From NCBI GenBank assembly GCA_017387505.1, contig JAFOFB010000015.1:163469-227468 (forward strand): a stretch of DNA of 64,000 bases, written 5' to 3'. A model generated the notes under the pieces. It was not told the DNA's origin and did not search any database. It was given only the letters and a program-made list of their open reading frames with translations. Source of the stretch: Methanocorpusculum sp. (GTDB taxonomy: Archaea; Halobacteriota; Methanomicrobia; Methanomicrobiales; Methanocorpusculaceae). This document shows positions 1 through 64,000 of this stretch, in pieces. The first letter of the stretch is position 1. The number at the start of each line of letters is the position of its first letter. The position numbers and the translations under genes were made by a program.

Positions 1-2
1 GA

Positions 3-932
3 ATTTTAACCGATGGTGTTCACGGAAACGCAACTGCACTCCACGAGAGTTATGCAAGAATCGCTGAGCGTATCGGTTCCCGCTTAAAGGATGAAATTCC
101 GGTTATCCAGGGTTTTGCAGGATGCTCTAAAGAAGGGGCAGTCACAACTCTTGGTAGAAGCGGTTCCGACTACTCAGGAGCTATTATTGGTGCAGGTGTT
201 GATGCTGATGAAATCATCATCTGGACTGATGTCGATGGTGTCATGACCACTGACCCGAGAATGATCTCCGAAGCACGCGTCATCGATTCAATCTCTTTCA
301 TTGAGATGATGGAGATGTCCTACTTCGGTGCAAAGGTTATCCACTCCAGAGCCTTAATTCCGGCAATGGAAAAGGACATTCCGGTCTATGTCAGAAACAC
401 TTTCAATGCATCCCACCCAGGAACCCTTGTCAGCCGCCAGACTCACACTGATGAGCGCATTGTAAAGGCTGTTTCTTTAATCAAGAACAGCTGTCTTATC
501 TCTGTCTCAGGATTTACCACTGGAAGACCGGGTGTTGCAGGAGAAATCTTCTCTGCACTCGCTGCTGCAGGAGTTAATGTGATGCTCATCAGTCAGGGCT
601 CGTCTGAACTTAACATCTCGATGATTATCACCGAAGATCAGATGACTCAGGCTGAGCAGGCACTTGCCGCAATCAGTGAGCGCGGTCTGATTAAGAAATA
701 CAGCTTTACGACCAACGTGCAGGTCGTCTCTGTTGTCGGAGCCGGAATGCGCGGAACTCCGGGAACTATTGCCCGTATCTTCAGAAGCCTTGGAGAGAAA
801 CACATCAATGTGTTAATGCTTTCTCAGGGTTCCTCTGAACTTAACATCTCCTTTGTTGTAAACGAAGAAGACGGTATCAAAGCAGTTCGTGCAATCCACG
901 AAGAATATCACCTTGACAAAGAGAGTGAGTAA
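3..932 (+). CDS. lysC: Aspartate kinase, C-terminal part (5' end outside window)
   Basis: The frame is open from the left edge, so the start lies upstream. Aspartate kinase phosphorylates L-aspartate, the first step towards Thr, Met, Lys and diaminopimelate. The visible part carries the kinase-domain motif TTLGRSGSDYS and the DVDGVMTTDPR stretch, followed by two ACT regulatory domains, each with the near-identical motif SQGSSELNIS. Two ACT domains suggest allosteric feedback by an end-product amino acid, which is inference. The TAA is followed after 2 nt by purM, so the two are probably cotranscribed. Threonine synthase, a later enzyme of this pathway, lies at 41965. The symbol follows bacterial usage. 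Confidence 0.95.
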   Translation: MLTDGVHGNATALHESYARIAERIGSRLKDEIPVIQGFAGCSKEGAVTTLGRSGSDYSGAIIGAGVDADEIIIWTDVDGVMTTDPRMISEARVIDSISFIEMMEMSYFGAKVIHSRALIPAMEKDIPVYVRNTFNASHPGTLVSRQTHTDERIVKAVSLIKNSCLISVSGFTTGRPGVAGEIFSALAAAGVNVMLISQGSSELNISMIITEDQMTQAEQALAAISERGLIKKYSFTTNVQVVSVVGAGMRGTPGTIARIFRSLGEKHINVLMLSQGSSELNISFVVNEEDGIKAVRAIHEEYHLDKESE

Positions 933-934
933 AC

Positions 935-1930
935 ATGACTGAGAAATATTCCTACAAAGAAGCCGGTGTCGATATTGATTTAGAGGCAGACGGAGTAAAG
1001 ACACTGATTAACATGCTCTCCTACAAGCGTACAGGGGAGCACGGAATGCTTGGCGGCGTCGGCCACTTCGCAGGCCTCATCGACTTCGGAGACAAGGTTT
1101 TATCCATGTGTAACGATGGTGTCGGAACAAAGATGCGTGTTGCAGACGATCTCCAGGACTGGTCCACTGTTGGTATTGACTGTATGGCTATGAATGTGAA
1201 TGACATGTATGTCATGAACATTGAGCCGATTGCATTCGTTGACTACATCGCAACCGAAGGCATCAACAAGGAACAGATGGTTCAGATTGGTGTCGGTTTA
1301 AACGAAGGTGCACGTCTTGCAAACTTAAACATCGTCGGCGGAGAGACTGCAACCCTTAAAGGAATGGTCAATGGTCTTGACTTAGCAGGTGCTTGTCTTG
1401 GGGTTCAGAACCGCGATGCAGTTGTGACCGGAGAGAAGGTTGCTGTCGGAGATGTTATCGTTGGTGTCCCAAGTACTGGTGTTCACTCCAACGGTTACAC
1501 TTTAGCCCGCAAGGTTGCTGAAGAGAACGGAGGATATGCAACAGTTCTTCCATCCGGCAGAACTGTTGGTGAAGCACTCTTAACTCCAACCCGCATCTAC
1601 TCTGAAGTTTTAGATGTCTGCCGTCAGGTTGAGGTTCACGGAATGTGTCACGTAACCGGCGGAGGTCTGTTAAACTTCCTGCGTATCTCTGACCTTGGTT
1701 TCTCCATTGAGGATCCGCTTGAGGTTCCGGAGATTCTCCAGTGGATTGCAGAGAAAGGTCAGCTTTCCGAAAACGAGCTCTACCGCACCTTCAACATGGG
1801 TATGGGCTTTGCCTTCATCGTAGCTCCAGAGAATGCAGAGAAACTTATCTCCTTAATTCCGGGTGCAAAGGCTGTCGGTCATGTTATCGAAGAGCACAAG
1901 GTTCTCCTGCGCGGTCAGGAGATTAACTAA
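935..1930 (+). CDS. purM: Phosphoribosylformylglycinamidine cyclo-ligase
   Basis: 331 aa, usual PurM length. It converts FGAM to AIR with ATP in de novo purine synthesis. Visible signatures are the glycine-rich GGVGHFAGLIDFG near residue 41, DGVGTKMRVA at 61-70 (the nucleotide/substrate loop of the PurM superfamily) and GGETATL at 135-141. The start ATG sits 2 nt after the aspartate kinase stop, so translation is probably coupled. Other purine genes in the window, purE (5895) and purN (55231), are scattered, as is common in methanogens. A T-run at 1933-1938 follows the stop. Confidence 0.96.
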   Translation: MTEKYSYKEAGVDIDLEADGVKTLINMLSYKRTGEHGMLGGVGHFAGLIDFGDKVLSMCNDGVGTKMRVADDLQDWSTVGIDCMAMNVNDMYVMNIEPIAFVDYIATEGINKEQMVQIGVGLNEGARLANLNIVGGETATLKGMVNGLDLAGACLGVQNRDAVVTGEKVAVGDVIVGVPSTGVHSNGYTLARKVAEENGGYATVLPSGRTVGEALLTPTRIYSEVLDVCRQVEVHGMCHVTGGGLLNFLRISDLGFSIEDPLEVPEILQWIAEKGQLSENELYRTFNMGMGFAFIVAPENAEKLISLIPGAKAVGHVIEEHKVLLRGQEIN

Positions 1931-1932
1931 TC

Positions 1933-1940
1933 TTTTTTCC
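1933..1940 (+). terminator. T-run terminator after purM
   Basis: Six consecutive T directly follow the purM stop with no hairpin, the usual archaeal oligo-T termination signal. The next gene has its own TATA-rich region, which agrees with a transcript end here. Confidence 0.5.
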
Positions 1941-1949
1941 TTGATAGAA

Positions 1950-1967
1950 ACTATTTAAGTTATAAAC
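1950..1967 (+). promoter_or_regulatory. TATA-rich promoter of the DUF4013 gene
   Basis: The sequence CTATTTAAGTTATAAAC lies 16-33 nt before the ATG at 1983. A TATA box centred near 1956 would start transcription at about the start codon, giving a leaderless or nearly leaderless mRNA, which fits the absence of a Shine-Dalgarno sequence. Confidence 0.5.
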
Positions 1968-1982
1968 CGCATATATAGGTTT

Positions 1983-2873
1983 ATGTCTATTTCATTTGGT
2001 GATAATATTGACAAATCATTTGCCTATGCAAATGGTGTGTTCAAGAAATTCTCCGGATGGTTTATCTTAATCATCCTCTCGATGCTTGTCTATGGCTCAA
2101 CCTTCGCGATGGTTTTTGCCATGATTGCACTCCTTGTTGGAATTTTAATGACGCTTCCGACAGATATGGTCGGGGCTTCTTTTGTGACATCATCTGATGC
2201 AGTTGTTGCTGTGTCTCCTGGTATGGTTGAGACGATGTCTTATACTGCCGGTACAGACATAATTCTTTCAGGTCTGTTTATTGGGGGCATGCTTGCAGTT
2301 ATTCTTGTAAGCAGTTTGGTTATGCTTATTGCATCTTTCTTCATGTCCGGATTTATCCTCCGTGTCTACCGCGGTGAAGAAGAACTGAACTTCAAGAATC
2401 TTGGAAAAATGTTCTGGCAGGGTGTCGTTTACTTTGTCATAATGTTCATCTACTTTATACCATACAGCATTGTCTCAGAACTTTTAATGTATGGTCCAAT
2501 CTGGAATACAGGATACCTCATTATCATCAGCTGTATCAATATCTTCCTCTGTATCTTCAGTACAGTACTTGCAATTAATGCAGGTATTCGCTATGCAAAG
2601 GAAGGAAGATTCGGCGCTGCATTCCACTTAGGGAAAATCTGCTCCATTGTTGGAAACATTGGATGGCTTCGCTACTTAGGTCACATCATTTTGTTCATGA
2701 TTATCATCGGAGCAGTAGAACTCATCTTCATGATGGTTCCATTTGTCGGAATCCTGCTCTTAATTGTTGCTCTGCCGTTCATTATGATTTTCCAGGCAAA
2801 GTTCCTGACAAATCTCTATGAGTCTGGCGAAGCATTAGAAGAGCCTGCAGAAGTTCCGGCAGTAGTTGAATAA
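1983..2873 (+). CDS. DUF4013 family integral membrane protein
   Basis: 296 aa with several long hydrophobic segments (about six to eight helices). The middle segment SGFILRVYRGEEELNFKN, near residues 120-140, resembles the conserved core of DUF4013 archaeal membrane proteins. The N-terminal block (GDNIDKSFAYANG, then a helix) is also family-like, and the C-terminus ends in a short acidic Pro/Glu tail. No function is known for the family and none is assigned. It stands alone with its own promoter and a strong T-run after the stop. Confidence 0.75.
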   Translation: MSISFGDNIDKSFAYANGVFKKFSGWFILIILSMLVYGSTFAMVFAMIALLVGILMTLPTDMVGASFVTSSDAVVAVSPGMVETMSYTAGTDIILSGLFIGGMLAVILVSSLVMLIASFFMSGFILRVYRGEEELNFKNLGKMFWQGVVYFVIMFIYFIPYSIVSELLMYGPIWNTGYLIIISCINIFLCIFSTVLAINAGIRYAKEGRFGAAFHLGKICSIVGNIGWLRYLGHIILFMIIIGAVELIFMMVPFVGILLLIVALPFIMIFQAKFLTNLYESGEALEEPAEVPAVVE

Positions 2874-2883
2874 ATCAATAATC

Positions 2884-2897
2884 TTTTTTTTTTCTTT
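2884..2897 (+). terminator. Oligo-T terminator after the DUF4013 gene
   Basis: Ten T, one C and four more T follow the stop codon by about 10 nt. This is a strong archaeal-type termination signal without a stem. The downstream gene is on the opposite strand. Confidence 0.6.
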
Positions 2898-2985
2898 TCT
2901 GTTATTCGAATTATAATACAGGGATGAATCTACATCTCCAAAGCTTATGCTATCAAAACTGAAAAAAAGAAATTATTGGGGTGGC

Positions 2986-5253
2986 TTATTGCTTTAAGGC
3001 GAGAGACAGAATCATCTGCTTCTCGGTCTTTGCAACAGTTTCTCTGATCTTTGGAATTGCATCAATATTGGACGAAACACTGGTGATGCCCTGCTTGACC
3101 AGCCACTTTACGAACTTCGGATCAGATCCTGCCTGACCGCAGATGGAACATTCGACATCTGCTTCGCGGCACTGCTTGATACAGTTTGCAATGAGTCTCA
3201 TGACAGCCGGGTGTTCCGGTTCGTACATGTCTCCAATGATACCGTTGTTTCTGTCGACTGCTAAAGTGTACTGGATTAAGTCGTTGGTTCCAAAGGAACA
3301 GAACTTGATACCTGCCTTGATGAACTCGTCGATGATAACCGCAGATGCCGGAATCTCGACCATGATACCAAGATCCATCTGGTCAACCGGAAGTCCCCAC
3401 TCGCGGAATGCTTCCTTTGCTGCGATGAACTCACGCGGGTGCTGGACTAACGGGAACATAACACCGATGTTGTCGTATCCTGCTTCCCAGAGGCGCTTGA
3501 ATGCTTCTGCCTGCATTCTGAACTGCTCCTTCTGACGGAGGTCACGGCGAAGTCCGCGGAATCCAAGCATCGGGTTGTGCTCGTGCGGTTCATCTTCTCC
3601 GCCTTCCATGTTTAAGAACTCGTCAGTCGGGGAGTCGATGGTTCTAACCCAGACAGGCTTTCCGCGGAATTCGTCAAGAACTTTCTTGATACCGTTCTCG
3701 AGCTCGGTGATGAACTCTTCCTGCTTGTTGTTCTTGATGTACCAGGATGGGGTCTTGTTGAGTCCGATGATTAAGTGCTCAATACGAAGGAGACCAACAC
3801 CGTCTGCTCCAGTTGCTGCAGCGCGTGCTGCTGCTTCCGGCATTGAGGCATTGACCTTCACAGAGGTTGCAGTGATGATTGGTGCTGCTGCGGCTGCGAC
3901 AACCTGGACTGCCTTCTCTTCCTTTGCGGCGGTTACTGCGCCATCGTAGATGAGGCCCTTTTCTCCATCGATTGTGACAATCTGTCCTTCCTTTAAGAGT
4001 GCAGTTGCCTGCTTGGTTCCAACAACAGCCGGAGTTCCAAGCTCACGGGAAACGATTGCTGCGTGACAGGTCATTCCTCCTTCATCGGTTATGATACCTG
4101 CGACCTTCTTCATTGCCGGAACCATATCCGGGTTGGTCATGGTGGAAACCATAATGTCTCCTTCCTGAACCTTGGAGGTCTCACGTGCATCGTTTACGAT
4201 AACAACCTTACCGGTTGCAATACCCGGAGATGCTCCGTATCCCTGGAGGATGTGCTTTGCATCGGTTGAGGCAGAGGCAGAGCTTGCTCCCTTGCCTTTC
4301 TGGATAGTGGTAATCGGTCTGGACTGTAAGATGTAAATCTTGTCTCCTACCATTCCCCACTCCATATCCTGCGGGTTTTCGTAGTGTTCTTCGGACTTAA
4401 CAGCAAACTCAGCGAGTGCTGCAATTTCTTCGTCAGTTAAGACCTGTGCAGTCTGGCGGTCTGCAGGAACTTCGGAAACCTTGGTTCCCTTGTTTCCGTC
4501 CGGGATAATCTCAACGGACTTGATTGCAACAGTCTTGTTTACAACCTTGCGGGTCTGGCGGTCATAGACATAGTTGTCCGGGGAAACAGTTCCGGAAACG
4601 ATTGCCTCTCCAAGTCCCCAGGATCCTTCGATGATGACAGTCTTTGCTCCGGAAACCGGGTGGGAAGAGAACATAACTCCTGCCTTCTCGGAGAAGACGA
4701 GCTGCTGAACAACAACTGCAATGTTGACGGAGCGGTCGTCGAATCCGTTCTTTGCGCGGTAGTAGATTGCACGGGCAGTGTATAAGGAAGCCCAGCAGCG
4801 CTGAACTGCATCGATGACATCCTCTTCGCCTAAGATGTTTAAGTAGGTGTCCTGCTGTCCTGCAAAGGATGCATCCGGTAAGTCTTCTGCGGTTGCAGAG
4901 GAACGGACTGCAACAACAATGTCGCCACCCATCTTCTTGTATGCCTCAACAATCTCCTTTCTGATGACTTCCGGCATGTCTGCGGTTTCAACCATTGCCT
5001 TGACCTTGTCGGAAGTTGCGTTTAAGACATCGTTGTCATCGACATCGATTGCCTCAAGGATGGAGAAGATTGATTCTTCTAAATTGGTTAACTGGAGGAA
5101 GCGGCGGAATGCCTGTGCTGTGACAACGAATGCCTGCGGGACCGGCAGACCAACGTGAGTCATCTCGCCTAAGGATGCGCCTTTTCCGCCGACAGACGGA
5201 ATGTCAGTATTGCGGATTTCAGTAAGCCAGAGAATATTTGGTGTTTCGTCCAT
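2986..5253 (-). CDS. ppsA: Phosphoenolpyruvate synthase (pyruvate, water dikinase)
   Basis: 755 aa from the preferred start. It makes PEP from pyruvate and ATP for gluconeogenesis. Domain order: N-terminal ATP-binding domain (SVGGKGASLGEM near the start, later VRSSATAEDLPDASFAGQQ), phosphohistidine swivel domain with GGMTCHAAIVSRELG (His near residue 397), and C-terminal PEP/pyruvate TIM barrel ending in the CSICGQAGSDP region with the catalytic Cys. The frame also has an ATG at 5310, but I chose 5253 (MDETPNILWL) because it fits family length, has a GTGAG motif just upstream, and a TATA-like CTATTTAT lies about 30 nt before it. Confidence 0.96.
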   Translation of the reverse strand: MDETPNILWLTEIRNTDIPSVGGKGASLGEMTHVGLPVPQAFVVTAQAFRRFLQLTNLEESIFSILEAIDVDDNDVLNATSDKVKAMVETADMPEVIRKEIVEAYKKMGGDIVVAVRSSATAEDLPDASFAGQQDTYLNILGEEDVIDAVQRCWASLYTARAIYYRAKNGFDDRSVNIAVVVQQLVFSEKAGVMFSSHPVSGAKTVIIEGSWGLGEAIVSGTVSPDNYVYDRQTRKVVNKTVAIKSVEIIPDGNKGTKVSEVPADRQTAQVLTDEEIAALAEFAVKSEEHYENPQDMEWGMVGDKIYILQSRPITTIQKGKGASSASASTDAKHILQGYGASPGIATGKVVIVNDARETSKVQEGDIMVSTMTNPDMVPAMKKVAGIITDEGGMTCHAAIVSRELGTPAVVGTKQATALLKEGQIVTIDGEKGLIYDGAVTAAKEEKAVQVVAAAAAPIITATSVKVNASMPEAAARAAATGADGVGLLRIEHLIIGLNKTPSWYIKNNKQEEFITELENGIKKVLDEFRGKPVWVRTIDSPTDEFLNMEGGEDEPHEHNPMLGFRGLRRDLRQKEQFRMQAEAFKRLWEAGYDNIGVMFPLVQHPREFIAAKEAFREWGLPVDQMDLGIMVEIPASAVIIDEFIKAGIKFCSFGTNDLIQYTLAVDRNNGIIGDMYEPEHPAVMRLIANCIKQCREADVECSICGQAGSDPKFVKWLVKQGITSVSSNIDAIPKIRETVAKTEKQMILSLALKQ

Positions 5254-5281
5254 AATCTCACATGTATATTGTCTCTGAGTG

Positions 5282-5289
5282 AATAAATA
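5282..5289 (-). promoter_or_regulatory. Candidate TATA box of ppsA
   Basis: On the minus strand CTATTTAT lies about 30 nt upstream of the ATG at 5253. It sits inside the longer reading frame that begins at 5310, which argues that the longer frame's N-terminus is not translated. Confidence 0.45.
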
Positions 5290-5351
5290 GCCTGCGTCCT
5301 GCTTGGACATAGGTTGTAAAAATAGGTGATGGTGTGTTTTGCTCTCTGATA

Positions 5352-5882
5352 TCAGGAGGAGAACATCTCTGTGTTTTTAAAGCAGTGGGCGGCTCTTTCT
5401 TCCTGCTCCATTACCATGAGCAGTCTGCCTTTTCTTGCCCAGAAATCCGCATCACAAGGAGTGATTTCAATGCCCCTTTCGAATGCTGAGAGTGCTTTTT
5501 TGTAGTCTTCGACTGCTGCATATGCAAGCCCTAAGTTCATCCAGTAGTCTGCTGCATCTGCGTTTAAGCGAACTGCTCTGTCGAATGCTGAAATTGCTCC
5601 CTCCGTATCTCCTGCACGGAAGTGGACTACACCTTTTCCACACCAGATTGCAGCACATAACGGGTCAAGTTCTGCAGCACGTCTCATACACGGGATTGCC
5701 TCGTCTGATTTGTCCTGCTCTGATTTGGCAAGACCCAATTCTGCATAGTAGACTGCTTTGTAGGGATTCAACTCGAGGGCCTTCTGGAAGCAGAGCTCCG
5801 CCTGTCGGAACTGCCCGCGGTCGCGCTCGGCTTCCCCTAAGGAAAACCAGTAGGCATCATCTGATGCGGAATTTTCTGTCAT
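5352..5882 (-). CDS. Tetratricopeptide repeat protein
   Basis: 176 aa made almost entirely of 34-residue TPR units, about four to five repeats with the typical A..G.A / Y..LG.A spacing (FQKALELNPYKAVYYAELG, FDRAVRLNADAADYWMNLG, FERGIEITPCDADFWARKG). No signal peptide or other domain is visible. TPR arrays bind protein partners; the partner here is unknown. It lies between ppsA and purE on the same strand, 12 nt after purE, so it may be read with purE. The N-terminus (SDDAYWFSLGEAERDRG) is already part of the first repeat. Confidence 0.85.
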   Translation of the reverse strand: MTENSASDDAYWFSLGEAERDRGQFRQAELCFQKALELNPYKAVYYAELGLAKSEQDKSDEAIPCMRRAAELDPLCAAIWCGKGVVHFRAGDTEGAISAFDRAVRLNADAADYWMNLGLAYAAVEDYKKALSAFERGIEITPCDADFWARKGRLLMVMEQEERAAHCFKNTEMFSS

Positions 5883-5894
5883 AAAAAATAGGTG

Positions 5895-6284
5895 TTAGTT
5901 TTTGCCTAAGATGCGTGCTGCAAAGTGTCCGGCATTTTCTCCGCCGTCAACAGCCATGCATGCTACAGGAACTCCTTTCGGCATCTGTGCGATGGAAAGA
6001 AGTGCATCAAGACCTCCTGCAATCTTTCCGGAAACCGGAACTCCGATAACCGGCTTCTTGGTTCTTGCGGCAACAACGCCTGGAAGTGCTGCAGACATTC
6101 CTGCAATGCAGATGAAAATCTCTGCATCGGATGCCTTTACGTACTCGTCGAGTGCTTCTGCATCGCGGTGTGCGGAGAGGATTTTTACTTCGTAGGAAAT
6201 CTTGTACGATTCAAGAGCTGATACTGCCTTGTCGATGATGGCCTGATCAGATGCGGATCCGGCGATAACTGCAACTTCGGTCAT
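5895..6284 (-). CDS. purE: 5-(carboxyamino)imidazole ribonucleotide mutase / AIR carboxylase
   Basis: 129 aa. PurE makes CAIR in purine synthesis. Motifs: GSASDQAI (residues 8-15), LSAHRD with the catalytic His (about 36-41), AGMSAALPGVVAA and the C-terminal GGENAGHFAARIL. It is shorter than many bacterial PurE proteins, as in archaea. Whether it uses N5-CAIR (class I) or AIR plus CO2 (class II) cannot be settled by eye; no purK is seen in the window. The gene is divergent from the aminotransferase at 6335 across a 50-nt AT-rich promoter region. Confidence 0.93.
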   Translation of the reverse strand: MTEVAVIAGSASDQAIIDKAVSALESYKISYEVKILSAHRDAEALDEYVKASDAEIFICIAGMSAALPGVVAARTKKPVIGVPVSGKIAGGLDALLSIAQMPKGVPVACMAVDGGENAGHFAARILGKN

Positions 6285-6334
6285 ATGAATGACTATAATT
6301 ATGTTGGTTCACATATATGTAAACGACTAGTCAT

Positions 6335-7468
6335 ATGTATAATCAGACACTTCTCATGATGCCCGGACCTGTCCCGATGGCAGAATCTGTTCGCGGCGCA
6401 ATGCTGAATCAGGCAATCAACCACAGAAGCAAGCAGCTTGGAGACTGCTACTCCGATATTGTCCGTATCTTACAGCCGGTCTTTGGAACCAAGAATGAGA
6501 TTCTTGTTCTCTCAGGCTCCGGAACTGCAGGTCAGGAGGCTGCCATCGGCTCTTTTGCAAAGGGCAAGAAGGTTGCATCTTTAGTCAACGGTAAGTTCGG
6601 TGAGCGTCTTGGTTTAATCTCCCAGATTTACGGTGAGACTACCATGATTGAGTCCGAGTGGGGTCACGCATTAAACCTTGAAGCACTCGCAGAGTCTCTC
6701 GAGAACGGTGCTGAGGTTGTAACTCTTGTCCACAACGAGACATCCGCTGCAATCTTAAACCCTGCAGAAGAGGTTGGAAAGCTCTGTAAAAAACACGATG
6801 CACTTTTCATCCTTGATGGTATCACCTCTATCGGAGGGGATATTGTAAAGGCTGATGAGTGGGGTGTTGATATTGCAATTGTCGGCAGTCAGAAGTGTCT
6901 TGCAGCCCCGGCAGGTCTTGCCGCAGTTTCTGTTTCCGAGAAGGCATGGGAAAGACTTTCCGAGAACAGACCGTTCTATCTTGATTTAAAGAAGGCAAAG
7001 AAGTCTGCAGATGCATCTCCGAAGGAAACTCCAACCACTCCGGCAGTCCCGCTCTTTATGGCCATGCGTGAGGCATGCCGCTTAATCGAAGAGGAAGGAA
7101 TCGAGAACAGAATCGCACGCCACAGAAAACTTTCCGCAGCAGTCCGTGAGGCCGGAAAAGTCTGGGGTCTTGCACCAGTCTCGCAGGTTGATGCACTCCA
7201 CTCTGCATCCAACACTGTAACTGGTTTCTTCTATCCTGAAGGAATTGAGGACTCTCAGATTCGCGGATTCTGTAAGAAGATGGGAATCGAGTTCGCAGGT
7301 GGTCAGGACAGATTCAAGGGCAAGATTTTCCGCGTTGGAAACATGGGTATCATCGACACTCCGGAAATCCTCGCAACTGTTGCAACAATTCAGCTTGCTT
7401 TCAAGAAAGCAGGATTCAAGCTGGAGGGAGACGGTCTCGAGGCAGCAGCAGAGATTCTCTCTGCATAA
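6335..7468 (+). CDS. Class V PLP aminotransferase (serine-pyruvate / alanine-glyoxylate type)
   Basis: 377 aa. It belongs to the class V fold of small-subunit aminotransferases, which in methanogens act on Ser, Ala or Asp with keto acids. The N-terminal MMPGPVPM block binds substrate, and the PLP lysine is K187 in GSQKCLAAPAG. The D-G-ITSIGG strand upstream carries the Asp that contacts the pyridine nitrogen. The ATG follows a TATA-like ATATATGTAAAC. An eight-T run directly follows the stop. The substrate cannot be read from sequence; aspartate is possible by analogy with methanogen homologues. Confidence 0.88.
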   Translation: MYNQTLLMMPGPVPMAESVRGAMLNQAINHRSKQLGDCYSDIVRILQPVFGTKNEILVLSGSGTAGQEAAIGSFAKGKKVASLVNGKFGERLGLISQIYGETTMIESEWGHALNLEALAESLENGAEVVTLVHNETSAAILNPAEEVGKLCKKHDALFILDGITSIGGDIVKADEWGVDIAIVGSQKCLAAPAGLAAVSVSEKAWERLSENRPFYLDLKKAKKSADASPKETPTTPAVPLFMAMREACRLIEEEGIENRIARHRKLSAAVREAGKVWGLAPVSQVDALHSASNTVTGFFYPEGIEDSQIRGFCKKMGIEFAGGQDRFKGKIFRVGNMGIIDTPEILATVATIQLAFKKAGFKLEGDGLEAAAEILSA

Positions 7469-7476
7469 TTTTTTTT
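7469..7476 (+). terminator. Oligo-T terminator after the aminotransferase gene
   Basis: Eight T begin directly at the TAA stop. They separate the archaeal-type aminotransferase gene from the bacterial-looking module downstream. Confidence 0.55.
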
Positions 7477-7509
7477 CGCGCGCCAACCGCGTTTCCCGTA
7501 TTTTAATTA

Positions 7510-7596
7510 CAACACATGTTGGTTTTTTGCAGGATTGTTACTTTTCTCCAAAAAGATATTATATTCAAAAACTCAACATGTGTTTAATTAATGTTG
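7510..7596 (+). promoter_or_regulatory. Candidate TetR operators upstream of the repeat-protein gene
   Basis: CAACACATGTTG (7510-7521) is an inverted repeat CAACA-CA-TGTTG. A second site has CAACAT at 7574-7579 and ATGTTG at 7591-7596, again inverted, and its AACATGTGTT (7575-7584) is the reverse complement of AACACATGTT in the first. They bracket a TATA-like ATATTATATTC around 7556. A TetR gene lies 1.7 kb downstream in the same module. Binding is inferred from symmetry and position only. Confidence 0.45.
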
Positions 7597-7604
7597 GTGA
7601 CAAT

Positions 7605-7844
7605 ATGATTTCACTGAAAAAACAGAACGATAAAATCCGAGATGCTGTTGTGGGTGGCTATTTTGCCATCGAAAACGGTGTTGTCTCTGGATACAAAAAA
7701 ATTGAGAATGGAGCCGTTTACGGTTACAAGAAGATTGAAGACGCATTTCTGAAGAACTTTGTCTGCGGATACGGCGAGAGCATTGAAGATGCCAGAAAGC
7801 GGATTTTAGAGCCGAGGGACTTTGTGCGGAGGGGACGCAGATGA
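7605..7844 (+). CDS. Small 11-residue-repeat protein (GYKKIEnG type)
   Basis: 79 aa. The start is the ATG at 7605, because GGTGA lies 4 nt before it and the repeats begin soon after. The core is three 11-residue units: VVGGYFAIENG, VVSGYKKIENG, AVYGYKKIEDA, then FLKNFV. A hendecad pattern of this kind suggests a long amphipathic helix, which might lie on a membrane or form a coiled coil. Similar short proteins are frequent in gut Firmicutes (family recollection) and have no established function. The stop overlaps the next gene's ATG (ATGA), so the pair is translationally coupled. Confidence 0.75.
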   Translation: MISLKKQNDKIRDAVVGGYFAIENGVVSGYKKIENGAVYGYKKIEDAFLKNFVCGYGESIEDARKRILEPRDFVRRGRR

Positions 7845-8215
7845 AAAAACTGAACTTTGTCTCTCTCCTGCTTGGCATCATCGGTATTCTGCTCTTCGGA
7901 TTTGGAATGTCCTGCTGTCTTGTCCCGGAGTTTAAAGCACCAACCGCAGGAATTGTACTCGGCATCATCGGCATTCTTGTTCTTCTCGTGATGCTGGTTG
8001 TAAGACGCAAGATGCAGGGTAAATCCGCTGTTGTCGCACTGAATGCAAAAACCGTCTTTGCAATCCTGATTGGAATCGTCGGCACTCTCCTGTTCGGTCT
8101 TGGATTATGCCTCTGCATGGTGTTTACCGGATACTTCATCTGGGGAATTGTCGCGGCAGTCACAGGAATCGCCGTACTTCTCTGCTTAATTCCGTTCTGT
8201 GGAAAGCTTGAATAA
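7841..8215 (+). CDS. Small four-helix membrane protein
   Basis: 124 aa with four hydrophobic segments arranged as two similar halves: each half starts with a LLGIIGILLFGFGM-like helix and continues with a second GIxGILVLL-like helix. The halves look like an internal duplication (GIIGILLFGFGMSCCLV versus GIVGTLLFGLGLCLCMV). A charged linker (RRKMQGK) separates them. There is no known domain. It overlaps the repeat-protein gene by 4 nt, so the two are probably made together; a membrane complex with the amphipathic repeat protein is plausible but inferred. Confidence 0.7.
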   Translation: MKKLNFVSLLLGIIGILLFGFGMSCCLVPEFKAPTAGIVLGIIGILVLLVMLVVRRKMQGKSAVVALNAKTVFAILIGIVGTLLFGLGLCLCMVFTGYFIWGIVAAVTGIAVLLCLIPFCGKLE

Positions 8216-8249
8216 ACTCGTTTCTGCCTCCGGCAAATGCAGGAAATCA

Positions 8250-8286
8250 CTCTGTCGTGCCCATCCTCCAAGTCTGCATGACAGAG
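8250..8286 (+). terminator. 11-bp hairpin between the two membrane-protein genes
   Basis: CTCTGTCGTGC (8250-8260) pairs with GCATGACAGAG (8276-8286), 11 bp with one G-U, around a 15-nt loop. It follows the four-helix gene by 35 nt. It is not directly followed by a long T-run, so it could be a terminator relic, an RNA-stability element or an intercistronic processing site. Confidence 0.4.
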
Positions 8287-8346
8287 CCTGTTGCTTTGCT
8301 GCGGGGCATGAGAACTTTTCTCTTTTAAGGAGAGTATTTCTCTGAG

Positions 8347-8360
8347 GAAATACATATTTC
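8347..8360 (+). promoter_or_regulatory. 14-bp palindrome in the promoter of the 295-aa membrane protein
   Basis: GAAATACATATTTC is a perfect inverted repeat (6-bp arms, central CA) 27 nt upstream of the ATG at 8388, where a TATA box would be expected. The central CA spacer is the same as in the CAACA-CA-TGTTG site at 7510, but the arms differ. It may be an operator overlapping the TATA box. Confidence 0.35.
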
Positions 8361-8387
8361 AAACATCTTATTTCCAGAAAAGAACAC

Positions 8388-9275
8388 ATGAGCACAAGAC
8401 AGATTACCTGGATTAAACTCCTCTTCCCGCCGCTGTGGCTTATCTGCGTGTTAACCGCAGGGTGTGCTATGGCTCTTTTCCAGATATTCTCCCGTGGGAT
8501 AGAATCATCTCCTGCGGCATATGCAGTCTATACGCTTTCGTTCTATACGCTTCTTATACTCTCCATTGCGGTTGGAAAGAATTTCCCGCGCTGGCATTCC
8601 CGTACAAGAGAGATTGTGTACGGGAATACCTACACCAGACAGTATGTAACTGATGCGGTATTCAAAACACAGATTAATCTCGCCTGCTCGCTGGCACTTG
8701 ATGTGCTGTATGCCGGAGTAAATATTCTGCTTGCCGTTTTCTTTTCGACAAACTGGTTCGCGGTTTTTGCCGGATATTATGCGTTTCTCTCCTGCCTTAG
8801 AATCCTGTTGTTCCAGAATCTTTTCGGGAAACGGAAGAGAGAGAATCCTCTTCGCGAATTAAAACGGGCGCGATTCTGCTCCGGCATTCTCCTGACCGTA
8901 AATCTGGTGCTATCTGCACTGGTGCTGATGATGCTGTACCGTCCGCATGAGTTCGGTGATATGGGAGTACTCATTTACGTTGCTGCACTCTACACATTCT
9001 CAGCCCTTGCCGTGTCGCTTACCGGACTTATCAGATTCAGAAAATATAATAGTCCGGTGTTGTCCGTATCCCGGATGATCAGCCTGACTGCATCTCTTGT
9101 GTCTCTGCTGATTTTGGAAACAGCAATGCTTTCTCAGTTCGGCGGAGATATGTCGCTTTCTACGCAGAATATTTTCATCGCGGCAACGGGGGCTGGAATC
9201 AGCATCGTAATTATTGTAATGGCACTGTATATGATTCTCAGGACAACGCGGATGCTCAGGCATCTTTCGCAATGA
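8388..9275 (+). CDS. Polytopic membrane protein, Firmicutes-like, unknown function
   Basis: 295 aa with about seven hydrophobic segments. A charged stretch in the middle (FGKRKRENPLRELKRARFC) separates two membrane blocks. Features such as FSRGIESSPAAYAVY near residue 30 and LETAMLSQFGGDM near 240 recall a family I know mainly from intestinal Clostridia, with no assigned function. Its 3' end overlaps the convergent TetR gene by 20 nt. Together with the genes at 7605 and 7841 and the TetR it forms what looks like a transferred bacterial module. This origin needs a homology search. Confidence 0.7.
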   Translation: MSTRQITWIKLLFPPLWLICVLTAGCAMALFQIFSRGIESSPAAYAVYTLSFYTLLILSIAVGKNFPRWHSRTREIVYGNTYTRQYVTDAVFKTQINLACSLALDVLYAGVNILLAVFFSTNWFAVFAGYYAFLSCLRILLFQNLFGKRKRENPLRELKRARFCSGILLTVNLVLSALVLMMLYRPHEFGDMGVLIYVAALYTFSALAVSLTGLIRFRKYNSPVLSVSRMISLTASLVSLLILETAMLSQFGGDMSLSTQNIFIAATGAGISIVIIVMALYMILRTTRMLRHLSQ

Positions 9276-9798
9276 TATTTTCCTGATACTCGGCGTAGAG
9301 AATGCTGAGCATCTCTTCCGGCGTCTCCTTACAGCCGCCGTTTACCCAGAGCTTGATTATAGCACTTAATCCATGTCGGAAAAATTCCTGGTGGTATTTT
9401 CCATAGGTATCATTATGATATTTGCTTGCTTCGGCAACGGCAGCCTCCGGGATTGGGAAGAGGCCGTCGCGTCCAAGTTTGAAGTAGGTTTTATACTGCG
9501 GCTGATTTTCCCGGATGTGCGTAAAAAGAGACAGCAGAACCGAACCGGAATTACTTCTACTCAGATTCTCATTGCCGAAGATGGCGAGATTTTCTGCTTC
9601 CAGCCGGTTCATCTCTGCAGTTGCTAAATCCTGCAGGTCACGGAAGTTCATGTAGAAGGTTGTCCGGTTGATTCCTGCTATGCTGCAGATATCAGTTACG
9701 TTAATCTCATCAAGTTCATGGGTTTCTAAGAGGTCAATAAATGCAGTATGTATTTTGAGAAGGGTATTTTGTCTGCGTTTATTGTTTGGAACGTTCAT
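9256..9798 (-). CDS. TetR/AcrR family transcriptional regulator
   Basis: 180 aa. The N-terminal helix-turn-helix (about residues 10-60) includes FIDLLETHELDEINVTDI followed by CSIAGINRTTFYMNF, the classic TetR recognition helix. The C-terminal ligand/dimer domain has the HDTYGKYHQEFFRHG and WVNGGCKETPEEM pattern found in Firmicutes TetR proteins with a DhaS-like C-terminus. TetR proteins usually repress neighbouring genes until a ligand binds; the likely targets are the genes at 7605-9275, where palindromes are present. It is convergent with and overlaps the membrane protein gene by 20 nt. TetR-type regulators are uncommon in methanogens, which supports transfer. Confidence 0.88.
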   Translation of the reverse strand: MNVPNNKRRQNTLLKIHTAFIDLLETHELDEINVTDICSIAGINRTTFYMNFRDLQDLATAEMNRLEAENLAIFGNENLSRSNSGSVLLSLFTHIRENQPQYKTYFKLGRDGLFPIPEAAVAEASKYHNDTYGKYHQEFFRHGLSAIIKLWVNGGCKETPEEMLSILYAEYQENIIAKDA

Positions 9799-9837
9799 GA
9801 TACTTTTTAATTGAATTGAGAAAATCAGAAAAAGGAG

Positions 9838-9911
9838 TGGACCCGCTGAGATTCGAACTCAGGACCTCCGCCATGTCAAGGCGACGTCATAGCCTGCTAG
9901 ACCACGAGTCC
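9838..9911 (-). tRNA. tRNA-Val (anticodon GAC)
   Basis: 74 nt on the minus strand. The acceptor stem GGACTCG pairs with CGGGTCC (one T-G). The anticodon stem TCGCC/GGCGG encloses the loop TTGACAT, anticodon GAC (Val). The T-arm TGAG-TTCGAAT-CTCA is canonical. The discriminator is A, no CCA is encoded and there is no intron. tRNA genes are frequent integration points, and the bacterial-looking module ends directly beside it. Confidence 0.95.
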
Positions 9912-9982
9912 TTGCTACTTAGGCACTGTGCCTGTGTGCTTTAATACATATGATTCATGAGTATTTATAGTTTGTTATTTTC

Positions 9983-10459
9983 TCAGGACTCAATCATGGC
10001 TAAGAGTTCTGCTCTGTGTGGTGTGACATCTACTCCGTACTTCTTTACAAGAAGGGTGATTGCTGCATAATCTCCAATCAGATTGTCAAAATGCGCTCTA
10101 ATATCGCTTAATTCTGAAACGAGCTGCTTCGTCTCAAGGCCTGATTTTGCAGATACTTCTGCAAGGAGAGTGTCTAAGACATCTTTTTTCTCTGGTAAAT
10201 GCGCGGAAAAAATTTCATCAGTTGGACGGAAGCCGAGCGGAACTTTTTCATCGCGCAGAGATTCGGTCAGCACAAACTCTCCGTGCTCGTCCTTTGTTAG
10301 AATTCCTTCGGTGAGGCCGATTGTTATCAGCTTCTTTGCATCGTCAAGCCCCATCCATCTCTTGTCCTGTGTGTAGTAGAACACAAGTTTCATCTGCGAA
10401 AGCGAAGAAGAGCGCATGTGAATGAACGGCGCTGCTAAAGTAATCTCTAAGTCTCCCAT
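9983..10459 (-). CDS. DUF2240 family protein
   Basis: 158 aa, soluble. It matches the archaeal DUF2240 pattern: an N-terminal half with MKLVFYYTQDKRWMGLDDAKKLI, the GILTKDEHGEFVLT segment resembling a winged-helix tip, and FRPTDEIF, then a helical C-terminal half. The biochemical role is unknown. The start ATG overlaps the stop of the upstream gene by one base (TAATG), so the two are coupled. The next gene upstream encodes ribosomal protein S8e, which hints at a link with translation or RNA, but this is context only. Confidence 0.7.
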   Translation of the reverse strand: MGDLEITLAAPFIHMRSSSLSQMKLVFYYTQDKRWMGLDDAKKLITIGLTEGILTKDEHGEFVLTESLRDEKVPLGFRPTDEIFSAHLPEKKDVLDTLLAEVSAKSGLETKQLVSELSDIRAHFDNLIGDYAAITLLVKKYGVDVTPHRAELLAMIES

Positions 10460-10875
10460 TATGTCATCACCTGGTAAATATATTCAGCCGCAGTTTGTGA
10501 TGATATTACCTGTGGGTTTGCAGTGTGCGCAACAAAAATCTCTGTTGCATTTCCTCTGTCAAGTGCTTTTACCATGAACTTCTGTGCGGGTTCAGGTCTG
10601 TGTCCGTCTGATTTGAGCACTGTATCTGAAATGCTCATCAGAAAATCTGCCTCATCGCTTACGCCTGCAAGGCTTTGTCTTGAGATTGGTTCAAAGTCCA
10701 ATCTGTTGTATGCAATCTGCAAAGTAATCTCGCGCTTCACTGCTCCCTTCTCTGTTCTGAAATTATCCTGCCGCATAGATAATGCTGTCATCTTCTCAAG
10801 ACACATGGTAAATGGAAGTGGAACTGAAATAGAACAGTCGAAAATTTTCGGGAACTGATAAGAGACGCGGCGCAT
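10459..10875 (-). CDS. Conserved-looking hypothetical protein coupled to DUF2240
   Basis: 138 aa, soluble, not recognised. It has no signal peptide or membrane helix. The C-terminal half (GHRPEPAQKFMVKALDRGN, then AHTANPQVISSQTAAEYI) looks like an ordered domain. Its stop overlaps the DUF2240 start (TAATG). Several internal Met codons (residues 24, 29 and 34) are alternative starts; the first ATG is kept because the frame is open from there, but no clear Shine-Dalgarno sequence is seen. It lies 60 nt after rps8e on the same strand. Confidence 0.6.
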   Translation of the reverse strand: MRRVSYQFPKIFDCSISVPLPFTMCLEKMTALSMRQDNFRTEKGAVKREITLQIAYNRLDFEPISRQSLAGVSDEADFLMSISDTVLKSDGHRPEPAQKFMVKALDRGNATEIFVAHTANPQVISSQTAAEYIYQVMT

Positions 10876-10935
10876 GAATAGTATTTGACGCCTGCGTAAA
10901 TGAATCTTACAGTAAAGGGTAGAAAAAAATTATAT

Positions 10936-11313
10936 TTATTCGATCAGAACTGCGTTGATAACGCCATCCTGACCTGGTCTGCTGACGATGCGTGCCTTTC
11001 CGAGGTCGGTTGAAATGACTGCACCCTTGGTCATAAGGTTACGGCGGACGTAGTTCGGGTTTGCTGCGTTCTCTGCAACGGAGAGAATCTTGACCTTCTG
11101 GACCTTTCCGGTCTTGGTGTCGCTGACGTTTGCGAACTCACAGCGGAGTGCGCGGACCTTGGTGTTACCGCCGGTGGTGCGGATGGTCTTGACCTTGTTC
11201 TCTCCAAGGACGGTGTCTGCTGCTGGTCTTCCGATTTCGGTTCTTCTCTTTCCGCGGGCTGCGTGGTAGCGGCCTCCGGTGGATTTACGGGTGGATTTTC
11301 CCTGCCAAAGCAT
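10936..11313 (-). CDS. rps8e: Ribosomal protein S8e
   Basis: 125 aa, the short archaeal form. The N-terminus (MLWQGKSTRKSTGGRYHAAR) has the basic S8e block, and IGRPAADTVLG and the C-terminal ARIVSRPGQDGVINAVLIE are typical. It is a component of the small ribosomal subunit shared by archaea and eukaryotes. An AGGAGAT Shine-Dalgarno motif lies just upstream of the ATG. The gene is followed on the same strand by the DUF2240 pair. Confidence 0.96.
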   Translation of the reverse strand: MLWQGKSTRKSTGGRYHAARGKRRTEIGRPAADTVLGENKVKTIRTTGGNTKVRALRCEFANVSDTKTGKVQKVKILSVAENAANPNYVRRNLMTKGAVISTDLGKARIVSRPGQDGVINAVLIE

Positions 11314-11423
11314 TTTGAATATCTCCTAAATTTTAATATCTCTGATTAACGATAATGAGTTGCCTCATCGCATCAGTCTTTCAAAGAGTCCTTTACATAT
11401 TAGTTGTTAAGGTATATTAAACC

Positions 11424-12071
11424 TCAGGCCAGAATTGCATCTGCAACTTCAGAAACGCCTTCGCCCTTCTTGAGCACGGTCTTTATAATAATCATTTCCG
11501 GATTATAGCGTTTAATGTCTGCAATCATTCTTTCGATGTTGCATCCGACTGCTTCTGCTAAATCAACCTTGTTGATTACAGCGATGTTGCAGTCTCTAAA
11601 CATCATCGGGTGCTTGTTTACGACATCGTCTCCCTCGGTTGTGGAGATAACTACAATGCGCTTCTCTGCTCCAAGCTTGAAGTCAGTCGGGCAGACCATA
11701 TTACCGACATTTTCGATGAAAACGACATTTACACCGTCTAAATTCATGTGGTCGAGTGCATGGTGGACGAGATGCGCGTCTAAGTGGCACTCCTTTCCGG
11801 TGTTTGCGTTGTATGCCTGAATTCCTGTCTTGACAATTCTCTGGAAGTCATCATCACCGTAAACATCTCCGGCGATTGCTGCAGTAACAAGACCTCTCTT
11901 CTGCAGTTCAGGGACAAGCTGCTCAATTAAGGATGTCTTGCCGGAGCCAATCGCGCCGAGAAGATCAAATGCGCGGACACCATGCTCTTTGAAGTGCTCT
12001 GCGTTGTGCTCTGCGAGGCGGTTATTTGCTCCGTATATTTCGGCTTCCATAGAAACATCGATGTGGTGCAT
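11424..12071 (-). CDS. hypB: Hydrogenase nickel incorporation GTPase HypB
   Basis: 215 aa from the chosen start MHHIDVSMEAEIYG. HypB is a SIMIBI-class GTPase that delivers nickel to [NiFe]-hydrogenase with HypA. Motifs: Walker A GAIGSGKTS, the GDVYGDDD segment, ENVGNMVCP with the metal-binding Cys, and the base-specificity motif NKVDLAE. The long His-rich N-terminus of some bacterial HypB proteins is absent. The frame is open up to 12179, but a TATA box (12093-12104) lies inside that extension and sits 27 nt before the chosen ATG. hypC, hypA and hypE are 48 kb away at 60097-61704. Confidence 0.94.
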   Translation of the reverse strand: MHHIDVSMEAEIYGANNRLAEHNAEHFKEHGVRAFDLLGAIGSGKTSLIEQLVPELQKRGLVTAAIAGDVYGDDDFQRIVKTGIQAYNANTGKECHLDAHLVHHALDHMNLDGVNVVFIENVGNMVCPTDFKLGAEKRIVVISTTEGDDVVNKHPMMFRDCNIAVINKVDLAEAVGCNIERMIADIKRYNPEMIIIKTVLKKGEGVSEVADAILA

Positions 12072-12092
12072 GAGAATATATTGGTCATAAAA

Positions 12093-12104
12093 GGGTTTAT
12101 AGAT
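12093..12104 (-). promoter_or_regulatory. TATA box of hypB
   Basis: ATCTATAAACCC on the minus strand is centred about 27 nt before the chosen hypB ATG, predicting a leaderless transcript. It decides the start: the longer frame would overlap its own promoter. Confidence 0.55.
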
Positions 12105-12198
12105 ACTCATACCAAATCGAAAAATAGTATTACCAAAGTTATTCTGCCGTAACACGACAGCAGACTTATTTTCTTTCAAACGAAACTACTATTAAATT

Positions 12199-12462
12199 AT
12201 GGCACTCCGCACTGTATATCCATGTTACTTTGATTCTTCTTTAACCAGAAAGGAATGGCGCAGAGTTTCCAAGAGTGAAGCGGTTACTCAGCCGAATCTC
12301 TCCCGCATATCCCGCGCAGCAAAAGCTGCCGGACTTTCTGTTGCTGAGGAAGACGCATCTGCATCACATCCTGCCCGCTGGTTTGCAAAAGAAGGCAGAC
12401 TTGTTGTTGACTATGCAGGCTCAAAAGAAGAACTCCTTCACACAATCGCATCCAAACTCTAA
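12199..12462 (+). CDS. srp19: Signal recognition particle 19 kDa protein
   Basis: 87 aa, archaeal SRP19 size. SRP19 binds 7S RNA and helps assemble SRP54 for co-translational membrane targeting. The N-terminal VYPCYFDSSLTRKEWRRV is the diagnostic block (W/YP.YFD...R..GRR type), followed by a basic RNA-binding stretch and the VVDYAGSKEELL C-terminus. It is divergent from hypB and followed after 3 nt by the PHP gene. Confidence 0.9.
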   Translation: MALRTVYPCYFDSSLTRKEWRRVSKSEAVTQPNLSRISRAAKAAGLSVAEEDASASHPARWFAKEGRLVVDYAGSKEELLHTIASKL

Positions 12463-12465
12463 AAT

Positions 12466-13110
12466 ATGTACGACTTCCACTGTCACACAACCTACTCTGA
12501 CGGAGAATTAATTCCATCCGAACTCATACGTCGAATGGCATACGCCGGATACACCGAGATGGGAATCGCTGATCATGCGGACTTCTCAAATATCGAAGAA
12601 CTCATTGCAGCTCAGAAGCGTGTAAAGCGTTCTGCAGAACTCTATGGGATCTCGCTCTATACTGGTGTTGAGTTAACGCATGTCCCGCCGGAGGAGATTG
12701 ATGAGCTCGCAAATCTTGCAAAATCTCTTGGCGCAGATGTCGTAATTGTGCATGGCGAGACTACTGCAGAGCCTGTTGCAGATGGAACAAACTTTGCCGC
12801 CCTCTCATCTGATGCAGTGGATATCCTGGCTCACCCTGGTCTCATCACTGATGAAGAGGCAAAGCTTGCGGCAAAGAATAATGTATATCTTGAGCTCACA
12901 TCACGCGGAGGGCACAACAGAACAAACGGGCATGTGTTATCTCTTGGAAAGCGCGCGGGGGCATCCTTTGTAATACAGTCTGATATCCACTCTCCGGATG
13001 ATATCATCTCGGAAGATACGCGCTATATTGTTGCAAGGGGCGCAGGTATGACGGAGGATGAAGCAAAATCGGTTCTGTCTCTCACAGCAGAAGACATCTT
13101 AAACCACTAA
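12466..13110 (+). CDS. PHP-domain phosphoesterase, histidinol-phosphatase-like
   Basis: 214 aa. Metal-binding motifs of the PHP family are present in order: DFHCHTTYSDGE (residues 3-14), ADHADFSN, the GVELTH strand, IVHGE, ILAHPG and a late SDIHSPDD. The family includes histidinol phosphatases, polymerase-associated exonucleases and other phosphoesterases. Archaeal stand-alone members of this size are usually called histidinol-phosphatase-like without proof. The gene begins 3 nt after srp19, so it is probably cotranscribed. Substrate is not predictable. Confidence 0.85.
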   Translation: MYDFHCHTTYSDGELIPSELIRRMAYAGYTEMGIADHADFSNIEELIAAQKRVKRSAELYGISLYTGVELTHVPPEEIDELANLAKSLGADVVIVHGETTAEPVADGTNFAALSSDAVDILAHPGLITDEEAKLAAKNNVYLELTSRGGHNRTNGHVLSLGKRAGASFVIQSDIHSPDDIISEDTRYIVARGAGMTEDEAKSVLSLTAEDILNH

Positions 13111-13154
13111 TTCTATTTTATCGTTCTGGGGAATGTTTTTATAGAACATCAACA

Positions 13155-13166
13155 TTATAAATATAT
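13155..13166 (+). promoter_or_regulatory. TATA box of the gar1-tfb operon
   Basis: TTATAAATATAT lies 81-92 nt upstream of the gar1 ATG. Transcription would start near 13181-13190, leaving a leader of about 60 nt that contains the symmetric elements at 13178-13214. Confidence 0.5.
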
Positions 13167-13177
13167 GCATATATATT

Positions 13178-13214
13178 CTGCGATTTGAATCGAATCGCAG
13201 CGTTCTGCAGAACG
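13178..13214 (+). promoter_or_regulatory. Hairpin and perfect palindrome in the gar1 leader
   Basis: CTGCGATT (13178-13185) pairs with AATCGCAG (13193-13200) across a 7-nt loop. Directly adjacent is CGTTCTGCAGAACG (13201-13214), a perfect 14-bp palindrome. Both lie at or just after the expected transcription start. They may be protein operators or a structured leader. Confidence 0.45.
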
Positions 13215-13246
13215 ACTTACATTGATTGTTCCAACTGAGGTTTGGT

Positions 13247-13585
13247 ATGGCGAAGATTGCAGGGAAAGTTGTGGCCAAACGCGGAAAGCGTCTTCTCATC
13301 ACTGAGTGTGACGCGGGTCAGCTTCCACCGCTGTATATCAGCGTTGCAGACGAGACAGACTGCCTTGTTGGTAAAATTGTTGACCTCTACGGCAGTGTCG
13401 CAAAGCCGTATGTCACTGTTCTGTGTGGTGAAGACGGATTAGAGGTTTTACCAGGCACGGTTCTATATGCAATTCCTGAATCCAAGCCTGAACCGAGAAA
13501 GAAGAATTTCCGCCGCCAGCAGAACAGCAATCGGAAACAGTCTCCGTTTCCGAAAAGGAATTTGAAGAAGCATGACAGAAATTGA
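13247..13585 (+). CDS. gar1: H/ACA ribonucleoprotein subunit Gar1-like
   Basis: 112 aa from the ATG at 13247; the frame opens 7 codons earlier (MFQLRFG), but the MAKIAGKV start follows a GAGGT motif and matches the fold. Gar1 binds the Cbf5 thumb in the RNA-guided pseudouridine synthase. The beta-barrel core is [13 protein letters not shown]..., [20 protein letters not shown]. The C-terminus is a basic Arg/Lys/Gln/Asn tail, presumably RNA-binding. The end overlaps tfb by 14 nt. The gar1-tfb pair is a known archaeal neighbourhood. Confidence 0.88.
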
Positions 13586-14591
13586 AAAACTGAGACAGTT
13601 AAAGCAGCAGAGGGAAAAGATGAAGGAGCGCCAGGGCATCGCTCTGGCTCCAAAAGAGAAGGAAAAGCCGGCAGGAGAGAACACTGCTGTTACTGTATGT
13701 CCGGAGTGCGGCAGCAAACAGCTTGTTCACGACTACGAGCGTGCAGAGCTTGTCTGTCAGAACTGCGGTCTTGTGCTTGATGATGACTTCATCGACAGAG
13801 GACCGGAGTGGCGTGCATTCGATCACGATCAGCGCATGAAGCGTTCCCGTGTCGGAGCTCCGATGACCTTTACCATCCACGATAAGGGTCTGTCAACTAT
13901 GATTGACTGGAGAAACCGTGACTCCTACGGTCGTGCAATCTCCTCCAAGAACCGTGCTCAGCTCTACCGTTTAAGAAAGTGGCAGCGCCGTATCAGAGTA
14001 TCCAATGCAACGGAAAGAAACCTCGCATTCGCACTCTCTGAACTTGATCGTATGGCATCTGCACTTGGTCTTCCAAGAAACGTTCGTGAGACCGCAGCAG
14101 TAGTCTACCGTGATGCTGTTGACAAGAACCTCATTCGCGGAAGAAGTATTGAAGGTGTGGCAGCGGCCGCACTCTATGCAGCATGCCGTCAGTGCAATGT
14201 TCCAAGAACCCTTGATGAGATTGCAGAAGTATCTCGTGTTACAAGAAAAGAGATTGGAAGAACCTACCGTTTCATCTCCCGTGAGCTTGGATTAAAGCTT
14301 CTGCCGACCTCTCCTGGAGACTATGTTCCAAGATTCTGTTCCGGTCTTGGTCTTAAAGGAGAAGTTCAGTCCCGCGCAATTGAGATTTTAAAGCAGGCAG
14401 GAGAACGCGAACTGACCTCCGGAAGAGGTCCGACCGGTGTTGCCGCTGCTGCTATCTACATCTCTTCAATTCTTTCCGGCGAGCGCAGAACCCAGCGTGA
14501 AGTAGCAGATGTTGCAGGAGTTACTGAAGTTACTATCAGAAACAGATACAAAGAGCTTGCAGAACAGCTCGATATTGAGATTATTTTATAA
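13572..14591 (+). CDS. tfb: Transcription initiation factor TFB (TFIIB homologue)
   Basis: 339 aa. TFB recognises the BRE beside the TBP-TATA complex and recruits RNA polymerase. The N-terminal zinc ribbon is [23 protein letters not shown] in two CxxC pairs (about residues 44-66), followed by the B-reader ([12 protein letters not shown]) and two cyclin folds ([16 protein letters not shown]... and [16 protein letters not shown]...), each ending in the conserved [13 protein letters not shown] / [17 protein letters not shown] helix. Full length and intact. Its ATG lies inside the end of gar1, so translation is probably coupled. Confidence 0.97.
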
Positions 14592-14645
14592 TCTCAGTAT
14601 ATACTAACCAACACCTTCTTCTTTTTTGCAGTAGACATATAAGGT

Positions 14646-14825
14646 ATGTCTCAGCGCGCCGCAGACGCGGTATTTCAGGGTCTCTTTGCCCTAACAGATA
14701 TCCGTTCAATACTCAGAATAACTGCACCGCAGCATGAACTAGACGACGACCAGAAAAAGAAAGCTGAAAAGGCTCTCGCATCTGTAGAAAAACAGATTGC
14801 AATTCTTCGGGAGGAACTCTTATGA
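14646..14825 (+). CDS. 59-aa protein coupled to SepCysS, candidate truncated SepCysE
   Basis: A 60-codon frame starts with MSQRAADAVFQGLFALTDIR, has a helix with SILRI, and ends with a charged helix (KKKAEKALASVEKQIAILREE). The stop overlaps the SepCysS ATG (ATGA at 14822-14825), which gives strong translational coupling. It is preceded by a TATA-like ACATATAAGG. Known context: SepCysE is a scaffold joining SepRS and SepCysS in some methanogens, and C-terminally truncated homologues have been described as fused to or coupled with SepCysS. Size, helical character and coupling fit that; I have not aligned it. Otherwise it is an uncharacterised small protein. Confidence 0.62.
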   Translation: MSQRAADAVFQGLFALTDIRSILRITAPQHELDDDQKKKAEKALASVEKQIAILREELL

Positions 14826-16003
14826 AGTGCGGAGCATGCAATGTTGATGCCAGAATGCGTGATGAAACCGCAATCAACCTCGACCCAATTCAGGTTGGCG
14901 GACGCTTAACTCCTGAAGCCATGAAGGCCATGATTTCATGGGGCGACGGTTACTCTGTCTGTGATGCATGTAAAAAACCATTCAGACTCGACTACATCGA
15001 ACAGCCGCCGTTAAATGACTTCCATGTAGATGTCGCAGAGTGGCTTGGAATGGCTCAGGCAAGAACTGTTCCTGGAGCCCGCCGTGGATTCCAGCAGGTC
15101 GCTGGAACCTATGTGGAAAAAGGTGATCCGGTATTAATCGGAGCTCTTGCACACTATACTTCGTATCTCTCCGTTGAGATTCAGCAGGGTATTGTCCGTG
15201 AGATTCCAAAAACCGAGGACAACCACATAACAGCAGAAGCAGCCGCAGAAAGAATCGAGGATGTAATCACCGAGTTCGGAAGACCTCCAAAGCTTCTCTA
15301 CATCGACCATGTTGACTATCAGTACGGAAACATGCATGACGTAAAAGGCATTGCCAAAGTTGCACACCAGTACGATATCCCTGTTCTCTACAATGGTGTC
15401 TACACTGTTGGAATCATGCCTGTCAACGGAAAAGACTTAGGCGTTGATTTCATCATCGGCTCAGGTCACAAGAGTATGGCAGCCCCTGCTCCATCCGGAA
15501 TTCTTGCCGCAACTGAAGAGAGAGCAGACGAAGTCTTCCGCACAACACAGATGGAAGGAGACTTAACAGGACGCAGATTCGGTATCAAAGAGGTTGGAAT
15601 CCTTGGATGCTCCTTAATGGGAGCTCCGATTGTTGGAATGCTTGCATCCTTCCCGACTGTTAAGGAAAGAGTCAACCACTTCGATGAGGAACTTGCAAAC
15701 AGCAGAATTGTAATCGACGCTCTTGCCTCCATAGAAGGAACCAAGATTCTCTCCGAGTATCCAAGACAGCACACCTTAACCCGCTTAGATACAACCGGTT
15801 CATTCGACAAGGTTGCACAGACCCACAAGAAGCGTGGATTCTTCCTCTCGTCTGCATTATCCAAGAATGGCATCACCGGAATTATTCCGGGGGCAACCAA
15901 GGTCTGGAAGATTAACACCTACGGTATGACCAGAAAGCAGGCTGAGTACGTAGCAGACACATATCTCGAAATCGCCGAGACCAACGGCCTTACCATCCTG
16001 TAA
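14822..16003 (+). CDS. pscS: O-phospho-L-seryl-tRNA:Cys-tRNA synthase (SepCysS)
   Basis: 393 aa, PLP enzyme. It converts phosphoseryl-tRNA(Cys), charged by SepRS, into cysteinyl-tRNA(Cys). The PLP lysine is K217 in GSGHKSMAAPAPSG. Cysteines proposed to carry the persulfide/Fe-S function in this family are visible: C47 and C50 in SVCDACKKPFRLD and C263 in GILGCSLMG. An additional N-terminal CGAC (C3, C6) is present. The gene is coupled upstream to the 59-aa frame and followed after 2 nt by a radical SAM gene. Confidence 0.95.
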   Translation: MKCGACNVDARMRDETAINLDPIQVGGRLTPEAMKAMISWGDGYSVCDACKKPFRLDYIEQPPLNDFHVDVAEWLGMAQARTVPGARRGFQQVAGTYVEKGDPVLIGALAHYTSYLSVEIQQGIVREIPKTEDNHITAEAAAERIEDVITEFGRPPKLLYIDHVDYQYGNMHDVKGIAKVAHQYDIPVLYNGVYTVGIMPVNGKDLGVDFIIGSGHKSMAAPAPSGILAATEERADEVFRTTQMEGDLTGRRFGIKEVGILGCSLMGAPIVGMLASFPTVKERVNHFDEELANSRIVIDALASIEGTKILSEYPRQHTLTRLDTTGSFDKVAQTHKKRGFFLSSALSKNGITGIIPGATKVWKINTYGMTRKQAEYVADTYLEIAETNGLTIL

Positions 16004-16005
16004 AT

Positions 16006-17112
16006 ATGTTCTACCACCTGATGGTTACAGACGACTGCAATCTTTGCTGTTCGTACTGCCGGGCTAAGATGTTCGATGAAGAGGATGAGCCTATGGGCTC
16101 TCCCGGAACCATCGATGATACCATCACAGAGAACTTCTCATGCGGAAAATCAGAACTCTACACTTTCCTCGCACAAGATGAAGATGCAGTTCTGACCTTT
16201 ATTGGAGGGGAGCCGCTCCTGAATATTCCGTTTGTCCGTCAGGTCATGGATGAAGCACCAGTTAATCGCTTCATGCTTCAGACCAACGGAACAAAACTCC
16301 TGGAGCTAGGGGCTGAGTACATCAACCGCTTAGAGACAATTCTCATCTCAATCGACGGAGATGCAGAATTGACCAACGGCCACCGCGGAGACGGCATTTA
16401 TGAAACAGTCACAAATGCCGCCCGCAAAATCCGCGAGGACGGATTTGCCGGTGAGCTCATTGCCCGCATGACGATTGCTGAGGATACCGAAATCTTCTCT
16501 GCTGTCACTCACCTTGCAGACACTGGTCTTTTCAGCTCGATTCACTGGCAGATGGATGCGGATTTCACCGGAGATTTATCACGCAGACGCTTTGCCGAGT
16601 GGAAGAACGGATACAATGCAGGCATCCGCCGTCTTGCAGAAGAATGGCTCTCCCGTATGGAATCAGGAACTGTTCCAAAATGGTATCCGTTCCTTTCAAC
16701 AACAGTGGATCTCTTAACCGGTCAGAAGACTAAACTACGCTGCGGTTCCGGATATGTGAACTACAGCATCATGACCAACGGATTCATCGCACCGTGCCCG
16801 ATTATGGTCGGTATGGCTGATTACTACTCAGGACACATCAGCTCAGCAGACCCGAAAGCACTTCGTGAGATTCCAATTCAGGAACCATGTCTTTCGTGTG
16901 ATATCTACGACTTCTGCGGTGGACGCTGTCTCTACTCGAACATTGTCCGCCCATGGGGTGAAGAGTACTCGCTTGTCTGTGATACGGTTCGAAACTTCAA
17001 AGCATCTCTCGAGGCAGTACTTCCGAAAATCAAAGCGCTGATTGATTCCGGTGTGCTGTCTCTTGAAAGCTTTGCACACACAAGATACAACGGCTGTGAG
17101 ATTATCCCGTAA
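16006..17112 (+). CDS. Radical SAM/SPASM protein (AF1577-like, putative peptide-modifying)
   Basis: 368 aa. The radical SAM cluster motif CxxxCxxC is C11, C15, C18 in DDCNLCCSYC; GGEPLL and the QTNG strand follow. The C-terminal SPASM region has the auxiliary Fe-S cysteines (APCPIMVG, then EPCLSCDIYDFCGGRC). It resembles TIGR04084-type archaeal proteins. The family name includes peptide modification, but no precursor peptide is seen nearby, and close linkage to SepCysS (2-nt gap) suggests a role connected with tRNA-dependent cysteine or Fe-S chemistry; that is inference. Its stop overlaps the next ATG (TAATG). Confidence 0.85.
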   Translation: MFYHLMVTDDCNLCCSYCRAKMFDEEDEPMGSPGTIDDTITENFSCGKSELYTFLAQDEDAVLTFIGGEPLLNIPFVRQVMDEAPVNRFMLQTNGTKLLELGAEYINRLETILISIDGDAELTNGHRGDGIYETVTNAARKIREDGFAGELIARMTIAEDTEIFSAVTHLADTGLFSSIHWQMDADFTGDLSRRRFAEWKNGYNAGIRRLAEEWLSRMESGTVPKWYPFLSTTVDLLTGQKTKLRCGSGYVNYSIMTNGFIAPCPIMVGMADYYSGHISSADPKALREIPIQEPCLSCDIYDFCGGRCLYSNIVRPWGEEYSLVCDTVRNFKASLEAVLPKIKALIDSGVLSLESFAHTRYNGCEIIP

Positions 17113-17888
17113 TGGAAATCATCTTCATTCTTTTTTTAATCGTCATTGGACTTTTTGCCGGATTCATGTCCGGACTGCTTGGAGTAGGCGGCGGTTTTAT
17201 CTTTGCACCTGCGATGTTTTTCGTACTTCAGGCATCAGGAGTGCCTGAGGATATTGCTCTTCTTACAGCATTCGGCACAAGTCTTGCCGCGGCTCTGCCT
17301 ACTGTTTTAACCGGAGCTTTGTCCCACACAAAGCAGGGAAATGTTGTATGGCGTGACGCACTGATTATGGGTGTTGCAGGAATTCTTACAGGATTTATTG
17401 GTGGAAATGTTGCAACACTTCTCCCTGTAAAACTGCTGACATTTCTCTTCGCATTAATTCTGATTGTCGGAGCCATAAGACTTGTAACCCAACTCCCGTG
17501 CGGAGAAGGCTCGCGCATGAAGGCTCCGCTTGCTGTTGGAATCGGAAGCGTTGCCGGATTCTTCTCCGGGCTTCTTGGTGTTGGCGGCGGAACTATTCTA
17601 GTTCCTTTGATGACAATGCTTGGAAAATTTCCGATGAAAAAAGCAGCCGCAACATCTTCTGCGGCAATCGTGTTCATCACTCTTGGCGGAATCGGTTCAT
17701 ATCTCTTAAACGGATACTTCAACCTGCTCATGTGGGTGATTCTGGTATTAACTGCAGTTCCGGCCGCCGCAGTTTCAGCGAGACTTCGTGTGTCTGATGT
17801 CTGGCTTAGAAGATTCTTTGCCGTTTTGATGATAGGTATCTCTCTTCACATGATAGGAGTATTCGAGCTGATACTCTCCCTCTTCTGA
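17112..17888 (+). CDS. TauE/SafE family anion (sulfite/sulfonate) exporter
   Basis: 258 aa, about eight membrane helices in two homologous halves, each starting with the family signature (FMSGLLGVGGGFIFAP near residue 20 and FFSGLLGVGGGTILVP near 153). TauE/SafE proteins move sulfite, sulfoacetate or related anions across the membrane. The ATG overlaps the stop of the radical SAM gene by one base, so SepCysS, radical SAM and exporter form one unit. A sulfur-related transporter downstream of SepCysS fits a sulfur theme, but direction and substrate are unknown. Confidence 0.88.
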   Translation: MEIIFILFLIVIGLFAGFMSGLLGVGGGFIFAPAMFFVLQASGVPEDIALLTAFGTSLAAALPTVLTGALSHTKQGNVVWRDALIMGVAGILTGFIGGNVATLLPVKLLTFLFALILIVGAIRLVTQLPCGEGSRMKAPLAVGIGSVAGFFSGLLGVGGGTILVPLMTMLGKFPMKKAAATSSAAIVFITLGGIGSYLLNGYFNLLMWVILVLTAVPAAAVSARLRVSDVWLRRFFAVLMIGISLHMIGVFELILSLF

Positions 17889-17920
17889 ATAAATAGGATG
17901 CAGACAATATACTTAAAGCA

Positions 17921-18436
17921 ATGTATGGGGATGAAAAGCGTGCGGAAACCATAATCAGTACTGCTGTATTTGCAGCACTGATTACTGTTGGCGGATGGCT
18001 TTCCATCCCGCTTTTTGCAGTTCCTATCACTTTACAGACACTGTTTGTAATTCTTGCAGCAGCCTTCATGAAAGAGCGTGCTGTACTTCCAGTGTCTCTC
18101 TATGTAACAGCGGGTCTCATAGGACTTCCTGTTTTCCATAACGGAGCGGCAGGAGTTGGAGTTTTATTCGGTCCAACGGGAGGATTTATCTTAGGATTTA
18201 TTCCTGCTGTACTTGCCGCAGGTTTTCTTTTCGGAAAAAATATGGATGTTACAGCAGTTATCTCTGCAATCCTAATCACTGATATCTGCGGAATGCTCTG
18301 GTTCATGATAACAACAGATGCATCACTTCCTGCGGCATTTGTTGCGTGTGTTTTGCCTTATATTCCTGGTGATATAATCAAAGGAGCGGCCGCTGTTGCC
18401 GCATCAAAAAGACTTTCGGGGATTCTGCATGATTGA
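17921..18436 (+). CDS. bioY: Biotin ECF transporter S component BioY
   Basis: 171 aa, about six membrane helices. The BioY hallmarks are present: VPITLQTLFVILAA near residue 40, GLPVFHNGAAGVGVLFGPTGGFILGF in the middle (aromatic/glycine loop over the biotin site) and YIPGDIIKG near the C-terminus. BioY is the substrate-binding subunit of energy-coupling-factor transporters; three downstream overlapping frames supply the ATPases and the T subunit. A TATA-like AATAAATAGG lies about 25-35 nt upstream. Confidence 0.9.
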   Translation: MYGDEKRAETIISTAVFAALITVGGWLSIPLFAVPITLQTLFVILAAAFMKERAVLPVSLYVTAGLIGLPVFHNGAAGVGVLFGPTGGFILGFIPAVLAAGFLFGKNMDVTAVISAILITDICGMLWFMITTDASLPAAFVACVLPYIPGDIIKGAAAVAASKRLSGILHD

Positions 18437-18995
18437 GATTGAAAATCTTAAGTGTCGAAATCTAAGAATCGAGTCTCTTGTCATACCGGAAGGTCTGACA
18501 TTTATACGCGGTAGAAATGGTGCTGGAAAAACAACTCTTCTTGAACTCGCGGCAGGTCTTCTTCTGACTGATGCTGGAAGTATCCTGATAGATGGAAAAA
18601 CTCCTAGAGAGATTCATGCAGGATACGTTAGCGAATTTCCGTCCAGAAGCCTTATCTTTGCAAAGGTGTCTGATGAGATATCATCCGCTCTTCGCTTCAG
18701 TGGTCTGCCTGATGCTGACATACTTCATGAAACAGAAGAGACTGCTGAAATATTTGGAATCTCACATCTTCTCAAAAGAGACTGCAGAACATTATCCGGA
18801 GGAGAAAAGGTTCTAACAGCCGCCGCCTCTGCGGCAGCAGGTCATCCAAAACTCATTGTGCTTGATGAACCCGACTCTCATCTGGATGAACAGACAGCGT
18901 GCGAGCTTTCTGATGCTCTTTTGAAGATGGAAATCCCGCATATCATCTGGGCATCGCACAGGAAATTTGTAGAAGGTTTCGAGGTGGTTTTGTGA
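18429..18995 (+). CDS. ECF transporter ATP-binding subunit (EcfA1/BioM-like)
   Basis: 188 aa from the ATG at 18429, which overlaps bioY by 8 nt; an earlier in-frame start exists but would run deep into bioY. Motifs: Walker A GRNGAGKTT, a short Q-loop region (YVSEFPSRSLIFAKVSDEI), ABC signature LSGGEKVLTAAAS, Walker B LIVLDEPDSHLD and the switch His in WASHRKF. It is somewhat short for an EcfA (usually 220-280 aa), lacking much of the C-terminal region. It energises biotin uptake with EcfT. The TGA stop overlaps the GTG start of the broken second ATPase. Confidence 0.88.
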   Translation: MIEIENLKCRNLRIESLVIPEGLTFIRGRNGAGKTTLLELAAGLLLTDAGSILIDGKTPREIHAGYVSEFPSRSLIFAKVSDEISSALRFSGLPDADILHETEETAEIFGISHLLKRDCRTLSGGEKVLTAAASAAAGHPKLIVLDEPDSHLDEQTACELSDALLKMEIPHIIWASHRKFVEGFEVVL

Positions 18996-19483
18996 TTTCC
19001 CAAGACGGCATAACCTTTGATGAAGGAATCCATATCATACGTGGGCGTGTTGGTTCCGGCAAATCAACTCTTGCAAGACGTCTCGCTGAAGACGCCGGGT
19101 TTTCAGGACGCCGCAGGATTCTTCTCTTCCAGGAAATTGAGTATCACCTGACTTAAGACACAGTTGGAAAAGAGATTGCTTCCTGGAATGTCACAGGTGA
19201 TGAGCCTGCGTTTACAGCTTTTGGAAAGCATGATCTCACACGCGACCCGTACACACTTTCAAGAGGGGAACTGAAACGGCTTCTTCTATCATGCATTTTA
19301 TCTTCGGATACAGACTGCCTTATACTTGATGAGCCGTATTCGTCTCTTGATTTGGATGCAAAAGAGACACTTACAGAACTTCTTCGTGGAAGGTTAGGAG
19401 TTACAATCCTTTTCACTCACGAGATGCCGAATCTTGATGCAGTATTCTGGGAAATCAGGGAGGGCAAGTTATGTCGGATGTAA
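18992..19483 (+). pseudogene. Second ECF ATPase interrupted by an in-frame TAA
   Basis: The frame starts with GTG at 18992 overlapping ecfA1 (GTGA) and runs 163 sense codons except for TAA at 19154-19156. The N-terminal part has Walker A GRVGSGKST. The break reads EYHLT-stop-DTVGKEIA, where EcfA proteins have the Q-loop motif with LFEETV, so Glu is expected at the stop. After it, the same frame has the signature LSRGELKRLLL, Walker B LILDEPYSSLD and switch FTHEMP, then overlaps ecfT. A single GAA-to-TAA change explains the break; no other lesion is seen. Either a recent nonsense mutation, a sequencing error, or readthrough. Confidence 0.85.
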
Positions 19484-20097
19484 GACTTCGGGTGCTTACT
19501 CTCCTGATTCTTTCGGTGTCGGTCTTTTTCGTACCTCAAACTGCAGTTTTTGGATTTATCTGGTGGCTGATTTTTTCAAAGCAGTCTTTACGTGTGATGG
19601 CTCGTGAAATTTTGGCTGCTGTTCTTATCTCGGCATTTCCAACTCTTATTCTCCTCATATCGTCAGATGCTTCCGCCTTAATCTACGGCGGAAAAACTGC
19701 AGTACTTCTGCTTCTTGCGTTCTGGTTTGGAAGAAACTGTGTACCGGGAGATTTTCAAAACCTGTTTGTCTGGCTCTTTGGAAACCGTATAGGCTTTGAT
19801 TTAGGTCTTGCTTGTGAGATTTTCATGATGCAGATATCTCTTGTATTCCAGGATGCGAAAGGATATCGTGCCGCTTTGTCACAGAAAAATAAGAGATTAG
19901 GGCCTCGTACAATTCTGCCTCTTGCATTCGGAGTTCTAACTTTGTCTATTCGGCGGATGAAACTCTCATCAAAACTTCTTGCAAGACGCGGATATGTAAA
20001 AGGCGGGACGTGCAAGCCTGTGTTTTACACAGAAAAAGCAGATGTCCTGCGGCTTGTGTTAGCCGCAGGGATTTTCATGTTTGGAATTATTCTCTGA
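19471..20097 (+). CDS. ECF transporter transmembrane subunit EcfT (CbiQ/BioN-like)
   Basis: 208 aa, about five hydrophobic segments. The cytoplasmic coupling motif is visible as RRMKLSSKLLARRGYVKGG near residues 160-180; EcfT proteins have two Ala-Arg-x signatures, and LLARRGY is one. It transmits ATPase movement to BioY. The ATG overlaps the broken second ATPase by 13 nt. Its 3' end overlaps the convergent CDF gene by 11 nt, so both stop codons lie within the neighbour's coding sequence. Confidence 0.85.
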   Translation: MSDVRLRVLTLLILSVSVFFVPQTAVFGFIWWLIFSKQSLRVMAREILAAVLISAFPTLILLISSDASALIYGGKTAVLLLLAFWFGRNCVPGDFQNLFVWLFGNRIGFDLGLACEIFMMQISLVFQDAKGYRAALSQKNKRLGPRTILPLAFGVLTLSIRRMKLSSKLLARRGYVKGGTCKPVFYTEKADVLRLVLAAGIFMFGIIL

Positions 20098-21016
20098 GTT
20101 TACACACAAACGTGCACTCATCTTTTCCGCATCGTCCGTCACACGGGTCTAAATGTACGTTGATTACGATTCTTGGAATCTCTGACTCAATCTCATCTCT
20201 TATGTGCGCAACCAAATCGTGTGCATCTGTCAGAGATGTTTTGTGCGGCATCATTAAGTGGAACTCAATGAACTTATCTGGTCCTGATTTTCTTGTCTTT
20301 AGGCCGTGATAGTTAGTGTACTCTGCTTCATGGCGTGAGATAATCTCATCGATTTTTGAAATATCATCTGTACTTAGACTTTCGTCCATCAGGTTTCCAA
20401 ATGAACGGCGGATAAGAGAGTATGCCTCTTTCAGAATAAAGAATGCGACAACCACAGCGATTACTGAATCAATCCATGTGAGGTGTGTAATCTGAATGAT
20501 GAGAAGTCCTGCGAATACTCCGGCTGATGTCAGTACATCGGTTCTAAGATGCCATGCATCAGATTCAAGAGCGATTGAGTCCGTCTCTTTTGCAACTCTC
20601 ATCAGATTCTGTGAGACGATGAAGTTCATGAGTGCTGAAAAGCCCATCACAATCATGCCGATGTAGAGGAGGTCAACTGATACCTCTTCTCCTCCGCGAA
20701 TCAGTTTGGAGATTGCTTCCCAGATGATGATACCCGCGGCAAGAACGATTAAGAGTGCCTCAATGAGACCTGATGCGTCCTCATACTTTCCGTGTCCGAA
20801 CGCATGATCTTCGTCCGGCGGGATTGCTGATTTCTTCACCGAAAAGTATGCGATAAAGGATGCAAGCAGGTCCATTCCGGAGTGAATTCCTTCAGAGATG
20901 ATACTGACCGAGCCGGTAAAAATACCTGTTACTATCTTTGAGACCGTCAGAAATGCATTCGAGCAGATAGAAAGACGGGCTACGTTTTTCTTTTTCTGAC
21001 TATCAGTTTTGGTCAT
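20087..21016 (-). CDS. Cation diffusion facilitator (CDF) metal transporter
   Basis: 309 aa from the ATG at 21016 (MTKTDSQKKK), which lies 2 nt after the aldo/keto reductase stop; an earlier start would extend into that gene. Six membrane helices carry the metal site SEGIHSGMD and DAWHLRTDV (H/D pairs), with HAFGHGKYED in the loop, then a cytoplasmic C-terminal domain (IDEIISRHEAEYTNYHGL). CDFs export Zn, Mn, Fe or Co by proton antiport. The last 20 residues hold four Cys (CDGRCGKDECTFVC), an unusual extra metal-binding tail. Confidence 0.92.
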   Translation of the reverse strand: MTKTDSQKKKNVARLSICSNAFLTVSKIVTGIFTGSVSIISEGIHSGMDLLASFIAYFSVKKSAIPPDEDHAFGHGKYEDASGLIEALLIVLAAGIIIWEAISKLIRGGEEVSVDLLYIGMIVMGFSALMNFIVSQNLMRVAKETDSIALESDAWHLRTDVLTSAGVFAGLLIIQITHLTWIDSVIAVVVAFFILKEAYSLIRRSFGNLMDESLSTDDISKIDEIISRHEAEYTNYHGLKTRKSGPDKFIEFHLMMPHKTSLTDAHDLVAHIRDEIESEIPRIVINVHLDPCDGRCGKDECTFVCKLRE

Positions 21017-21018
21017 GA

Positions 21019-22140
21019 TTACTCTGCGACTTTTTCTGCAAACTCTTTGAGGACTTCGGGGATGGAAATCATCTGCGGGCATAAATCAATACAGCGTCTG
21101 CATCCAATGCAGGCTGACGGCTGTTTATCTTTATCTACAGCGGATAAGGCAAGCTTTGCGAGGAAGCCGCCGTCGGTGAAAGTGAACTCATTATATAGAT
21201 AGAGAAGACGCGGGATGTCGAGTTTTGCAGGACATGACTTTGTACAGTATCTGCATGCAGTGCATGGAACACCTGTCCTGAGGCTGTCAGCAATTTCGTA
21301 AAGGACAGTGTTTTCGCTCTCACTTGTCGGAGCAAAGGTTTCGAAGGTCTTGCAGTTTGCATCTAACTGCGACATATCAGACATTCCGGAGAGGATGACC
21401 ACTGCCTCCTCGAATCCCTGAAGGTAGCGGAATGACCATGCAGGAATTGTTTCGTCTGCTCTAAGTTCGCGAAGCCTGCTTTCAGCTTCGGCAGGCAGTG
21501 ATGCAAGTTTTCCACCGCGGAGAGGTTCCATTACAAGGAATGGGATGTTGTACTCTCGAAGGAGTTCAACCTTTGCCTTTGCATCCTGGAAACTCCAGTC
21601 GAACCAGTTGAGCTGAATCTGACCAAACTCCATAACATCTCCGAATGCTTCAAGGAAGCTTTTCATGATGTTGATGTCTCCGTGGATGGAGAATCCGAGA
21701 TGCCGGATTTTTCCCTCAGCTTTTTTCTTCAGCAGGAAGTCCACGAGGTCAGGCTTTAGGTAGTACTCGATGTTTACCTCGCAGACGTTGTGGACGAGAT
21801 AGAAGTCAAAGTAGTCTGTCTGGAGTTTTTCCATCTGGCGAGAGAAAATCTCCTCCATGCGGCTTAGGTTTTTGATATCATATCCCGGAAACTTTGTTGC
21901 AAGATAGAAGCTGTCTCTAGGATAGTTTTTCAGGATTTTTCCCATCACCGTCTCGGAGTTTTCGCTGTGGTAACCCCATGCGGTATCAAAATAGTTGATG
22001 CCTGCCCTCATGGCATAATCAACCATGCGGGCAGTTTCTTCCTCATCAATCTCAGCTTCGTTTCCGTTTAAGACTGGAAGTCTCATCGCTCCAAATCCGA
22101 GAGCTGAAAGGCTTAGGTCTTTGAAGGGTTTGTAAAGCAT
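21019..22140 (-). CDS. Aldo/keto reductase with C-terminal 2x[4Fe-4S] domain
   Basis: 373 aa. The N-terminal TIM barrel has AKR features: FGAMRLP, NYFDTAWGYHSENSE (catalytic Asp and Tyr), ATKFPG (Lys), YLVHNV (His) and the RHLGFSIHG strand. The C-terminal 90 residues carry two ferredoxin-type sites, CTACRYCTKSCP and CIGCRRCIDLCP. Such fused proteins are common in strict anaerobes and probably couple ferredoxin to carbonyl reduction; substrate unknown. The start is taken as ATG at 22140, overlapping the upstream TGA (TGATG); a GTG one codon earlier is possible. Confidence 0.9.
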   Translation of the reverse strand: MLYKPFKDLSLSALGFGAMRLPVLNGNEAEIDEEETARMVDYAMRAGINYFDTAWGYHSENSETVMGKILKNYPRDSFYLATKFPGYDIKNLSRMEEIFSRQMEKLQTDYFDFYLVHNVCEVNIEYYLKPDLVDFLLKKKAEGKIRHLGFSIHGDINIMKSFLEAFGDVMEFGQIQLNWFDWSFQDAKAKVELLREYNIPFLVMEPLRGGKLASLPAEAESRLRELRADETIPAWSFRYLQGFEEAVVILSGMSDMSQLDANCKTFETFAPTSESENTVLYEIADSLRTGVPCTACRYCTKSCPAKLDIPRLLYLYNEFTFTDGGFLAKLALSAVDKDKQPSACIGCRRCIDLCPQMISIPEVLKEFAEKVAE

Positions 22141-23378
22141 CACTCCTCCTTTTCTAACTCGTGGAGTGCTTCTAAAAGGCTTGGCAGGAAGATTCCTGCA
22201 TCGCTTACCATACCGATGGCCTGCGAGGTTCCTCTGTCCATGAGTTTGGTAACTGATGCAGGGTTGATGTCGACACAGATGGTCTTGACATGAGACGGCA
22301 GAAGGTTTCCGACAGCAATCGAGTGGAGAAGCGTTGCTACCATGAGCATCATTCCAAGGTCAGGATCAACGATGTATTTTCTCATCTCATCCTGTGCCTG
22401 AATGGTGTTCTGGATGACATCTGGAAGCGGCCCGTCATCTCTGATTGAACCTGCCAGGACAAACGGTGTGTCGTTTTTGATACACTCATACATGATGCCC
22501 CTGGTGACCAGGCCTGACTGAACTGCGGCATAGATTGAACCTGCCTCCATGATTTTGTTGATTGTGTAGAGGTGGTGACGATGCCCTCCTGTGACGAGCT
22601 CGCCGGATTTGAGGTTCATACCAAGGGATGTTCCAAAGATGTTGTGCTCTAAGTCATGAACTGCCAAAGCATTTCCTGCAAAGAGGAGGTCAATGTATCC
22701 TTCGCGAACCATAGCAGCAACGGCGTCTGATGCTCCGCTGTGGATGATTGCCGGTCCTCCAACTAAGGCAACTTTTTTGCCGTTCTTCTTCATCTGAATA
22801 ATTTCTGCGGCAACTCTTCGAATCATGGTGAGACTTGGGCGTTCTGATGAGACGTCTCCTCCCATGAACTCGAATACACCCATCTCACGAGGACGTTCAG
22901 GGAAATCAACACGGACACCTTCTTCGCCTACAACAACTGTGTCTCCTGGCATGAGTTTCCCCTGCACGAGACATTTTGCTGTCATATGCTTTTTGTCGAC
23001 TACGATTAAGGCATCCATCTTCATGTTTTCAACGGGAATCCAGGTATTGTTGAAGTGAATGTGGGTCGGGTGGTTGGTTGTTGAGTAGAATCCTTCCGGG
23101 GCTACTTTTGCGCGTGTGACTGTTGCAACGGAGACTTCTTCTTCTCCGATTACAAGAGCTCCGACACGTCTGAGTTCGCTGATGAGCTGACTGAGCTGTT
23201 CTTCGGTCTCAGCTCCGATTTTCATCTTTGCGTAACTCGGGTCGGTCTTCTGTCTGCCGAGGCTGAATTCTTCGGTATCGAAGTCGCCGTTGTATTCGGC
23301 GACTAAGTCCATTACTTTGGCTAAGATTCCTGAGTCAACGATGTGACCGCGAAGTTCGATTTCCCGTGAAAACTTCAT
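22140..23378 (-). CDS. Archaeal ornithine cyclodeaminase (TIGR00300 / LOR-SDH-type)
   Basis: 412 aa from MKFSREIELRGHIVDSG; the frame is open 55 codons further, but those codons run into the divergent promoter region and look non-coding. Family signatures: N-terminal ACT-like segment (EEFSLGRQKTDPSYAKM), TNHPTHIHFN, then a Rossmann-like C-terminal half (VGGPAIIHSGASDAVAA, GNALAVHDLEHNIFGTSLG). A characterised methanococcal homologue converts ornithine to proline and ammonia using bound NAD, providing proline in methanogens without proABC. Linked with an Fe-S aldo/keto reductase (1-nt overlap) and a CDF transporter. Confidence 0.88.
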   Translation of the reverse strand: MKFSREIELRGHIVDSGILAKVMDLVAEYNGDFDTEEFSLGRQKTDPSYAKMKIGAETEEQLSQLISELRRVGALVIGEEEVSVATVTRAKVAPEGFYSTTNHPTHIHFNNTWIPVENMKMDALIVVDKKHMTAKCLVQGKLMPGDTVVVGEEGVRVDFPERPREMGVFEFMGGDVSSERPSLTMIRRVAAEIIQMKKNGKKVALVGGPAIIHSGASDAVAAMVREGYIDLLFAGNALAVHDLEHNIFGTSLGMNLKSGELVTGGHRHHLYTINKIMEAGSIYAAVQSGLVTRGIMYECIKNDTPFVLAGSIRDDGPLPDVIQNTIQAQDEMRKYIVDPDLGMMLMVATLLHSIAVGNLLPSHVKTICVDINPASVTKLMDRGTSQAIGMVSDAGIFLPSLLEALHELEKEE

Positions 23379-23475
23379 GGGGTATATATTGGCGTGGAGG
23401 AGGGATAAACGCAGTGATGATGTTAAAACAGAGAGCCAAAAAGAACTAATGCTATCCCCACCCATATAGTACACA

Positions 23476-26400
23476 ATGACAACAGGCAAATCAGATTTGG
23501 AGGAACTGCGAAACCGCCTGCTCGACTTAACGCTTCGAAACAATCTCCTAAACTACAAAGCCTCTGCTGCGAGGTCAATAGAGATTATCGAATCAAACTT
23601 AGCCGGGATATACCAGACACTCGTACTTGACGAAAAAGGCATGAAGTTCCAGCCGGGAGAAAAGGATACTGAATCCGCTCCCGAAGAGAAAAATATCTGG
23701 AAGTATCCAATCTTCTCGAAGAGTTCCAAGAATACAGAATCCACTCTGGACACACCATATACCGATATCGAGCTTCGAAAGAAACTCTACAGTCTCCAGA
23801 ACAAGAGCCGTACCGTCTTCGAAGAACAGGGATACCCAACTCTCTACCTTGCACTCGGTTTTGTTCAGTGGACCGAAAACGAATCCTCCAAACCGCTCAA
23901 AGCTCCGCTTCTCTTACTGCCTGTTGACCTCGAGCGTCAGAAAATCAAAGAAAATTACACCCTCAAGTGGACTGGTGAAGATCCTGTTGTCTCTCTTTCC
24001 CTCTCTGCTAAATTTGCCGAGCATGGAGTGGAACTTCCAGATCTTGGTCATCCTGAGACTTCGGCTGAAGTTGGAGAGTTTTTCAACGCGGTCGAAGAAA
24101 CCATCAAATCAAAAGGCTGGACTCTCTGCCCCGAAATCGTACTTGACCTCTTTAGTTTCAAGAAGTATGTCATGTTCAGAGACCTCGACCCTGCAAGCTG
24201 GGGAGAGGACTTCTCAATCGAAGACAACCCGTTAATCGATTCAATATTCAATCCGACTGAATCTCCGGCAGAAACAGCAGAGATACCGACGGCAGGAGAA
24301 CACTGCTTCAACATCGTTGATGCCGATTCATCACAGCTTGCTGTAATCCGCGATGCAAAAGCCGGAAAGAACTTAGTTGTTGAAGGACCTCCGGGCACTG
24401 GAAAAAGTCAGACCATCGCAAACATGATTGCAGAGATGCTCTCTGCCGGAAAGACTGTTCTTTTCGTCAGCGAAAAGATGGCGGCATTAGAGGTCGTAAA
24501 ACGCAGACTTGACGGGGCTGGACTTTCCAGATTCTGCTTGGAGCTCCACAGCCAGACCGCAAAGAAGGTTGAGTTCATCAGAGAACTTGAACGCTGTATT
24601 CAGCACCCGACATCTCCTGCGGCAGAACCATCCGACACAACAAAGATTGATGCGCTTCGAACTGAACTTTCAGGATACTGCAGTGAGCTGCGCGAGCCGA
24701 TTGGTGCATGCGGATTCTCCCCATATGACCTCTTTGGAATCCGCGAGCAGTACCGCTATGAGTTCGAAAACAGTCCTGGAAGACAGAACTACCGCCTGCC
24801 GAAGGTGGAAGTTTCGAATGCTTCTTCAATCACTCCTGAAGATTATCAGGCAGCAGTATCTGCTTTAGCAGACATCGAATCATACCTCCCGTCAATTCTA
24901 AAAGATGGAGAGACTGTGTCATCCCATCCGTGGGCAGAGTCAAGGCCAGGCATGATTCTTCCATCCGACCGCGATGAGATTCATGACTTAACAGTCTCAT
25001 ATCGTGACGGAATCGAAAAGCTGGTCTGTGCAATGCGTGCAGTATCAGAAGCCGCAGAGATTCCAATTCCGAGAAATGAAACAGACGTCCCGCTGATGCT
25101 TGAGATCTGCCGCTCACTCTCCTCAGGATTTACAGCAACTCCTGATATTCTCACAAACCGTATGTGGGACAACGCAGATGAGGTTGAACGCCTGATTTCC
25201 AGAATGCAGAAACTGTCTGAAAACAGAAAGAAAGTTCTTGGAATTTTCGATGCTGCAATCTTCAACAGAAACCCTGCACGCCTGTATTCCGAGTTCATGA
25301 AGTATGCGGAAAAGAATGCCATAAGCAAATTCTTCTCAGGAGACTTCAAGCGATTAAAAGAAGAGCTTCGGGTATATTACAACGGAGCACTTCCGCCTGA
25401 CTCTGAAGTTCTTTCAGACTTGAAAGAAGCAAGAAACTATCTGACCGACAGAGACGGCTGGCTTTCCGATGAGCGTATTTATCGATCTCTCTTCTCTCCT
25501 GTATGGAATGGGGAAGAGACTGATGCTTCACTTCTTCGCTTGTTCCGCGACTGGATTCTTTCAATCCGCACAATGATTGCTGAAGGTCTCATCACAGAAA
25601 AGACAGTGTCACGCATCGCAGACGGCAGTCTGAATCCTGATGTAATGGCAGGTCTTTTCAAAGACCTGGAGGCCGCAGCAAAAGCACACAGCGAGCAGTC
25701 TTCTGCTCTCTTCGAGAGGCTTGGCATTGACGAGATTTCCGATGAAGTTACATTCGCCCAGATGAGACGCCTTGCTGACATCTGGATTACTGAGATTGAC
25801 CGCCTTGAGGAGTGGAGTAAGTTCCTCTCATACGCTGAAGTATGTGCCGGAACTGCCGCAGCACAGGTTCTGCCCCTCATCTTAACGGACAAGATTGATT
25901 ATGATGCACTGATTCCGGCATTCCTGACAGGCTATGCAGATGCGCTTCTGAAAGAGGCATATCAGCAGCGTCCAATCCTTGCTCACTTCTCCCAGATGCC
26001 GCACGAACAAAAGATTGCGGCATTCAAAGAGTTCGATTTGCAGATGGTATCATCAAATGCAAAGCGTCTTGTGCAGATTTTAGATGGAAATATTCCGGAA
26101 CTCTTCACCGGGGCTTCGCGCGAGTCGGAGATGGGAGTCTTAACCGGCGAGTTCAACAGAAAACGCGGACACATGTCGATTCGCTCCTTAATGACAAAGT
26201 CAGGCTCGCTCATCCAGAAGATTAAGCCATGCTTCATGATGAGCCCGCTTTCTGTTGCTCAGTACCTTGACCCGCGCTCTGTAATGTTTGATATCATCAT
26301 CTTCGATGAGGCAAGTCAGGTAAGGCCGGAGGATGCTCTTGGAGCATTGATGCGCGGAAGGCAGTTAGTTGTGATGGGAGATTCACGTCAACTTCCGCCG

Positions 26401-27990
26401 ACAACCTTCTTTGACCAGATTGGAGGCTCAGACGAGGAAGATGAGGAGGAAAGTGCGGCAGGCATCACTGATATGGAAAGCCTGCTTCATGTCTGCAAGC
26501 AGTCGTTTGTCACAAAACGTCTTCGCTGGCACTACCGTTCAAGACACGAGTCTTTGATTGCTGTCTCGAATGCAGAGTTCTATGACGGAACTCTTCAGGT
26601 ATTCCCGTCTCCGATGCATGACACAGACGATGTTGGTCTTTCGTTTGTCCATGTTGAGGATTCAGTTTACGAGCGCGGAAAAGCAGGAGTCAATCGCGGA
26701 GAGGCCAAAGCAGTCGCTGAAGCAGTTATTGATTACTACCGTAGATTCCCTAAGAAGACTTTGGGAGTTGCAACCTTCTCCACCCGTCAGCAGGAGCTTA
26801 TCAGAAGAGAGGTAGATCTTCTTCTCCGCGACAATCCGGATGTTGAAGCACTCATGCGTCCAGAAAACGGAGAGCACTTCTTTGTCAAGAACTTAGAAAC
26901 CGTTCAGGGTGATGAGCGTGATACGATGCTTATCTCAATCGGATACGGATTCGATGAGAATCACCGTTTATCCAGAAACTTCGGTCCGCTGAATCAGACA
27001 GGCGGCGAGAGACGTCTGAATGTTTTAATCACACGTGCCCGTGAGAGATGTGTTGTCTTTGCAAACTTCAGAGGCTATGACTTGCCTGTTGACTCTGACC
27101 CACCTGATGGAGTTGCAGCACTTTCAGCATTCCTGACATATGCCGAGACAAGAAACGCTGCTCCGCTTGCTGCCGGCGAGGACATAAGCCCTGATGTTGC
27201 TGACCTTTTCCCTGAAACGGTCGCACGCATGTTAGAGGACAAAGGATACTCTGTCGCCCGAAATGTTGGATGCGCAGGATTCAGGATTGACCTGGCTGTT
27301 CTCCATCCCGAAACAGAAGGAGTCTATATGGCTGGAATTCTCTGCGACGGTCCATTCTACTGGTCTGCCTCAGATGCCCGCGACCGTGACCTCCTCCGCG
27401 GTCAGGTCTTAGAAGGGCTTGGATGGAATCTGATTCGCATCTGGTCTCCTGAATGGTTCCAGCATCCTGCATCATGCACCAAAGTGCTCTTAGACTTCCT
27501 CGAGGAAGCCGCAAAGAAAGAACCGCTGAAGTTATCAGTTGAACCTGAAATTCCTGTCTTCGAAGAAGAGGCTGAAGAGTCAGATGAGATTGCTGTCTCT
27601 GGAGAGAGTGAGGAAATCACATCCTCTGCTGAGGTTGTATCGTCTGGAAATTGCTTCGTGCCGTATGTCTGCTGTGACAGTTGTGTTCTTCAGAGCTACA
27701 ACCAGTTTGCATCAGTACAGGATTCAATCCTGCAAACAGCGCTTGTCGAGATTGTAAAAGCCGAAGGTCCGATTTCTGAGGCACTCTTAATCGCCCGCGT
27801 CAAAGAACTTGGTTCTGTTCCAAGAATGACTGCGGCAATCAAGGAGCGTATTGCAAACCTTGCTGAGGCTTCTGTTGCTGAAGGAACACTGACGCGCGAT
27901 GCTGAAAAATTCTACTCACTTACAGGCGGCGAACTTTCAGCCCGTGAGCGTGCAGGCAAGTGGTCAATCGCTGACGTTTCCTTAGAGTAA
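23476..27990 (+). CDS. DUF4011-SF1 helicase-nuclease-DUF3320 protein (Hhe-like defence candidate)
   Basis: 1504 aa. Order: DUF4011 N-terminus (NRLLDLTLRNNLLNYKA); superfamily 1 helicase with Walker A GPPGTGKSQT near residue 304, DEASQV near 940, GDSRQLPPT, YRSRHESLI and NVLITRARERC near 1180; a Vsr/MTES_1575-type restriction endonuclease fold around 1247-1330 (ARDRDLLRGQVLEGLGW, RIWSPEWF); a DUF3320-like repeat after 1400. A DUF4011-helicase-Vsr protein has been reported as the anti-phage gene hhe, so a nucleic-acid-degrading defence role is likely. The stop at 27988 appears premature: the same frame continues with a typical family C-terminus (next entry). No partner gene is obvious. Confidence 0.9.
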   Translation: MTTGKSDLEELRNRLLDLTLRNNLLNYKASAARSIEIIESNLAGIYQTLVLDEKGMKFQPGEKDTESAPEEKNIWKYPIFSKSSKNTESTLDTPYTDIELRKKLYSLQNKSRTVFEEQGYPTLYLALGFVQWTENESSKPLKAPLLLLPVDLERQKIKENYTLKWTGEDPVVSLSLSAKFAEHGVELPDLGHPETSAEVGEFFNAVEETIKSKGWTLCPEIVLDLFSFKKYVMFRDLDPASWGEDFSIEDNPLIDSIFNPTESPAETAEIPTAGEHCFNIVDADSSQLAVIRDAKAGKNLVVEGPPGTGKSQTIANMIAEMLSAGKTVLFVSEKMAALEVVKRRLDGAGLSRFCLELHSQTAKKVEFIRELERCIQHPTSPAAEPSDTTKIDALRTELSGYCSELREPIGACGFSPYDLFGIREQYRYEFENSPGRQNYRLPKVEVSNASSITPEDYQAAVSALADIESYLPSILKDGETVSSHPWAESRPGMILPSDRDEIHDLTVSYRDGIEKLVCAMRAVSEAAEIPIPRNETDVPLMLEICRSLSSGFTATPDILTNRMWDNADEVERLISRMQKLSENRKKVLGIFDAAIFNRNPARLYSEFMKYAEKNAISKFFSGDFKRLKEELRVYYNGALPPDSEVLSDLKEARNYLTDRDGWLSDERIYRSLFSPVWNGEETDASLLRLFRDWILSIRTMIAEGLITEKTVSRIADGSLNPDVMAGLFKDLEAAAKAHSEQSSALFERLGIDEISDEVTFAQMRRLADIWITEIDRLEEWSKFLSYAEVCAGTAAAQVLPLILTDKIDYDALIPAFLTGYADALLKEAYQQRPILAHFSQMPHEQKIAAFKEFDLQMVSSNAKRLVQILDGNIPELFTGASRESEMGVLTGEFNRKRGHMSIRSLMTKSGSLIQKIKPCFMMSPLSVAQYLDPRSVMFDIIIFDEASQVRPEDALGALMRGRQLVVMGDSRQLPPTTFFDQIGGSDEEDEEESAAGITDMESLLHVCKQSFVTKRLRWHYRSRHESLIAVSNAEFYDGTLQVFPSPMHDTDDVGLSFVHVEDSVYERGKAGVNRGEAKAVAEAVIDYYRRFPKKTLGVATFSTRQQELIRREVDLLLRDNPDVEALMRPENGEHFFVKNLETVQGDERDTMLISIGYGFDENHRLSRNFGPLNQTGGERRLNVLITRARERCVVFANFRGYDLPVDSDPPDGVAALSAFLTYAETRNAAPLAAGEDISPDVADLFPETVARMLEDKGYSVARNVGCAGFRIDLAVLHPETEGVYMAGILCDGPFYWSASDARDRDLLRGQVLEGLGWNLIRIWSPEWFQHPASCTKVLLDFLEEAAKKEPLKLSVEPEIPVFEEEAEESDEIAVSGESEEITSSAEVVSSGNCFVPYVCCDSCVLQSYNQFASVQDSILQTALVEIVKAEGPISEALLIARVKELGSVPRMTAAIKERIANLAEASVAEGTLTRDAEKFYSLTGGELSARERAGKWSIADVSLE

Positions 27991-28182
27991 ATCGGACTTG
28001 CCGCAAGAATTGTTCTTGAAAAACAGTTTGCAACACCTATGTATGATCTGGTAAAACAGACTGCTGCATCTCTTGGATTCAAGGCCACAGCGCAGGTAAA
28101 ACAGCGTGTTGAGGCAGGAATTTGTGCCGCTTCTGCATCGGGACTTATTGCAGAAGAAAACGGCGTGTGGAAAGCAGTTTAA
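27991..28182 (+). pseudogene. Severed C-terminal tail of the DUF4011/DUF3320 protein
   Basis: Directly after TAA 27988-27990 the same frame stays open for 63 codons to TAA 28180-28182. It encodes IGLAARIVLEKQF, DLVKQTAASLGFK and GLIAEENGVWKAV, the pattern with which DUF4011/DUF3320 proteins normally end (helix, LGF-x-R/K-T/A linker, basic helix, final strand). There is no good start codon or Shine-Dalgarno sequence. The junction reads VSLE-stop-IGLA where Glu is expected. So the full gene was probably 1568 codons and the tail was cut off by one nonsense change. Confidence 0.75.
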
Positions 28183-28243
28183 TCCACACACTTTTTTGTT
28201 CTATGACTGCGAATAGTATTGGCAGAACTACAGGATTTTCCTC

Positions 28244-28924
28244 ATGATTGATATTTCCGCATTGACAAACTCGGCAGGCTATCTGCTCGAAGGTGTACTT
28301 GTAACCCTTCTTTTAGTAGCTCTGTCTCTTTTTATCGGCTTCGTCTGCGGAATTGTATTAACCATGGGGCAGGTTTACGGTCCGAAGGTAGTCAAGAAAC
28401 TCGTTGGAGTTTATGTCTGGTTCTTCCGCGGCCTTCCAAATATTGTCCTCTTATTCCTGTTCTACTTTGCCCTATTCCCGTTCATGGGTCTTGACGTCCC
28501 GGCATTCTTTGTAGCTGTAACTGTTCTTGGAATGCGAAGTGCTGCATATCAGTCGCAGATTTTCCGCGGTGCGATCGAGTCGATTGCCTCAGGACAGATG
28601 CTTGCCGCCCGTTCTCTTGGAATGACCAAGTGGCAGGCAATCCGCTCCATCATCCTTCCGCAGACTCTGCGCCTTTCACTTCCGGGCTGGTCAAATGAAT
28701 ATCCGGTATTATTAACCGACTCATCAGTGGCATACGTAATCGGTGTTGCTGAACTCTTAACCAGAACCGCACAGGTCATCTCAAGAACCGGAGAGCCAAT
28801 GCTCCTTTACATGTCCTGTGCAATCATGTTTATCCTGCTCAACTACGGTGGTATGATGTTAATCCAGTTTATTGAAAAGAAGACCCACATCCCGGGACTT
28901 GGTCCTGAAGGAGGCGAGGCATGA
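28244..28924 (+). CDS. Polar amino acid ABC transporter permease (first)
   Basis: 226 aa, about five membrane helices, HisM/GlnP family. The EAA loop that contacts the ATPase is AIESIASGQMLAARSLGMTK near residues 107-126. N-terminal YLLEGVLVTLLLVALSLFIG is the usual first helix and FFRGLPNIVLLFLFYF the second block. It overlaps the ATPase gene by 4 nt (ATGA). With 28921 and 29663 it forms a complete membrane part of a PAAT importer. No periplasmic-type binding protein gene is adjacent; it must be supplied from elsewhere. Confidence 0.92.
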   Translation: MIDISALTNSAGYLLEGVLVTLLLVALSLFIGFVCGIVLTMGQVYGPKVVKKLVGVYVWFFRGLPNIVLLFLFYFALFPFMGLDVPAFFVAVTVLGMRSAAYQSQIFRGAIESIASGQMLAARSLGMTKWQAIRSIILPQTLRLSLPGWSNEYPVLLTDSSVAYVIGVAELLTRTAQVISRTGEPMLLYMSCAIMFILLNYGGMMLIQFIEKKTHIPGLGPEGGEA

Positions 28925-29661
28925 CCGAACCGATTCTCCGCGTTGAAAATCTGACCAAGACCTACGGAGACCTCGAGGTCTTAAAAGGCGTATCCTTTGA
29001 TGTTTACCCTGGAGAGAAGAAGGTCTTCATTGGCCCGTCGGGAACTGGAAAGTCTACTCTTCTTCGCTGTATCAATCTCTTAACCGAGCCTGACGGAGGT
29101 TCTGTTTACTTAAACGGAGAAGAGGTCACAAACTCTGGAAGAAAGATCAACGAGTACCGCCAGAAGATGGGAATGGTCTTCCAGAACTTCAACCTCTTCG
29201 ACCACTTAACTGCTGTCCGCAACGTTGAGCTTGCTCTTCTCAAGGTCAAGAAGATGGGAAAGAAGGAAGCACGCGAAAAGGCAATGTTCGAGCTTGAGCG
29301 TGTTGGAATGGCTGACTGGGCAGACCACTACCCGGCACAGCTTTCCGGAGGTCAGGCACAGCGTGTATCCATCGCCCGTGCTTTAGCAATGGATCCTGAG
29401 GTCATGCTTTTCGATGAGCCGACATCCGCACTTGATCCTGAACTCAAGCGCGAGGTTATGGAGGTTATGAGAAAGCTTGCTGACCAGGGTATGACATGCC
29501 TTGTCGTTACTCATGAGATGAAGTTTGCAACATCCTTTGCAACAGAGATTTTCTTAATGGAAAAGGGAGAGATTATCGAGCGCGGAGATCCGAAGGACAT
29601 TCCAACAAGCCCGTCCTTCGAACGCATGAGGGCCTTCATGGGCGCATACAGCGAAGAGTAA
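28921..29661 (+). CDS. Polar amino acid ABC transporter ATP-binding protein
   Basis: 246 aa, GlnQ/HisP type. Walker A GPSGTGKST (about residues 38-46), Q-loop MVFQNFNLFDHLTA, signature LSGGQAQRVSIARAL, Walker B VMLFDEPTSALD and switch VVTHEM. It hydrolyses ATP to drive import through the two flanking permeases. The gene is full length; it overlaps the first permease and is 1 nt from the second. The position between two different permeases implies a heterodimeric membrane domain. Confidence 0.95.
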   Translation: MTEPILRVENLTKTYGDLEVLKGVSFDVYPGEKKVFIGPSGTGKSTLLRCINLLTEPDGGSVYLNGEEVTNSGRKINEYRQKMGMVFQNFNLFDHLTAVRNVELALLKVKKMGKKEAREKAMFELERVGMADWADHYPAQLSGGQAQRVSIARALAMDPEVMLFDEPTSALDPELKREVMEVMRKLADQGMTCLVVTHEMKFATSFATEIFLMEKGEIIERGDPKDIPTSPSFERMRAFMGAYSEE

Positions 29662-29662
29662 C

Positions 29663-30361
29663 ATGGATATCGTACAGTACATCATCGACCAGATTCCATT
29701 CTGGACTGACATCCTGCTTCCGGCATTAATTGACGGCTTATGGGTTACTCTCCAGCTCGTAGCTCTCACTGCTCCATTTGGTTTCCTTCTTGGATTCCTG
29801 ATTGCAGTATGCCGTGTCTATGGTCCAAAGCCGCTTCAGGCTTTAGCGAAGCTATATGTTATCTTCTTTAGAGGTTGTCCGCTTCTGGTTCTGCTGTTCC
29901 TGCTGTACTTTGGTCTTCCATCTATCGGAATCGTTCTTGGTTCGTATCTTTCGGCATTGTTTGGTTTCATATTGTGTAACTCGGCATACAACTCCGAGTA
30001 CTTAAGAGGAGGTCTTCAGTCGATTAAAGGAGGACAGATGCTTGCCGCCCGTTCTCTTGGTATGACCAAGATTCAGGCAATTTTGCATGTGGTAATTCCG
30101 CAGGCATTCCGCAGAGCACTTCCGGGTGTCTCCAATGAGTTCATCTATCTCATCAAGTACTCGTCTCTCGCATACGTGGTGACTGTCATCGAGATGACCG
30201 GGGCTGCAAAAATTATTGCAACAAAGTACTTTGCATACTTTGAGGCATTCGCGGCAGTTGGTATCTTCTATCTGATTCTGGTATCCATAGCCACCATTGC
30301 CTTAAGCAAACTCGAAAAGAAGCTTGCAATCCCTGGTGTTTCCGGTTCTAAGCAGGAATAA
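29663..30361 (+). CDS. Polar amino acid ABC transporter permease (second)
   Basis: 232 aa, same family as the first permease. EAA loop GLQSIKGGQMLAARSLGMTK; conserved YVIFFRGCPLLVLLFLLYFG. The DNA encoding the EAA loop shares a 30-nt identical block with the first permease (28591-28620 here 30031-30060), so the two are paralogues under constraint or gene conversion. The start ATG is 1 nt after the ATPase stop. A hairpin at 30398-30416 follows the operon. Confidence 0.92.
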   Translation: MDIVQYIIDQIPFWTDILLPALIDGLWVTLQLVALTAPFGFLLGFLIAVCRVYGPKPLQALAKLYVIFFRGCPLLVLLFLLYFGLPSIGIVLGSYLSALFGFILCNSAYNSEYLRGGLQSIKGGQMLAARSLGMTKIQAILHVVIPQAFRRALPGVSNEFIYLIKYSSLAYVVTVIEMTGAAKIIATKYFAYFEAFAAVGIFYLILVSIATIALSKLEKKLAIPGVSGSKQE

Positions 30362-30397
30362 ATTTCGAGCGGCATCCTCAATACTTATTTTTTAATT

Positions 30398-30416
30398 GCT
30401 GGAAGGACTTTCCAGC
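30398..30416 (+). terminator. Hairpin after the amino-acid transporter operon
   Basis: GCTGGAA (30398-30404) pairs with TTCCAGC (30410-30416) around 5 nt, flanked by AATT on both sides. A T-run precedes rather than follows it. It lies between the operon stop and the next promoter. Confidence 0.4.
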
Positions 30417-30423
30417 CAATTAG

Positions 30424-30432
30424 TTTTAAATA
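30424..30432 (+). promoter_or_regulatory. TATA box of the DUF5654 gene
   Basis: TTTTAAATA is centred 27 nt before the ATG at 30455, which predicts a leaderless mRNA. No Shine-Dalgarno sequence is present, in agreement. Confidence 0.55.
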
Positions 30433-30454
30433 CTTTCTTCGCCTATTTATCAAC

Positions 30455-30736
30455 ATGGCACTTTCAGTAGATGTTATTGACAAGCTTGCAGCATTAATCA
30501 CTGCAGCTTTCGGTCTTGTTGCCGCACTTGCATGGAACGGTGCAATCCAGGCAATCTTTGCAGAAATCTTTGGAGAACAGAGCACTATTCCGGCAATGCT
30601 CGGATACGCTGTTTTTGTCACTGTTCTTGCAGTTCTCTTCACTGTATGGATTGGTGCTGTCTCCAACAAGTCCAAAGCACTCGCAGAGAAGGCATCCAGC
30701 AAGGCTGCAGAAAAACTCCACCACAAGAAGGAATAA
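30455..30736 (+). CDS. DUF5654 family small membrane protein
   Basis: 93 aa. The N-terminal block VIDKLAALITAAFGLVAALAWN (first helix, with the AALAWNGAIQAIF motif) is the DUF5654 signature common in methanogens. A second helix (YAVFVTVLAVLFTVWIGAV) follows, then a basic coiled-coil-like C-terminal tail (NKSKALAEKASSKAAEKLHHKKE), which would face the cytoplasm. The function is unknown. It is a single gene with its own TATA box and a T-rich stretch after the stop. Confidence 0.85.
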   Translation: MALSVDVIDKLAALITAAFGLVAALAWNGAIQAIFAEIFGEQSTIPAMLGYAVFVTVLAVLFTVWIGAVSNKSKALAEKASSKAAEKLHHKKE

Positions 30737-30820
30737 TCCTTCTTCTGATGGATTAAAACTTTTTTTAGAACTTAATTTATATCCTCACTTATTTATCCAT
30801 AAACCGCACAGAATAAGAGT

Positions 30821-31597
30821 ATGCAAATCTGCTGTGCCCAGATTAGTCAGGTGTATGAGGATATAGATACGGCTTTTTCCAGAGCTGAGGAGTATATTGC
30901 ATCAGCGAATGCTGATATGGTTATTTTCTGCGAGCAGTATGCAACAGGCTGGAGACCTGTAGCTTCTTCTGCTGATGGCAAGGCAGTAAAAGCCCGCTGG
31001 CTTTCTTTGGCAAAAGAGTATGAGGTATGTATTGTTGGTTCATATCAGCGTCCTACAGCTGACGGCAAGCCTCAGAATGTGATGCTTGTGTGTTCTCCGG
31101 ATGGAGAGGTCTTAGCAGAGTATGCTAAGATTCATCTGTTCACACCTGGCGGAGAGGATGTGGCATTTTCTGCCGGAAGTGAAGTGGTCTGTTTTGAGTT
31201 TGGAGGAATGAAGTTTGGATGTGCTGTATGCTTTGACCTGCGGTTCCCTGAGTTGTTCCGCGAGTATCTGAAGATAGGTGCACACTGCGTAATTGTGCAG
31301 GCAGCCTGGCCTGCGGCACGTGTGGCTGACTGGGAGCTGTTACTTCGTGCACGCGCTTTGGAGAATAGAGGATACGTGATTGGATGCGGATGTATCGGGT
31401 ATGATGATGTGGGCGGTGTTGATTATTTAGGGCGGAGTATGGTGTGTAATTATGAGGGGCGAGTGATTGAGGATGCCGGGGTGTTTGAGGGTGGGTTGTC
31501 GTGGAGTTTTGATGATTGTGAGGTTGTTGACGGGGTGGTGGAGATGAGAGAGAGGTGGGGGTTATACGCTCCATCTTCTGAGGTGATATATAAATGA
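30821..31597 (+). CDS. Carbon-nitrogen hydrolase (nitrilase superfamily)
   Basis: 258 aa. The catalytic triad of the superfamily is visible: Glu in VIFCEQYATGW (about 38), Lys in EYAKIHLFTPGG and Cys in CAVCFDLRFPELFR. The pattern is closest to omega-amidase/NIT2-like members that hydrolyse dicarboxylic acid monoamides, but substrate is not fixed by sequence. The last 200 nt are strongly G/T-rich on the coding strand, unlike the first part. The TGA overlaps the ATG of the first glycosyltransferase (ATGATTGA), so it may be cotranscribed with the polysaccharide island by position only. Confidence 0.88.
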   Translation: MQICCAQISQVYEDIDTAFSRAEEYIASANADMVIFCEQYATGWRPVASSADGKAVKARWLSLAKEYEVCIVGSYQRPTADGKPQNVMLVCSPDGEVLAEYAKIHLFTPGGEDVAFSAGSEVVCFEFGGMKFGCAVCFDLRFPELFREYLKIGAHCVIVQAAWPAARVADWELLLRARALENRGYVIGCGCIGYDDVGGVDYLGRSMVCNYEGRVIEDAGVFEGGLSWSFDDCEVVDGVVEMRERWGLYAPSSEVIYK

Positions 31598-32793
31598 TTG
31601 ATCTGAATATCCAAAGGATTCTAGTAATCAGTGCTCACTTCTACCCATTAAAAGGAGGGACGTCAACACACACCGAAAATCTCTGTTCAGAACTCTCTAA
31701 ACTTGGATATGATGTTCACCTAATTACACAGGATAATGAGGGTCCAGATATGGATGAGCATGATACATCCAGAAATTACCATGTCCAGCGTCTGAAGACC
31801 AATAAAAGATTTAGAACTGATTTATTCTTCCCATTACTAGTTGGCTTAAGAATTAGTAAGATTATCAAAGAAGTAAAACCAGATGTCATCAACATCTCAA
31901 CTGGAAATTATGTTCCGCTTGGTTTGAAGATTTCAAAGAAACAGAGGATTCCAATTGTATATACTGTACATAATGTACCACCAGAGGAATATACATTAAA
32001 CATATCAAAAAATACTAGAGTAAACGATACTGCAAAGAAATACTACTTCAAATTTATTGGTCTTGTTGCAAAGGCGTGTATGAGGTTTGGGAAATATGAT
32101 TGGATTATTAGTGTTAGTGAAAGGACAAAAGGGAGACTTATTGAAGCAGGTGCAAAAGCTGATGAGATTTCTGTCGTTTCAAATGGTGTGTCTCTTCCTA
32201 AATCATCAGGAGTTTGTCTTGAAGATGATAAAAACTGGTTCAATATTCTCGTTACCGCTGGAGTTATTGAGCATAAGGGGCAGTATGAATTAGTACTAGC
32301 AATGGAAAAAATCCTGGCAGTAATTCCAAATGCCAGATGCTATATTGTTGGACCTATCAGATCACAAGCATACTATGAAAAGATTCAGCATTATATTATT
32401 GAGAAGGGATATTCGCAGAATGTTATCCTGACTGGGGAAGCATCAGAAGCAGAACTGGAAGATTACTATGCAAAATGTGATTTGTATGTTCAACCATCTT
32501 ATCAGGAGGGATTCTGCATTGCGATTATGGAAGCAATGATTCGCGGAAAACCAGCTATAGGGACTGCTGTTGGTGCAATTCCAGAATTACTCGCAGATGG
32601 GCGTGGTATTGTAATTCCTAAACCAGATGAAGATTTGATTGCTGACTCGGTGATAAGGATGTATCAGGATTCAGAATTCCGTTCTGGTGTAGCTAAAAAA
32701 GGCCGGGAATATATTCTTCATGAGTATGAGTGGAGTCGGGTTGCACTAGAGACTGTAGATGTTTATAGAAAAGCCGTCCTAAAAAAGAAGTGA
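31594..32793 (+). CDS. GT4 family glycosyltransferase
   Basis: 399 aa, GT-B fold. N-terminal HFYPLKGGTSTHTENLCSEL is the acceptor-domain glycine motif of GT4 enzymes. The C-terminal donor-binding domain has AGVIEHKGQYEL and the E-x7-E motif in EGFCIAIMEAM with GTAVGAIPELL. It adds a nucleotide-activated sugar to a growing surface glycan. From here to about 36.7 kb codon use is much more AT-rich than in the housekeeping genes, a sign of a transferred polysaccharide locus. It is convergent with manC, with 1 nt between the stops. Confidence 0.9.
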   Translation: MIDLNIQRILVISAHFYPLKGGTSTHTENLCSELSKLGYDVHLITQDNEGPDMDEHDTSRNYHVQRLKTNKRFRTDLFFPLLVGLRISKIIKEVKPDVINISTGNYVPLGLKISKKQRIPIVYTVHNVPPEEYTLNISKNTRVNDTAKKYYFKFIGLVAKACMRFGKYDWIISVSERTKGRLIEAGAKADEISVVSNGVSLPKSSGVCLEDDKNWFNILVTAGVIEHKGQYELVLAMEKILAVIPNARCYIVGPIRSQAYYEKIQHYIIEKGYSQNVILTGEASEAELEDYYAKCDLYVQPSYQEGFCIAIMEAMIRGKPAIGTAVGAIPELLADGRGIVIPKPDEDLIADSVIRMYQDSEFRSGVAKKGREYILHEYEWSRVALETVDVYRKAVLKKK

Positions 32794-32794
32794 G

Positions 32795-34147
32795 TTATTT
32801 TCTGTGGAAGTCGTCATCACAGCGGATAATGTCCTCTTCAGTCAGAATATCTCCGTGCTGTACTTCAATCACCTCAAGCGGCTCTTCATATGGATTTGCT
32901 AACCGATGGAGGGCGAGAGCAGGTACAAACGTACTTTCACCTTTTTTCAGTTGGAATGTTTCACCGTTGTTTGTAACTTCTGCAGTTCCATTTACTACCA
33001 CCCAGTGTTCACTTCGGTGATTATGATATTGCAGGGAAAGGCGCTTCTGCGACGATACAAACAGCCGCTTTATCAGGTAATTTCCTGCCCTCAGGAGAAC
33101 TGTGTATGTGCCCCATGGTCGGTGAACTGTTGTGTGAACAGATGCGCGTTCATCATTATTTTTCAGAAGTAGTTCAGCAATCTCTCCAACATGCTGTGAC
33201 TCACTTCGCGGACAGACAAGCAGTACATCATCCGTATCGATAATTGCTGTATTGGAGATTCCTATTGTCGAGATTAAGCGGTTTGATATTACAAGATTGT
33301 TTTCTCCATCTGGTGTGATGTACTCTGCATTTACAGCATTCCCTCTCTCGTATTTATCATGAACAGAATACAATGCATCAAAGTTTCCTAAGTCGTTCCA
33401 TGGGGATGAAAGAGGAACAACTGCCGTTTTGTTTGTCTTTTCCATCAGGCCGTAATCGATGGAAATCTTTGGAGTCAGATTGTATGCTTCGTCTTTTGGA
33501 TTTGTGAACGCTTCGCAAATATCTGGTGAATGAATTGCACATTCATCTAAGAATAGTTTTGCTGAGAAACAAAAGATTCCGGCATTCCATAGATATCCTT
33601 CAGCAAGGTATTTCTTTGCTGTCTCTAAATCCGGTTTTTCCACAAACGATGCAACCTTATATCCTCCATTCAAATCCTCTCCCGGTTTAATGTATCCATA
33701 TCCTGTGTGAGGGGTGGTTGGAATAATGCCGAATGTTACAAGGTTGTTTTTTGCCAATTCCTGAGCATTTTGAATTGCGGTGTGATAGGCTTCATCAACA
33801 GTAATTAACTGGTCAGATGGGAGCGTGAGAACTAATGCATCTGGTTCTTCTTTCGAGATTTCCTGAGTTGCATAATATATTGCCGGAAGGGTGTTTTTTC
33901 CACATGGTTCTGTTATTATCCGGCAATTTGCTTTGAGTTCTAAAAGCTGATTTTCTACAAGGAACTTGTGTGCTTCGTTTGTTACGATGTAAATTTCTTC
34001 TGGTTTTGAGTGGATAAGAGCACGCTTTACAGATTTCTGGAAGAGGGATTCACCGTCAAGTAAGTCTATGAATTGTTTAGGGTAAGATTTTCGGCTTAAA
34101 GGGAAAAGGCGGGTGCCTGAACCGCCTGCGAGGATTATAGTATGCAT
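32795..34147 (-). CDS. manC: Mannose-1-phosphate guanylyltransferase / mannose-6-phosphate isomerase
   Basis: 450 aa from MHTIILAGG; an ATG 4 codons earlier lies inside a TATA-like stretch, so the later one is preferred. The N-terminal nucleotidyltransferase has AGGSGTRLFPLSRKSYPKQF and EPCGKNTLPAIYYA. The C-terminal cupin (type II phosphomannose isomerase) has RPWGTYTVLL, LSLQYHNHRSEHWVVV and the metal ligands around QHGDIL. It makes GDP-mannose for glycan synthesis. It is on the opposite strand to the glycosyltransferases around it. Confidence 0.95.
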   Translation of the reverse strand: MHTIILAGGSGTRLFPLSRKSYPKQFIDLLDGESLFQKSVKRALIHSKPEEIYIVTNEAHKFLVENQLLELKANCRIITEPCGKNTLPAIYYATQEISKEEPDALVLTLPSDQLITVDEAYHTAIQNAQELAKNNLVTFGIIPTTPHTGYGYIKPGEDLNGGYKVASFVEKPDLETAKKYLAEGYLWNAGIFCFSAKLFLDECAIHSPDICEAFTNPKDEAYNLTPKISIDYGLMEKTNKTAVVPLSSPWNDLGNFDALYSVHDKYERGNAVNAEYITPDGENNLVISNRLISTIGISNTAIIDTDDVLLVCPRSESQHVGEIAELLLKNNDERASVHTTVHRPWGTYTVLLRAGNYLIKRLFVSSQKRLSLQYHNHRSEHWVVVNGTAEVTNNGETFQLKKGESTFVPALALHRLANPYEEPLEVIEVQHGDILTEEDIIRCDDDFHRK

Positions 34148-34254
34148 TCTATTTAACATATATAGACTTCATCAATAATCAGTGTTAGTATGAGTACATC
34201 AGAAATGTAATAATCATACAGAACAAATAAGAGATATATTCAATTGGTTATTCT

Positions 34255-35388
34255 ATGAAAGTACTGTATGATCACCAGGCATTTAGATTAGGACGTTTTT
34301 CAGGTATTCCAAGATATTTTACAGAACTTGTATTGCAGTATCGAAAATCAGATTCAGTCACTCCTATACTTCCTAAATTCTGGACAATAAATCAGGACTA
34401 TCGCAATCTCAATCTATTGAGTCCAAATATTACTTGGAATGTTAGGGATACTATCACCTCACTTTCACAGAAATACTTTCATCAGAACCCATCTAGACTC
34501 ATGGATTTTGCTGAAAGAAGAACTATCGGGTTGCTAAAAAAGGGTGACTTTGATGTATTCCATCCAACACGTTTTGAACCTTACTTCTTGAAGTATATCG
34601 GGAAAAAACCATATGTATTGACAATTCATGATTTGACATATGAGATTTATCCTGAATATTTCCCGTTGAATACTAAAATTCGTAAAGACACAAAAACAAT
34701 TGTGGAAAATGCATCACGTTTTATTGCTATTACTGAGTGTACAAAACATGACTTTGTGAATTACTATGATGTTGATCCAAAATTGGTTGATGTTGTCTAT
34801 CATGGTTCATTGTTTGAAAAATATCAAATACCTAAATTGGAGATTGGTGTTGCAAGCACCAAGTATCCTTATCTTTTGTTTGTTGGGGAACGTGGAATGC
34901 ATAAAAACTTCTACCACTTTATTGAAGCGGTAGCTCCACTATTATCAGAGAATCTACATGTTGTTTGTGCAGGTGGTGGAGTATTTAGAAGGGATGAAAT
35001 GGATTTCCTTCAGTCTTTGGGTGTTAGTAAATATGTTCACCAGGAAACAATCAGCGATTCCAAGCTTATTAAACTGTATCAGAATGCAATCGCATTTGTA
35101 TATCCTTCTCTTAATGAAGGTTTTGGTCTTCCTATCCTGGAAGCATTTTCATGTGGTTGTCCTGTCCTTTGTAGTAATACAAGTTGCTTCCCTGAAGTTG
35201 CTGGCGATGTAGCAATTTATTTTAATCCAAAATATATCGGTTCAATTCGCGATGCAGTGTATAGAATTCTTGATGATGGTATACTACGTCAATCTATGCG
35301 AGAGATAGGATATAAACAACTAAGTAGATTCTCATGGGATAAATGTGCACGAGAAACAAAAAATGTGTATATTAAGGCGTTAGAATAA
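34255..35388 (+). CDS. GT4 family glycosyltransferase, mannosyltransferase-like
   Basis: 377 aa, GT-B fold. N-terminal region (LYDHQAFRLGRFSGIPRYFTEL) contains the SGI.RY motif typical of GT4 mannosyl/rhamnosyltransferases; C-terminal FVGERGMHKNFYHFIEAV and EGFGLPILEAFSCGCPVLCSN carry the phosphate- and donor-binding E-x7-E. Start is ATG with a TATA-like AGATATATTC about 20 nt upstream. Low-GC composition like its neighbours. GDP-mannose from the adjacent divergent manC is a plausible donor, which is inference. Confidence 0.9.
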   Translation: MKVLYDHQAFRLGRFSGIPRYFTELVLQYRKSDSVTPILPKFWTINQDYRNLNLLSPNITWNVRDTITSLSQKYFHQNPSRLMDFAERRTIGLLKKGDFDVFHPTRFEPYFLKYIGKKPYVLTIHDLTYEIYPEYFPLNTKIRKDTKTIVENASRFIAITECTKHDFVNYYDVDPKLVDVVYHGSLFEKYQIPKLEIGVASTKYPYLLFVGERGMHKNFYHFIEAVAPLLSENLHVVCAGGGVFRRDEMDFLQSLGVSKYVHQETISDSKLIKLYQNAIAFVYPSLNEGFGLPILEAFSCGCPVLCSNTSCFPEVAGDVAIYFNPKYIGSIRDAVYRILDDGILRQSMREIGYKQLSRFSWDKCARETKNVYIKALE

Positions 35389-35494
35389 TTTCATGTGTCT
35401 ATGTATTATTGATAAATTAGTGTGGACAGGTTTGTATGTGTTATGGAGGTACATAAATGCATATAACTAATTTCAGTACGACACAGAGTGAAAG

Positions 35495-36688
35495 ATGAAG
35501 GTTCTTATTATTAATTACTATTATTATCCAAATATGGTTGGTGGTACTGAGCAATCAGTAAAGTTACTGGCAGAAGGGATTGTAGATGATGGGATTGAAA
35601 CTGCAGTATTCACATATGATGGAAATGAGATCTCACAAGACAATATTGAAGGAGTTGTGATATTTAGAGATACGTATAATACGGAGAGCAAGGGTGTTAG
35701 GTCACAACTTATGAGATGTTATAACACTTTTTGGAATTCAAAGCATTACGCTAATTTAGATACAATTGTCTCACATTTTAACCCAGATGTTGTAAATGTC
35801 AATAATCTATTTTATATGTCTCCATCAATTTGGAGATTTTTTTCAAAGAAGAAAATTCCTGTAATACATACCATTCGTGACCAGTGGTTAGAATTTCCGT
35901 TTCCTATGAAGACAAGATGCCCGAAAATATTATTATCATCATTGACTTTTGTATGGCAGAGATTCATATGTAGATTGTCAAATAAATATATCTCCTATGT
36001 AACTGCACCTTCACAGTATATGATGGAGAAATTCATATCTATGGGTTATTTCAGAAATGCAAAACGTGCAGTGATTCCAAACTCAATAAATCTTGATATT
36101 GATGAGACAAGACGGATAATTGCAGAGAAAAACTTGCGTTCATCTTCAGATATTCATTATCTATATGTGGGTCAACTGGTAAAGCACAAAGGGATTCTAA
36201 ATCTACTTGAGGTATGGTCAAGTTTACCAGATAAAGATATTACACTCACCATATGTGGTGACGGACCATTAAAAGAAATGGTGTTGAGTGCTTCTGAAAA
36301 TGACAGTCGAATAAGATATACTGGTCAATTGACAAAAGAGGTACTGAAAGAACAATATATTGCTGCAGATATACTTATTGTACCTTCGATATGGGAAGAA
36401 ACCTTTGGTAGGGTAATAATTGAAGGAAATCAATATGGCACACCAGTAATCGGCTCAAATCGTGGTGGTATACCGGAAGTATTATCAGAAACTGGTGGTG
36501 GGATTACATTCCAGTATGATTCATTATATGATTTAAAACATAAGATTCTTCTGTTCAAAAACAGGGATGTAATCAGATATTATATGAACCCTATTCTTGA
36601 TAATATTGAGAAATATCAAAATTCAAACAACATTGATAGATATATTCAGTTATATTCTGAGGCGGGTGAGAATTCTCTAATTAAATAA
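35495..36688 (+). CDS. GT4 family glycosyltransferase
   Basis: 397 aa. N-terminal NYYYYPNMVGGTEQSVKLLAEGI is the GGxE acceptor-site motif; C-terminal YVGQLVKHKGILNLLEVW, VPSIWEETFGRVIIEGNQYGTPVIGSNRGGIPE contains the donor-site E-x7-E. It is the lowest-GC gene of the island. It is separated by 106 nt of AT-rich sequence from the previous glycosyltransferase. Two nt after the stop begins the remnant of galU on the other strand, so this end of the island has been rearranged. Confidence 0.9.
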   Translation: MKVLIINYYYYPNMVGGTEQSVKLLAEGIVDDGIETAVFTYDGNEISQDNIEGVVIFRDTYNTESKGVRSQLMRCYNTFWNSKHYANLDTIVSHFNPDVVNVNNLFYMSPSIWRFFSKKKIPVIHTIRDQWLEFPFPMKTRCPKILLSSLTFVWQRFICRLSNKYISYVTAPSQYMMEKFISMGYFRNAKRAVIPNSINLDIDETRRIIAEKNLRSSSDIHYLYVGQLVKHKGILNLLEVWSSLPDKDITLTICGDGPLKEMVLSASENDSRIRYTGQLTKEVLKEQYIAADILIVPSIWEETFGRVIIEGNQYGTPVIGSNRGGIPEVLSETGGGITFQYDSLYDLKHKILLFKNRDVIRYYMNPILDNIEKYQNSNNIDRYIQLYSEAGENSLIK

Positions 36689-36689
36689 T

Positions 36690-36857
36690 CTAACCGCTCA
36701 TTAAAATATTAGTTACAATCTCCCTATACCTCTCATCCATCATTAACAACTTCAGATTCGATACAATCCACGTCTCAATATCACCCACATCATATCTAAC
36801 ACTCTTCGACACCAATCCTAACATTTTTTCATACTCGCGAAGAGCATCCGTAAGTTG
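36690..36857 (-). pseudogene. galU C-terminal remnant (UTP-glucose-1-P uridylyltransferase)
   Basis: On the minus strand 55 codons plus TAG read QLTDALREYEKMLGL, SVRYDVGDIETWIVSN, MDERYREIV. QLTDA followed by YDVG(D/T) and W..N is the C-terminal pattern of GalU/RfbA-type nucleotidyltransferases. The N-terminal three quarters, including the GGxGTR nucleotide loop, are absent: the frame ends exactly where the opposite-strand rfbB remnant begins. It has no start codon and cannot be functional. Confidence 0.7.
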
Positions 36858-36858
36858 A

Positions 36859-37497
36859 ATTCTCCAGGTATCAACTGATGAAGTCTATGGTTCACTTGGC
36901 GAGACAGGATACTTCACCGAAACCACGCCGCTTGACCCCCACAGTCCCTACTCCGCATCCAAAGCATCTGCTGACTTAATCGTTAAATCCTACATTGACA
37001 CCCACAAACTCCCCGCAAATATCACCCGTTGCTCCAACAACTATGGCCCATACCAGTATCCGGAAAAGCTCATCCCGCTCTTAGTCCAGAACTGCCTGGC
37101 ACACAAGCCCCTTCCGGTATATGGCGACGGCAAAAATATCCGTGACTGGCTCTACGTCGAAGACCACTGTAGGGCAATAGACCTCGTTCTTCGTGATGCT
37201 AAGGTTGGCGAAATCTATAACATTGGTGGACACAATGAAAAGACCAACATTGATATCGTAAAACTTGTCATCTCCTATCTCCATGACAACTATGATGCGG
37301 AAATCACTGAGGACTTAATTACCTATGTTGCTGACAGAAAAGGTCATGACAGAAGATATGGAATCGACCCTGAAAAAATAGGTCGTGACTTAGGATGGAA
37401 GCCGGAAATCATGTTCTCGGAAGGCATCGTGAAGACGATTCAGTGGTATCTGGACAATCAGAACTGGATTGCAAATCTCCAGAACAAAATTGCATAA
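36859..37497 (+). pseudogene. rfbB C-terminal remnant (dTDP-glucose 4,6-dehydratase)
   Basis: 212 codons from the junction to TAA. The frame starts at ILQVSTDEVYGS and continues with the SDR active-site region YSASKASADLIV (Tyr-x3-Lys), TRCSNNYGPYQYPEKLIPL, GDGKNIRDWLYVEDHC and VADRKGHDRRYGID, all diagnostic of RfbB. About 115 N-terminal residues including the GxxGxxG NAD motif are missing, and an in-frame TGA precedes the junction. The remainder is undamaged, so the truncation may be recent. GC and codon use match the host better than the AT-rich glycosyltransferases. Confidence 0.88.
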
Positions 37498-37611
37498 CCT
37501 GCAGAGGTTAGAATTCATTTCTCTTTTTTACAACTATCTTATTTGATTGTAATAATTATGATCTATCTCAACACCTTCATAACCATCCCCAACCAACACA
37601 TATGTGTAATA

Positions 37612-37663
37612 TTTGCAGTTTCGTACTGCAAACTTGACGTCAAAAATGCAGTCCTCCACTGCA
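37612..37663 (+). promoter_or_regulatory. Two similar tandem hairpins before the flippase gene
   Basis: TTTGCAG/CTGCAAA (37612-37618, 37626-37632) and TGCAG/CTGCA (37647-37651, 37659-37663) each enclose a 7-nt loop and share the TGCAG..CTGCA core. They lie 33-84 nt before the flippase ATG, in the likely leader. The rest of the 198-nt gap (37498-37695) holds a T-rich stretch after rfbB and no gene. Confidence 0.4.
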
Positions 37664-37695
37664 AAATTAACACATAAAACAATCATCTCCAATAC

Positions 37696-39171
37696 ATGAA
37701 ACTCCCATTCTACTCTCGCATCATGTCTCTTTCGGCAATCCAGCGTCAGAGTACTCTCTCCCTCTTCTTCACAATTCTCATCACAGTAATTGGATTCTTA
37801 TCCACAATGCTCTTTACTCACATCTTGGGTAAAGACCTGATGGGTGTTTACTATCTCTTCCTTGCATACTATGGAATCTTCAATATGATTGGAGACGGTG
37901 GCTTCGGGCAGGCTGCAGTCAAACGCATCTCGGAAGGAAAAGAACAGAATGAATACTTAACCGCATATGCCTGTCTTCGCGGAATCCTTATCGTTGTCTC
38001 AACAGTAATCCTCCTGACGCTTAGTCCATTCTTTGTTGACCTGCAGGAGTACAACATTGTACTCTGCATCATCATTACATTAGCCGCAGCTGCCTTTGGA
38101 AACACCATAACCATGGGTGTCTACGGCTTAGGACATGTTGGTGTCAAAAATGTTGGTTATGGAATTGGAGAACTCTCTCGTATCATCATCCAGATTGGAA
38201 CAGTCCTCCTCGGCTACTCTGTATATGGCTTAATTGGGGGATACATTGCAGGAATTATCATCTCAGGAATTCTTTGCATCAAATACTTCACATTCAAGCC
38301 CGCAAAGTTCGGCATCCGTCACATTAAATCTCTCTTCGTCTATGGATTCTGGATTTTCTTAATCAGCACTGGCTCGATTGCCTTCTCCTATGCTGATACA
38401 ATCTTCATTGGATACTTCATGACAAACGGAGATGTTGGTGTTTACCGTACTGCTTTCCAGTTCACCACTGCTGCAGCATTCATAACATCAGCCATCGCTC
38501 CGACACTCACTCCGAAAATCAGCCGCTGGAGTAAAGATAACGAATGGGATAAAATCGCACCTCCTGTATCTCGCGGAATTACTTTCGGTCTTATTCTGGC
38601 GATGCCAATCTTATTCGGCGAAATCTTCCTTGCAGATAAACTCCTCTACTACTTCTACGGAGCAGACTTCGCAGCGGGAGCTGTAGCATGTGTGATTCTT
38701 TTTGCAGTGCAGATTGTATCAGTCTTTACCACTTTCCTTGGAACAGCACTTACCGCATCCAATCACGCCCGCCAGTCATTCTATGCAACATCTGCAGCAG
38801 CCGTCTTAAACATCATCCTAAACTGCCTCTTAATCCCCATCCTAGGCATCAACGGCGCAGCCGTTGCAACACTCATCAGTTACAGCGTAAATGCAATCTT
38901 AATCGCCCACTTCCTCAAACGCTACATCACAATCAAAATCGAAAAACGCCCAATCCTCAACATCATCATTGCAGCAGCAGCAGTCATGGGGCTCTTTGTC
39001 TTCATCTACAAACTCTTCGTCCCGCTTGACAACGTCATCCTCACGCTGATTCCGGTATGTATCGGTGCTGTCATCTACTTCCTCCTCCTCTTCAAAATTG
39101 ACCGTGGAATCAGAGATGAAATCGCAGGCATGGTAACCACTCTTGGGCTTCCCTGGCCAAAGTGGCTGTGA
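37696..39171 (+). CDS. Polysaccharide flippase (Wzx/MATE-like)
   Basis: 491 aa with 12-14 membrane helices. The pattern (SRIMSLSAIQRQSTLSLFFTILITVIGFLSTMLFTHILG at the N-terminus; GDGGFGQAAVKRISEG; ADTIFIGYFMTNGDVGVYRTAFQF) fits oligosaccharide flippases that move lipid-linked glycans across the membrane. With three glycosyltransferases and ManC it completes a surface-glycan locus. Codon use is host-like, and the last 300 nt are C-rich on the coding strand. A hairpin plus T-run terminator follows. Confidence 0.92.
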   Translation: MKLPFYSRIMSLSAIQRQSTLSLFFTILITVIGFLSTMLFTHILGKDLMGVYYLFLAYYGIFNMIGDGGFGQAAVKRISEGKEQNEYLTAYACLRGILIVVSTVILLTLSPFFVDLQEYNIVLCIIITLAAAAFGNTITMGVYGLGHVGVKNVGYGIGELSRIIIQIGTVLLGYSVYGLIGGYIAGIIISGILCIKYFTFKPAKFGIRHIKSLFVYGFWIFLISTGSIAFSYADTIFIGYFMTNGDVGVYRTAFQFTTAAAFITSAIAPTLTPKISRWSKDNEWDKIAPPVSRGITFGLILAMPILFGEIFLADKLLYYFYGADFAAGAVACVILFAVQIVSVFTTFLGTALTASNHARQSFYATSAAAVLNIILNCLLIPILGINGAAVATLISYSVNAILIAHFLKRYITIKIEKRPILNIIIAAAAVMGLFVFIYKLFVPLDNVILTLIPVCIGAVIYFLLLFKIDRGIRDEIAGMVTTLGLPWPKWL

Positions 39172-39183
39172 GGAAAAACAATC

Positions 39184-39211
39184 TGAGGATTTCTCACATC
39201 CTCACTTTTTT
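39184..39211 (+). terminator. Hairpin and T-run after the flippase gene
   Basis: TGAGGAT (39184-39190) pairs with ATCCTCA (39198-39204), 7-nt loop, followed by CTTTTTT (39205-39211). This is a bacterial-style intrinsic terminator at the end of the polysaccharide island. Confidence 0.65.
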
Positions 39212-39379
39212 GAAAAACTTCATGAGGTAACGCTATCGCTTTGCTCTTTGAGGTTGTTAGAAATCCTCCACCATACAAAAGAGATGGGGTGATGCCGGAA
39301 AGCCTAAAGCATTGCGGGGACTAATCCGCTCCGGCTTCGCTCATACCTATTAACACAATATCATTGTAGTTGAGGATAT

Positions 39380-40072
39380 TTATGTGTACTTCAGGCGAAG
39401 AACAATTTCTGTCATTGTTTCATCTAGAACAAGACAAACAGTTCCATTTTTTTCGAGTGGCTGCGTAATGTTGGTGTTAACCCATGTTGATAGTTCTTTA
39501 CTCTGCAAATCACGGTTTAGAACCATATACTCATCAGCAACCTTTCCAAAAACCAAAAGAGGCGTACAGAGAGACATTGAGTTATCGTAAACCAAAACCT
39601 CATCTGCAAGAGAAATCATCTCAGGAAGCATGCCAATTGACCTGTGATACCGTGAGATTACTTTTTCATCAGGAACGGTGTGGCCGCCGTGCTCTGCACG
39701 AATTCGAACGCGTTCAATATTTATCTTAGGATTTATCGTAGTTACATAGATCAAAACAACAGTATATCCCAACTCTTTTGCATCGCGGATAACATCTAAA
39801 CGACTAGGGTGGGAAAAGACCGTCTCCCAACTGACAGCTCCATATCCTGCTTGCAGTGCTTTTGTTCTCCATGCGTTCGTCCCATTCCAGGCTGCTTTGT
39901 CCCGTGCATCACTATCAGGCATATTGAGAATCTCCTGATTGTTTTTTGCATAATAATCCGCGTTAATATATAACGCATCTTCTGGAATTTTTATTGGTAA
40001 AATCTCTGGGCTTCCAACAACGCTCGATTTTCCCGAACCGTTTGGCCCTGCAAAAATATAGAATTTTTTCAT
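39380..40072 (-). CDS. Zeta-toxin-like P-loop kinase
   Basis: 230 aa. Walker A GPNGSGKSSVV at residues 9-19, LYINADYYAKN near 38 (the substrate-binding Asp region of zeta toxins), WETVFSHPSRLD, then YVTTINPKINIERVRIRAEHGGHTVP, where the Arg residues resemble the LID of zeta-type kinases. Zeta toxins phosphorylate UDP-GlcNAc in bacteria; archaeal targets are unknown, and pseudomurein- or glycan-precursor phosphorylation is only a guess. The ATG overlaps the stop of the upstream small gene (ATGA), the typical order antitoxin-then-toxin. Confidence 0.82.
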   Translation of the reverse strand: MKKFYIFAGPNGSGKSSVVGSPEILPIKIPEDALYINADYYAKNNQEILNMPDSDARDKAAWNGTNAWRTKALQAGYGAVSWETVFSHPSRLDVIRDAKELGYTVVLIYVTTINPKINIERVRIRAEHGGHTVPDEKVISRYHRSIGMLPEMISLADEVLVYDNSMSLCTPLLVFGKVADEYMVLNRDLQSKELSTWVNTNITQPLEKNGTVCLVLDETMTEIVLRLKYT

Positions 40073-40257
40073 AAACTAGTCGAATCGAGTACTTCTGCAG
40101 TTTTCCTAGTCATCTCCATCAGAACTGCATCGGTTTTCTGGAAATCAAACAGAAATGCTGCACGCTCAGTACGATTTTGCGAGGAAGCACTTTTCTTTGC
40201 TATAAGAACTCCCTCCTGACATTCTGTCACTTCGAAGAACTGTTTCTGAGCAGACAT
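40069..40257 (-). CDS. Putative antitoxin of the zeta-like toxin
   Basis: 62 aa, not homologous by eye to the epsilon antitoxin or to Phd/RelB types. Sequence is charged and probably helical at the C-terminus (KTDAVLMEMTRKTAEVLD). It overlaps the zeta-like gene by 4 nt, and a TATA-like TATAATTATC lies about 10-20 nt before the ATG. Genetic coupling and size make an antitoxin role likely; no DNA-binding motif is obvious. Confidence 0.6.
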   Translation of the reverse strand: MSAQKQFFEVTECQEGVLIAKKSASSQNRTERAAFLFDFQKTDAVLMEMTRKTAEVLDSTSL

Positions 40258-40427
40258 AGTTACTATTCTATAATTATCTCCACCAGAACATATATTCTTT
40301 CCCCGCGCCTTGTATCACATCCCACACATATCAATGAGGAGAATGACATTGTTCTCGAACAGAATGGCTCTAAGGAGGGATGGGAAAACCCTAATATATT
40401 CTAAAGTCCACTATTACATAACTGCTC

Positions 40428-40760
40428 ATGACCTCAGATGTCAGTATCAAAGAGGACGTTCTCGCAAGACTCAAAGAAAATCTTCCAGAGATACGCGAGC
40501 GTTTCTTCGTAGATATTATTGGCATCTTTGGATCTGTATCGCGGGGTGAGGACACTGCAGAGAGTGATGTTGATGTTCTCTACAAATTTTCAGAAGGAAA
40601 AGGGTCATATGACACATTCCTTGATTTGGCAGATTATCTGGAGAATCTCTTCCAGAGGAAAGTTGATGTTGTCTCTCTGACCTACTTAAGTCCTCATGTG
40701 AAACCCTATGTTGAACCGGAAATGATTCTTTTTGGATCTTCTGAGGCTGCATCAGTATGA
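40428..40760 (+). CDS. mntA: MntA-type minimal nucleotidyltransferase (antitoxin of HEPN/MNT pair)
   Basis: 110 aa. The Pol-beta nucleotidyltransferase signature GSVSRGEDTAESDVDVLY (GSx10DxD) is near residues 36-53. MntA proteins neutralise a HEPN RNase by AMPylation of a tyrosine. The TGA overlaps the ATG of the downstream HEPN frame (ATGA at 40757), the standard operon order. The HEPN partner is destroyed, so this is an orphan. A TATA-like ATATATTC lies about 30 nt upstream. Confidence 0.88.
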   Translation: MTSDVSIKEDVLARLKENLPEIRERFFVDIIGIFGSVSRGEDTAESDVDVLYKFSEGKGSYDTFLDLADYLENLFQRKVDVVSLTYLSPHVKPYVEPEMILFGSSEAASV

Positions 40761-41085
40761 TTGACAATAGGGTTTGGTTGCTCCACATTAAATAAGAGGC
40801 CGACCTAATTATTCAGACAACGGTAGATCTTACTGCTGATGAGTTCTACCAACTGTTGCGGCACAGCATATAATTATTCGTGCACTTTAAGTCATCGGTG
40901 AAGCCGCAAAACACGTTTCCGATGACTTCCGCACTCAACATCCTGAAATTGCATGGAGAGGGATGTGCGGATTGCGTGACAGATTAATTCATGCATACTT
41001 TGCTGTTGACCTGGAAAAAGTCTGGGAAATTTCAACTGCGAAAATCCCTGAACTTCTTTCCCAAGTCAACACTATTCTGAAATAA
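40757..41085 (+). pseudogene. HEPN (DUF86) toxin pseudogene with two TAA and a frameshift
   Basis: The frame starts at ATG 40757 overlapping mntA. It reads MIDNRVWLLHIK, then TAA (40793), EADLIIQTTVDLTADEFYQ, a 2-nt frameshift near 40868-40872 (an extra AT in an ATAT run), IIIRAL, then TAA (40888), VIGEAAKHVSDDFR, LRDRLIHAYFAVDLEKVWEIS. The RDRLIH motif is the HEPN R-x4-H active site. Both TAA occur where DUF86 proteins have Glu (H-I-x-E-E and RALEVIGEA). Three lesions show a dead gene. Confidence 0.88.
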
Positions 41086-41127
41086 TCTCCCGCACCTTTT
41101 ATCCCTCCTCCCCTCCCATATTACCTC

Positions 41128-41892
41128 ATGAAAGGAGTAACCCACATCGTCCTCACTCTGGCAACAGCAATCCTAATCCTCGCCCCGGCAATCCCAACCC
41201 TCACAACACCTGCAGCCATCATAGGTGCTGTCCTTTTCATCCTTGGTGCATTCCTTGGCTCCATCACTCCTGATATCGACATGGGCAAAGGCTCTGCAAT
41301 ATTCCACGCAGAAATACCGGGGGCAAATGGAAAGAAGTTTCCTCTCACACCCGTCTTTGGCCACTTCATCAACACCTTCTGTTACAAACCGGTTCGCTTC
41401 GTCTTCCACTTAATCTTCGGAGACAAAATCTACGCAAAGCACGGACACCGCGAGCTTCCACACTCTCCAATTGGAATCTTCTTCATGTCAGTACTCTTGA
41501 CCTTCTACATCTGGCTCGTCTGCTTTGCTTTATCCTTCATCCCGCCGCTTTCCTTCCTCGCAAACAATCCTTTAATCTTCGTCTTCGGTGCATCATTCTT
41601 CTTTGGATGCCTCATGCACTTGGTAGAAGACACCTGTGATATCGCAGGGGTTCACTACTTATATCCGTTCGTATTCAGAAGACTTCGCGGAAAACTCCTT
41701 GGAGACGGAACAGACACTCGTCCGCGGGTCTACACAGCAATCCTCCTCATTGCCGCAGTCATTCTCTGCGCGGCATCCTTCATCTTTAAAACATTTGCTG
41801 TGTCTAGAATTCTTACTGCAGTCGTTCTATGGATTATCTTCCTCTTAGTCTCAGGAGTTCCGGCAAAAAAACAGAACCGCGACCTGAACTAA
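41128..41892 (+). CDS. Membrane-bound metal-dependent hydrolase (DUF457/YdjM-like)
   Basis: 254 aa, about five membrane segments. Conserved polar motifs lie at helix ends: THIVLTLATA (His), LGSITPDIDMGKG, GHRELPHSP and GCLMHLVEDTCDIAGVHYLYPF. This set of His/Asp residues defines the YdjM/LexA-regulated membrane hydrolase family. Substrate unknown. Monocistronic, with a pyrimidine-rich leader. The previous 40 nt separate it from the HEPN remnant. Confidence 0.82.
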   Translation: MKGVTHIVLTLATAILILAPAIPTLTTPAAIIGAVLFILGAFLGSITPDIDMGKGSAIFHAEIPGANGKKFPLTPVFGHFINTFCYKPVRFVFHLIFGDKIYAKHGHRELPHSPIGIFFMSVLLTFYIWLVCFALSFIPPLSFLANNPLIFVFGASFFFGCLMHLVEDTCDIAGVHYLYPFVFRRLRGKLLGDGTDTRPRVYTAILLIAAVILCAASFIFKTFAVSRILTAVVLWIIFLLVSGVPAKKQNRDLN

Positions 41893-41964
41893 GAACCCTC
41901 TCCTTTTTTCTACAAACCTCTCCTGAGCGAAACCCTTCTAATGTAGGCAAGCCAATAAATAGGC

Positions 41965-43164
41965 ATGTATAAACTCGTCTGTGTACACTGCGGTGCGGAG
42001 TACTCTCCCGATGCAATCGTGTATAACTGTGAAAAATGCGGACACCTGCTCGCAGTAAAATATGACCTCGACAAAATCACTGTAACCCGCGAGGAACTTC
42101 AGAGCAGAAAGATTGGAGTCTGGAGATACAAGGAATTCCTTCCGGTCAAGATTGAGCCTGTAACCTTACAGGAAGGAGGAACTCCGCTCTACCACGCAAA
42201 GCGCCTTGGTGAGGAGCTTGGATTAAAGAACCTCTACGTCAAGCACGAAGGTATGAACCCGTCTGGTTCCTTCAAGGACAGAGGAATGACCCTTGGTGTC
42301 TCCATGGCAAAGCAGCTTGGTAAAAACATCGTTGCATGTGCATCCACCGGAAACACCTCTGCATCCATGGCTGTGTATGCCGCAAAGGCAGGAATGCCGG
42401 GCGTTGTCCTTCTTCCGGCAGGTCACGTCGCACTTGGAAAAGTTGCACAGGCACTCATGCATGGAGCAAAGGTCATCTCCATTCGCGGAAACTTCGACCG
42501 CGCATTAGAGATGGTTCACGAGCTTTGTGTCTCCCATGGCATTTACCTCTTAAACTCTATCAACCCGTACAGACTTGAAGGTCAGAAGACCATCGGTTTC
42601 GAAGCAGTAGATCAGCTCGGCTGTGTTCCGGACCGCTTCGTCTTACCGGTTGGAAACGCAGGAAACATCTCTGCAGTCTACAAGGGTCTGACCGAGTGGA
42701 AGGAGATCGGCTACATCGACACTCTTCCAAAGATGACCGCAATCCAGGCAGAAGGTGCAATGCCTGTCGTAAACGCAATCAAGGGCAACCTCCCTGAAGT
42801 TGTTGTTGAGAAGAACCCGGAGACTGTTGCATCCGCTATCCGTATCGGAGCACCGGTCAACGCAGAAAAGGCACTTCGTGCAATCCGTGACACCAACGGT
42901 ACTGCAGAGTTCGTAACTGACGCAGAGATTCTTGCAATGCAGCGCGACTTAGCACGCCTCGAGGGTATTGGAGTCGAGCCTGCATCTGCAGCATCCGTTG
43001 CAGGTATCAAGAAGATGGCAGAACAGGGACTTCTCGATGCAGACGAAAAGATTGTCTGTGTTGTAACCGGTCACCTCTTAAAAGACCCAGAAACCGTTAT
43101 CAAGCAATGCGCAGCCCCAATCGAGATCGATCCAACCATCGAAGCACTTCTCTCTGTGCTGTAA
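41965..43164 (+). CDS. thrC: Threonine synthase
   Basis: 399 aa, PLP fold type II. It converts O-phosphohomoserine to threonine. The N-terminus has an archaeal zinc-ribbon-like segment (CVHCGAEYSPDAIVYNCEKCG, two CxxC pairs). The PLP lysine is in NPSGSFKDRGM; CASTGNTSASMAVYAAKAG binds the phosphate and GNAGNISAVYKG the PLP phosphate. It belongs to the same pathway as the aspartate kinase at the left edge. The last 58 nt overlap the next gene in another frame. Confidence 0.95.
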   Translation: MYKLVCVHCGAEYSPDAIVYNCEKCGHLLAVKYDLDKITVTREELQSRKIGVWRYKEFLPVKIEPVTLQEGGTPLYHAKRLGEELGLKNLYVKHEGMNPSGSFKDRGMTLGVSMAKQLGKNIVACASTGNTSASMAVYAAKAGMPGVVLLPAGHVALGKVAQALMHGAKVISIRGNFDRALEMVHELCVSHGIYLLNSINPYRLEGQKTIGFEAVDQLGCVPDRFVLPVGNAGNISAVYKGLTEWKEIGYIDTLPKMTAIQAEGAMPVVNAIKGNLPEVVVEKNPETVASAIRIGAPVNAEKALRAIRDTNGTAEFVTDAEILAMQRDLARLEGIGVEPASAASVAGIKKMAEQGLLDADEKIVCVVTGHLLKDPETVIKQCAAPIEIDPTIEALLSVL

Positions 43165-43739
43165 GTCTGCTGATAGTACTTCTCATGCTGGCAGTCCCGG
43201 CGGCTGCCAACACCGCAGACTTTACCGTCTCGGAAAACGGCTCGGTATTATTTGCCGAAGCCCGTTTCTCCGGTTCTTCATACCTTCTGGTAACTCCGGG
43301 TATCCTGGGAGAAGATGTAGCTCTTGAAACAGTGAGCGGCCTGACATTAATTTCAGAAGACGGAACTGTTGTTGAGCCGAAGAATACGAAAGGTACACTG
43401 ACTTTTCCCGAAGGCAACTATACACTGACGTATGAAGTTCCAATCTCCGCAGGTTTTGTTTACGCAAAGTTTCCGGAGTTCTTTGATGTAACAGTCACGC
43501 TTCCAAAGCCGTACACGACAGGCAACAAGATTCTTGGAACCGTGTCTTCCGGAGGCATCATCAAAGAGGATGCGGAAAAGACTGTTGTTACCTTCAACCA
43601 GACAAAAGTCGCATCGCTGACATTCTACGAGGACAACCGCGAGCCGATTCTATACGCTTTCCTTGCAGGATGGCTTGTTGTTTTATCTCTTGCCTGGATG
43701 CGTTATCGGAAAATCAAAAAGAACCGGATGAAGATTTAA
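43107..43739 (+). CDS. Secreted or membrane-anchored protein, DUF5803-like
   Basis: 210 aa. The start ATG at 43107 is inside thrC; the first 19 residues (MRSPNRDRSNHRSTS...) are basic and precede a hydrophobic signal segment (SLLIVLLMLAVPAAA) ending near residue 34. The mature part is beta-rich (about 35-185), followed by one membrane helix (YAFLAGWLVVLSLAWM) and a basic tail (RYRKIKKNRMKI). The topology is therefore an extracellular beta domain anchored at the C-terminus. It resembles DUF5803 proteins of archaea, with moderate certainty. No function is assigned. The long overlap with thrC suggests translational coupling. Confidence 0.65.
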   Translation: MRSPNRDRSNHRSTSLCAVSLLIVLLMLAVPAAANTADFTVSENGSVLFAEARFSGSSYLLVTPGILGEDVALETVSGLTLISEDGTVVEPKNTKGTLTFPEGNYTLTYEVPISAGFVYAKFPEFFDVTVTLPKPYTTGNKILGTVSSGGIIKEDAEKTVVTFNQTKVASLTFYEDNREPILYAFLAGWLVVLSLAWMRYRKIKKNRMKI

Positions 43740-43743
43740 TCAT

Positions 43744-43827
43744 ACGCCCGTACGGCCCTGGTGCCTTGGAGGCATGCTGAGACTTCGTCCCCTTAGCCTC
43801 CGGGCGTTGATATACTTCCTTTTTTTT
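43744..43827 (+). ncRNA. Three-way-junction RNA or complex terminator
   Basis: ACGCCCG (43744-43750) pairs with CGGGCGT (43801-43807). Inside, GGC/GCC forms a short hairpin, and GGAGGC (43768-43773) pairs with GCCTCC (43796-43801, sharing one base with the outer stem) enclosing CTGAG/CTTAG. The structure ends before eight T (43820-43827). It follows the DUF5803-like gene by 4 nt. It may be a terminator with an elaborate stem or a processed small RNA. The rest of the 269-nt gap up to carA is AT-rich without a gene. Confidence 0.4.
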
Positions 43828-43981
43828 CAAATTAATTTGCCTGATATTGTAGTTGACTTGTATATAAATCATGCAGACAAAACTATTGTGATTATAATAA
43901 ATATATTGTGTATGTTCTCTAAAATCATATTATTCTCCTTGTAATATATTCATATCAGAGAATAGCCTTATTATCCCTCCG

Positions 43982-43994
43982 AATAAATAAATAT
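43982..43994 (+). promoter_or_regulatory. TATA box of carAB
   Basis: AATAAATAAATAT lies 15-27 nt before the carA ATG at 44009. There is no Shine-Dalgarno sequence, so a short-leader or leaderless transcript is likely. The box position also argues against the TTG start at 43997. Confidence 0.45.
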
Positions 43995-44008
43995 GTTTGG
44001 TATTTACT

Positions 44009-45070
44009 ATGAAAGCGGTCTTAGGACTTGAAGACGGAACTATCCTCACAGGAACCGGCTTTGGCGTGGAAGGTCAGGCATCCGGTGAGCTGATAGTAAA
44101 CCTTGCATCCAATGGATACATGGAAGCCTTAAGCGACCCGGGAGTATCAGGACAGCTTTTAATGTTCGGTTATCCTCTCGTTGGAAACTACGGGGCAAAT
44201 AAAGACCAGCTTCAAAGCTCGAAAGTTCACGCAGTGGGAACTATCGTCCGCGAGCTTTGTACTCAGCCAAAACATCAGCCGACCTTATCCTCATTCTTCG
44301 AGGAAAACGGCCTCATCGGAATTGAGGGAATCGACACCAGACGCCTCACAATCAAACTCCGTGAAGAAGGAGTCATAAGGGCTGCTGTAATCACAGGTTC
44401 TGACGATGGAGAAGCAGCCGTTGCTTTAGCCCGTGCCTCCCCTGTTCAGGAAACCCGTGAATTAATCCCGGCAGTAACCTGTGAAGAGGCATATCGCATC
44501 GAAGGAAACGGCAAAAAGATTGCAGTCCTTGACTTAGGATGCAAAAAATCTGTATTCCAGAGCTTACAGAAACGCGGAGCAGACTTATATGTCTACCCGT
44601 ATGGAACAACAGCAGATGTCATCCTCGAAAACAAACCGGATGCACTCTTCGTTACCAACGGTCCCGGATACCCGCTTGCGGCTCCGAAGGCGATTTCAAC
44701 TGTCAAAGACATCCTTGGAACAATTCCTGTACAGGGAATCTGCATGGGTTCTGAAATAATTGCAGCAGCCCTTGGTGCAGAGTTCGAAAAACTCAAACTC
44801 GGACACAGAGGAGCATCCCAGCCTGTAAAGTTCAGTGACGGAACCGTTGCTGTAACCTTCCAGAGCCACGGATACGCAGTCATTGCAGACAGCCTCCCTG
44901 AGGGATGTTCTGTCACCTGCGTCAACGCAAACGACGGCACTCTTGAAGGATTCGAAAACAGTGACCTTGGAATCACTTGTGTGCAGTTCCAGCCCGAACA
45001 CGACGCAATGTACGACGGAGCTGAAAAACCAATCTACGACATCATGTACAGAGGAATCCCGGATGCCTAA
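44009..45070 (+). CDS. carA: Carbamoyl-phosphate synthase small (glutaminase) subunit
   Basis: 353 aa from MKAVLGLEDG. It hydrolyses glutamine and passes ammonia to CarB for pyrimidine and arginine synthesis. The N-terminal domain has FGVEGQASGELIVNLA and GIEGIDTRRL; the C-terminal class I glutaminase has NGPGYP, GICMGSEIIAAALG with the catalytic Cys and FQSHGYAV; QFQPEHDA carries the His/Glu. The Cys context is GICMGSE rather than the bacterial GICLGHQ, as in many archaea. Overlaps carB by 8 nt. Confidence 0.96.
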   Translation: MKAVLGLEDGTILTGTGFGVEGQASGELIVNLASNGYMEALSDPGVSGQLLMFGYPLVGNYGANKDQLQSSKVHAVGTIVRELCTQPKHQPTLSSFFEENGLIGIEGIDTRRLTIKLREEGVIRAAVITGSDDGEAAVALARASPVQETRELIPAVTCEEAYRIEGNGKKIAVLDLGCKKSVFQSLQKRGADLYVYPYGTTADVILENKPDALFVTNGPGYPLAAPKAISTVKDILGTIPVQGICMGSEIIAAALGAEFEKLKLGHRGASQPVKFSDGTVAVTFQSHGYAVIADSLPEGCSVTCVNANDGTLEGFENSDLGITCVQFQPEHDAMYDGAEKPIYDIMYRGIPDA

Positions 45071-48000
45071 AAACCCAACACTCAAAAAAGTTCTCTTAAT
45101 CGGTTCCGGACCGATTCAGATTGGACAGGCCGCAGAATTCGACTACGCAGGAAGTCAGGCATGTAAGGCTGTCCGTGAGGAAGGAATCGAGGTCGTCCTC
45201 GTCAACTCCAACCCGGCAACCATCCAGACCGATGTCGAAACCGCAGACCGCGTCTATGTCGAACCGCTCAAAGCAGACATCATCGCAGAGATTATCAAGA
45301 AGGAAAAGCCGGACGGAATCTTATCCGGAATGGGCGGTCAGACCGGATTAAACCTGACTGCTGAACTCTACGAAATGGGAGCCTTAGAAGGCGTCCAGAT
45401 CTTAGGAACCCCGCTTGATGCAATCTACAACGGTGAAGACAGAGATCTCTTCAAAAAACTCATGCTCGACATCGGAGAGCCTGTTCCAAAGAGTTTCATC
45501 TTAACTGACATCTCCGAACTCGAAGATGCCTATAATGAAGTGGGACTTCCGGCAATCATCCGCCCTGCATACACTCTTGGCGGTGCAGGAGGAGGAGTTG
45601 CAAACACCAAAGACGAGCTTCGAAAGATTGTCGAGCACGGTTTAACCAAGTCCCGTGTCCATCAGGTCTTAATCGAAGAGTCCGTTAAGGGATGGAACGA
45701 GATTGAGTTCGAGGTCATGCGTGATGCAAGTGATACTTGTATTATCATCTGCAGCATGGAAAACGTTGACCCGATGGGAGTGCATACCGGAGAATCCGTC
45801 GTTGTAGCACCAATCCAGACCTTAACCGCAGATGAGTTCGGTGTAATGCGCCGTGCAGCAATTAAAATCATCCGCGCATTAAATGTTCAGGGCGGATGTA
45901 ACATCCAGATGGCATTCAAAGACGGTGACTACAGAATCATCGAAGTAAACCCGCGTGTTTCCAGATCATCTGCTCTTGCCTCCAAAGCTACCGGATACCC
46001 AATCGCCCGCGTTGCCGCAAAAATCGCAATCGGATTACGCCTTGACGAAATTGACAACTCTGTTACCGGATGTACTCCTGCATGTTTCGAGCCTGCAGTT
46101 GACTATGTTGTCGTCAAAGTTGCCCGTTGGCCGTTTGACAAATTCAAGACCGCAGACCGTACCTTAACCACAGCCATGAAGAGTACGGGTGAAGTCATGG
46201 CCATCGGCAGAACCGTTGAGGAAGGTTTCAAGAAGGCACTCCGATCCCTTGATACTGACATCACTCCGCACACCGACATCAACGAAATTAAGATGATTCT
46301 CTCCCGCCCGACCGACGAGAGATTCTCGACTCTTTTTGATGCATTCCGCATCGGAATGAGCATCGATGATGTCTACGCCTTAACCCAGATTGAGCCGTTC
46401 TTCCTTGAGAAAATCAGAAACATCGTCAACATGGAAAACGATCTGCGCACTCATCCGACTGACGAACTCGTCATCAGTGCAAAGAAGTTTGGTTTTTCCA
46501 CCTCCGAGATTCACGAGCTTACCGGATGGAACATCTACCGTGTCGAAAGCTTAGTAGGACTTCCGACCTACAAGATGGTCGACACCTGTTCTGCAGAGTT
46601 CCCGGCAAAGACCCCGTACTACTACTCCACCTGGGAGGACGAGTGTGAACTGACCGTCTCTGACAAGAAGAAGGTCTTAATCCTTGGATCCGGAGCAATC
46701 CGTATCGGTCAGGGTATCGAGTTCGATTACTGTACCGTCCATGCGGTTCAGTCCATGCGCGAGGAAGGAATCGAAGTCCACATCGTAAACAACAACCCGG
46801 AGACTGTATCCACCGACTTCGACACTTCAGACCGTCTCTACTTCGAGCCGATGCAGCTTGAAGATGTCGTCCACATCTTAAGAAAAGGTGACTATGACGG
46901 AGTAATCGTTCAGTTCGGAGGTCAGAACTCAGTCAACCTTGCAATCCCGATTCAGGAAGAGCTCAAACACTTCGGCTTAAAGACCAAAGTCTTAGGCACT
47001 GCTCCGGACAACATGGATATCGCAGAAGACAGAAACCGCTTCAGCGTTCTCTTAGAGAAAGACGGCATTCCATCTCCGGCAAACGGCTCTGCATACTCCG
47101 AGAAGGAAGCATATGACATCGCATCCAGAATCGGATACCCGGTCTTAGTCCGCCCAAGCTACGTCCTTGGAGGACGTGCAATGGAGTTAGTCCACGATGA
47201 ACTCCAGCTCCAGACCTACATCAAAGAAGCAGTCCGTGTCTCCAACACCCACCCGGTATTAATCGACCGTTATCTTGACAACGCAACCGAACTTGATGTC
47301 GATGCAGTATGTGACGGTGAGTCTGTCTTAATCGGCGGTGTTATGGAACACATCGAAGAAGCAGGTGTCCACTCAGGTGACTCTGCATGTGTTCTGCCTG
47401 CCCAGACCTTAACTCCAGAGCAGATTGAACTCGTCAAAGAGTACACCAGAAAGATTGCTCTCTCCTTAAACGTTATCGGATTAATCAACATCCAGTACGC
47501 ACTCCACGATGGAACCATCTATGTTCTTGAGGCGAACCCGCGTGCAAGCAGAACCGTTCCGTTCGTATCCAAAGCCACAGGTCTTCCTCTCACAAAGATT
47601 GCAGCAAAGGTCATGCTTGGAAAGAAGCTTTCCGAGCTCGGCTACCAGGAAAGAGATATCAAACACGTTGCAGTAAAGGAAGTTCTCCTTCCGTTCTCCA
47701 AGCTTCCGGGTGTTGACCCGATCTTAGGTCCTGAGATGAAGAGTACCGGAGAAGTCATCGGTATCGACTATGACTTCGGCCGTGCATTCTACAAGGCATC
47801 ACAGGCCGCAGACAACACCCTGCCGCTTGCAGGAAACATCTTCATCTCCGTCACTGATTCCCAGAAGCCTGAGATTCTTCCGATTGCAAAGAAGCTCCAT
47901 GATTTAGGATTCACCCTCTACGGAACTGTTGGAACTGTCAAGTACATGGAAAGCAACGGCGTTCCAATGTGCCTTGTCAGAAAAGTTCAGGAAGGTTCTC

Positions 48001-48233
48001 CAAACATCATCGATATGATTCGCGGAGCAGACGTCGATTTAGTCATCAACACGCCGGGTGACAAGAATGCACGTCAGGATCACTTCCAGATGATGAGAGC
48101 CACCATTGACTACTCTATTCCGTATGTTACCACCATCTTTGGTGCAGAGGCAGCAGCTCTCGCGATTGAGTCTATGAAGAACAATCCAATAACTATTGAG
48201 CCCCTGTCTCACTACCACTCGGAATACCAGTAA
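45063..48233 (+). CDS. carB: Carbamoyl-phosphate synthase large subunit
   Basis: 1056 aa from MPKNPTLKKVLLIGSGPI, full length. Two tandem ATP-grasp halves (each with GSGPIQIGQAAEFDYAG / GSGAIRIGQGIEFDYC and an ATP-binding RPAYTLGG / RPSYVLGG loop) make carboxyphosphate and then phosphorylate carbamate. The C-terminal MGS-type domain (about 930-1056) normally binds effectors such as UMP or IMP. The frame is open upstream of the ATG inside carA, but 45063 is the start conserved in the family. Ends before a nine-T run. Confidence 0.97.
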   Translation: MPKNPTLKKVLLIGSGPIQIGQAAEFDYAGSQACKAVREEGIEVVLVNSNPATIQTDVETADRVYVEPLKADIIAEIIKKEKPDGILSGMGGQTGLNLTAELYEMGALEGVQILGTPLDAIYNGEDRDLFKKLMLDIGEPVPKSFILTDISELEDAYNEVGLPAIIRPAYTLGGAGGGVANTKDELRKIVEHGLTKSRVHQVLIEESVKGWNEIEFEVMRDASDTCIIICSMENVDPMGVHTGESVVVAPIQTLTADEFGVMRRAAIKIIRALNVQGGCNIQMAFKDGDYRIIEVNPRVSRSSALASKATGYPIARVAAKIAIGLRLDEIDNSVTGCTPACFEPAVDYVVVKVARWPFDKFKTADRTLTTAMKSTGEVMAIGRTVEEGFKKALRSLDTDITPHTDINEIKMILSRPTDERFSTLFDAFRIGMSIDDVYALTQIEPFFLEKIRNIVNMENDLRTHPTDELVISAKKFGFSTSEIHELTGWNIYRVESLVGLPTYKMVDTCSAEFPAKTPYYYSTWEDECELTVSDKKKVLILGSGAIRIGQGIEFDYCTVHAVQSMREEGIEVHIVNNNPETVSTDFDTSDRLYFEPMQLEDVVHILRKGDYDGVIVQFGGQNSVNLAIPIQEELKHFGLKTKVLGTAPDNMDIAEDRNRFSVLLEKDGIPSPANGSAYSEKEAYDIASRIGYPVLVRPSYVLGGRAMELVHDELQLQTYIKEAVRVSNTHPVLIDRYLDNATELDVDAVCDGESVLIGGVMEHIEEAGVHSGDSACVLPAQTLTPEQIELVKEYTRKIALSLNVIGLINIQYALHDGTIYVLEANPRASRTVPFVSKATGLPLTKIAAKVMLGKKLSELGYQERDIKHVAVKEVLLPFSKLPGVDPILGPEMKSTGEVIGIDYDFGRAFYKASQAADNTLPLAGNIFISVTDSQKPEILPIAKKLHDLGFTLYGTVGTVKYMESNGVPMCLVRKVQEGSPNIIDMIRGADVDLVINTPGDKNARQDHFQMMRATIDYSIPYVTTIFGAEAAALAIESMKNNPITIEPLSHYHSEYQ

Positions 48234-48256
48234 ATACCGTCCATTCAGGACAATTC

Positions 48257-48265
48257 TTTTTTTTT
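48257..48265 (+). terminator. Oligo-T terminator after carAB
   Basis: Nine T lie 23 nt after the carB stop, with no stem. The next gene begins 45 nt later. Confidence 0.55.
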
Positions 48266-48310
48266 AATCCCAAATCTAAAATACCAAGTAACCCCTATAC
48301 TTTCTTACAT

Positions 48311-49408
48311 ATGGAAGAGACTGGATGCAGCAGGGAGGAGGTTATGTCTCTGCTTGCAGGATATCGTGCACGTGATGTGCCGCATGAGAGGATTTTCATT
48401 TCGATGTGTACTGTGCCTCATAAAATCGCTCTTGAGGCTCACGAGTATTTTGCGTCAACAAATCTTGGAGACCCGGGGCTTTATCCTGGAACTGCCGAGA
48501 TTGAGCGAAGGCTGATTTCTGATTTGGGAAGTCTTCTGCACGGAAAAGATATCGGAGGATATGCGACATCTGGCGGTACTGAGTCGAATCTTCAGGCTGT
48601 TCGCATCGCAAAAAAACTGCATCCAACAGACAAACCAAATATCGTTGTCCCGGCTTCGGCTCACTTCTCGTTTGATAAAACAAGCGACATCTTAGGCGTT
48701 GAAATGCGTATGGCTCCGTACAATGAAGGTGAATACACCGTTGATACGGAAAAGATGGCAGAGCTCGTGGATAAAAATACGATAGCTGTAGCGTGCGTTG
48801 CCGGAACCACCGAGTATGGTGTAATTGATGATGTAAAAGCTGTTGCTGATATCGCTCTTGAAAATGATATATGGTGTCATGTTGATGCGGCATTTGGCGG
48901 ACTTGTGATTCCGTTTATGAAAAATCCTGTACCATTTGATTTCGCAGTTGACGGTGTGTCATCAATAACCCTTGACCCGCACAAGATGGGGATGAGCACT
49001 ATTCCCTGCGGTACTTTCCTTATCCGTGAACCTGAACATCTGAAACTCCTGAGCGTTGACTCCCCGTATCTCACGATGAAGACTTCGTTTACTTTAACCG
49101 GCACACGCCCCGGAGCAGATGTGGCGGGTGCTTATGCGGTTCTTAAGTATCTTGGTCGCGAGGGATTCCGCGATATCGTATCAGGATGTCTTGAAAACAC
49201 AAGACGTCTGGTTTCCGGAATGGAGGCTTTTGGGTACAAAAAAGTACTAACTCCTGTCATGAATCTTGCGGCATTTTATGCGGCAGATATTCCTGACGGC
49301 TGGAAGGTTTCCAGAACGCGGGCCGGACACATGAGATTTGTTATGATGCCTCATGTAACACGTGATGTTGTAGAAACATTCCTTGATGAAGTCTCAACCC
49401 TTCATTAA
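48311..49408 (+). CDS. mfnA: L-tyrosine / L-aspartate decarboxylase MfnA
   Basis: 365 aa, group II PLP decarboxylase, the archaeal size. MfnA makes tyramine for methanofuran and, in some archaea, beta-alanine from aspartate for coenzyme A. PLP lysine K225 is in LDPHKMGMSTIPCG; GGTESNLQAVRIAKK binds the cofactor phosphate and HVDAAFGGLV carries the Asp contacting the pyridine N. C-terminal RAGHMRFVMMPHVT is typical. Its presence is strong evidence of a methanogen or relative. Confidence 0.93.
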   Translation: MEETGCSREEVMSLLAGYRARDVPHERIFISMCTVPHKIALEAHEYFASTNLGDPGLYPGTAEIERRLISDLGSLLHGKDIGGYATSGGTESNLQAVRIAKKLHPTDKPNIVVPASAHFSFDKTSDILGVEMRMAPYNEGEYTVDTEKMAELVDKNTIAVACVAGTTEYGVIDDVKAVADIALENDIWCHVDAAFGGLVIPFMKNPVPFDFAVDGVSSITLDPHKMGMSTIPCGTFLIREPEHLKLLSVDSPYLTMKTSFTLTGTRPGADVAGAYAVLKYLGREGFRDIVSGCLENTRRLVSGMEAFGYKKVLTPVMNLAAFYAADIPDGWKVSRTRAGHMRFVMMPHVTRDVVETFLDEVSTLH

Positions 49409-49472
49409 CTCTTTTTTGTGCATATTTTCACTCTAAATACCCTTAAATCACTGTAGGGATAATTAAAAAATA

Positions 49473-49901
49473 ATGAGCTCTGACGATGCGGTATCTCCTG
49501 TTGTGGCCACTATTCTTCTCGTGGCTATAGTTGTCGTTTTGGCGGCGGTAATTTCTGCGACTGTTATCCCGATGGCTGGAAATATTGGAACGGTGAAGTC
49601 AGTATCTGCTGTTGTAACCCTGAATGATGCAGGAACTTTGCCTGTAGTAACTGTTGTTGGCGGTACTGATGCGGAAAGTGTTGAGAAACTGACCGTCTAT
49701 GTATCAGGGACAAAGGATGCAGTAATCTCTGTGTCAAACCCGCTTGTTGGAAAACCTTACTCATCAAAGCTTTCAGGTCTTGGAGCTGTTGGAAAACAGA
49801 CAGTAAGTATTGTCGCCTCATTTGATGACGGAACGGTTCAGACATTGTACACAGGTTCTCTCGTGTTCAAAGGCTCTGCTGTATCATCACTTGCTGAATA
49901 A
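49473..49901 (+). CDS. Archaeal type IV pilin (DUF1628-like N-terminus)
   Basis: 142 aa. The N-terminus MSSDDAVSPVVATILLVAIVVVLAAVISATV is the class III signal/pilin helix (DxxVSPVVATILLVAI), with processing expected shortly before AVSPVV by an archaeal prepilin peptidase. The remaining domain is beta-rich, Thr/Val/Gly-rich, probably glycosylated and exposed. Such pilins serve adhesion. Single gene; the surface glycan genes at 31-39 kb are not linked. Confidence 0.9.
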   Translation: MSSDDAVSPVVATILLVAIVVVLAAVISATVIPMAGNIGTVKSVSAVVTLNDAGTLPVVTVVGGTDAESVEKLTVYVSGTKDAVISVSNPLVGKPYSSKLSGLGAVGKQTVSIVASFDDGTVQTLYTGSLVFKGSAVSSLAE

Positions 49902-49943
49902 TTTCGCGCGGGTATTTCTGCTTGTAAGACCAACAGAGAATAA

Positions 49944-50786
49944 ATGGATTGTGTACTCTTAGCGAGCGGAAGCAAAGGAAATTGTATCTACATTGGAAAC
50001 GGCTCTGACGCTGTAGTTGTAGATGCAGGCATTGGATATCTGAAGCGGACGCTTGAAGAGTATCACATCCCGGCTGAAACGGTTCGCGCGCTTTGTGTAA
50101 CTCATGAACATGCAGACCATGTCTGCTCAGCCAAGGCATTTTTAAAAGCCGCAAAGATTCCGGCAGCCGCTTCCGGAGGCACGCTTTCTGCTATGCAGAA
50201 GAACGGCATCCTTTCACAGTCTGCAGAAAAAATTCTCATGCATGACAGAATCGGTGTCGATTTTGGTACACTGACTGTTACTTCCTTTAGGACATACCAT
50301 GACGCGGCAGAGCCTACTGGATTCATCATCGAAGACGGAGATGCAAGAATCGGAGTCTGCCTTGATACGCACACAGTTTCAGACTCCATGATGACTGCGC
50401 TTTGTTCCTGTGATGCAGTTGTTCTCGAGAGTAATTATTCCGAGGAGGCCATGAAGACCGATCGTTTCCCGGCATGCCGTGAGTGCAGACTTTGCGGAGC
50501 TTCATGCGGCGGTGACTGTGCGGTAAAAAGAGTTTACCCTAGATACTTAAAGGATAGAATTAGAGAAGACGGCCACTTATCCAATGAAGTCTCATCAAAA
50601 ACCCTCTCGGTCTTAAAAGATCATGTAGGCTGTGTTGCTCTCGCTCATTTATCTGAAAACTATAACCGTCCAAACCTCGCACGCGAAAAAGCTGAAGAGG
50701 CCGCACGCGAAAGCGGTTGTGTAATTCACGTATCAGACCAGCTTCCTGAATACAGAGAGAAGCGGATGGTACGTTTCTCTATTTGA
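49944..50786 (+). CDS. MBL-fold hydrolase (YycJ-like) with a Cys-rich insertion
   Basis: 280 aa. Metallo-beta-lactamase fold with LASGSKGNCIYI at the N-terminus (typical of YycJ/WalJ) and the metal motif THEHADH. Later ligands are in TYHDAAEP and DTHTVSD, followed by ESNY and HLSNEVSS. Unlike typical YycJ proteins, about 25 residues are inserted between ESNYSEEA and the HLSNE motif, with five cysteines C178, C181, C184, C188 and C192 (CRECRLCGASCGGDC). That suggests an extra zinc or Fe-S site. YycJ relatives are thought to be exonucleases; function here is inferred. Confidence 0.85.
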   Translation: MDCVLLASGSKGNCIYIGNGSDAVVVDAGIGYLKRTLEEYHIPAETVRALCVTHEHADHVCSAKAFLKAAKIPAAASGGTLSAMQKNGILSQSAEKILMHDRIGVDFGTLTVTSFRTYHDAAEPTGFIIEDGDARIGVCLDTHTVSDSMMTALCSCDAVVLESNYSEEAMKTDRFPACRECRLCGASCGGDCAVKRVYPRYLKDRIREDGHLSNEVSSKTLSVLKDHVGCVALAHLSENYNRPNLAREKAEEAARESGCVIHVSDQLPEYREKRMVRFSI

Positions 50787-50792
50787 AAAAAG

Positions 50793-51284
50793 TTATTTGG
50801 AGCCGGTTTTTGGCTCTGAAGCTTTTACTGCTTCATTTTCCAGAGCATCTTTGTCACCGCTTAAGAATTTGGTAACAGTTCTGTCCTCGCGTCCTAAGTA
50901 AATCATAGCCACAGTAAGGCCGAGAATGATAATCGTGATTCCTACAATGTCGAGGAAAGATGGTGATGTGACAAGAAGTCTTCTGACCATCGTCGTAATT
51001 CCTGCAATCAGAATCGGACGGACAAGCACTCTGCCGAACGTGACATAGGATCTTACCATGTCGATTAAGGTCGCGATAACGATGATTAAGAGGATTGACT
51101 GCAGAGCGGCAGTCATTGTTTCCTGAGTTGGTGTCTGGGCTGCAATCTTTAAGAGCTGAATTGCTTCAACTGCCCCGACAACTGCGGCCGCAACCAGCAG
51201 TCCTGCGATTAACAGATAGATAAGGATTGTAACAAGGGAACATCCCTTAACAAGAAAATCTCTAATCTGAGCAACGGAAATCAT
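50793..51284 (-). CDS. PsiE-like phosphate-starvation-type membrane protein
   Basis: 163 aa with four hydrophobic segments and the PsiE pattern (LIIVIATLIDMVRSYVTFGRVLVRPILIAGI). The C-terminus is a soluble charged tail. PsiE is induced by phosphate starvation in E. coli, but no function is proven and none is assigned here. The ATG overlaps the stop of the TPR gene (ATGA), so it is the last gene of the cofC-TPR-psiE unit. Confidence 0.8.
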   Translation of the reverse strand: MISVAQIRDFLVKGCSLVTILIYLLIAGLLVAAAVVGAVEAIQLLKIAAQTPTQETMTAALQSILLIIVIATLIDMVRSYVTFGRVLVRPILIAGITTMVRRLLVTSPSFLDIVGITIIILGLTVAMIYLGREDRTVTKFLSGDKDALENEAVKASEPKTGSK

Positions 51285-52138
51285 TCGTCACCTCTAAGGG
51301 CCTTCGCATTTGCCCACCTGACACGGATTGTAAACTCTTCAGCTTCTGTCGGATTTGCCGCGAGAGCATCCGCATAAGTACTGTATGCGTCCTCAAAGCG
51401 TTTGAGCTGTTCAAAGATAATTCCTTTAAGGAAAAGCACATGAGCGCGGTCTGCCGGCTCTGCCGCAAGACATGCATCATAGTAACGCAGAGCATCGTAT
51501 AACAGACCTTCCTTTCTGAGATTTCCTGCGCGTTCCAGGAGTTCATCTGCAGTTCCTTTAGGCATTCTCCAGTTGCCTGATTTGTAAACCTCTGCGGCAT
51601 ATGCCGGAGCAAATATCCCTCCTGCCTCCTGAGCGCAGTGGACTTTGGTAAGCCAGACCTGCGTCAGCATAGAGTCATCGTTAAAGAAACACCACTCCTC
51701 AGCGCGGTAGAGGCAGTTTCCGGCTTTTTCCCACTCCTTCTTCTGTGCGTGTGCGTTTGCCCTGACAACTAAAGATGCAGCATCTGCTGTGCGGACAGAA
51801 TCTGCTTTATCGAGCTCATCAAATGCTGCGTCAGGATTGTCTGCATAGAGAAGAGCTTCTGCCTTTAACACATGAAGCATGGATTTGAAATCAGCAAATC
51901 TCTTCTCGTCTTCCTTTGCAACGTTCCATTCCGGAAGAATTGAAAGGGCTTTTTCAAGCTCTTTGGCACACTCGCTGAATTTACCCTGCGCTTTGATAAC
52001 CGAAGCCTTGCCTACATATGCGAGCGGGTTTTTGTCATCTTCAGCTATTGCCTCATCGTATTTTGCAACGGCCTCGTCCAGCTTTCCGGCAAGTGCTAAA
52101 TCCTCTGCTTCCTCGATTTTATCAGGCAACTTCGACAC
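51281..52138 (-). CDS. Tetratricopeptide repeat protein
   Basis: 285 aa, about seven TPR-like helix pairs (ALAGKLDEAVAKYDEAIAEDDKNPLAYVGKA, ..LKAEALLYADNPDAAFDELDKAD.., RYYDACLAAEPADRAHVLFLKG). No signal peptide. It overlaps cofC by 17 nt at its start and psiE by 4 nt at its end, so the three are cotranscribed. TPR proteins are protein scaffolds; the partner is unknown. Confidence 0.85.
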   Translation of the reverse strand: MSKLPDKIEEAEDLALAGKLDEAVAKYDEAIAEDDKNPLAYVGKASVIKAQGKFSECAKELEKALSILPEWNVAKEDEKRFADFKSMLHVLKAEALLYADNPDAAFDELDKADSVRTADAASLVVRANAHAQKKEWEKAGNCLYRAEEWCFFNDDSMLTQVWLTKVHCAQEAGGIFAPAYAAEVYKSGNWRMPKGTADELLERAGNLRKEGLLYDALRYYDACLAAEPADRAHVLFLKGIIFEQLKRFEDAYSTYADALAANPTEAEEFTIRVRWANAKALRGDE

Positions 52139-52760
52139 CTTCCCGAACCACTCTCACGCGTCCTGATTCTGTTGAGAGCGAGAATCCATGATTATAGAGC
52201 CATTCGCGGGCGTTTCCGTGTCCGTGAATCATCAGCTCAACAAGGTCTGACGGTTCATCCACATCTGTTGACATGCGCATGGAGTCGATAATCTCAACAG
52301 ACATACCAAGTTCTTCTGCAATCTGGAGATGGCGGCGGAATGAGAATCCGTAGTATTCAACATGGAACTTCTCCGGATTTTTGATGAAGAGAATATTGGT
52401 GCCTCCGCCAAGTCCCGGGACTATAGCCATGTCTGCCTTTGTGGATACCACACGCTGAAGGCTTCCCGGCGTTACCATCGGGAGGTCTGACATGATGATT
52501 AATGCCGGGCAGTGGAACTGCGGAAGAGCCCAGTTGATAGCCTCGTTTAATCCTTCGCGGCGGATTGCAACAAGCGCGTCCCTGCACTCGTATTTGGAGG
52601 TGCAAAGAAGGGTTGCGGTACATCCCGTTCTCCTGACTGCAGAGATGACGTCTCCGAGCATGACCTGTGCAAACTCTTCGCGTTCCTCCTCAGATAGAAC
52701 ACCTGACAGCCTGGTCTTCGGGTTGACCGGGCGGAAGGGAATCAGGGCGTGAAAATACAT
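52122..52760 (-). CDS. cofC: 2-phospho-L-lactate (or PEP) guanylyltransferase CofC
   Basis: 212 aa. It activates 2-phospholactate or phosphoenolpyruvate with GTP to make the F420 side-chain donor. Motifs: PFRPVNPKTRLSGVLSEEER near the N-terminus, IIMSDLPMVTPGSL in the centre (metal-binding Asp) and GGGTNILFIKNPEKF. These are typical of CofC. F420 is the main hydride carrier in methanogens. The start ATG has an AT-rich upstream region (TATATGTATTTTCA). Confidence 0.92.
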   Translation of the reverse strand: MYFHALIPFRPVNPKTRLSGVLSEEEREEFAQVMLGDVISAVRRTGCTATLLCTSKYECRDALVAIRREGLNEAINWALPQFHCPALIIMSDLPMVTPGSLQRVVSTKADMAIVPGLGGGTNILFIKNPEKFHVEYYGFSFRRHLQIAEELGMSVEIIDSMRMSTDVDEPSDLVELMIHGHGNAREWLYNHGFSLSTESGRVRVVREGVEVA

Positions 52761-52805
52761 ATAGTACCTATTTGCTTCCTGAACAAATAGATACTTTCCT
52801 TCGCA

Positions 52806-53462
52806 TCACTCGTTTTTGTATCCGCCGTGACGTTTCCAGAGGTAACATATTCTCTGGATTGCAGAAAGGTTTGTGCAGACGGCAACGACAGCGACAGATA
52901 TCCAGATGAAGCCGAACAGTCCGCCTGCGATTAAGAAAAGCATAGTCTCAGGTCTTCCAAAGAACCCGACACCTTCTAACGGGTCTGATATTTTTCCATC
53001 CTCTTTTGCAGTGTATCCTGTTTCGGCATAGGTTACCGGTTTGATGAATGTGTTCATAATAGAACCAATCACTGCAAGACCTGCGACGCCTATGTATGCA
53101 ATCTGCGGGATATTGAAGCCTGCAAGGTATGCAGGGACACTTACAAAGCAGGAAAGACCTACTGCAAAGAGAACTATACCATCCACATATTTATCCACAA
53201 TCCAGTCGATAATCGCTCCAAAGTCACTTTTCCTGTTTGTAAGGCGGGCAACAGAGCCGTCTGTTAAGTCAAGAATGCCTGATATTGCCAGAAGAATGCT
53301 TCCAATTACGAAGTGAGTTGTAAGGTAGCATGCAGCAGCAGCCATTCCGAAAAGGAACGAGAGAAACGTTATCTGGTTCGGCGTAATTCCTGTTTTTGAT
53401 AAAAGCAGGATGAACGGGTCGAGCCAGCCTGTTAGTTTGTGGCGAATGGATGTGATGTTCAT
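52806..53462 (-). CDS. CDP-alcohol phosphatidyltransferase (archaetidylinositol-phosphate-synthase-like)
   Basis: 218 aa, about six membrane helices. The CDP-alcohol motif DLTDGSVARLTNRKSDFGAIIDWIVD gives DxxDGxxARx8GxxxDxxxD with both metal-binding Asp pairs. Members in archaea join archaetidyl-CDP with inositol phosphate, serine or glycerol phosphate; the inositol-phosphate type is likely but not proven. The N-terminus (INTSIRHKLTGWLDP.. KTGITPNQITFLSF) is typical. The gene is 45 nt upstream of cofC on the same strand. Confidence 0.88.
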   Translation of the reverse strand: MNITSIRHKLTGWLDPFILLLSKTGITPNQITFLSFLFGMAAAACYLTTHFVIGSILLAISGILDLTDGSVARLTNRKSDFGAIIDWIVDKYVDGIVLFAVGLSCFVSVPAYLAGFNIPQIAYIGVAGLAVIGSIMNTFIKPVTYAETGYTAKEDGKISDPLEGVGFFGRPETMLFLIAGGLFGFIWISVAVVAVCTNLSAIQRICYLWKRHGGYKNE

Positions 53463-53534
53463 GATATGAGAGACTATTTGAGGTCTGATACTAAATAATA
53501 TACATCTTCAAAATATAAGAATCAGAGGCCCTCA

Positions 53535-54218
53535 ATGAATACGATGCCAATCCCCCGTCCACACGTTCTGATGATTTCAGAAATTACAGCAGACGGGAAG
53601 CTGACCCTTGGGAAAGGAATCTCAAGTAAAATTCTGATGAAGCATATGTCCCATGAGGCAGAGATTCTGCTTCACCAGACTCGCGCTAAATATGATGCAA
53701 TTATGGTCGGGTCTTCGACGATTAGAATCGATAACTCATTCCTGACGGTGCGCATGGTGGAAGGAAAGAATCCTCTTCGTGTTATTCCAAACTCAAAAGC
53801 AGACCTTGATGAAAACTCGAATGTGTTTGACACGTCACTTGCAAAAACCGTCCTTGCGGTAAGTGAAGAAGCACCAGAAGAGCGCATCGAAGTTTTCCGC
53901 GCAAAAGGAGTGGATGTTGTCACAGCCGGAAAAGAACACGTTGACTATTCTCTCCTGATGCAGATTTTATCCGAGAAGTATGGTGTTAGCTCCTTAATTG
54001 TGGAAGGCGGGCCAACTCTTAACTGGCATATGCTTAATGCAAAACTTGTCGATGAAATCCGCTTAATCCACATGCCCTTTATCGTTGGCGGAAGTGATAC
54101 TCCGTCTCTTGTCGGCGGTATGAGAATCGGTTCTGAAAATGAGATGATTCGCTTAAAGCTCAAAGGAACAGCAATGTACGGTGAAAATCTTGTTACAGAG
54201 TACGATGTGGTGTACTAA
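53535..54218 (+). CDS. arfC: 2,5-diamino-6-ribosylamino-pyrimidinone-phosphate reductase
   Basis: 227 aa, RibD-C/Rib7 fold. It reduces the ribose of the archaeal riboflavin intermediate with NADPH, so it supplies riboflavin and F420. Motifs: RPHVLMISEITADGKLTLG at the N-terminus, DAIMVGSSTIRIDNSFLTVR, LIVEGGPTLNWHML and MPFIVGGSDTPSLVGG. These fit the archaeal reductase rather than a dihydrofolate reductase. A GAGG motif lies about 9 nt upstream of the ATG. Divergent from the CDP-alcohol transferase. Confidence 0.9.
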   Translation: MNTMPIPRPHVLMISEITADGKLTLGKGISSKILMKHMSHEAEILLHQTRAKYDAIMVGSSTIRIDNSFLTVRMVEGKNPLRVIPNSKADLDENSNVFDTSLAKTVLAVSEEAPEERIEVFRAKGVDVVTAGKEHVDYSLLMQILSEKYGVSSLIVEGGPTLNWHMLNAKLVDEIRLIHMPFIVGGSDTPSLVGGMRIGSENEMIRLKLKGTAMYGENLVTEYDVVY

Positions 54219-54392
54219 CTGAACACCAACCACTCTTTTACTATTTTTATCTGGCTTAATCTTTAAAAAAGATGGGTGATTGTTTTGGCAACACTCAAGC
54301 ATCGCGTTGCCTTGTCTGCGCGTTCTGTGTTATTTACCTCATATATCCAAAGCCCACAATACATTTATTCTAAAGGTTGCCGGTGATTTTGA

Positions 54393-54431
54393 ACGCGAAT
54401 TGTTTTCGCGTGTTTCGCGTAGTTTTCGCGG
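54393..54431 (+). repeat. Cluster of TTCGCG/CGCGAA repeats in a 314-nt gap
   Basis: ACGCGAA (54393) is followed by TTCGCGT (54405), TTCGCGT (54414) and TTCGCGG (54425) then a G-run. The first two form an inverted pair; the last three are tandem. The rest of the 314-nt gap (54219-54532) holds a T-rich end after arfC, a TTTAAAAAAG TATA-like stretch and an AT-rich tract before yhbY; no gene is visible. A TTCGCGAA also lies upstream of radA at 63714. Confidence 0.4.
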
Positions 54432-54532
54432 GGGGAATACATTCACTCAAAGTTTGGAAAAAACACCCCTGCACCTGAGATGAAAAAACCACAAAATAAA
54501 TTCAACAAAACAAAATAAAAAAAGAAAGCGCG

Positions 54533-54874
54533 TTACTTATTCCAGTACGCGTTCTTCAGTTTTCTTCTGGCAGTTGGAGTCTGCTTAGCCTGCTGTTTCT
54601 TCTGCGGACCAAGGGAAACCGTCTTTCCGCGGTTCTTTGCACCAAGGACTGCAATCTTTCCGCGGACAGCTAAAACGTCTGCGGCAACAAGTTTTGCAAG
54701 CTCGCGAATCTCTTCTTCGGTTGCGTCAGAGTTCTGGAGCCACTTAATCTTAATTACTTTACGTGCTTCGAGCTGTCTTCTGACCTCATCTGCGATATCT
54801 TCAGTACAGCCGTTTTTCCCGACCCAGATAGTTGGTTTCAGGGTCTGGACATAGTTTTCTGCAGTCTCTGTGAT
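54533..54874 (-). CDS. YhbY/CRM-domain RNA-binding protein (non-AUG start)
   Basis: 113 aa, CRM domain. Core: LKPTIWVGKNGCTEDIADEVRRQLEARKVIKIKWL (GKxG loop), then ELAKLVAADVLAVRGKIAVLGAKN and a basic tail. YhbY proteins bind pre-ribosomal or RNase-P-like RNA. There is no ATG, GTG or TTG in frame: the first in-frame codon able to start is ATC at 54874-54872, which overlaps the rnp4 stop as TAATC where TAATG would be expected. A perfect GGTGA Shine-Dalgarno motif lies 4 nt upstream. So start-codon mutation, error, or true non-AUG initiation. Confidence 0.75.
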   Translation of the reverse strand: MTETAENYVQTLKPTIWVGKNGCTEDIADEVRRQLEARKVIKIKWLQNSDATEEEIRELAKLVAADVLAVRGKIAVLGAKNRGKTVSLGPQKKQQAKQTPTARRKLKNAYWNK

Positions 54875-55197
54875 TATCTCACCTGATTTGTATTTTTCCT
54901 AATGGGGATGCGAACCACATTCCCGCACTCCTGACAGGTATAGACAACCTTGCCGTGCTGAACACGCACGCGGAGATTTTTGCCCGGAACAAAATATGTT
55001 CCGCAGCAGCGGCAGAAGGATCTCTTCTGCTGTTTCGAAAGTCTGAGACGCTGTCTCATGGATATTTCGCGTGCGAGGGCGACATACCGGCTGGAAAGCG
55101 TGGAATCTTCACGCTCTCCTTCTGCAAGATTGAACAGAATCGAAATCCGTTCGCGTGCAATCTGCTTGACCGGAACACCCTTCTCAGACTTTGCCAT
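54874..55197 (-). CDS. rnp4: RNase P protein component 4 (RPP21)
   Basis: 107 aa. Archaeal/eukaryotic RPP21 supports tRNA 5' processing with RNase P RNA. Helical N-terminal half (KQIARERISILFNLAE) followed by a zinc ribbon with two CxxC pairs: CRCCGTYF (about 62-65) and CQECGN (about 92-95). Basic residues are abundant. Coupled with yhbY (overlap at the stop) - both bind RNA. It lies 33 nt from purN on the same strand. Confidence 0.92.
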   Translation of the reverse strand: MAKSEKGVPVKQIARERISILFNLAEGEREDSTLSSRYVALAREISMRQRLRLSKQQKRSFCRCCGTYFVPGKNLRVRVQHGKVVYTCQECGNVVRIPIRKNTNQVR

Positions 55198-55230
55198 GTT
55201 ATGCCCTAATTTATGGAACGCAAAAGCTCT

Positions 55231-55842
55231 TCATACTTTGGGTAACACACGTACTTTTCGACCCTCGATAACGAGGCGGTCATCACAGAATAACGCGATG
55301 GCTTCAGAGTATGCGATGTGTTCCTGCTCTAAAATACGGGCGTCGATAGCGTCCTCGTCATCATCATCAAAGACAGGTACTGCCTTCTGAATAATGATTG
55401 GACCTGAGTCTAAACCTTCGTCAACGAAGTGCACAGTACATCCCGCGATTTTTACACCATAGTCTAAGGCCTGTTTCTGGGCATGAAGTCCTGGAAATGC
55501 CGGAAGAAGTGCCGGGTGGATGTTGAGCATTTTTCCTGCAAAGGTTCTTGCAATCTCCGGACCTATGATTCTCATGTATCCTGCACAGACGAAAAGGTCT
55601 GCGCCGGTCTTTTTCATAGACTCAAGAAGGTCTGCCTCAAATGATGCCTTGTCCGGGTAGTCCTTGAAGTTGTGGACAATAGATGGGATTCCGACATTCT
55701 TTGCTCTCTCAATTGAGTAGGAGTTCTTGTTGTCCGTTAAAAGTGCAACACATTCTCCGTTGATTTTTCCAGCGGCAAGGCTGTCTAAGATTGCCTGGAA
55801 GTTGGAACCTCTGCCGGATGCAAGTACTGCGATTTTCTTCAT
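55231..55842 (-). CDS. purN: Phosphoribosylglycinamide formyltransferase
   Basis: 203 aa. PurN transfers the formyl group of 10-formyl-THF (or an archaeal equivalent) to GAR. Signature VLASGRGSNFQAIL at the start, AGYMRIIGP, MLNIHPALLPAFPG with the catalytic Asn-His and DEGLDSGPIIIQKAVPV. Full length. It overlaps rpiA (ATGA), so ribose-5-phosphate and purine synthesis are physically linked here. Some methanogens use formate-dependent PurP/PurT in place of folate enzymes. Confidence 0.94.
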   Translation of the reverse strand: MKKIAVLASGRGSNFQAILDSLAAGKINGECVALLTDNKNSYSIERAKNVGIPSIVHNFKDYPDKASFEADLLESMKKTGADLFVCAGYMRIIGPEIARTFAGKMLNIHPALLPAFPGLHAQKQALDYGVKIAGCTVHFVDEGLDSGPIIIQKAVPVFDDDDEDAIDARILEQEHIAYSEAIALFCDDRLVIEGRKVRVLPKV

Positions 55843-56510
55843 GGCTGTCCGCCGATAATAACCTCGGTCTTTTCGGTCAGGTTTGCAAAGATACCGTTTT
55901 CGAGAACTCCCGGGATTGCGTTGATAGCTGCTTCGAGTGCTTTTGCGTCCTTGATTTCGCCAAATGCACAGTCGAAGATGTAGTTTCCGTTATCAGAGAT
56001 AACAGGTCCATCCTTCTTGGTTCCGTTTCTCATAACCGGCTCGCCGCCTAATGCCTTTAACTTCTCGCAGACACTTCCGTATGCGAATGGAAGAATCTCA
56101 ACCGGAACTGCTGCGTTTGGAACCTCGACTGCTTTTGACGGGTCGATGACGACGATGAACTTCTTTGCGGCATCTGCAACAATCTTCTCGCGAAGAAGTG
56201 CTGCTCCTCTTCCTTTAATTAAGTTCTTCTCCGGAGATACCTGGTCTGCGCCGTCGATTGCGATATCTAAAACCGGGTGGAGGGATAAAGTAGTCAGTGG
56301 AATTCCGTACTCTTCAGCACGCATTGCGGTCTGGTGGGAGGTTGGAACACTCATAATTTTGAGGCCTTCGGTCTTGATTCTCTCACCAAGTCTCTCCATT
56401 GCGAAGAAAACTGTAGAACCGGTTCCAAGACCGACAATCATACCATCTTCTACCATGTTTGCCGCGCGGAATCCTGCGTCCTGCTTGGCGTTTGCAGCTG
56501 CATCGCTCAT
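55839..56510 (-). CDS. rpiA: Ribose-5-phosphate isomerase A
   Basis: 223 aa. It interconverts ribose 5-phosphate and ribulose 5-phosphate, feeding nucleotide synthesis. Motifs: VGLGTGSTVFFAME near residue 27, SVPTSHQTAMRAEEYGIPL, DIAIDGADQVSPEKNLIKGRGAALLREKIVA with the catalytic Asp/Lys and EVPNAAVPVEILPFAYG. Overlaps purN by 4 nt downstream. Start ATG chosen: MSDAAANAKQDAGFRAANMVEDG matches the family N-terminus. Confidence 0.95.
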   Translation of the reverse strand: MSDAAANAKQDAGFRAANMVEDGMIVGLGTGSTVFFAMERLGERIKTEGLKIMSVPTSHQTAMRAEEYGIPLTTLSLHPVLDIAIDGADQVSPEKNLIKGRGAALLREKIVADAAKKFIVVIDPSKAVEVPNAAVPVEILPFAYGSVCEKLKALGGEPVMRNGTKKDGPVISDNGNYIFDCAFGEIKDAKALEAAINAIPGVLENGIFANLTEKTEVIIGGQP

Positions 56511-56612
56511 GAGGTAATATTGGTTTTTTCAGGTAGTAATTACTTTGGGTGGGGATGAAGATTTTTGTCTTTGACCGTGTGGTTAATTATTCTGCAAAAC
56601 ATATTATCAAAA

Positions 56613-58070
56613 ATGGAAAATGTACATCCGACAGATAAAGCGCTGAAGCTGATTATTCTCTCAGCTGCTCTTGCTGCATTTATGTCGTCTTTGGATGGGA
56701 CAATTGTAAATATTGCTCTTCCAACGATTTCAGATATATTTGACCTGCCAAGTTCTTCGGTATCATGGGTCTCTACTATCTATCTTCTTGTGATGGCAGG
56801 CTCTCTTTTGATTGTTGGGAAACTTACCGACAGTATTGGATACCGGAAGATATTCCTGGCAGGTTTTGTCCTTTTTACGTTTGGCTCTTTTGCCTGCGGT
56901 TTCTTCCCTGAGATTACAGGTTCATTCGGTCTGCTTCTCTTATCCCGCGTAGTTCAGGCGCTTGGAGGTGTCATGATGACAATTATAGGTCCTGCGATGC
57001 TTACCAGATATATGCCTGGTGTTCAGCGCGCAAAGGGTTTGTCGATTGTTATTCTTTTTGCGTCTATAGGTATGGCTCTTGGTCCGACTCTTGGCGGTCT
57101 CTTAACTGAGTATTTTTCATGGAACTGGATTTTCTACATCAATGTCCCGGTTGGAATTGCCACTCTCATTCTTGGAATCTTTGTTCTTCCAAAGGACAAC
57201 ACCAAGCCGTTTACCCTCAAAGGTTTTGATGTTGCAGGAGCTGTTCTTATTTTTGCAGGTCTTGCTTTCCTGCTTTATGCCTTCTCCGAAGGATATAATC
57301 TTGGATGGACTTCCGTTCCGATTCTCGCATGTCTTGTGCTTGCAGTTGCATGTATTGCAGGTTTTCTCTGGCGCGAGACGCACTGTACCTCTCCGATTCT
57401 TGAGCTTAGTCTTTTCAGGAACAAGTCCTTTCTCCTGTTGAATCTCGTACTTTGTCTGATGTACTTTACTCTTGCAGGCGCGCAGTATCTTCTCCCGTTC
57501 TATCTTCAGCTCATTAAACAGCTTTCAACTTTTGAGTCAGGTCTTGTGCTGACAGTTATGTCTCTTGGCATGATGGCGTCAGGAATTCTCGCCGGACAGA
57601 TTTATGCGAAGTTGGTTGGTAAAATCAGAATTATGCTTTTGATTGGAATTGGTGCTATAGTATGCGGTTTCTTCCTTCTCTCAAAGCTCAGTCCGGTGTC
57701 AGGACTTGGAATTGTTGCCCTCGGTCTTGTTCTGATTGGTTTTGGTTTGGGCTTTGTCACAACTCCGGCTTCAACTCTTCTTCAGGGCTCGATTCATCCT
57801 GAAAAGAGTGGTATGGTTTCGAGTATTACAAGCCTTGAGCGCTATGCTCCTATGACTATAGGTATCGCTTTCTTCAATACGATGATTATCGTTGGTGTCA
57901 AAGCGATTGCAAAGCATACTGATATCACAACAGGTCCGATGCAGGACGTTGCGGCAAATATTCTGACGTCCGGTTTTGATCTTTGCTTCTTTATATCTAT
58001 GGGAATAGCTGTTCTGGCGTTTGTGATTTGTCTGTTTGTGAAGGAAAGCCGGTTAAAACCGGATGCATAA
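56613..58070 (+). CDS. MFS transporter, DHA2 family (EmrB/QacA-like, 14 helices)
   Basis: 485 aa from the ATG at 56613; a TTG 16 codons earlier is less likely. About 14 membrane helices with the drug:H+ antiporter motifs: LAAFMSSLDGTIVNIALPTI in helix 1 (motif D1), GKLTDSIGYRKIF (motif A, between helices 2 and 3), GPTLGGLLTEYFSWNWIFYINVPVG (motif C/antiporter region). Such proteins export drugs, lipids or small metabolites. Isolated, no regulator adjacent. A seven-T run follows the stop. This family is frequent in gut bacteria and could have been acquired. Confidence 0.9.
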   Translation: MENVHPTDKALKLIILSAALAAFMSSLDGTIVNIALPTISDIFDLPSSSVSWVSTIYLLVMAGSLLIVGKLTDSIGYRKIFLAGFVLFTFGSFACGFFPEITGSFGLLLLSRVVQALGGVMMTIIGPAMLTRYMPGVQRAKGLSIVILFASIGMALGPTLGGLLTEYFSWNWIFYINVPVGIATLILGIFVLPKDNTKPFTLKGFDVAGAVLIFAGLAFLLYAFSEGYNLGWTSVPILACLVLAVACIAGFLWRETHCTSPILELSLFRNKSFLLLNLVLCLMYFTLAGAQYLLPFYLQLIKQLSTFESGLVLTVMSLGMMASGILAGQIYAKLVGKIRIMLLIGIGAIVCGFFLLSKLSPVSGLGIVALGLVLIGFGLGFVTTPASTLLQGSIHPEKSGMVSSITSLERYAPMTIGIAFFNTMIIVGVKAIAKHTDITTGPMQDVAANILTSGFDLCFFISMGIAVLAFVICLFVKESRLKPDA

Positions 58071-58095
58071 TTTTTTTGTTGGTGTTTTGGTGTGT

Positions 58096-58275
58096 CCCGC
58101 CGAGCCGCTTGGCTAATCGCCGCGGCTTTTTCGGCGGGTAATCAGGGGAGGAGGGTTGGGAGGCTTCTATCAGTTCTGGTTTTTTAGGTTGATGCTCTTT
58201 TGCGTGTGTTTCCGTCGGGCTAAGAAAATACGACTGCTCCTTCGTCTTCGGCTCATCCCAACTAATCGTTGGGAT
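58096..58275 (+). repeat. Structured 180-nt element, left copy (inverted pair)
   Basis: It starts with a strong hairpin, CCCGCCGA (58096-58103) against TCGGCGGG (58131-58138), with an inner GCCGC/GCGGC stem. After 70 nt comes TTTCCGTCGGGCTA (58209-58222), then after 32 nt a second hairpin ATCCCAAC (58255-58262) / GTTGGGAT (58268-58275). The same order occurs inverted at 58553-58372. No protein frame explains it. The 504-nt gap between the MFS gene and the lipase gene is otherwise empty. Confidence 0.7.
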
Positions 58276-58371
58276 TTCGCCTGCATACTCGGCGCACTCG
58301 CCTGTGCCCCGCACATTTTTTTGTAAATTAAGGAGGGCATGAGCAAAAAGACAGACGCGCCGACGTCCGCA

Positions 58372-58553
58372 GAAATCGAAACGCGGTAAGCGTTGAGATT
58401 TCGATGACTAAGGAACGGCTTGTATTTTTGTAGCCCGACGGAAAAACAGCAAAAGAGCAGACACCGACTAAACTACAAAAAAGAAAACCCGCAACAAAAA
58501 TATATTTTTCCCGCCGCGAAAAGCCGCCGCGGTTAGCGAGCGGCAGCGGCGGG
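58372..58553 (-). repeat. Structured 182-nt element, right copy (inverted pair)
   Basis: Read on the minus strand it repeats the left copy: hairpin CCCGCCGC/GCGGCGGG with inner GCCGC/GCGGC (58553-58510), the exact 14-nt motif TTTCCGTCGGGCTA (58444-58431), then a hairpin with 13-nt arms (58402-58390, 58384-58372) holding an internal GA/GA mismatch. Element length is 182 nt against 180. The hairpin stems keep their position but differ in sequence from the left copy, as for covarying structures. The 96-nt centre (58276-58371) has no gene except a 16-codon ATG frame. Confidence 0.7.
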
Positions 58554-58574
58554 CTCTCCTACACCAAATAAAAC

Positions 58575-59603
58575 TCACACCAAATCCACAATCTCGCCAC
58601 GAAGACACTGACCAATCCATTTTAAAGCATCAGGATGCCTCAAAAGACTTGCGTGGTGAAGCGGAAACACCTTAACCCGCAGATACGGCAGCTTTAAAAT
58701 CTCCCCGCCCATCGTTGACGAAAAACACGTAACAAGACCGTCTCCTTTGTTACTCTCTGATTTTATCATCTGACCCGGCTTATCGGAAAGACCAACAGAC
58801 TGCAAAGTTGACTTCTTAGTACCAAGTCCAAAGAAACAATCCTCCTTCTCCAGAAGAAGAGAATAACCCTTTCTTACATAACTCTGAAACACCCGCCCGT
58901 CTGCATAAGTATCTGGTGCCAGACTGCATAAGAAATCCTCCATATCACCAACAGACATAGGAACACCGAACTTAACCAAAGGACTTGCCTCAAGATGGCG
59001 CACACTAGGCATAAGCTCTGCAAGGCTCTGGAAACCTCTTAAAATATCGCGTGTGATACCAACAGTATCTGCAACAGCATTTGGAACCATAATGATATCC
59101 CCTGTCATGTACGTATTGATAATCTCGTATGAACCCTCAAACGGAACCCCGAGCATAACAACCTTTCCAAGACGATCTGTACCATACTTCGCAGCATAGG
59201 CAGACGTTACAAGACCTCCCATACTGTGACAGACAATATTTACTAAAGAATGCCCTTCTGAAACGAGTTCTTCAATCTGCTTATTCAGATGCTCTGCATT
59301 ATCCCTGCACGACTTCCTGAAATCATAAGAGAAAAAGTACACAGGAGAATCAGGCATAGTACGGCACACCCACTCAACAAGGAAAACATCCTGCTTTAAA
59401 ACACCGTACTCCTTTTCAAGAAGCGAAACATTTTGAAGATTCACCCCATTATTCTTCACGCTAAGCTCGGACTGAATATCAAGCCTCTTTGCATCAGTAA
59501 GAACCGCTGGGGCTGAGAACCAGAGCTTCTTACCATCCTCCGGGAGATAAAGCTGGCTTCCAAGAATGCCCGGAATATAAATGACAGGAGAGCCGCGTGA
59601 CAT
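58575..59603 (-). CDS. LCAT-like alpha/beta-hydrolase (lipase/acyltransferase)
   Basis: 342 aa. The fold is LCAT family: PVIYIPGILGSQLYLP at the N-terminus (oxyanion region), VYFFSYDFRKS (the YDWR-like motif), CHSMGGLVTSAYA with the nucleophile Ser, SNKGDGLVTCFS with the catalytic Asp and LHHASLL with the His. No signal peptide, so likely cytoplasmic. LCAT enzymes act on ester phospholipids, which archaea lack, so the substrate is unclear: host or bacterial lipid, acylated metabolite or a borrowed bacterial enzyme. Its promoter has a TTTTATAAATAAC box about 20 nt upstream of the ATG. Confidence 0.85.
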   Translation of the reverse strand: MSRGSPVIYIPGILGSQLYLPEDGKKLWFSAPAVLTDAKRLDIQSELSVKNNGVNLQNVSLLEKEYGVLKQDVFLVEWVCRTMPDSPVYFFSYDFRKSCRDNAEHLNKQIEELVSEGHSLVNIVCHSMGGLVTSAYAAKYGTDRLGKVVMLGVPFEGSYEIINTYMTGDIIMVPNAVADTVGITRDILRGFQSLAELMPSVRHLEASPLVKFGVPMSVGDMEDFLCSLAPDTYADGRVFQSYVRKGYSLLLEKEDCFFGLGTKKSTLQSVGLSDKPGQMIKSESNKGDGLVTCFSSTMGGEILKLPYLRVKVFPLHHASLLRHPDALKWIGQCLRGEIVDLV

Positions 59604-59650
59604 GAAAAAATGTTATTTATAAAATGATAAATAGTTTCTGAAGGCGGCGT

Positions 59651-60010
59651 CTACACTTTCGAAGCAAATAGAGACTCCAACTCATCCAGAAAATGTAAAG
59701 TCTCGCATCTCTGTCTTACAATATCCACCTTGAACTCTTCTGCAAGAGAATAAAACTCCAAAAATGCCTCCCTTATCTTCTGAACCTCAGAAACACCATC
59801 TGCGAACTGACGCCGCATCTCAATCTCCTGAGCCCTGCGCTTGACTAAAACGCGGCATTCCGCATAATCCATACAGAGCTTATTGTATCTCCTCTCTGCA
59901 GAAATAATCTGACCATCACTCAAAAGAGATCTTACTTTTTTCGAACCTGAAACAAGTCTTCCCATATATCTGTTAAAGCGTCTGGTTACAGGAAACTGAT
60001 AAAGACCCAT
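59651..60010 (-). CDS. Hypothetical helical protein
   Basis: 119 aa, not recognised. It is predicted all-helical and charged: a basic N-terminal part (VTRRFNRYMGRLVSGSKKVRSLLSDG) and a long heptad-like helix (ERRYNKLCMDYAECRVLVKRRAQEIEMRRQF, then REAFLEFYSLAEEFKVDIVRQRCETLHFLDELESLF), suggesting a coiled coil. No signal peptide or membrane helix. It is monocistronic, upstream of the lipase on the same strand (47-nt gap). Confidence 0.65.
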   Translation of the reverse strand: MGLYQFPVTRRFNRYMGRLVSGSKKVRSLLSDGQIISAERRYNKLCMDYAECRVLVKRRAQEIEMRRQFADGVSEVQKIREAFLEFYSLAEEFKVDIVRQRCETLHFLDELESLFASKV

Positions 60011-60096
60011 ACTATAACTATTCGAGACACTCGGTTATACCTTTTTTCCCGCATCACTTCGCTTCCTTTATCAATAAGCCCGACTAATAGTACATC

Positions 60097-60336
60097 ATGT
60101 GTATTGCTGTTCCCGCAGAGGTTTTAGAAATCCGTGACGGAAATGTAGCACTCGTAGACTATGGAGAACTTCAGCAGGAGGTCAGAATTGACCTTGTTGA
60201 TGTCAAAGTCGGCGAGTTCGTACTTGTACACGTTGGATTTGCAATTCAGCGCTTATCCCGCGAAGAAGGTCTTGAGACCCGCGAAATCTTCAAAGAAGTC
60301 TATCAGGCAATGGCTGAAGACGAAAAGGCGGAATAA
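60097..60336 (+). CDS. hypC: Hydrogenase assembly chaperone HypC
   Basis: 79 aa. N-terminal MCIAVPAEVLEI with the essential Cys2, and VGEFVLVHVGFAIQRLSREE are HypC hallmarks. HypC holds the Fe(CN)2CO precursor with HypD and transfers it to the hydrogenase large subunit. First gene of hypC-hypA-hypE-pyrC; hypA starts 8 nt after its stop. Confidence 0.95.
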   Translation: MCIAVPAEVLEIRDGNVALVDYGELQQEVRIDLVDVKVGEFVLVHVGFAIQRLSREEGLETREIFKEVYQAMAEDEKAE

Positions 60337-60344
60337 GCAGAACC

Positions 60345-60683
60345 ATGCACGAATCAGGAATCGCCTACGATATCTACGCAACCGCAAAGCGTGCCGCAGA
60401 AGACAACTTCGCAACGCTTGTCAAAGCCATTCACGTGGACGTGGGCAGTATGGCTATGGTTAACTCTGATCAGGTTGAATTCATGTTCAACACCTTCATC
60501 GCAGAAGACCCGCTCTTCAAAGACACCAAACTGATATTCAATACGGTGCTCCCGTTAGCAGAGTGTTCCTGCGGATACAAAGGATCAGAGATTTTCGTAT
60601 GTCCGACATGCGGAAAACTTCCGCACATGATTCAGGGCAAGGAAATTCTTGTGAAAAATATCGAAATCGAAGCTGAGGATTAA
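60345..60683 (+). CDS. hypA: Hydrogenase nickel incorporation protein HypA
   Basis: 112 aa. N-terminal MHESGIAYDIYATAKRAAEDN has the nickel-binding Met-His-Glu. The zinc ribbon is CSCGYKG..CPTCG (two CxxC pairs, residues about 73-92). It hands nickel to the [NiFe]-hydrogenase with HypB (11424). Starts 8 nt after hypC and ends 1 nt before hypE. Confidence 0.95.
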   Translation: MHESGIAYDIYATAKRAAEDNFATLVKAIHVDVGSMAMVNSDQVEFMFNTFIAEDPLFKDTKLIFNTVLPLAECSCGYKGSEIFVCPTCGKLPHMIQGKEILVKNIEIEAED

Positions 60684-60684
60684 C

Positions 60685-61704
60685 ATGGTAAAAGATACAG
60701 AAGTCAATATGATGCACGGAGCAGGAGGCGAAGTCATGGGAGAACTTCTCCAGACCCTTACTGCTTTCAAAAACAACAACGCCGGAGGAATCGGTCTTGA
60801 ATCTCTTGATGACGGTTCAACCTTCACTGTAGGAGACAAAACAGTTGTATTAACAACAGACTCCCACGTTGTAAAACCGCTCTTCTTCCCAGGCGGAGAC
60901 ATTGGAAGAATCGCCGTGTCTGGAACCATCAACGATTTATCCGTGATGGGAGCACGCCCAATCGCTCTGACCTGTGCAATGGTCATCGAAGAAGGATTCC
61001 CAATCTATGACCTCGAAAAAATCGTGGCATCTATGGACGAGGCCTTAGGAGAAGTCGGTGCATCCATCATCACCGGAGACACCAAGGTTGTCGAGAAGGG
61101 AAGCATTGATGGTATTGCCATCAATACTGCAGGTGTCGGAGTTGTCGAAAACTACCTCATCCGTGACAAAAGCTTAAAAGTCGGAGACAAGATTATCGTC
61201 TCCGGAAACCTCGGAGACCACGGCATGGCTATTGTTTCATACCGCGAGGGATTCGACTTAGGAGATCAGTTAAAGTCCGACGTTGCCCCGCTCTGGAAGA
61301 TGATCGAAGGAGCAATTCTTGCAGGCGGAGACGGAGCAATCCACGCCATGAAGGACCCGACCCGCGGAGGATTTGCCGCATGTATGAACGAGATGGCAAG
61401 AAAGGCAGGCGTCAAAGTTGTCGTCCACGAAGAAGCAGTCCCAATCCGTGAAAGTGTTGCATCTGCAGGTGGACTCCTTGGAATTGACCCGCTCCAGGTT
61501 GCAAACGAAGGAAAATGTGTCATGGGTGTAGCCGCAGAGGCCGCAGACAAAATCTTAGAAGCACTCCGCTCCCACCCGTACGGAAAGGACGCAAGAATCG
61601 TCGGCGAAGTCGTCGAGGGTTCAGGCGTTGTTATGCTCACCAGAATTGGAAGCGAGCGCTTCATCGAACCGCCGATGGGCGACCCGGTTCCAAGAGTCTG
61701 CTAA
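60685..61704 (+). CDS. hypE: Carbamoyl-dehydratase HypE
   Basis: 339 aa, PurM-like fold. It dehydrates the thiocarboxamide on its C-terminal Cys to thiocyanate, giving the hydrogenase CN ligands. N-terminal MMHGAGGEVMGELL, LTTDSHVVKPLFFPGGDIG (ATP site) and GDPTRGGFAACMNEMA-type strand (MKDPTRGG) are visible. The C-terminus ends PRVC with the catalytic Cys339. Ends 1 nt before pyrC. Confidence 0.96.
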   Translation: MVKDTEVNMMHGAGGEVMGELLQTLTAFKNNNAGGIGLESLDDGSTFTVGDKTVVLTTDSHVVKPLFFPGGDIGRIAVSGTINDLSVMGARPIALTCAMVIEEGFPIYDLEKIVASMDEALGEVGASIITGDTKVVEKGSIDGIAINTAGVGVVENYLIRDKSLKVGDKIIVSGNLGDHGMAIVSYREGFDLGDQLKSDVAPLWKMIEGAILAGGDGAIHAMKDPTRGGFAACMNEMARKAGVKVVVHEEAVPIRESVASAGGLLGIDPLQVANEGKCVMGVAAEAADKILEALRSHPYGKDARIVGEVVEGSGVVMLTRIGSERFIEPPMGDPVPRVC

Positions 61705-61705
61705 A

Positions 61706-62950
61706 ATGGCAGACCTTATCTTAGCAGACGTTCGTCTCCCTGATGGAAGAATCACAGATATCTCCATCAAAGATGGACGTGTATTACACGTCGGCTCATC
61801 CGACAGAAACGGTGCAGAAGTAATCTTCTGCAAAAACCGCCTTTGTGTCCCGGCGGCGACAGATATGCATGTGCATATGCGTGACGGCACACAGAAGGCA
61901 AAAGAGGACTGGAAGACAGGCACAATGTCTGCTGTCGCAGGCGGTGTGGCCACAGTTGTCGACCAGCCGAACTCAGTCCCGGCTATTGACAATGCCGAAA
62001 TCTTTTCTGCCCGCGTTGAACTTGCAAAATCACAGGCTTACTGCCGCTTTGCTGTAAACGGTTCGTTAAATGAAACAGCAGACATCAAAGGGCTTGCTAA
62101 GGCCGGTGTTCTCGCGTTCGGCGAGATGTTTGCAGCTCCATCAAGTTACGGCTCGGCACTAACTCCCGAAGTAATCGCCCGCGTGACAAAAGAAGCCGCG
62201 GCTCTTGGAAAGCTAATCACAGTACACGCAGAAGAAGTAGCCCCGGGCGAGGTTCACTCACTTTCAGAACATGCACTGTCCCGTCCTGCATCTGGTGAGA
62301 CAAAGACCATCTCTCTTGTAAACTCGCTTGCCCCGGAGAACGCAAAGCTTCACTACTGTCATATCAGCAGTACCGACTCATTCCCGGCAATGAAGCAGGG
62401 CTCAACATTTGAGGTAGCCCCGCACCACTTGTTCCTCTCATATGAGACTGCCAAAAACGCGGCAGACACACACATGAGAATGAATCCTCCGCTTCGTGAG
62501 GAGTCAGAGAGAAAGAATCTCCTTTGTGCCTTCGATAAAATTGATGTGATAGCTTCAGACCATGCCCCGCACACTCTCGAAGAAAAGTCCGCAGAGTTTG
62601 CATCTGCACCATCCGGAATACCGGGTGTTGAGACGATGCTTCCGCTCTTAATGAATGAGGTACATGCAGGCCGCATGAATCTGAATGCGGTAATCGAAAA
62701 AACCGTAACCAATCCGAACAGGATTTTAGGAATCGAGTCTCCGGCATTTGTGCCCGGAGCACGCGCAGACTTTGCAGTCTATGCAGAGTCCCCTGTAAAA
62801 ATCGATGCCGAAAACCTCCACAGCAAATGCGGATGGTCTCCGTATGAAGGAATGTACGGCCTCTTCCCCGAGATTACTGTGGTCTCCGGCGTGTGTGCCT
62901 GGAAGGAAGGCGTGTTCTCCCGTGAGGGAGCCTGCTTCCTTCAGGGATAA
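61706..62950 (+). CDS. pyrC: Dihydroorotase
   Basis: 414 aa from the ATG at 61706, directly after hypE (overlap-free, 1-nt gap); an earlier in-frame start lies deep in hypE. Amidohydrolase fold: metal motif DMHVHMRDG, HYCHISS, SDHAPHTLEEK near the end, and GVETMLPLL. It closes carbamoyl-aspartate to dihydroorotate in pyrimidine synthesis. Linked with hyp genes, presumably by operon accident or shared use of carbamoyl phosphate (CN ligand and pyrimidines), the latter an inference. Confidence 0.94.
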   Translation: MADLILADVRLPDGRITDISIKDGRVLHVGSSDRNGAEVIFCKNRLCVPAATDMHVHMRDGTQKAKEDWKTGTMSAVAGGVATVVDQPNSVPAIDNAEIFSARVELAKSQAYCRFAVNGSLNETADIKGLAKAGVLAFGEMFAAPSSYGSALTPEVIARVTKEAAALGKLITVHAEEVAPGEVHSLSEHALSRPASGETKTISLVNSLAPENAKLHYCHISSTDSFPAMKQGSTFEVAPHHLFLSYETAKNAADTHMRMNPPLREESERKNLLCAFDKIDVIASDHAPHTLEEKSAEFASAPSGIPGVETMLPLLMNEVHAGRMNLNAVIEKTVTNPNRILGIESPAFVPGARADFAVYAESPVKIDAENLHSKCGWSPYEGMYGLFPEITVVSGVCAWKEGVFSREGACFLQG

Positions 62951-62960
62951 CCCTCCTTTT

Positions 62961-63641
62961 TTAGAAATATTTGGCAAGCGCTTTTGCCACAGCGTCCCCG
63001 TACGGCTCATCAAGAACCACAGAACCAACGGCCTTAGCGTCTTCTGTCCCATTCGACGGCACAACGGAAAATCCTGCAAGCTTTAACATAGACACATCGT
63101 TTACAGAATCTCCTGCCGCAAGGAAGTCTGATGTTTTAAGCCCCATCTCTTCTGCGAGTTTCTCAAAAGCTGCACCCTTGGACAGTCCCGGGGTATGCAG
63201 GTGGATTGCAAAGCCGGTATCCACAGCAACAACCCCCATGCCCTCTATAATCTCGTTTACTTTCCCGATAGACACATCACGGGAGAATGCAACATCAGAG
63301 TGGCGAAGCTCCGCACTGAAAAGCCGAAGTTCTCCCTCCTTCGGGCAGACAGCTTCACGGATTTTTTCGTATGCCTGCATACAAAGCGCTTTGTTCCCGG
63401 CAACAGTCCGCGTACCAAGGAATCCTTTCCTGTACACCCCTCCGTTTTCGGCAATAACATTGCCGTCTGTCCCTATCATATGCGACAGACAATCAAGGAA
63501 ACAGAGAGTGTTTCCGGATGCGAGAACAACCGGGATATCGGCATCTATCAGGCGGCGAATCTCTTCCACAACCTTTGTTGAAAGACGGCGGCGGTTATCT
63601 GTAAGCGTGCCGTCAATGTCGGTGATAAATGCCTTGTACAT
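62961..63641 (-). CDS. Phosphoglycolate phosphatase, HAD family
   Basis: 226 aa, TA0175-type HAD phosphatase (class IIB cap). Nucleophile motif DIDGTLTDN (D8, D10), VVLASGNTLCF (motif II), KGAAFEKLAEEMGL and GDSVNDVSMLKLAGF (motif IV). The archaeal family dephosphorylates 2-phosphoglycolate; other small sugar phosphates are possible. Convergent with pyrC (10-nt gap). Confidence 0.92.
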   Translation of the reverse strand: MYKAFITDIDGTLTDNRRRLSTKVVEEIRRLIDADIPVVLASGNTLCFLDCLSHMIGTDGNVIAENGGVYRKGFLGTRTVAGNKALCMQAYEKIREAVCPKEGELRLFSAELRHSDVAFSRDVSIGKVNEIIEGMGVVAVDTGFAIHLHTPGLSKGAAFEKLAEEMGLKTSDFLAAGDSVNDVSMLKLAGFSVVPSNGTEDAKAVGSVVLDEPYGDAVAKALAKYF

Positions 63642-63713
63642 ACTCTTATTTTTGTGTCCGAAGGATATAACAATTCTCTGATTCTAACCCCAAATTGAGC
63701 GTATTTTCAAACC

Positions 63714-63882
63714 TTCGCGAAAGTGCGTTTTAAGCTTATATGTGGATTTGATTTCAAATCAAATCGATTTGCAGGCTCTAAATTTTAGATTTTTTTGAAG
63801 AGGAGGGCACTTTCGCACCGCGCGGTCAGGGGTTTATATACTCGAAGGTTGATGTATTAGTATATCTCATACGATAAAGGAG
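63714..63882 (+). promoter_or_regulatory. radA promoter region with nested inverted repeats
   Basis: TTCGCGAA (63714) overlaps GCGAAAGTGC (63717-63726), whose reverse complement GCACTTTCGC is at 63807-63816. Between them is the perfect repeat GATTTGATTT-C-AAATCAAATC (63745-63765). The TATA box GGTTTATATACTC is at 63831-63843. The Shine-Dalgarno AAAGGAG is at 63876-63882, before the ATG at 63893. The 251-nt gap holds no gene. Confidence 0.5.
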
Positions 63883-63892
63883 AAAAGAAGAT

Positions 63893-64000
63893 ATGTCATC
63901 TGTTGATATTGAAGATTTACCAGGAGTAGGACCGGCAACCGCAGACCGCCTCCGCGAGGCAGGATACTTAACCGTAGAATCTATAGCCACGGCTTCACCT
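63893..64000 (+). CDS. radA: DNA repair and recombination protein RadA, N-terminal start (runs off window)
   Basis: The first 36 codons read [20 protein letters not shown], then [16 protein letters not shown]. The helix-hairpin-helix ([13 protein letters not shown]) followed by REAGY..VE is the N-terminal domain of archaeal RadA, the Rad51/RecA-type recombinase. The Walker motifs lie beyond the right edge. Start ATG follows an AAAGGAG Shine-Dalgarno motif and a good TATA box. Confidence 0.93.

What the first reader, a model, noticed from the sequence alone, without database searches (positions are those of the whole stretch)
58096..58553. Two inverted, structured 180-nt elements with conserved layout and differing stems
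Both copies have hairpin A (CCCGCC.../...GGCGGG with inner GCCGC/GCGGC), about 68 nt, the identical 14-mer TTTCCGTCGGGCTA, about 30 nt, and hairpin B. Lengths are 180 and 182 nt. Hairpin B differs in sequence but keeps a stem, which points to selection on structure. This could be a novel RNA family, the ends of a mobile element with long inverted repeats, or a chromosomal structural site. No protein explains it.
Basis: seen in the sequence. Interest (0 to 1): 0.7.

Follow-up and report, generated by a model that had tools for sequence, protein, structure and literature searches.

The report
Collapsed ends of archaeal defence-gene cassette
The two inverted elements are the left-over ends of an apparently undescribed mobile cassette in Methanocorpusculum archaea, in which two different nuclease-plus-hairpin modules face each other and usually enclose restriction-modification (anti-virus) genes.

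Summary
Each ~180-nt copy is the 5' part of a ~0.9-kb repeated module: a bulged terminal hairpin, a linker, the 14-mer, a variable hairpin, a ~115-nt structured domain with strong compensatory changes, then a gene for a GxxExxY (PDDEXK_3, Cas4/lambda-exonuclease-like) protein under purifying selection.

The structured domain was found in only five Methanocorpusculum species among 232 genomes of the class. Modules come in convergent pairs: all 16 pairs read are heterotypic (A-like with B, or A2 with A'), and 12 of the 16 enclose restriction-type genes. The same host locus carries different cargo in different species, and the same cargo sits at different loci. No Y1 transposase was detected in the genus.

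The window pair (58096-58553, between convergent MFS and lipase genes) is A/A'. Its nuclease genes, structured domains and any cargo are missing, and the copies join at a 6-bp microhomology. A sister species has only one hairpin there.

Stems vary almost only by Watson-Crick swaps (G-U pairs are rare), which fits selected DNA hairpins at least as well as an RNA. Mobilisation by the paired nucleases is inferred, not shown.

The parts
58096..58304 (+). Copy 1: 5' part of a type A module
   Evidence: Best blastn match is an A module (82% over 168 nt); alignment with full modules
58096..58138 (+). Terminal hairpin of copy 1 (loop CTAATCG, ~5-nt bulge on the 3' side), followed by TAATCAGGGGAGG
58209..58222 (+). 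14-mer TTTCCGTCGGGCTA, copy 1
58255..58275 (+). Hairpin B of copy 1 (ATCCCAAC/GTTGGGAT)
58299..58553 (-). Copy 2: 5' part of a type A' module, including the first 14 nt of the structured domain (GCGGGGCACAGGCG)
   Evidence: Best blastn matches are A' modules L170 and L094 (86-87% over 216 columns)
58510..58553 (-). Terminal hairpin of copy 2 (loop CTAACCG)
58431..58444 (-). 14-mer, copy 2
58372..58402 (-). Hairpin B of copy 2
58299..58304 (.). CGCCTG, microhomology at the junction of the two copies
   Evidence: Read against full modules
56565..58070 (+). Host gene on the left: MFS transporter, outside the pair, stop 25 nt before copy 1
   Evidence: PF07690 E=2.5e-55; present in G018, absent between lipase and rpiA in G002
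58575..59603 (-). Host gene on the right: LCAT/lipase-like alpha/beta hydrolase, outside the pair, stop 21 nt from copy 2
   Evidence: PF02450 E=2.3e-8

Best explanation
The window site is the collapsed remnant of a two-ended mobile cassette. Intact, the cassette is [terminal hairpin - 14-mer region - hairpin B - structured domain - GxxExxY gene] > cargo < [a second, different module of the same architecture]; the cargo is mostly one restriction-type system. Shown: module architecture, convergent heterotypic pairing, restriction cargo, presence/absence and cargo differences between relatives, selection on stems and on the protein. Inferred: the two sister nucleases act together, perhaps as a heterodimer, on hairpins extruded at the element ends to cut or join DNA and so move or swap the cassette. 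Inferred too: in the window the inner part was lost by deletion at a 6-bp microhomology, leaving the two outer ends.
For: Full modules and gene. Convergent pairs, 16 read in full, all with the two members in different tree groups. Restriction-type cargo in 12 of 16. Same locus with different cargo, and same cargo at different loci. Empty alaS site in four species. Window copies are A and A', the types that pair in L094 and L101 being A2 and A'. An orthologous site is a collapsed A/A' pair in G018 and an A module with a broken gene in G000. Sister species has a single hairpin at the window locus. No Y1 transposase in the genus. Purifying selection on the protein.
Against: No target duplication, excision product or circular form seen. 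No direct evidence that GxxExxY proteins mobilise DNA; the fold match is only to the superfamily (E about 1e-3). Cargo swapping could be homologous recombination between modules. The window pair has never been seen with its genes at this locus. Solo A' modules exist (G018 C3, G002 C17). The genomes are drafts that break at these repeats.
Confidence: 0.6

Rival explanations
1. The modules do not transpose. They are homology blocks on both sides of variable defence loci, and cargo is exchanged by ordinary homologous recombination; the GxxExxY genes are selfish or regulatory passengers.
For: At the metG locus the host flank is 87% identical between G009 and G018 while the A-gene region is 98.5% identical and the cargo differs.
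Against: The same DpnI cargo with its modules lies at three unrelated loci, and the alaS site is empty in four species, so new sites are occupied. Recombination does not explain why pairs are always heterotypic.
Confidence: 0.2
2. The modules work like IscB with its omega RNA: the structured region 5' of the gene is a non-coding RNA that the GxxExxY nuclease binds, perhaps as a guide.
For: Strong covariation in the domain just upstream of the gene, low folding energies, and the same domain core before a third, diverged GxxExxY type.
Against: G-U pairs are rare: 6 one-sided cells of 1004, 2.9% of pairs against 10.6% in folds of shuffled sequence. No Rfam relative. No guide region identified and no expression data.
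Confidence: 0.2
3. The short gene-less A/A' pairs are a functional unit of their own, for example a non-autonomous mini-element or a two-way transcription barrier between convergent genes.
For: Three such pairs (window; L104 in G018; L041 in G010), all A/A' by sequence; the window and L104 pairs lie between convergent genes. Their terminal hairpins are intact.
Against: The junctions differ (CGCCTG; AAAAACA), so there is no fixed inner structure. At the L104 site G000 still has an A module with a broken gene, which points to decay. Only three cases.
Confidence: 0.15

Closest known systems
Composite transposons and mobile defence islands
   Same: Two modules flank cargo, often restriction-modification, with variable presence between relatives.
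   Different: No transposase; the two modules are different types rather than copies of one insertion sequence; ends are structured hairpins rather than short exact terminal repeats.
IS200/IS605 elements, REP sequences and RAYT transposases
   Same: Bulged hairpins at element ends that could act as single-stranded DNA; short motif next to the hairpin (CAATC in type A).
   Different: No Y1 transposase detected in 16 genomes of the genus, including the own one.
IscB with omega RNA (HEARO)
   Same: Structured region directly 5' of a small nuclease gene.
   Different: Different nuclease superfamily (PD-(D/E)XK), paired heterotypic modules around cargo, stems nearly free of G-U; no Rfam match.
Integron attC sites
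   Same: Hairpins with conserved layout and bulge but variable stems (comparison from general knowledge).
   Different: No integron integrase seen; cassettes here carry nuclease genes at both ends.
GxxExxY protein family (TIGR04256, PF13366)
   Same: The module genes are clear members.
   Different: In 30 sampled loci from other organisms three have a second copy and none is convergent; the structured domain did not match the 24 of them that were searched.

Membership tests
GxxExxY / PDDEXK_3 proteins | Profile score above the curated cut-off | tested here: met
   132.6 bits against 35 (TIGR04256); 131 against 22 (PF13366)
GxxExxY / PDDEXK_3 proteins | Conserved D..ExK nuclease residues | tested here: met
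   D70, E80, K82 invariant in alignment A2
GxxExxY / PDDEXK_3 proteins | Nuclease activity | not testable with these tools
   Fold matches only at superfamily level
IS200/IS605 or REP/RAYT | Y1 (HUH) transposase | tested here: not met
   PF01797 absent from 16 genomes of the genus; present in other genera of the order and in controls
IS200/IS605 or REP/RAYT | Subterminal hairpins | tested here: met
   Bulged terminal hairpins in A and B modules
Composite transposon | Two copies of one insertion sequence with a transposase | tested here: not met
   Modules are heterotypic; no transposase among the scanned cargo or module genes
Composite transposon | Target-site duplication | tested here: inconclusive
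   Empty alaS site is too diverged to place the boundary
IscB/omega RNA-like system | IscB or TnpB nuclease | tested here: not met
   The only profile hits of the module gene are GxxExxY and PDDEXK_3
IscB/omega RNA-like system | Expressed structured RNA with a guide | not testable with these tools
   Covariation is strong, but G-U pairs are rare
Known RNA family | Match to an Rfam model | tested here: not met
   No element match in the window, ten module loci, or at E up to 5 on one full module
Integron cassette array | Integron integrase and array of cassettes | not tested
   No dedicated search; none seen in the cargo scanned

The most novel reading that the evidence does not exclude
A previously undescribed class of mobile element: two sister PD-(D/E)XK (GxxExxY) nucleases, one at each end, recognise hairpins formed by the element's own ends and together move or swap defence cassettes without a transposase, integrase or reverse transcriptase.
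Probability: 0.35. Interest if true: 0.9.

Novelty: categorically new. Interest (0 to 1): 0.72.

Why it matters
GxxExxY is a widespread protein family for which I found no functional study in the open library searched. Here it sits in a constant arrangement with structure-conserved ends and restriction cargo, which makes its role testable. If the mechanism holds, it is a new route by which prokaryotes exchange defence genes. The stems also offer a clean case for asking whether selection on structure acts on DNA or on RNA.

Tried and rejected
(1) Known RNA family: no Rfam match. (2) Terminal hairpin as a pre-existing target site, suggested by the single hairpin in G018: rejected as the default, because the empty alaS sites have no such hairpin and the script found no other hairpin with a CTAATCG loop in the window; the G018 hairpin is better read as a scar. 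(3) IS200/IS605-type mobilisation: no Y1 transposase in the genus. (4) Pairing as a general GxxExxY feature: not seen in 30 loci from other organisms. (5) A wider home for the structured domain: no match in other genera of the class (that search used strict filters); no relative of the protein in viral contigs at that sensitivity. (6) MFS gene as cargo: it lies outside the pair. (7) A rule 'downstream of a gene, same strand', suggested by the first sites: not universal, since at L087 the left module follows a gene start.

Full report
WHAT IS THERE. The two inverted elements exist as described (repeats). Their shared 14-mer occurs 12 times in the 1.425-Mb draft genome and never in the reversed control; blastn with copy 1 finds 23 places. 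Reading the copies in register shows that the window copies are the 5' part of a longer module: terminal hairpin, linker, GATGCTCTTTT or similar, TTTCCGTCGGGCTA, variable hairpin B, CTGCGGACT..GGCGCACTCGCC, ACGCCCTCCTTAATA, a ~115-nt structured domain starting GGCGGGGCACAGGCG, then, usually 20-30 nt later, a ~125-codon gene. In L010 and L011 the similarity between copies ends at the gene's stop codon.

THE GENE. It is a GxxExxY protein (TIGR04256, E=8e-39; PF13366 PDDEXK_3, E=3e-38), with 18 tblastn places in the own genome. Both main types keep the D..ExK residues; median dN/dS is 0.15 for A-like genes and 0.10 for B. The AlphaFold model has pLDDT 84; the nearest solved folds are SSO0001, a Cas4 protein, and lambda exonuclease, at E about 1e-3 and TM about 0.5-0.6. 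That supports the superfamily, not a function. One paper reports a GxxExxY call next to a CRISPR-type reverse transcriptase where another program saw cas4 (PMC8934634).

PAIRS AND CARGO. In five species the genes come in convergent pairs. Sixteen pairs were read in full: L086, L087, L088, L090-L096 and L098-L103. A tree puts the two members of each pair in different groups: A, or the A-like gene L008 (the left gene of L087), with B in 14 pairs, and A2 with A' in two (L094, L101). B (100/100) and A (100/99) are firm clades; A2 (96/92) and A' (95/88) less so. I fetched these loci because they looked paired, so the fair statement rests: among genes of these types, every one with a second such gene within 10 kb faces it. 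The exceptions lie at contig ends, are solo A' copies (G018 C3, G002 C17) or a solo A 1.3 kb from a contig end (G000 C9), or have a decayed or missing partner (G000 C22, C3). Random pairing of 14 A-like with 14 B genes would give only mixed pairs with p=4e-4, and 16 convergent pairs with 2e-10, if the pairs are independent events, which related genomes are not fully. Cargo of 12 of the 16 is restriction-type: type I (L087 with Abi_alpha; L096, judged from its layout without a profile scan), MmeI type IIG (L088 by Pfam and PADLOC; L092 and L100 by similarity to it), DpnI/Dam-replacing (L086 by Pfam; L091 and L099 by similarity), C5-methylase (L093, L095), HSDR_N (L094), GmrSD (L101). L089, with a decayed A end, carries a full type I system. 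L090, L098, L102 and L103 have no recognised restriction gene.

MOVEMENT. The same host locus holds different cargo in sister species: beside metG (my reading of the gene) G009 and G018 have unlike cargo, with the host flank 87% and the A-gene region 98.5% identical; L089 and L092 share both flanks but not cargo. The DpnI cargo, 90-96% identical, sits at three loci. At alaS, G000 carries A-DpnI-B and G035 carries A and B ends, while G002, G034, G036 and G006 have at most about 110 bp there and no such hairpin. The structured domain was found in 5 of 232 genomes of the class, all in the own genus. Named records place these genomes in Methanocorpusculum, several from ruminant guts.

THE WINDOW SITE. 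Copy 1 is closest to type A and copy 2 to type A'. They join at CGCCTG, shared by both arms (58299-58304), so the structured domains, genes and any cargo are missing. In sister species G018 (MFS 91%, lipase 87% amino-acid identity) the same place has one hairpin with the A loop, which I read as a further-decayed scar. A second locus is informative: in G018 it is a collapsed A/A' pair (L104), and in G000 the same site still has an A module with a broken GxxExxY gene (L006). Collapse is therefore the most economical reading; that the window once held both genes is inferred.

RNA OR DNA? Thirty-five structured domains pair in 94% of cells, with 107 double changes and covariation 0.302 against 0.110 for shuffles and 0.08 or less when slid; five single sequences fold 4.7-6.2 sd below shuffles. 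But one-sided G-U changes are almost absent (6 cells, all at one pair), and G-U makes up 2.9% of pairs in the domain and 1.4% in B hairpins, and 2 of 310 pairs in A hairpins, against 10.6% in folds of mononucleotide-shuffled domains. Stems change while staying Watson-Crick. This fits selected DNA palindromes or hairpins, or conversion between arms, at least as well as RNA. Terminal hairpins of both kinds share a layout: lower stem, bulge of about 5 nt on the 3' side, variable upper stem, near-constant loop.

LIMITS. The genomes are drafts that break at these repeats; no target duplication or excision product was seen; there are no expression data; the literature searched was open-access only, so an existing description elsewhere cannot be excluded. 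'Categorically new' rates the distance from known kinds on this evidence; the nuclease-driven mobility mechanism itself is put at 0.35.

Noticed in passing
L086 and L006 (between structured domain and gene), L007/L088 and L012 (in terminal hairpin), L011:2220-2380, L090:2160-2326: Short palindromes (for example GGCGAGGGAGCGAAGCGACTAAGCC) are inserted inside the loops of other hairpins, giving nested hairpins; possibly very small mobile palindromes.
   Followed up: partly
L086, L092 and L099, just after the B gene: A hairpin of A type followed by GCAATCATGGGG also stands directly behind the B gene, inside the cassette, so the hairpin-CAATC unit may itself be a dispersed repeat.
   Followed up: no
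L175:4008-4092, L070:1894-1966 (-), L178:9769-9861: A third, diverged GxxExxY type is preceded by the core of the same structured domain (E 5e-7 to 1e-3); L178 has a weaker second match 3.3 kb upstream.
   Followed up: partly
window 58321-58338 and most A modules: The conserved ACGCCCTCCTTAATA resembles the 3' end of 16S rRNA; its complement looks like a ribosome-binding site with a start codon, followed by very short reading frames.
   Followed up: no
L162, L166, L172: Contigs with these modules are filed under a Bacteroidaceae genome (RGIG9419, yak cecum); contamination from Methanocorpusculum is more likely than transfer.
   Followed up: no
L147 (G018 C2, behind alaS): A different ~2.6-kb stretch of sequence lies at the alaS site in G018, without A or B modules in the match list, so the site may be a general hotspot.
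   Followed up: no
window 56565-58070: The MFS gene is missing between lipase and rpiA in G002 but present in G000 and G018, so this intergenic region is variable apart from the element pair.
   Followed up: no
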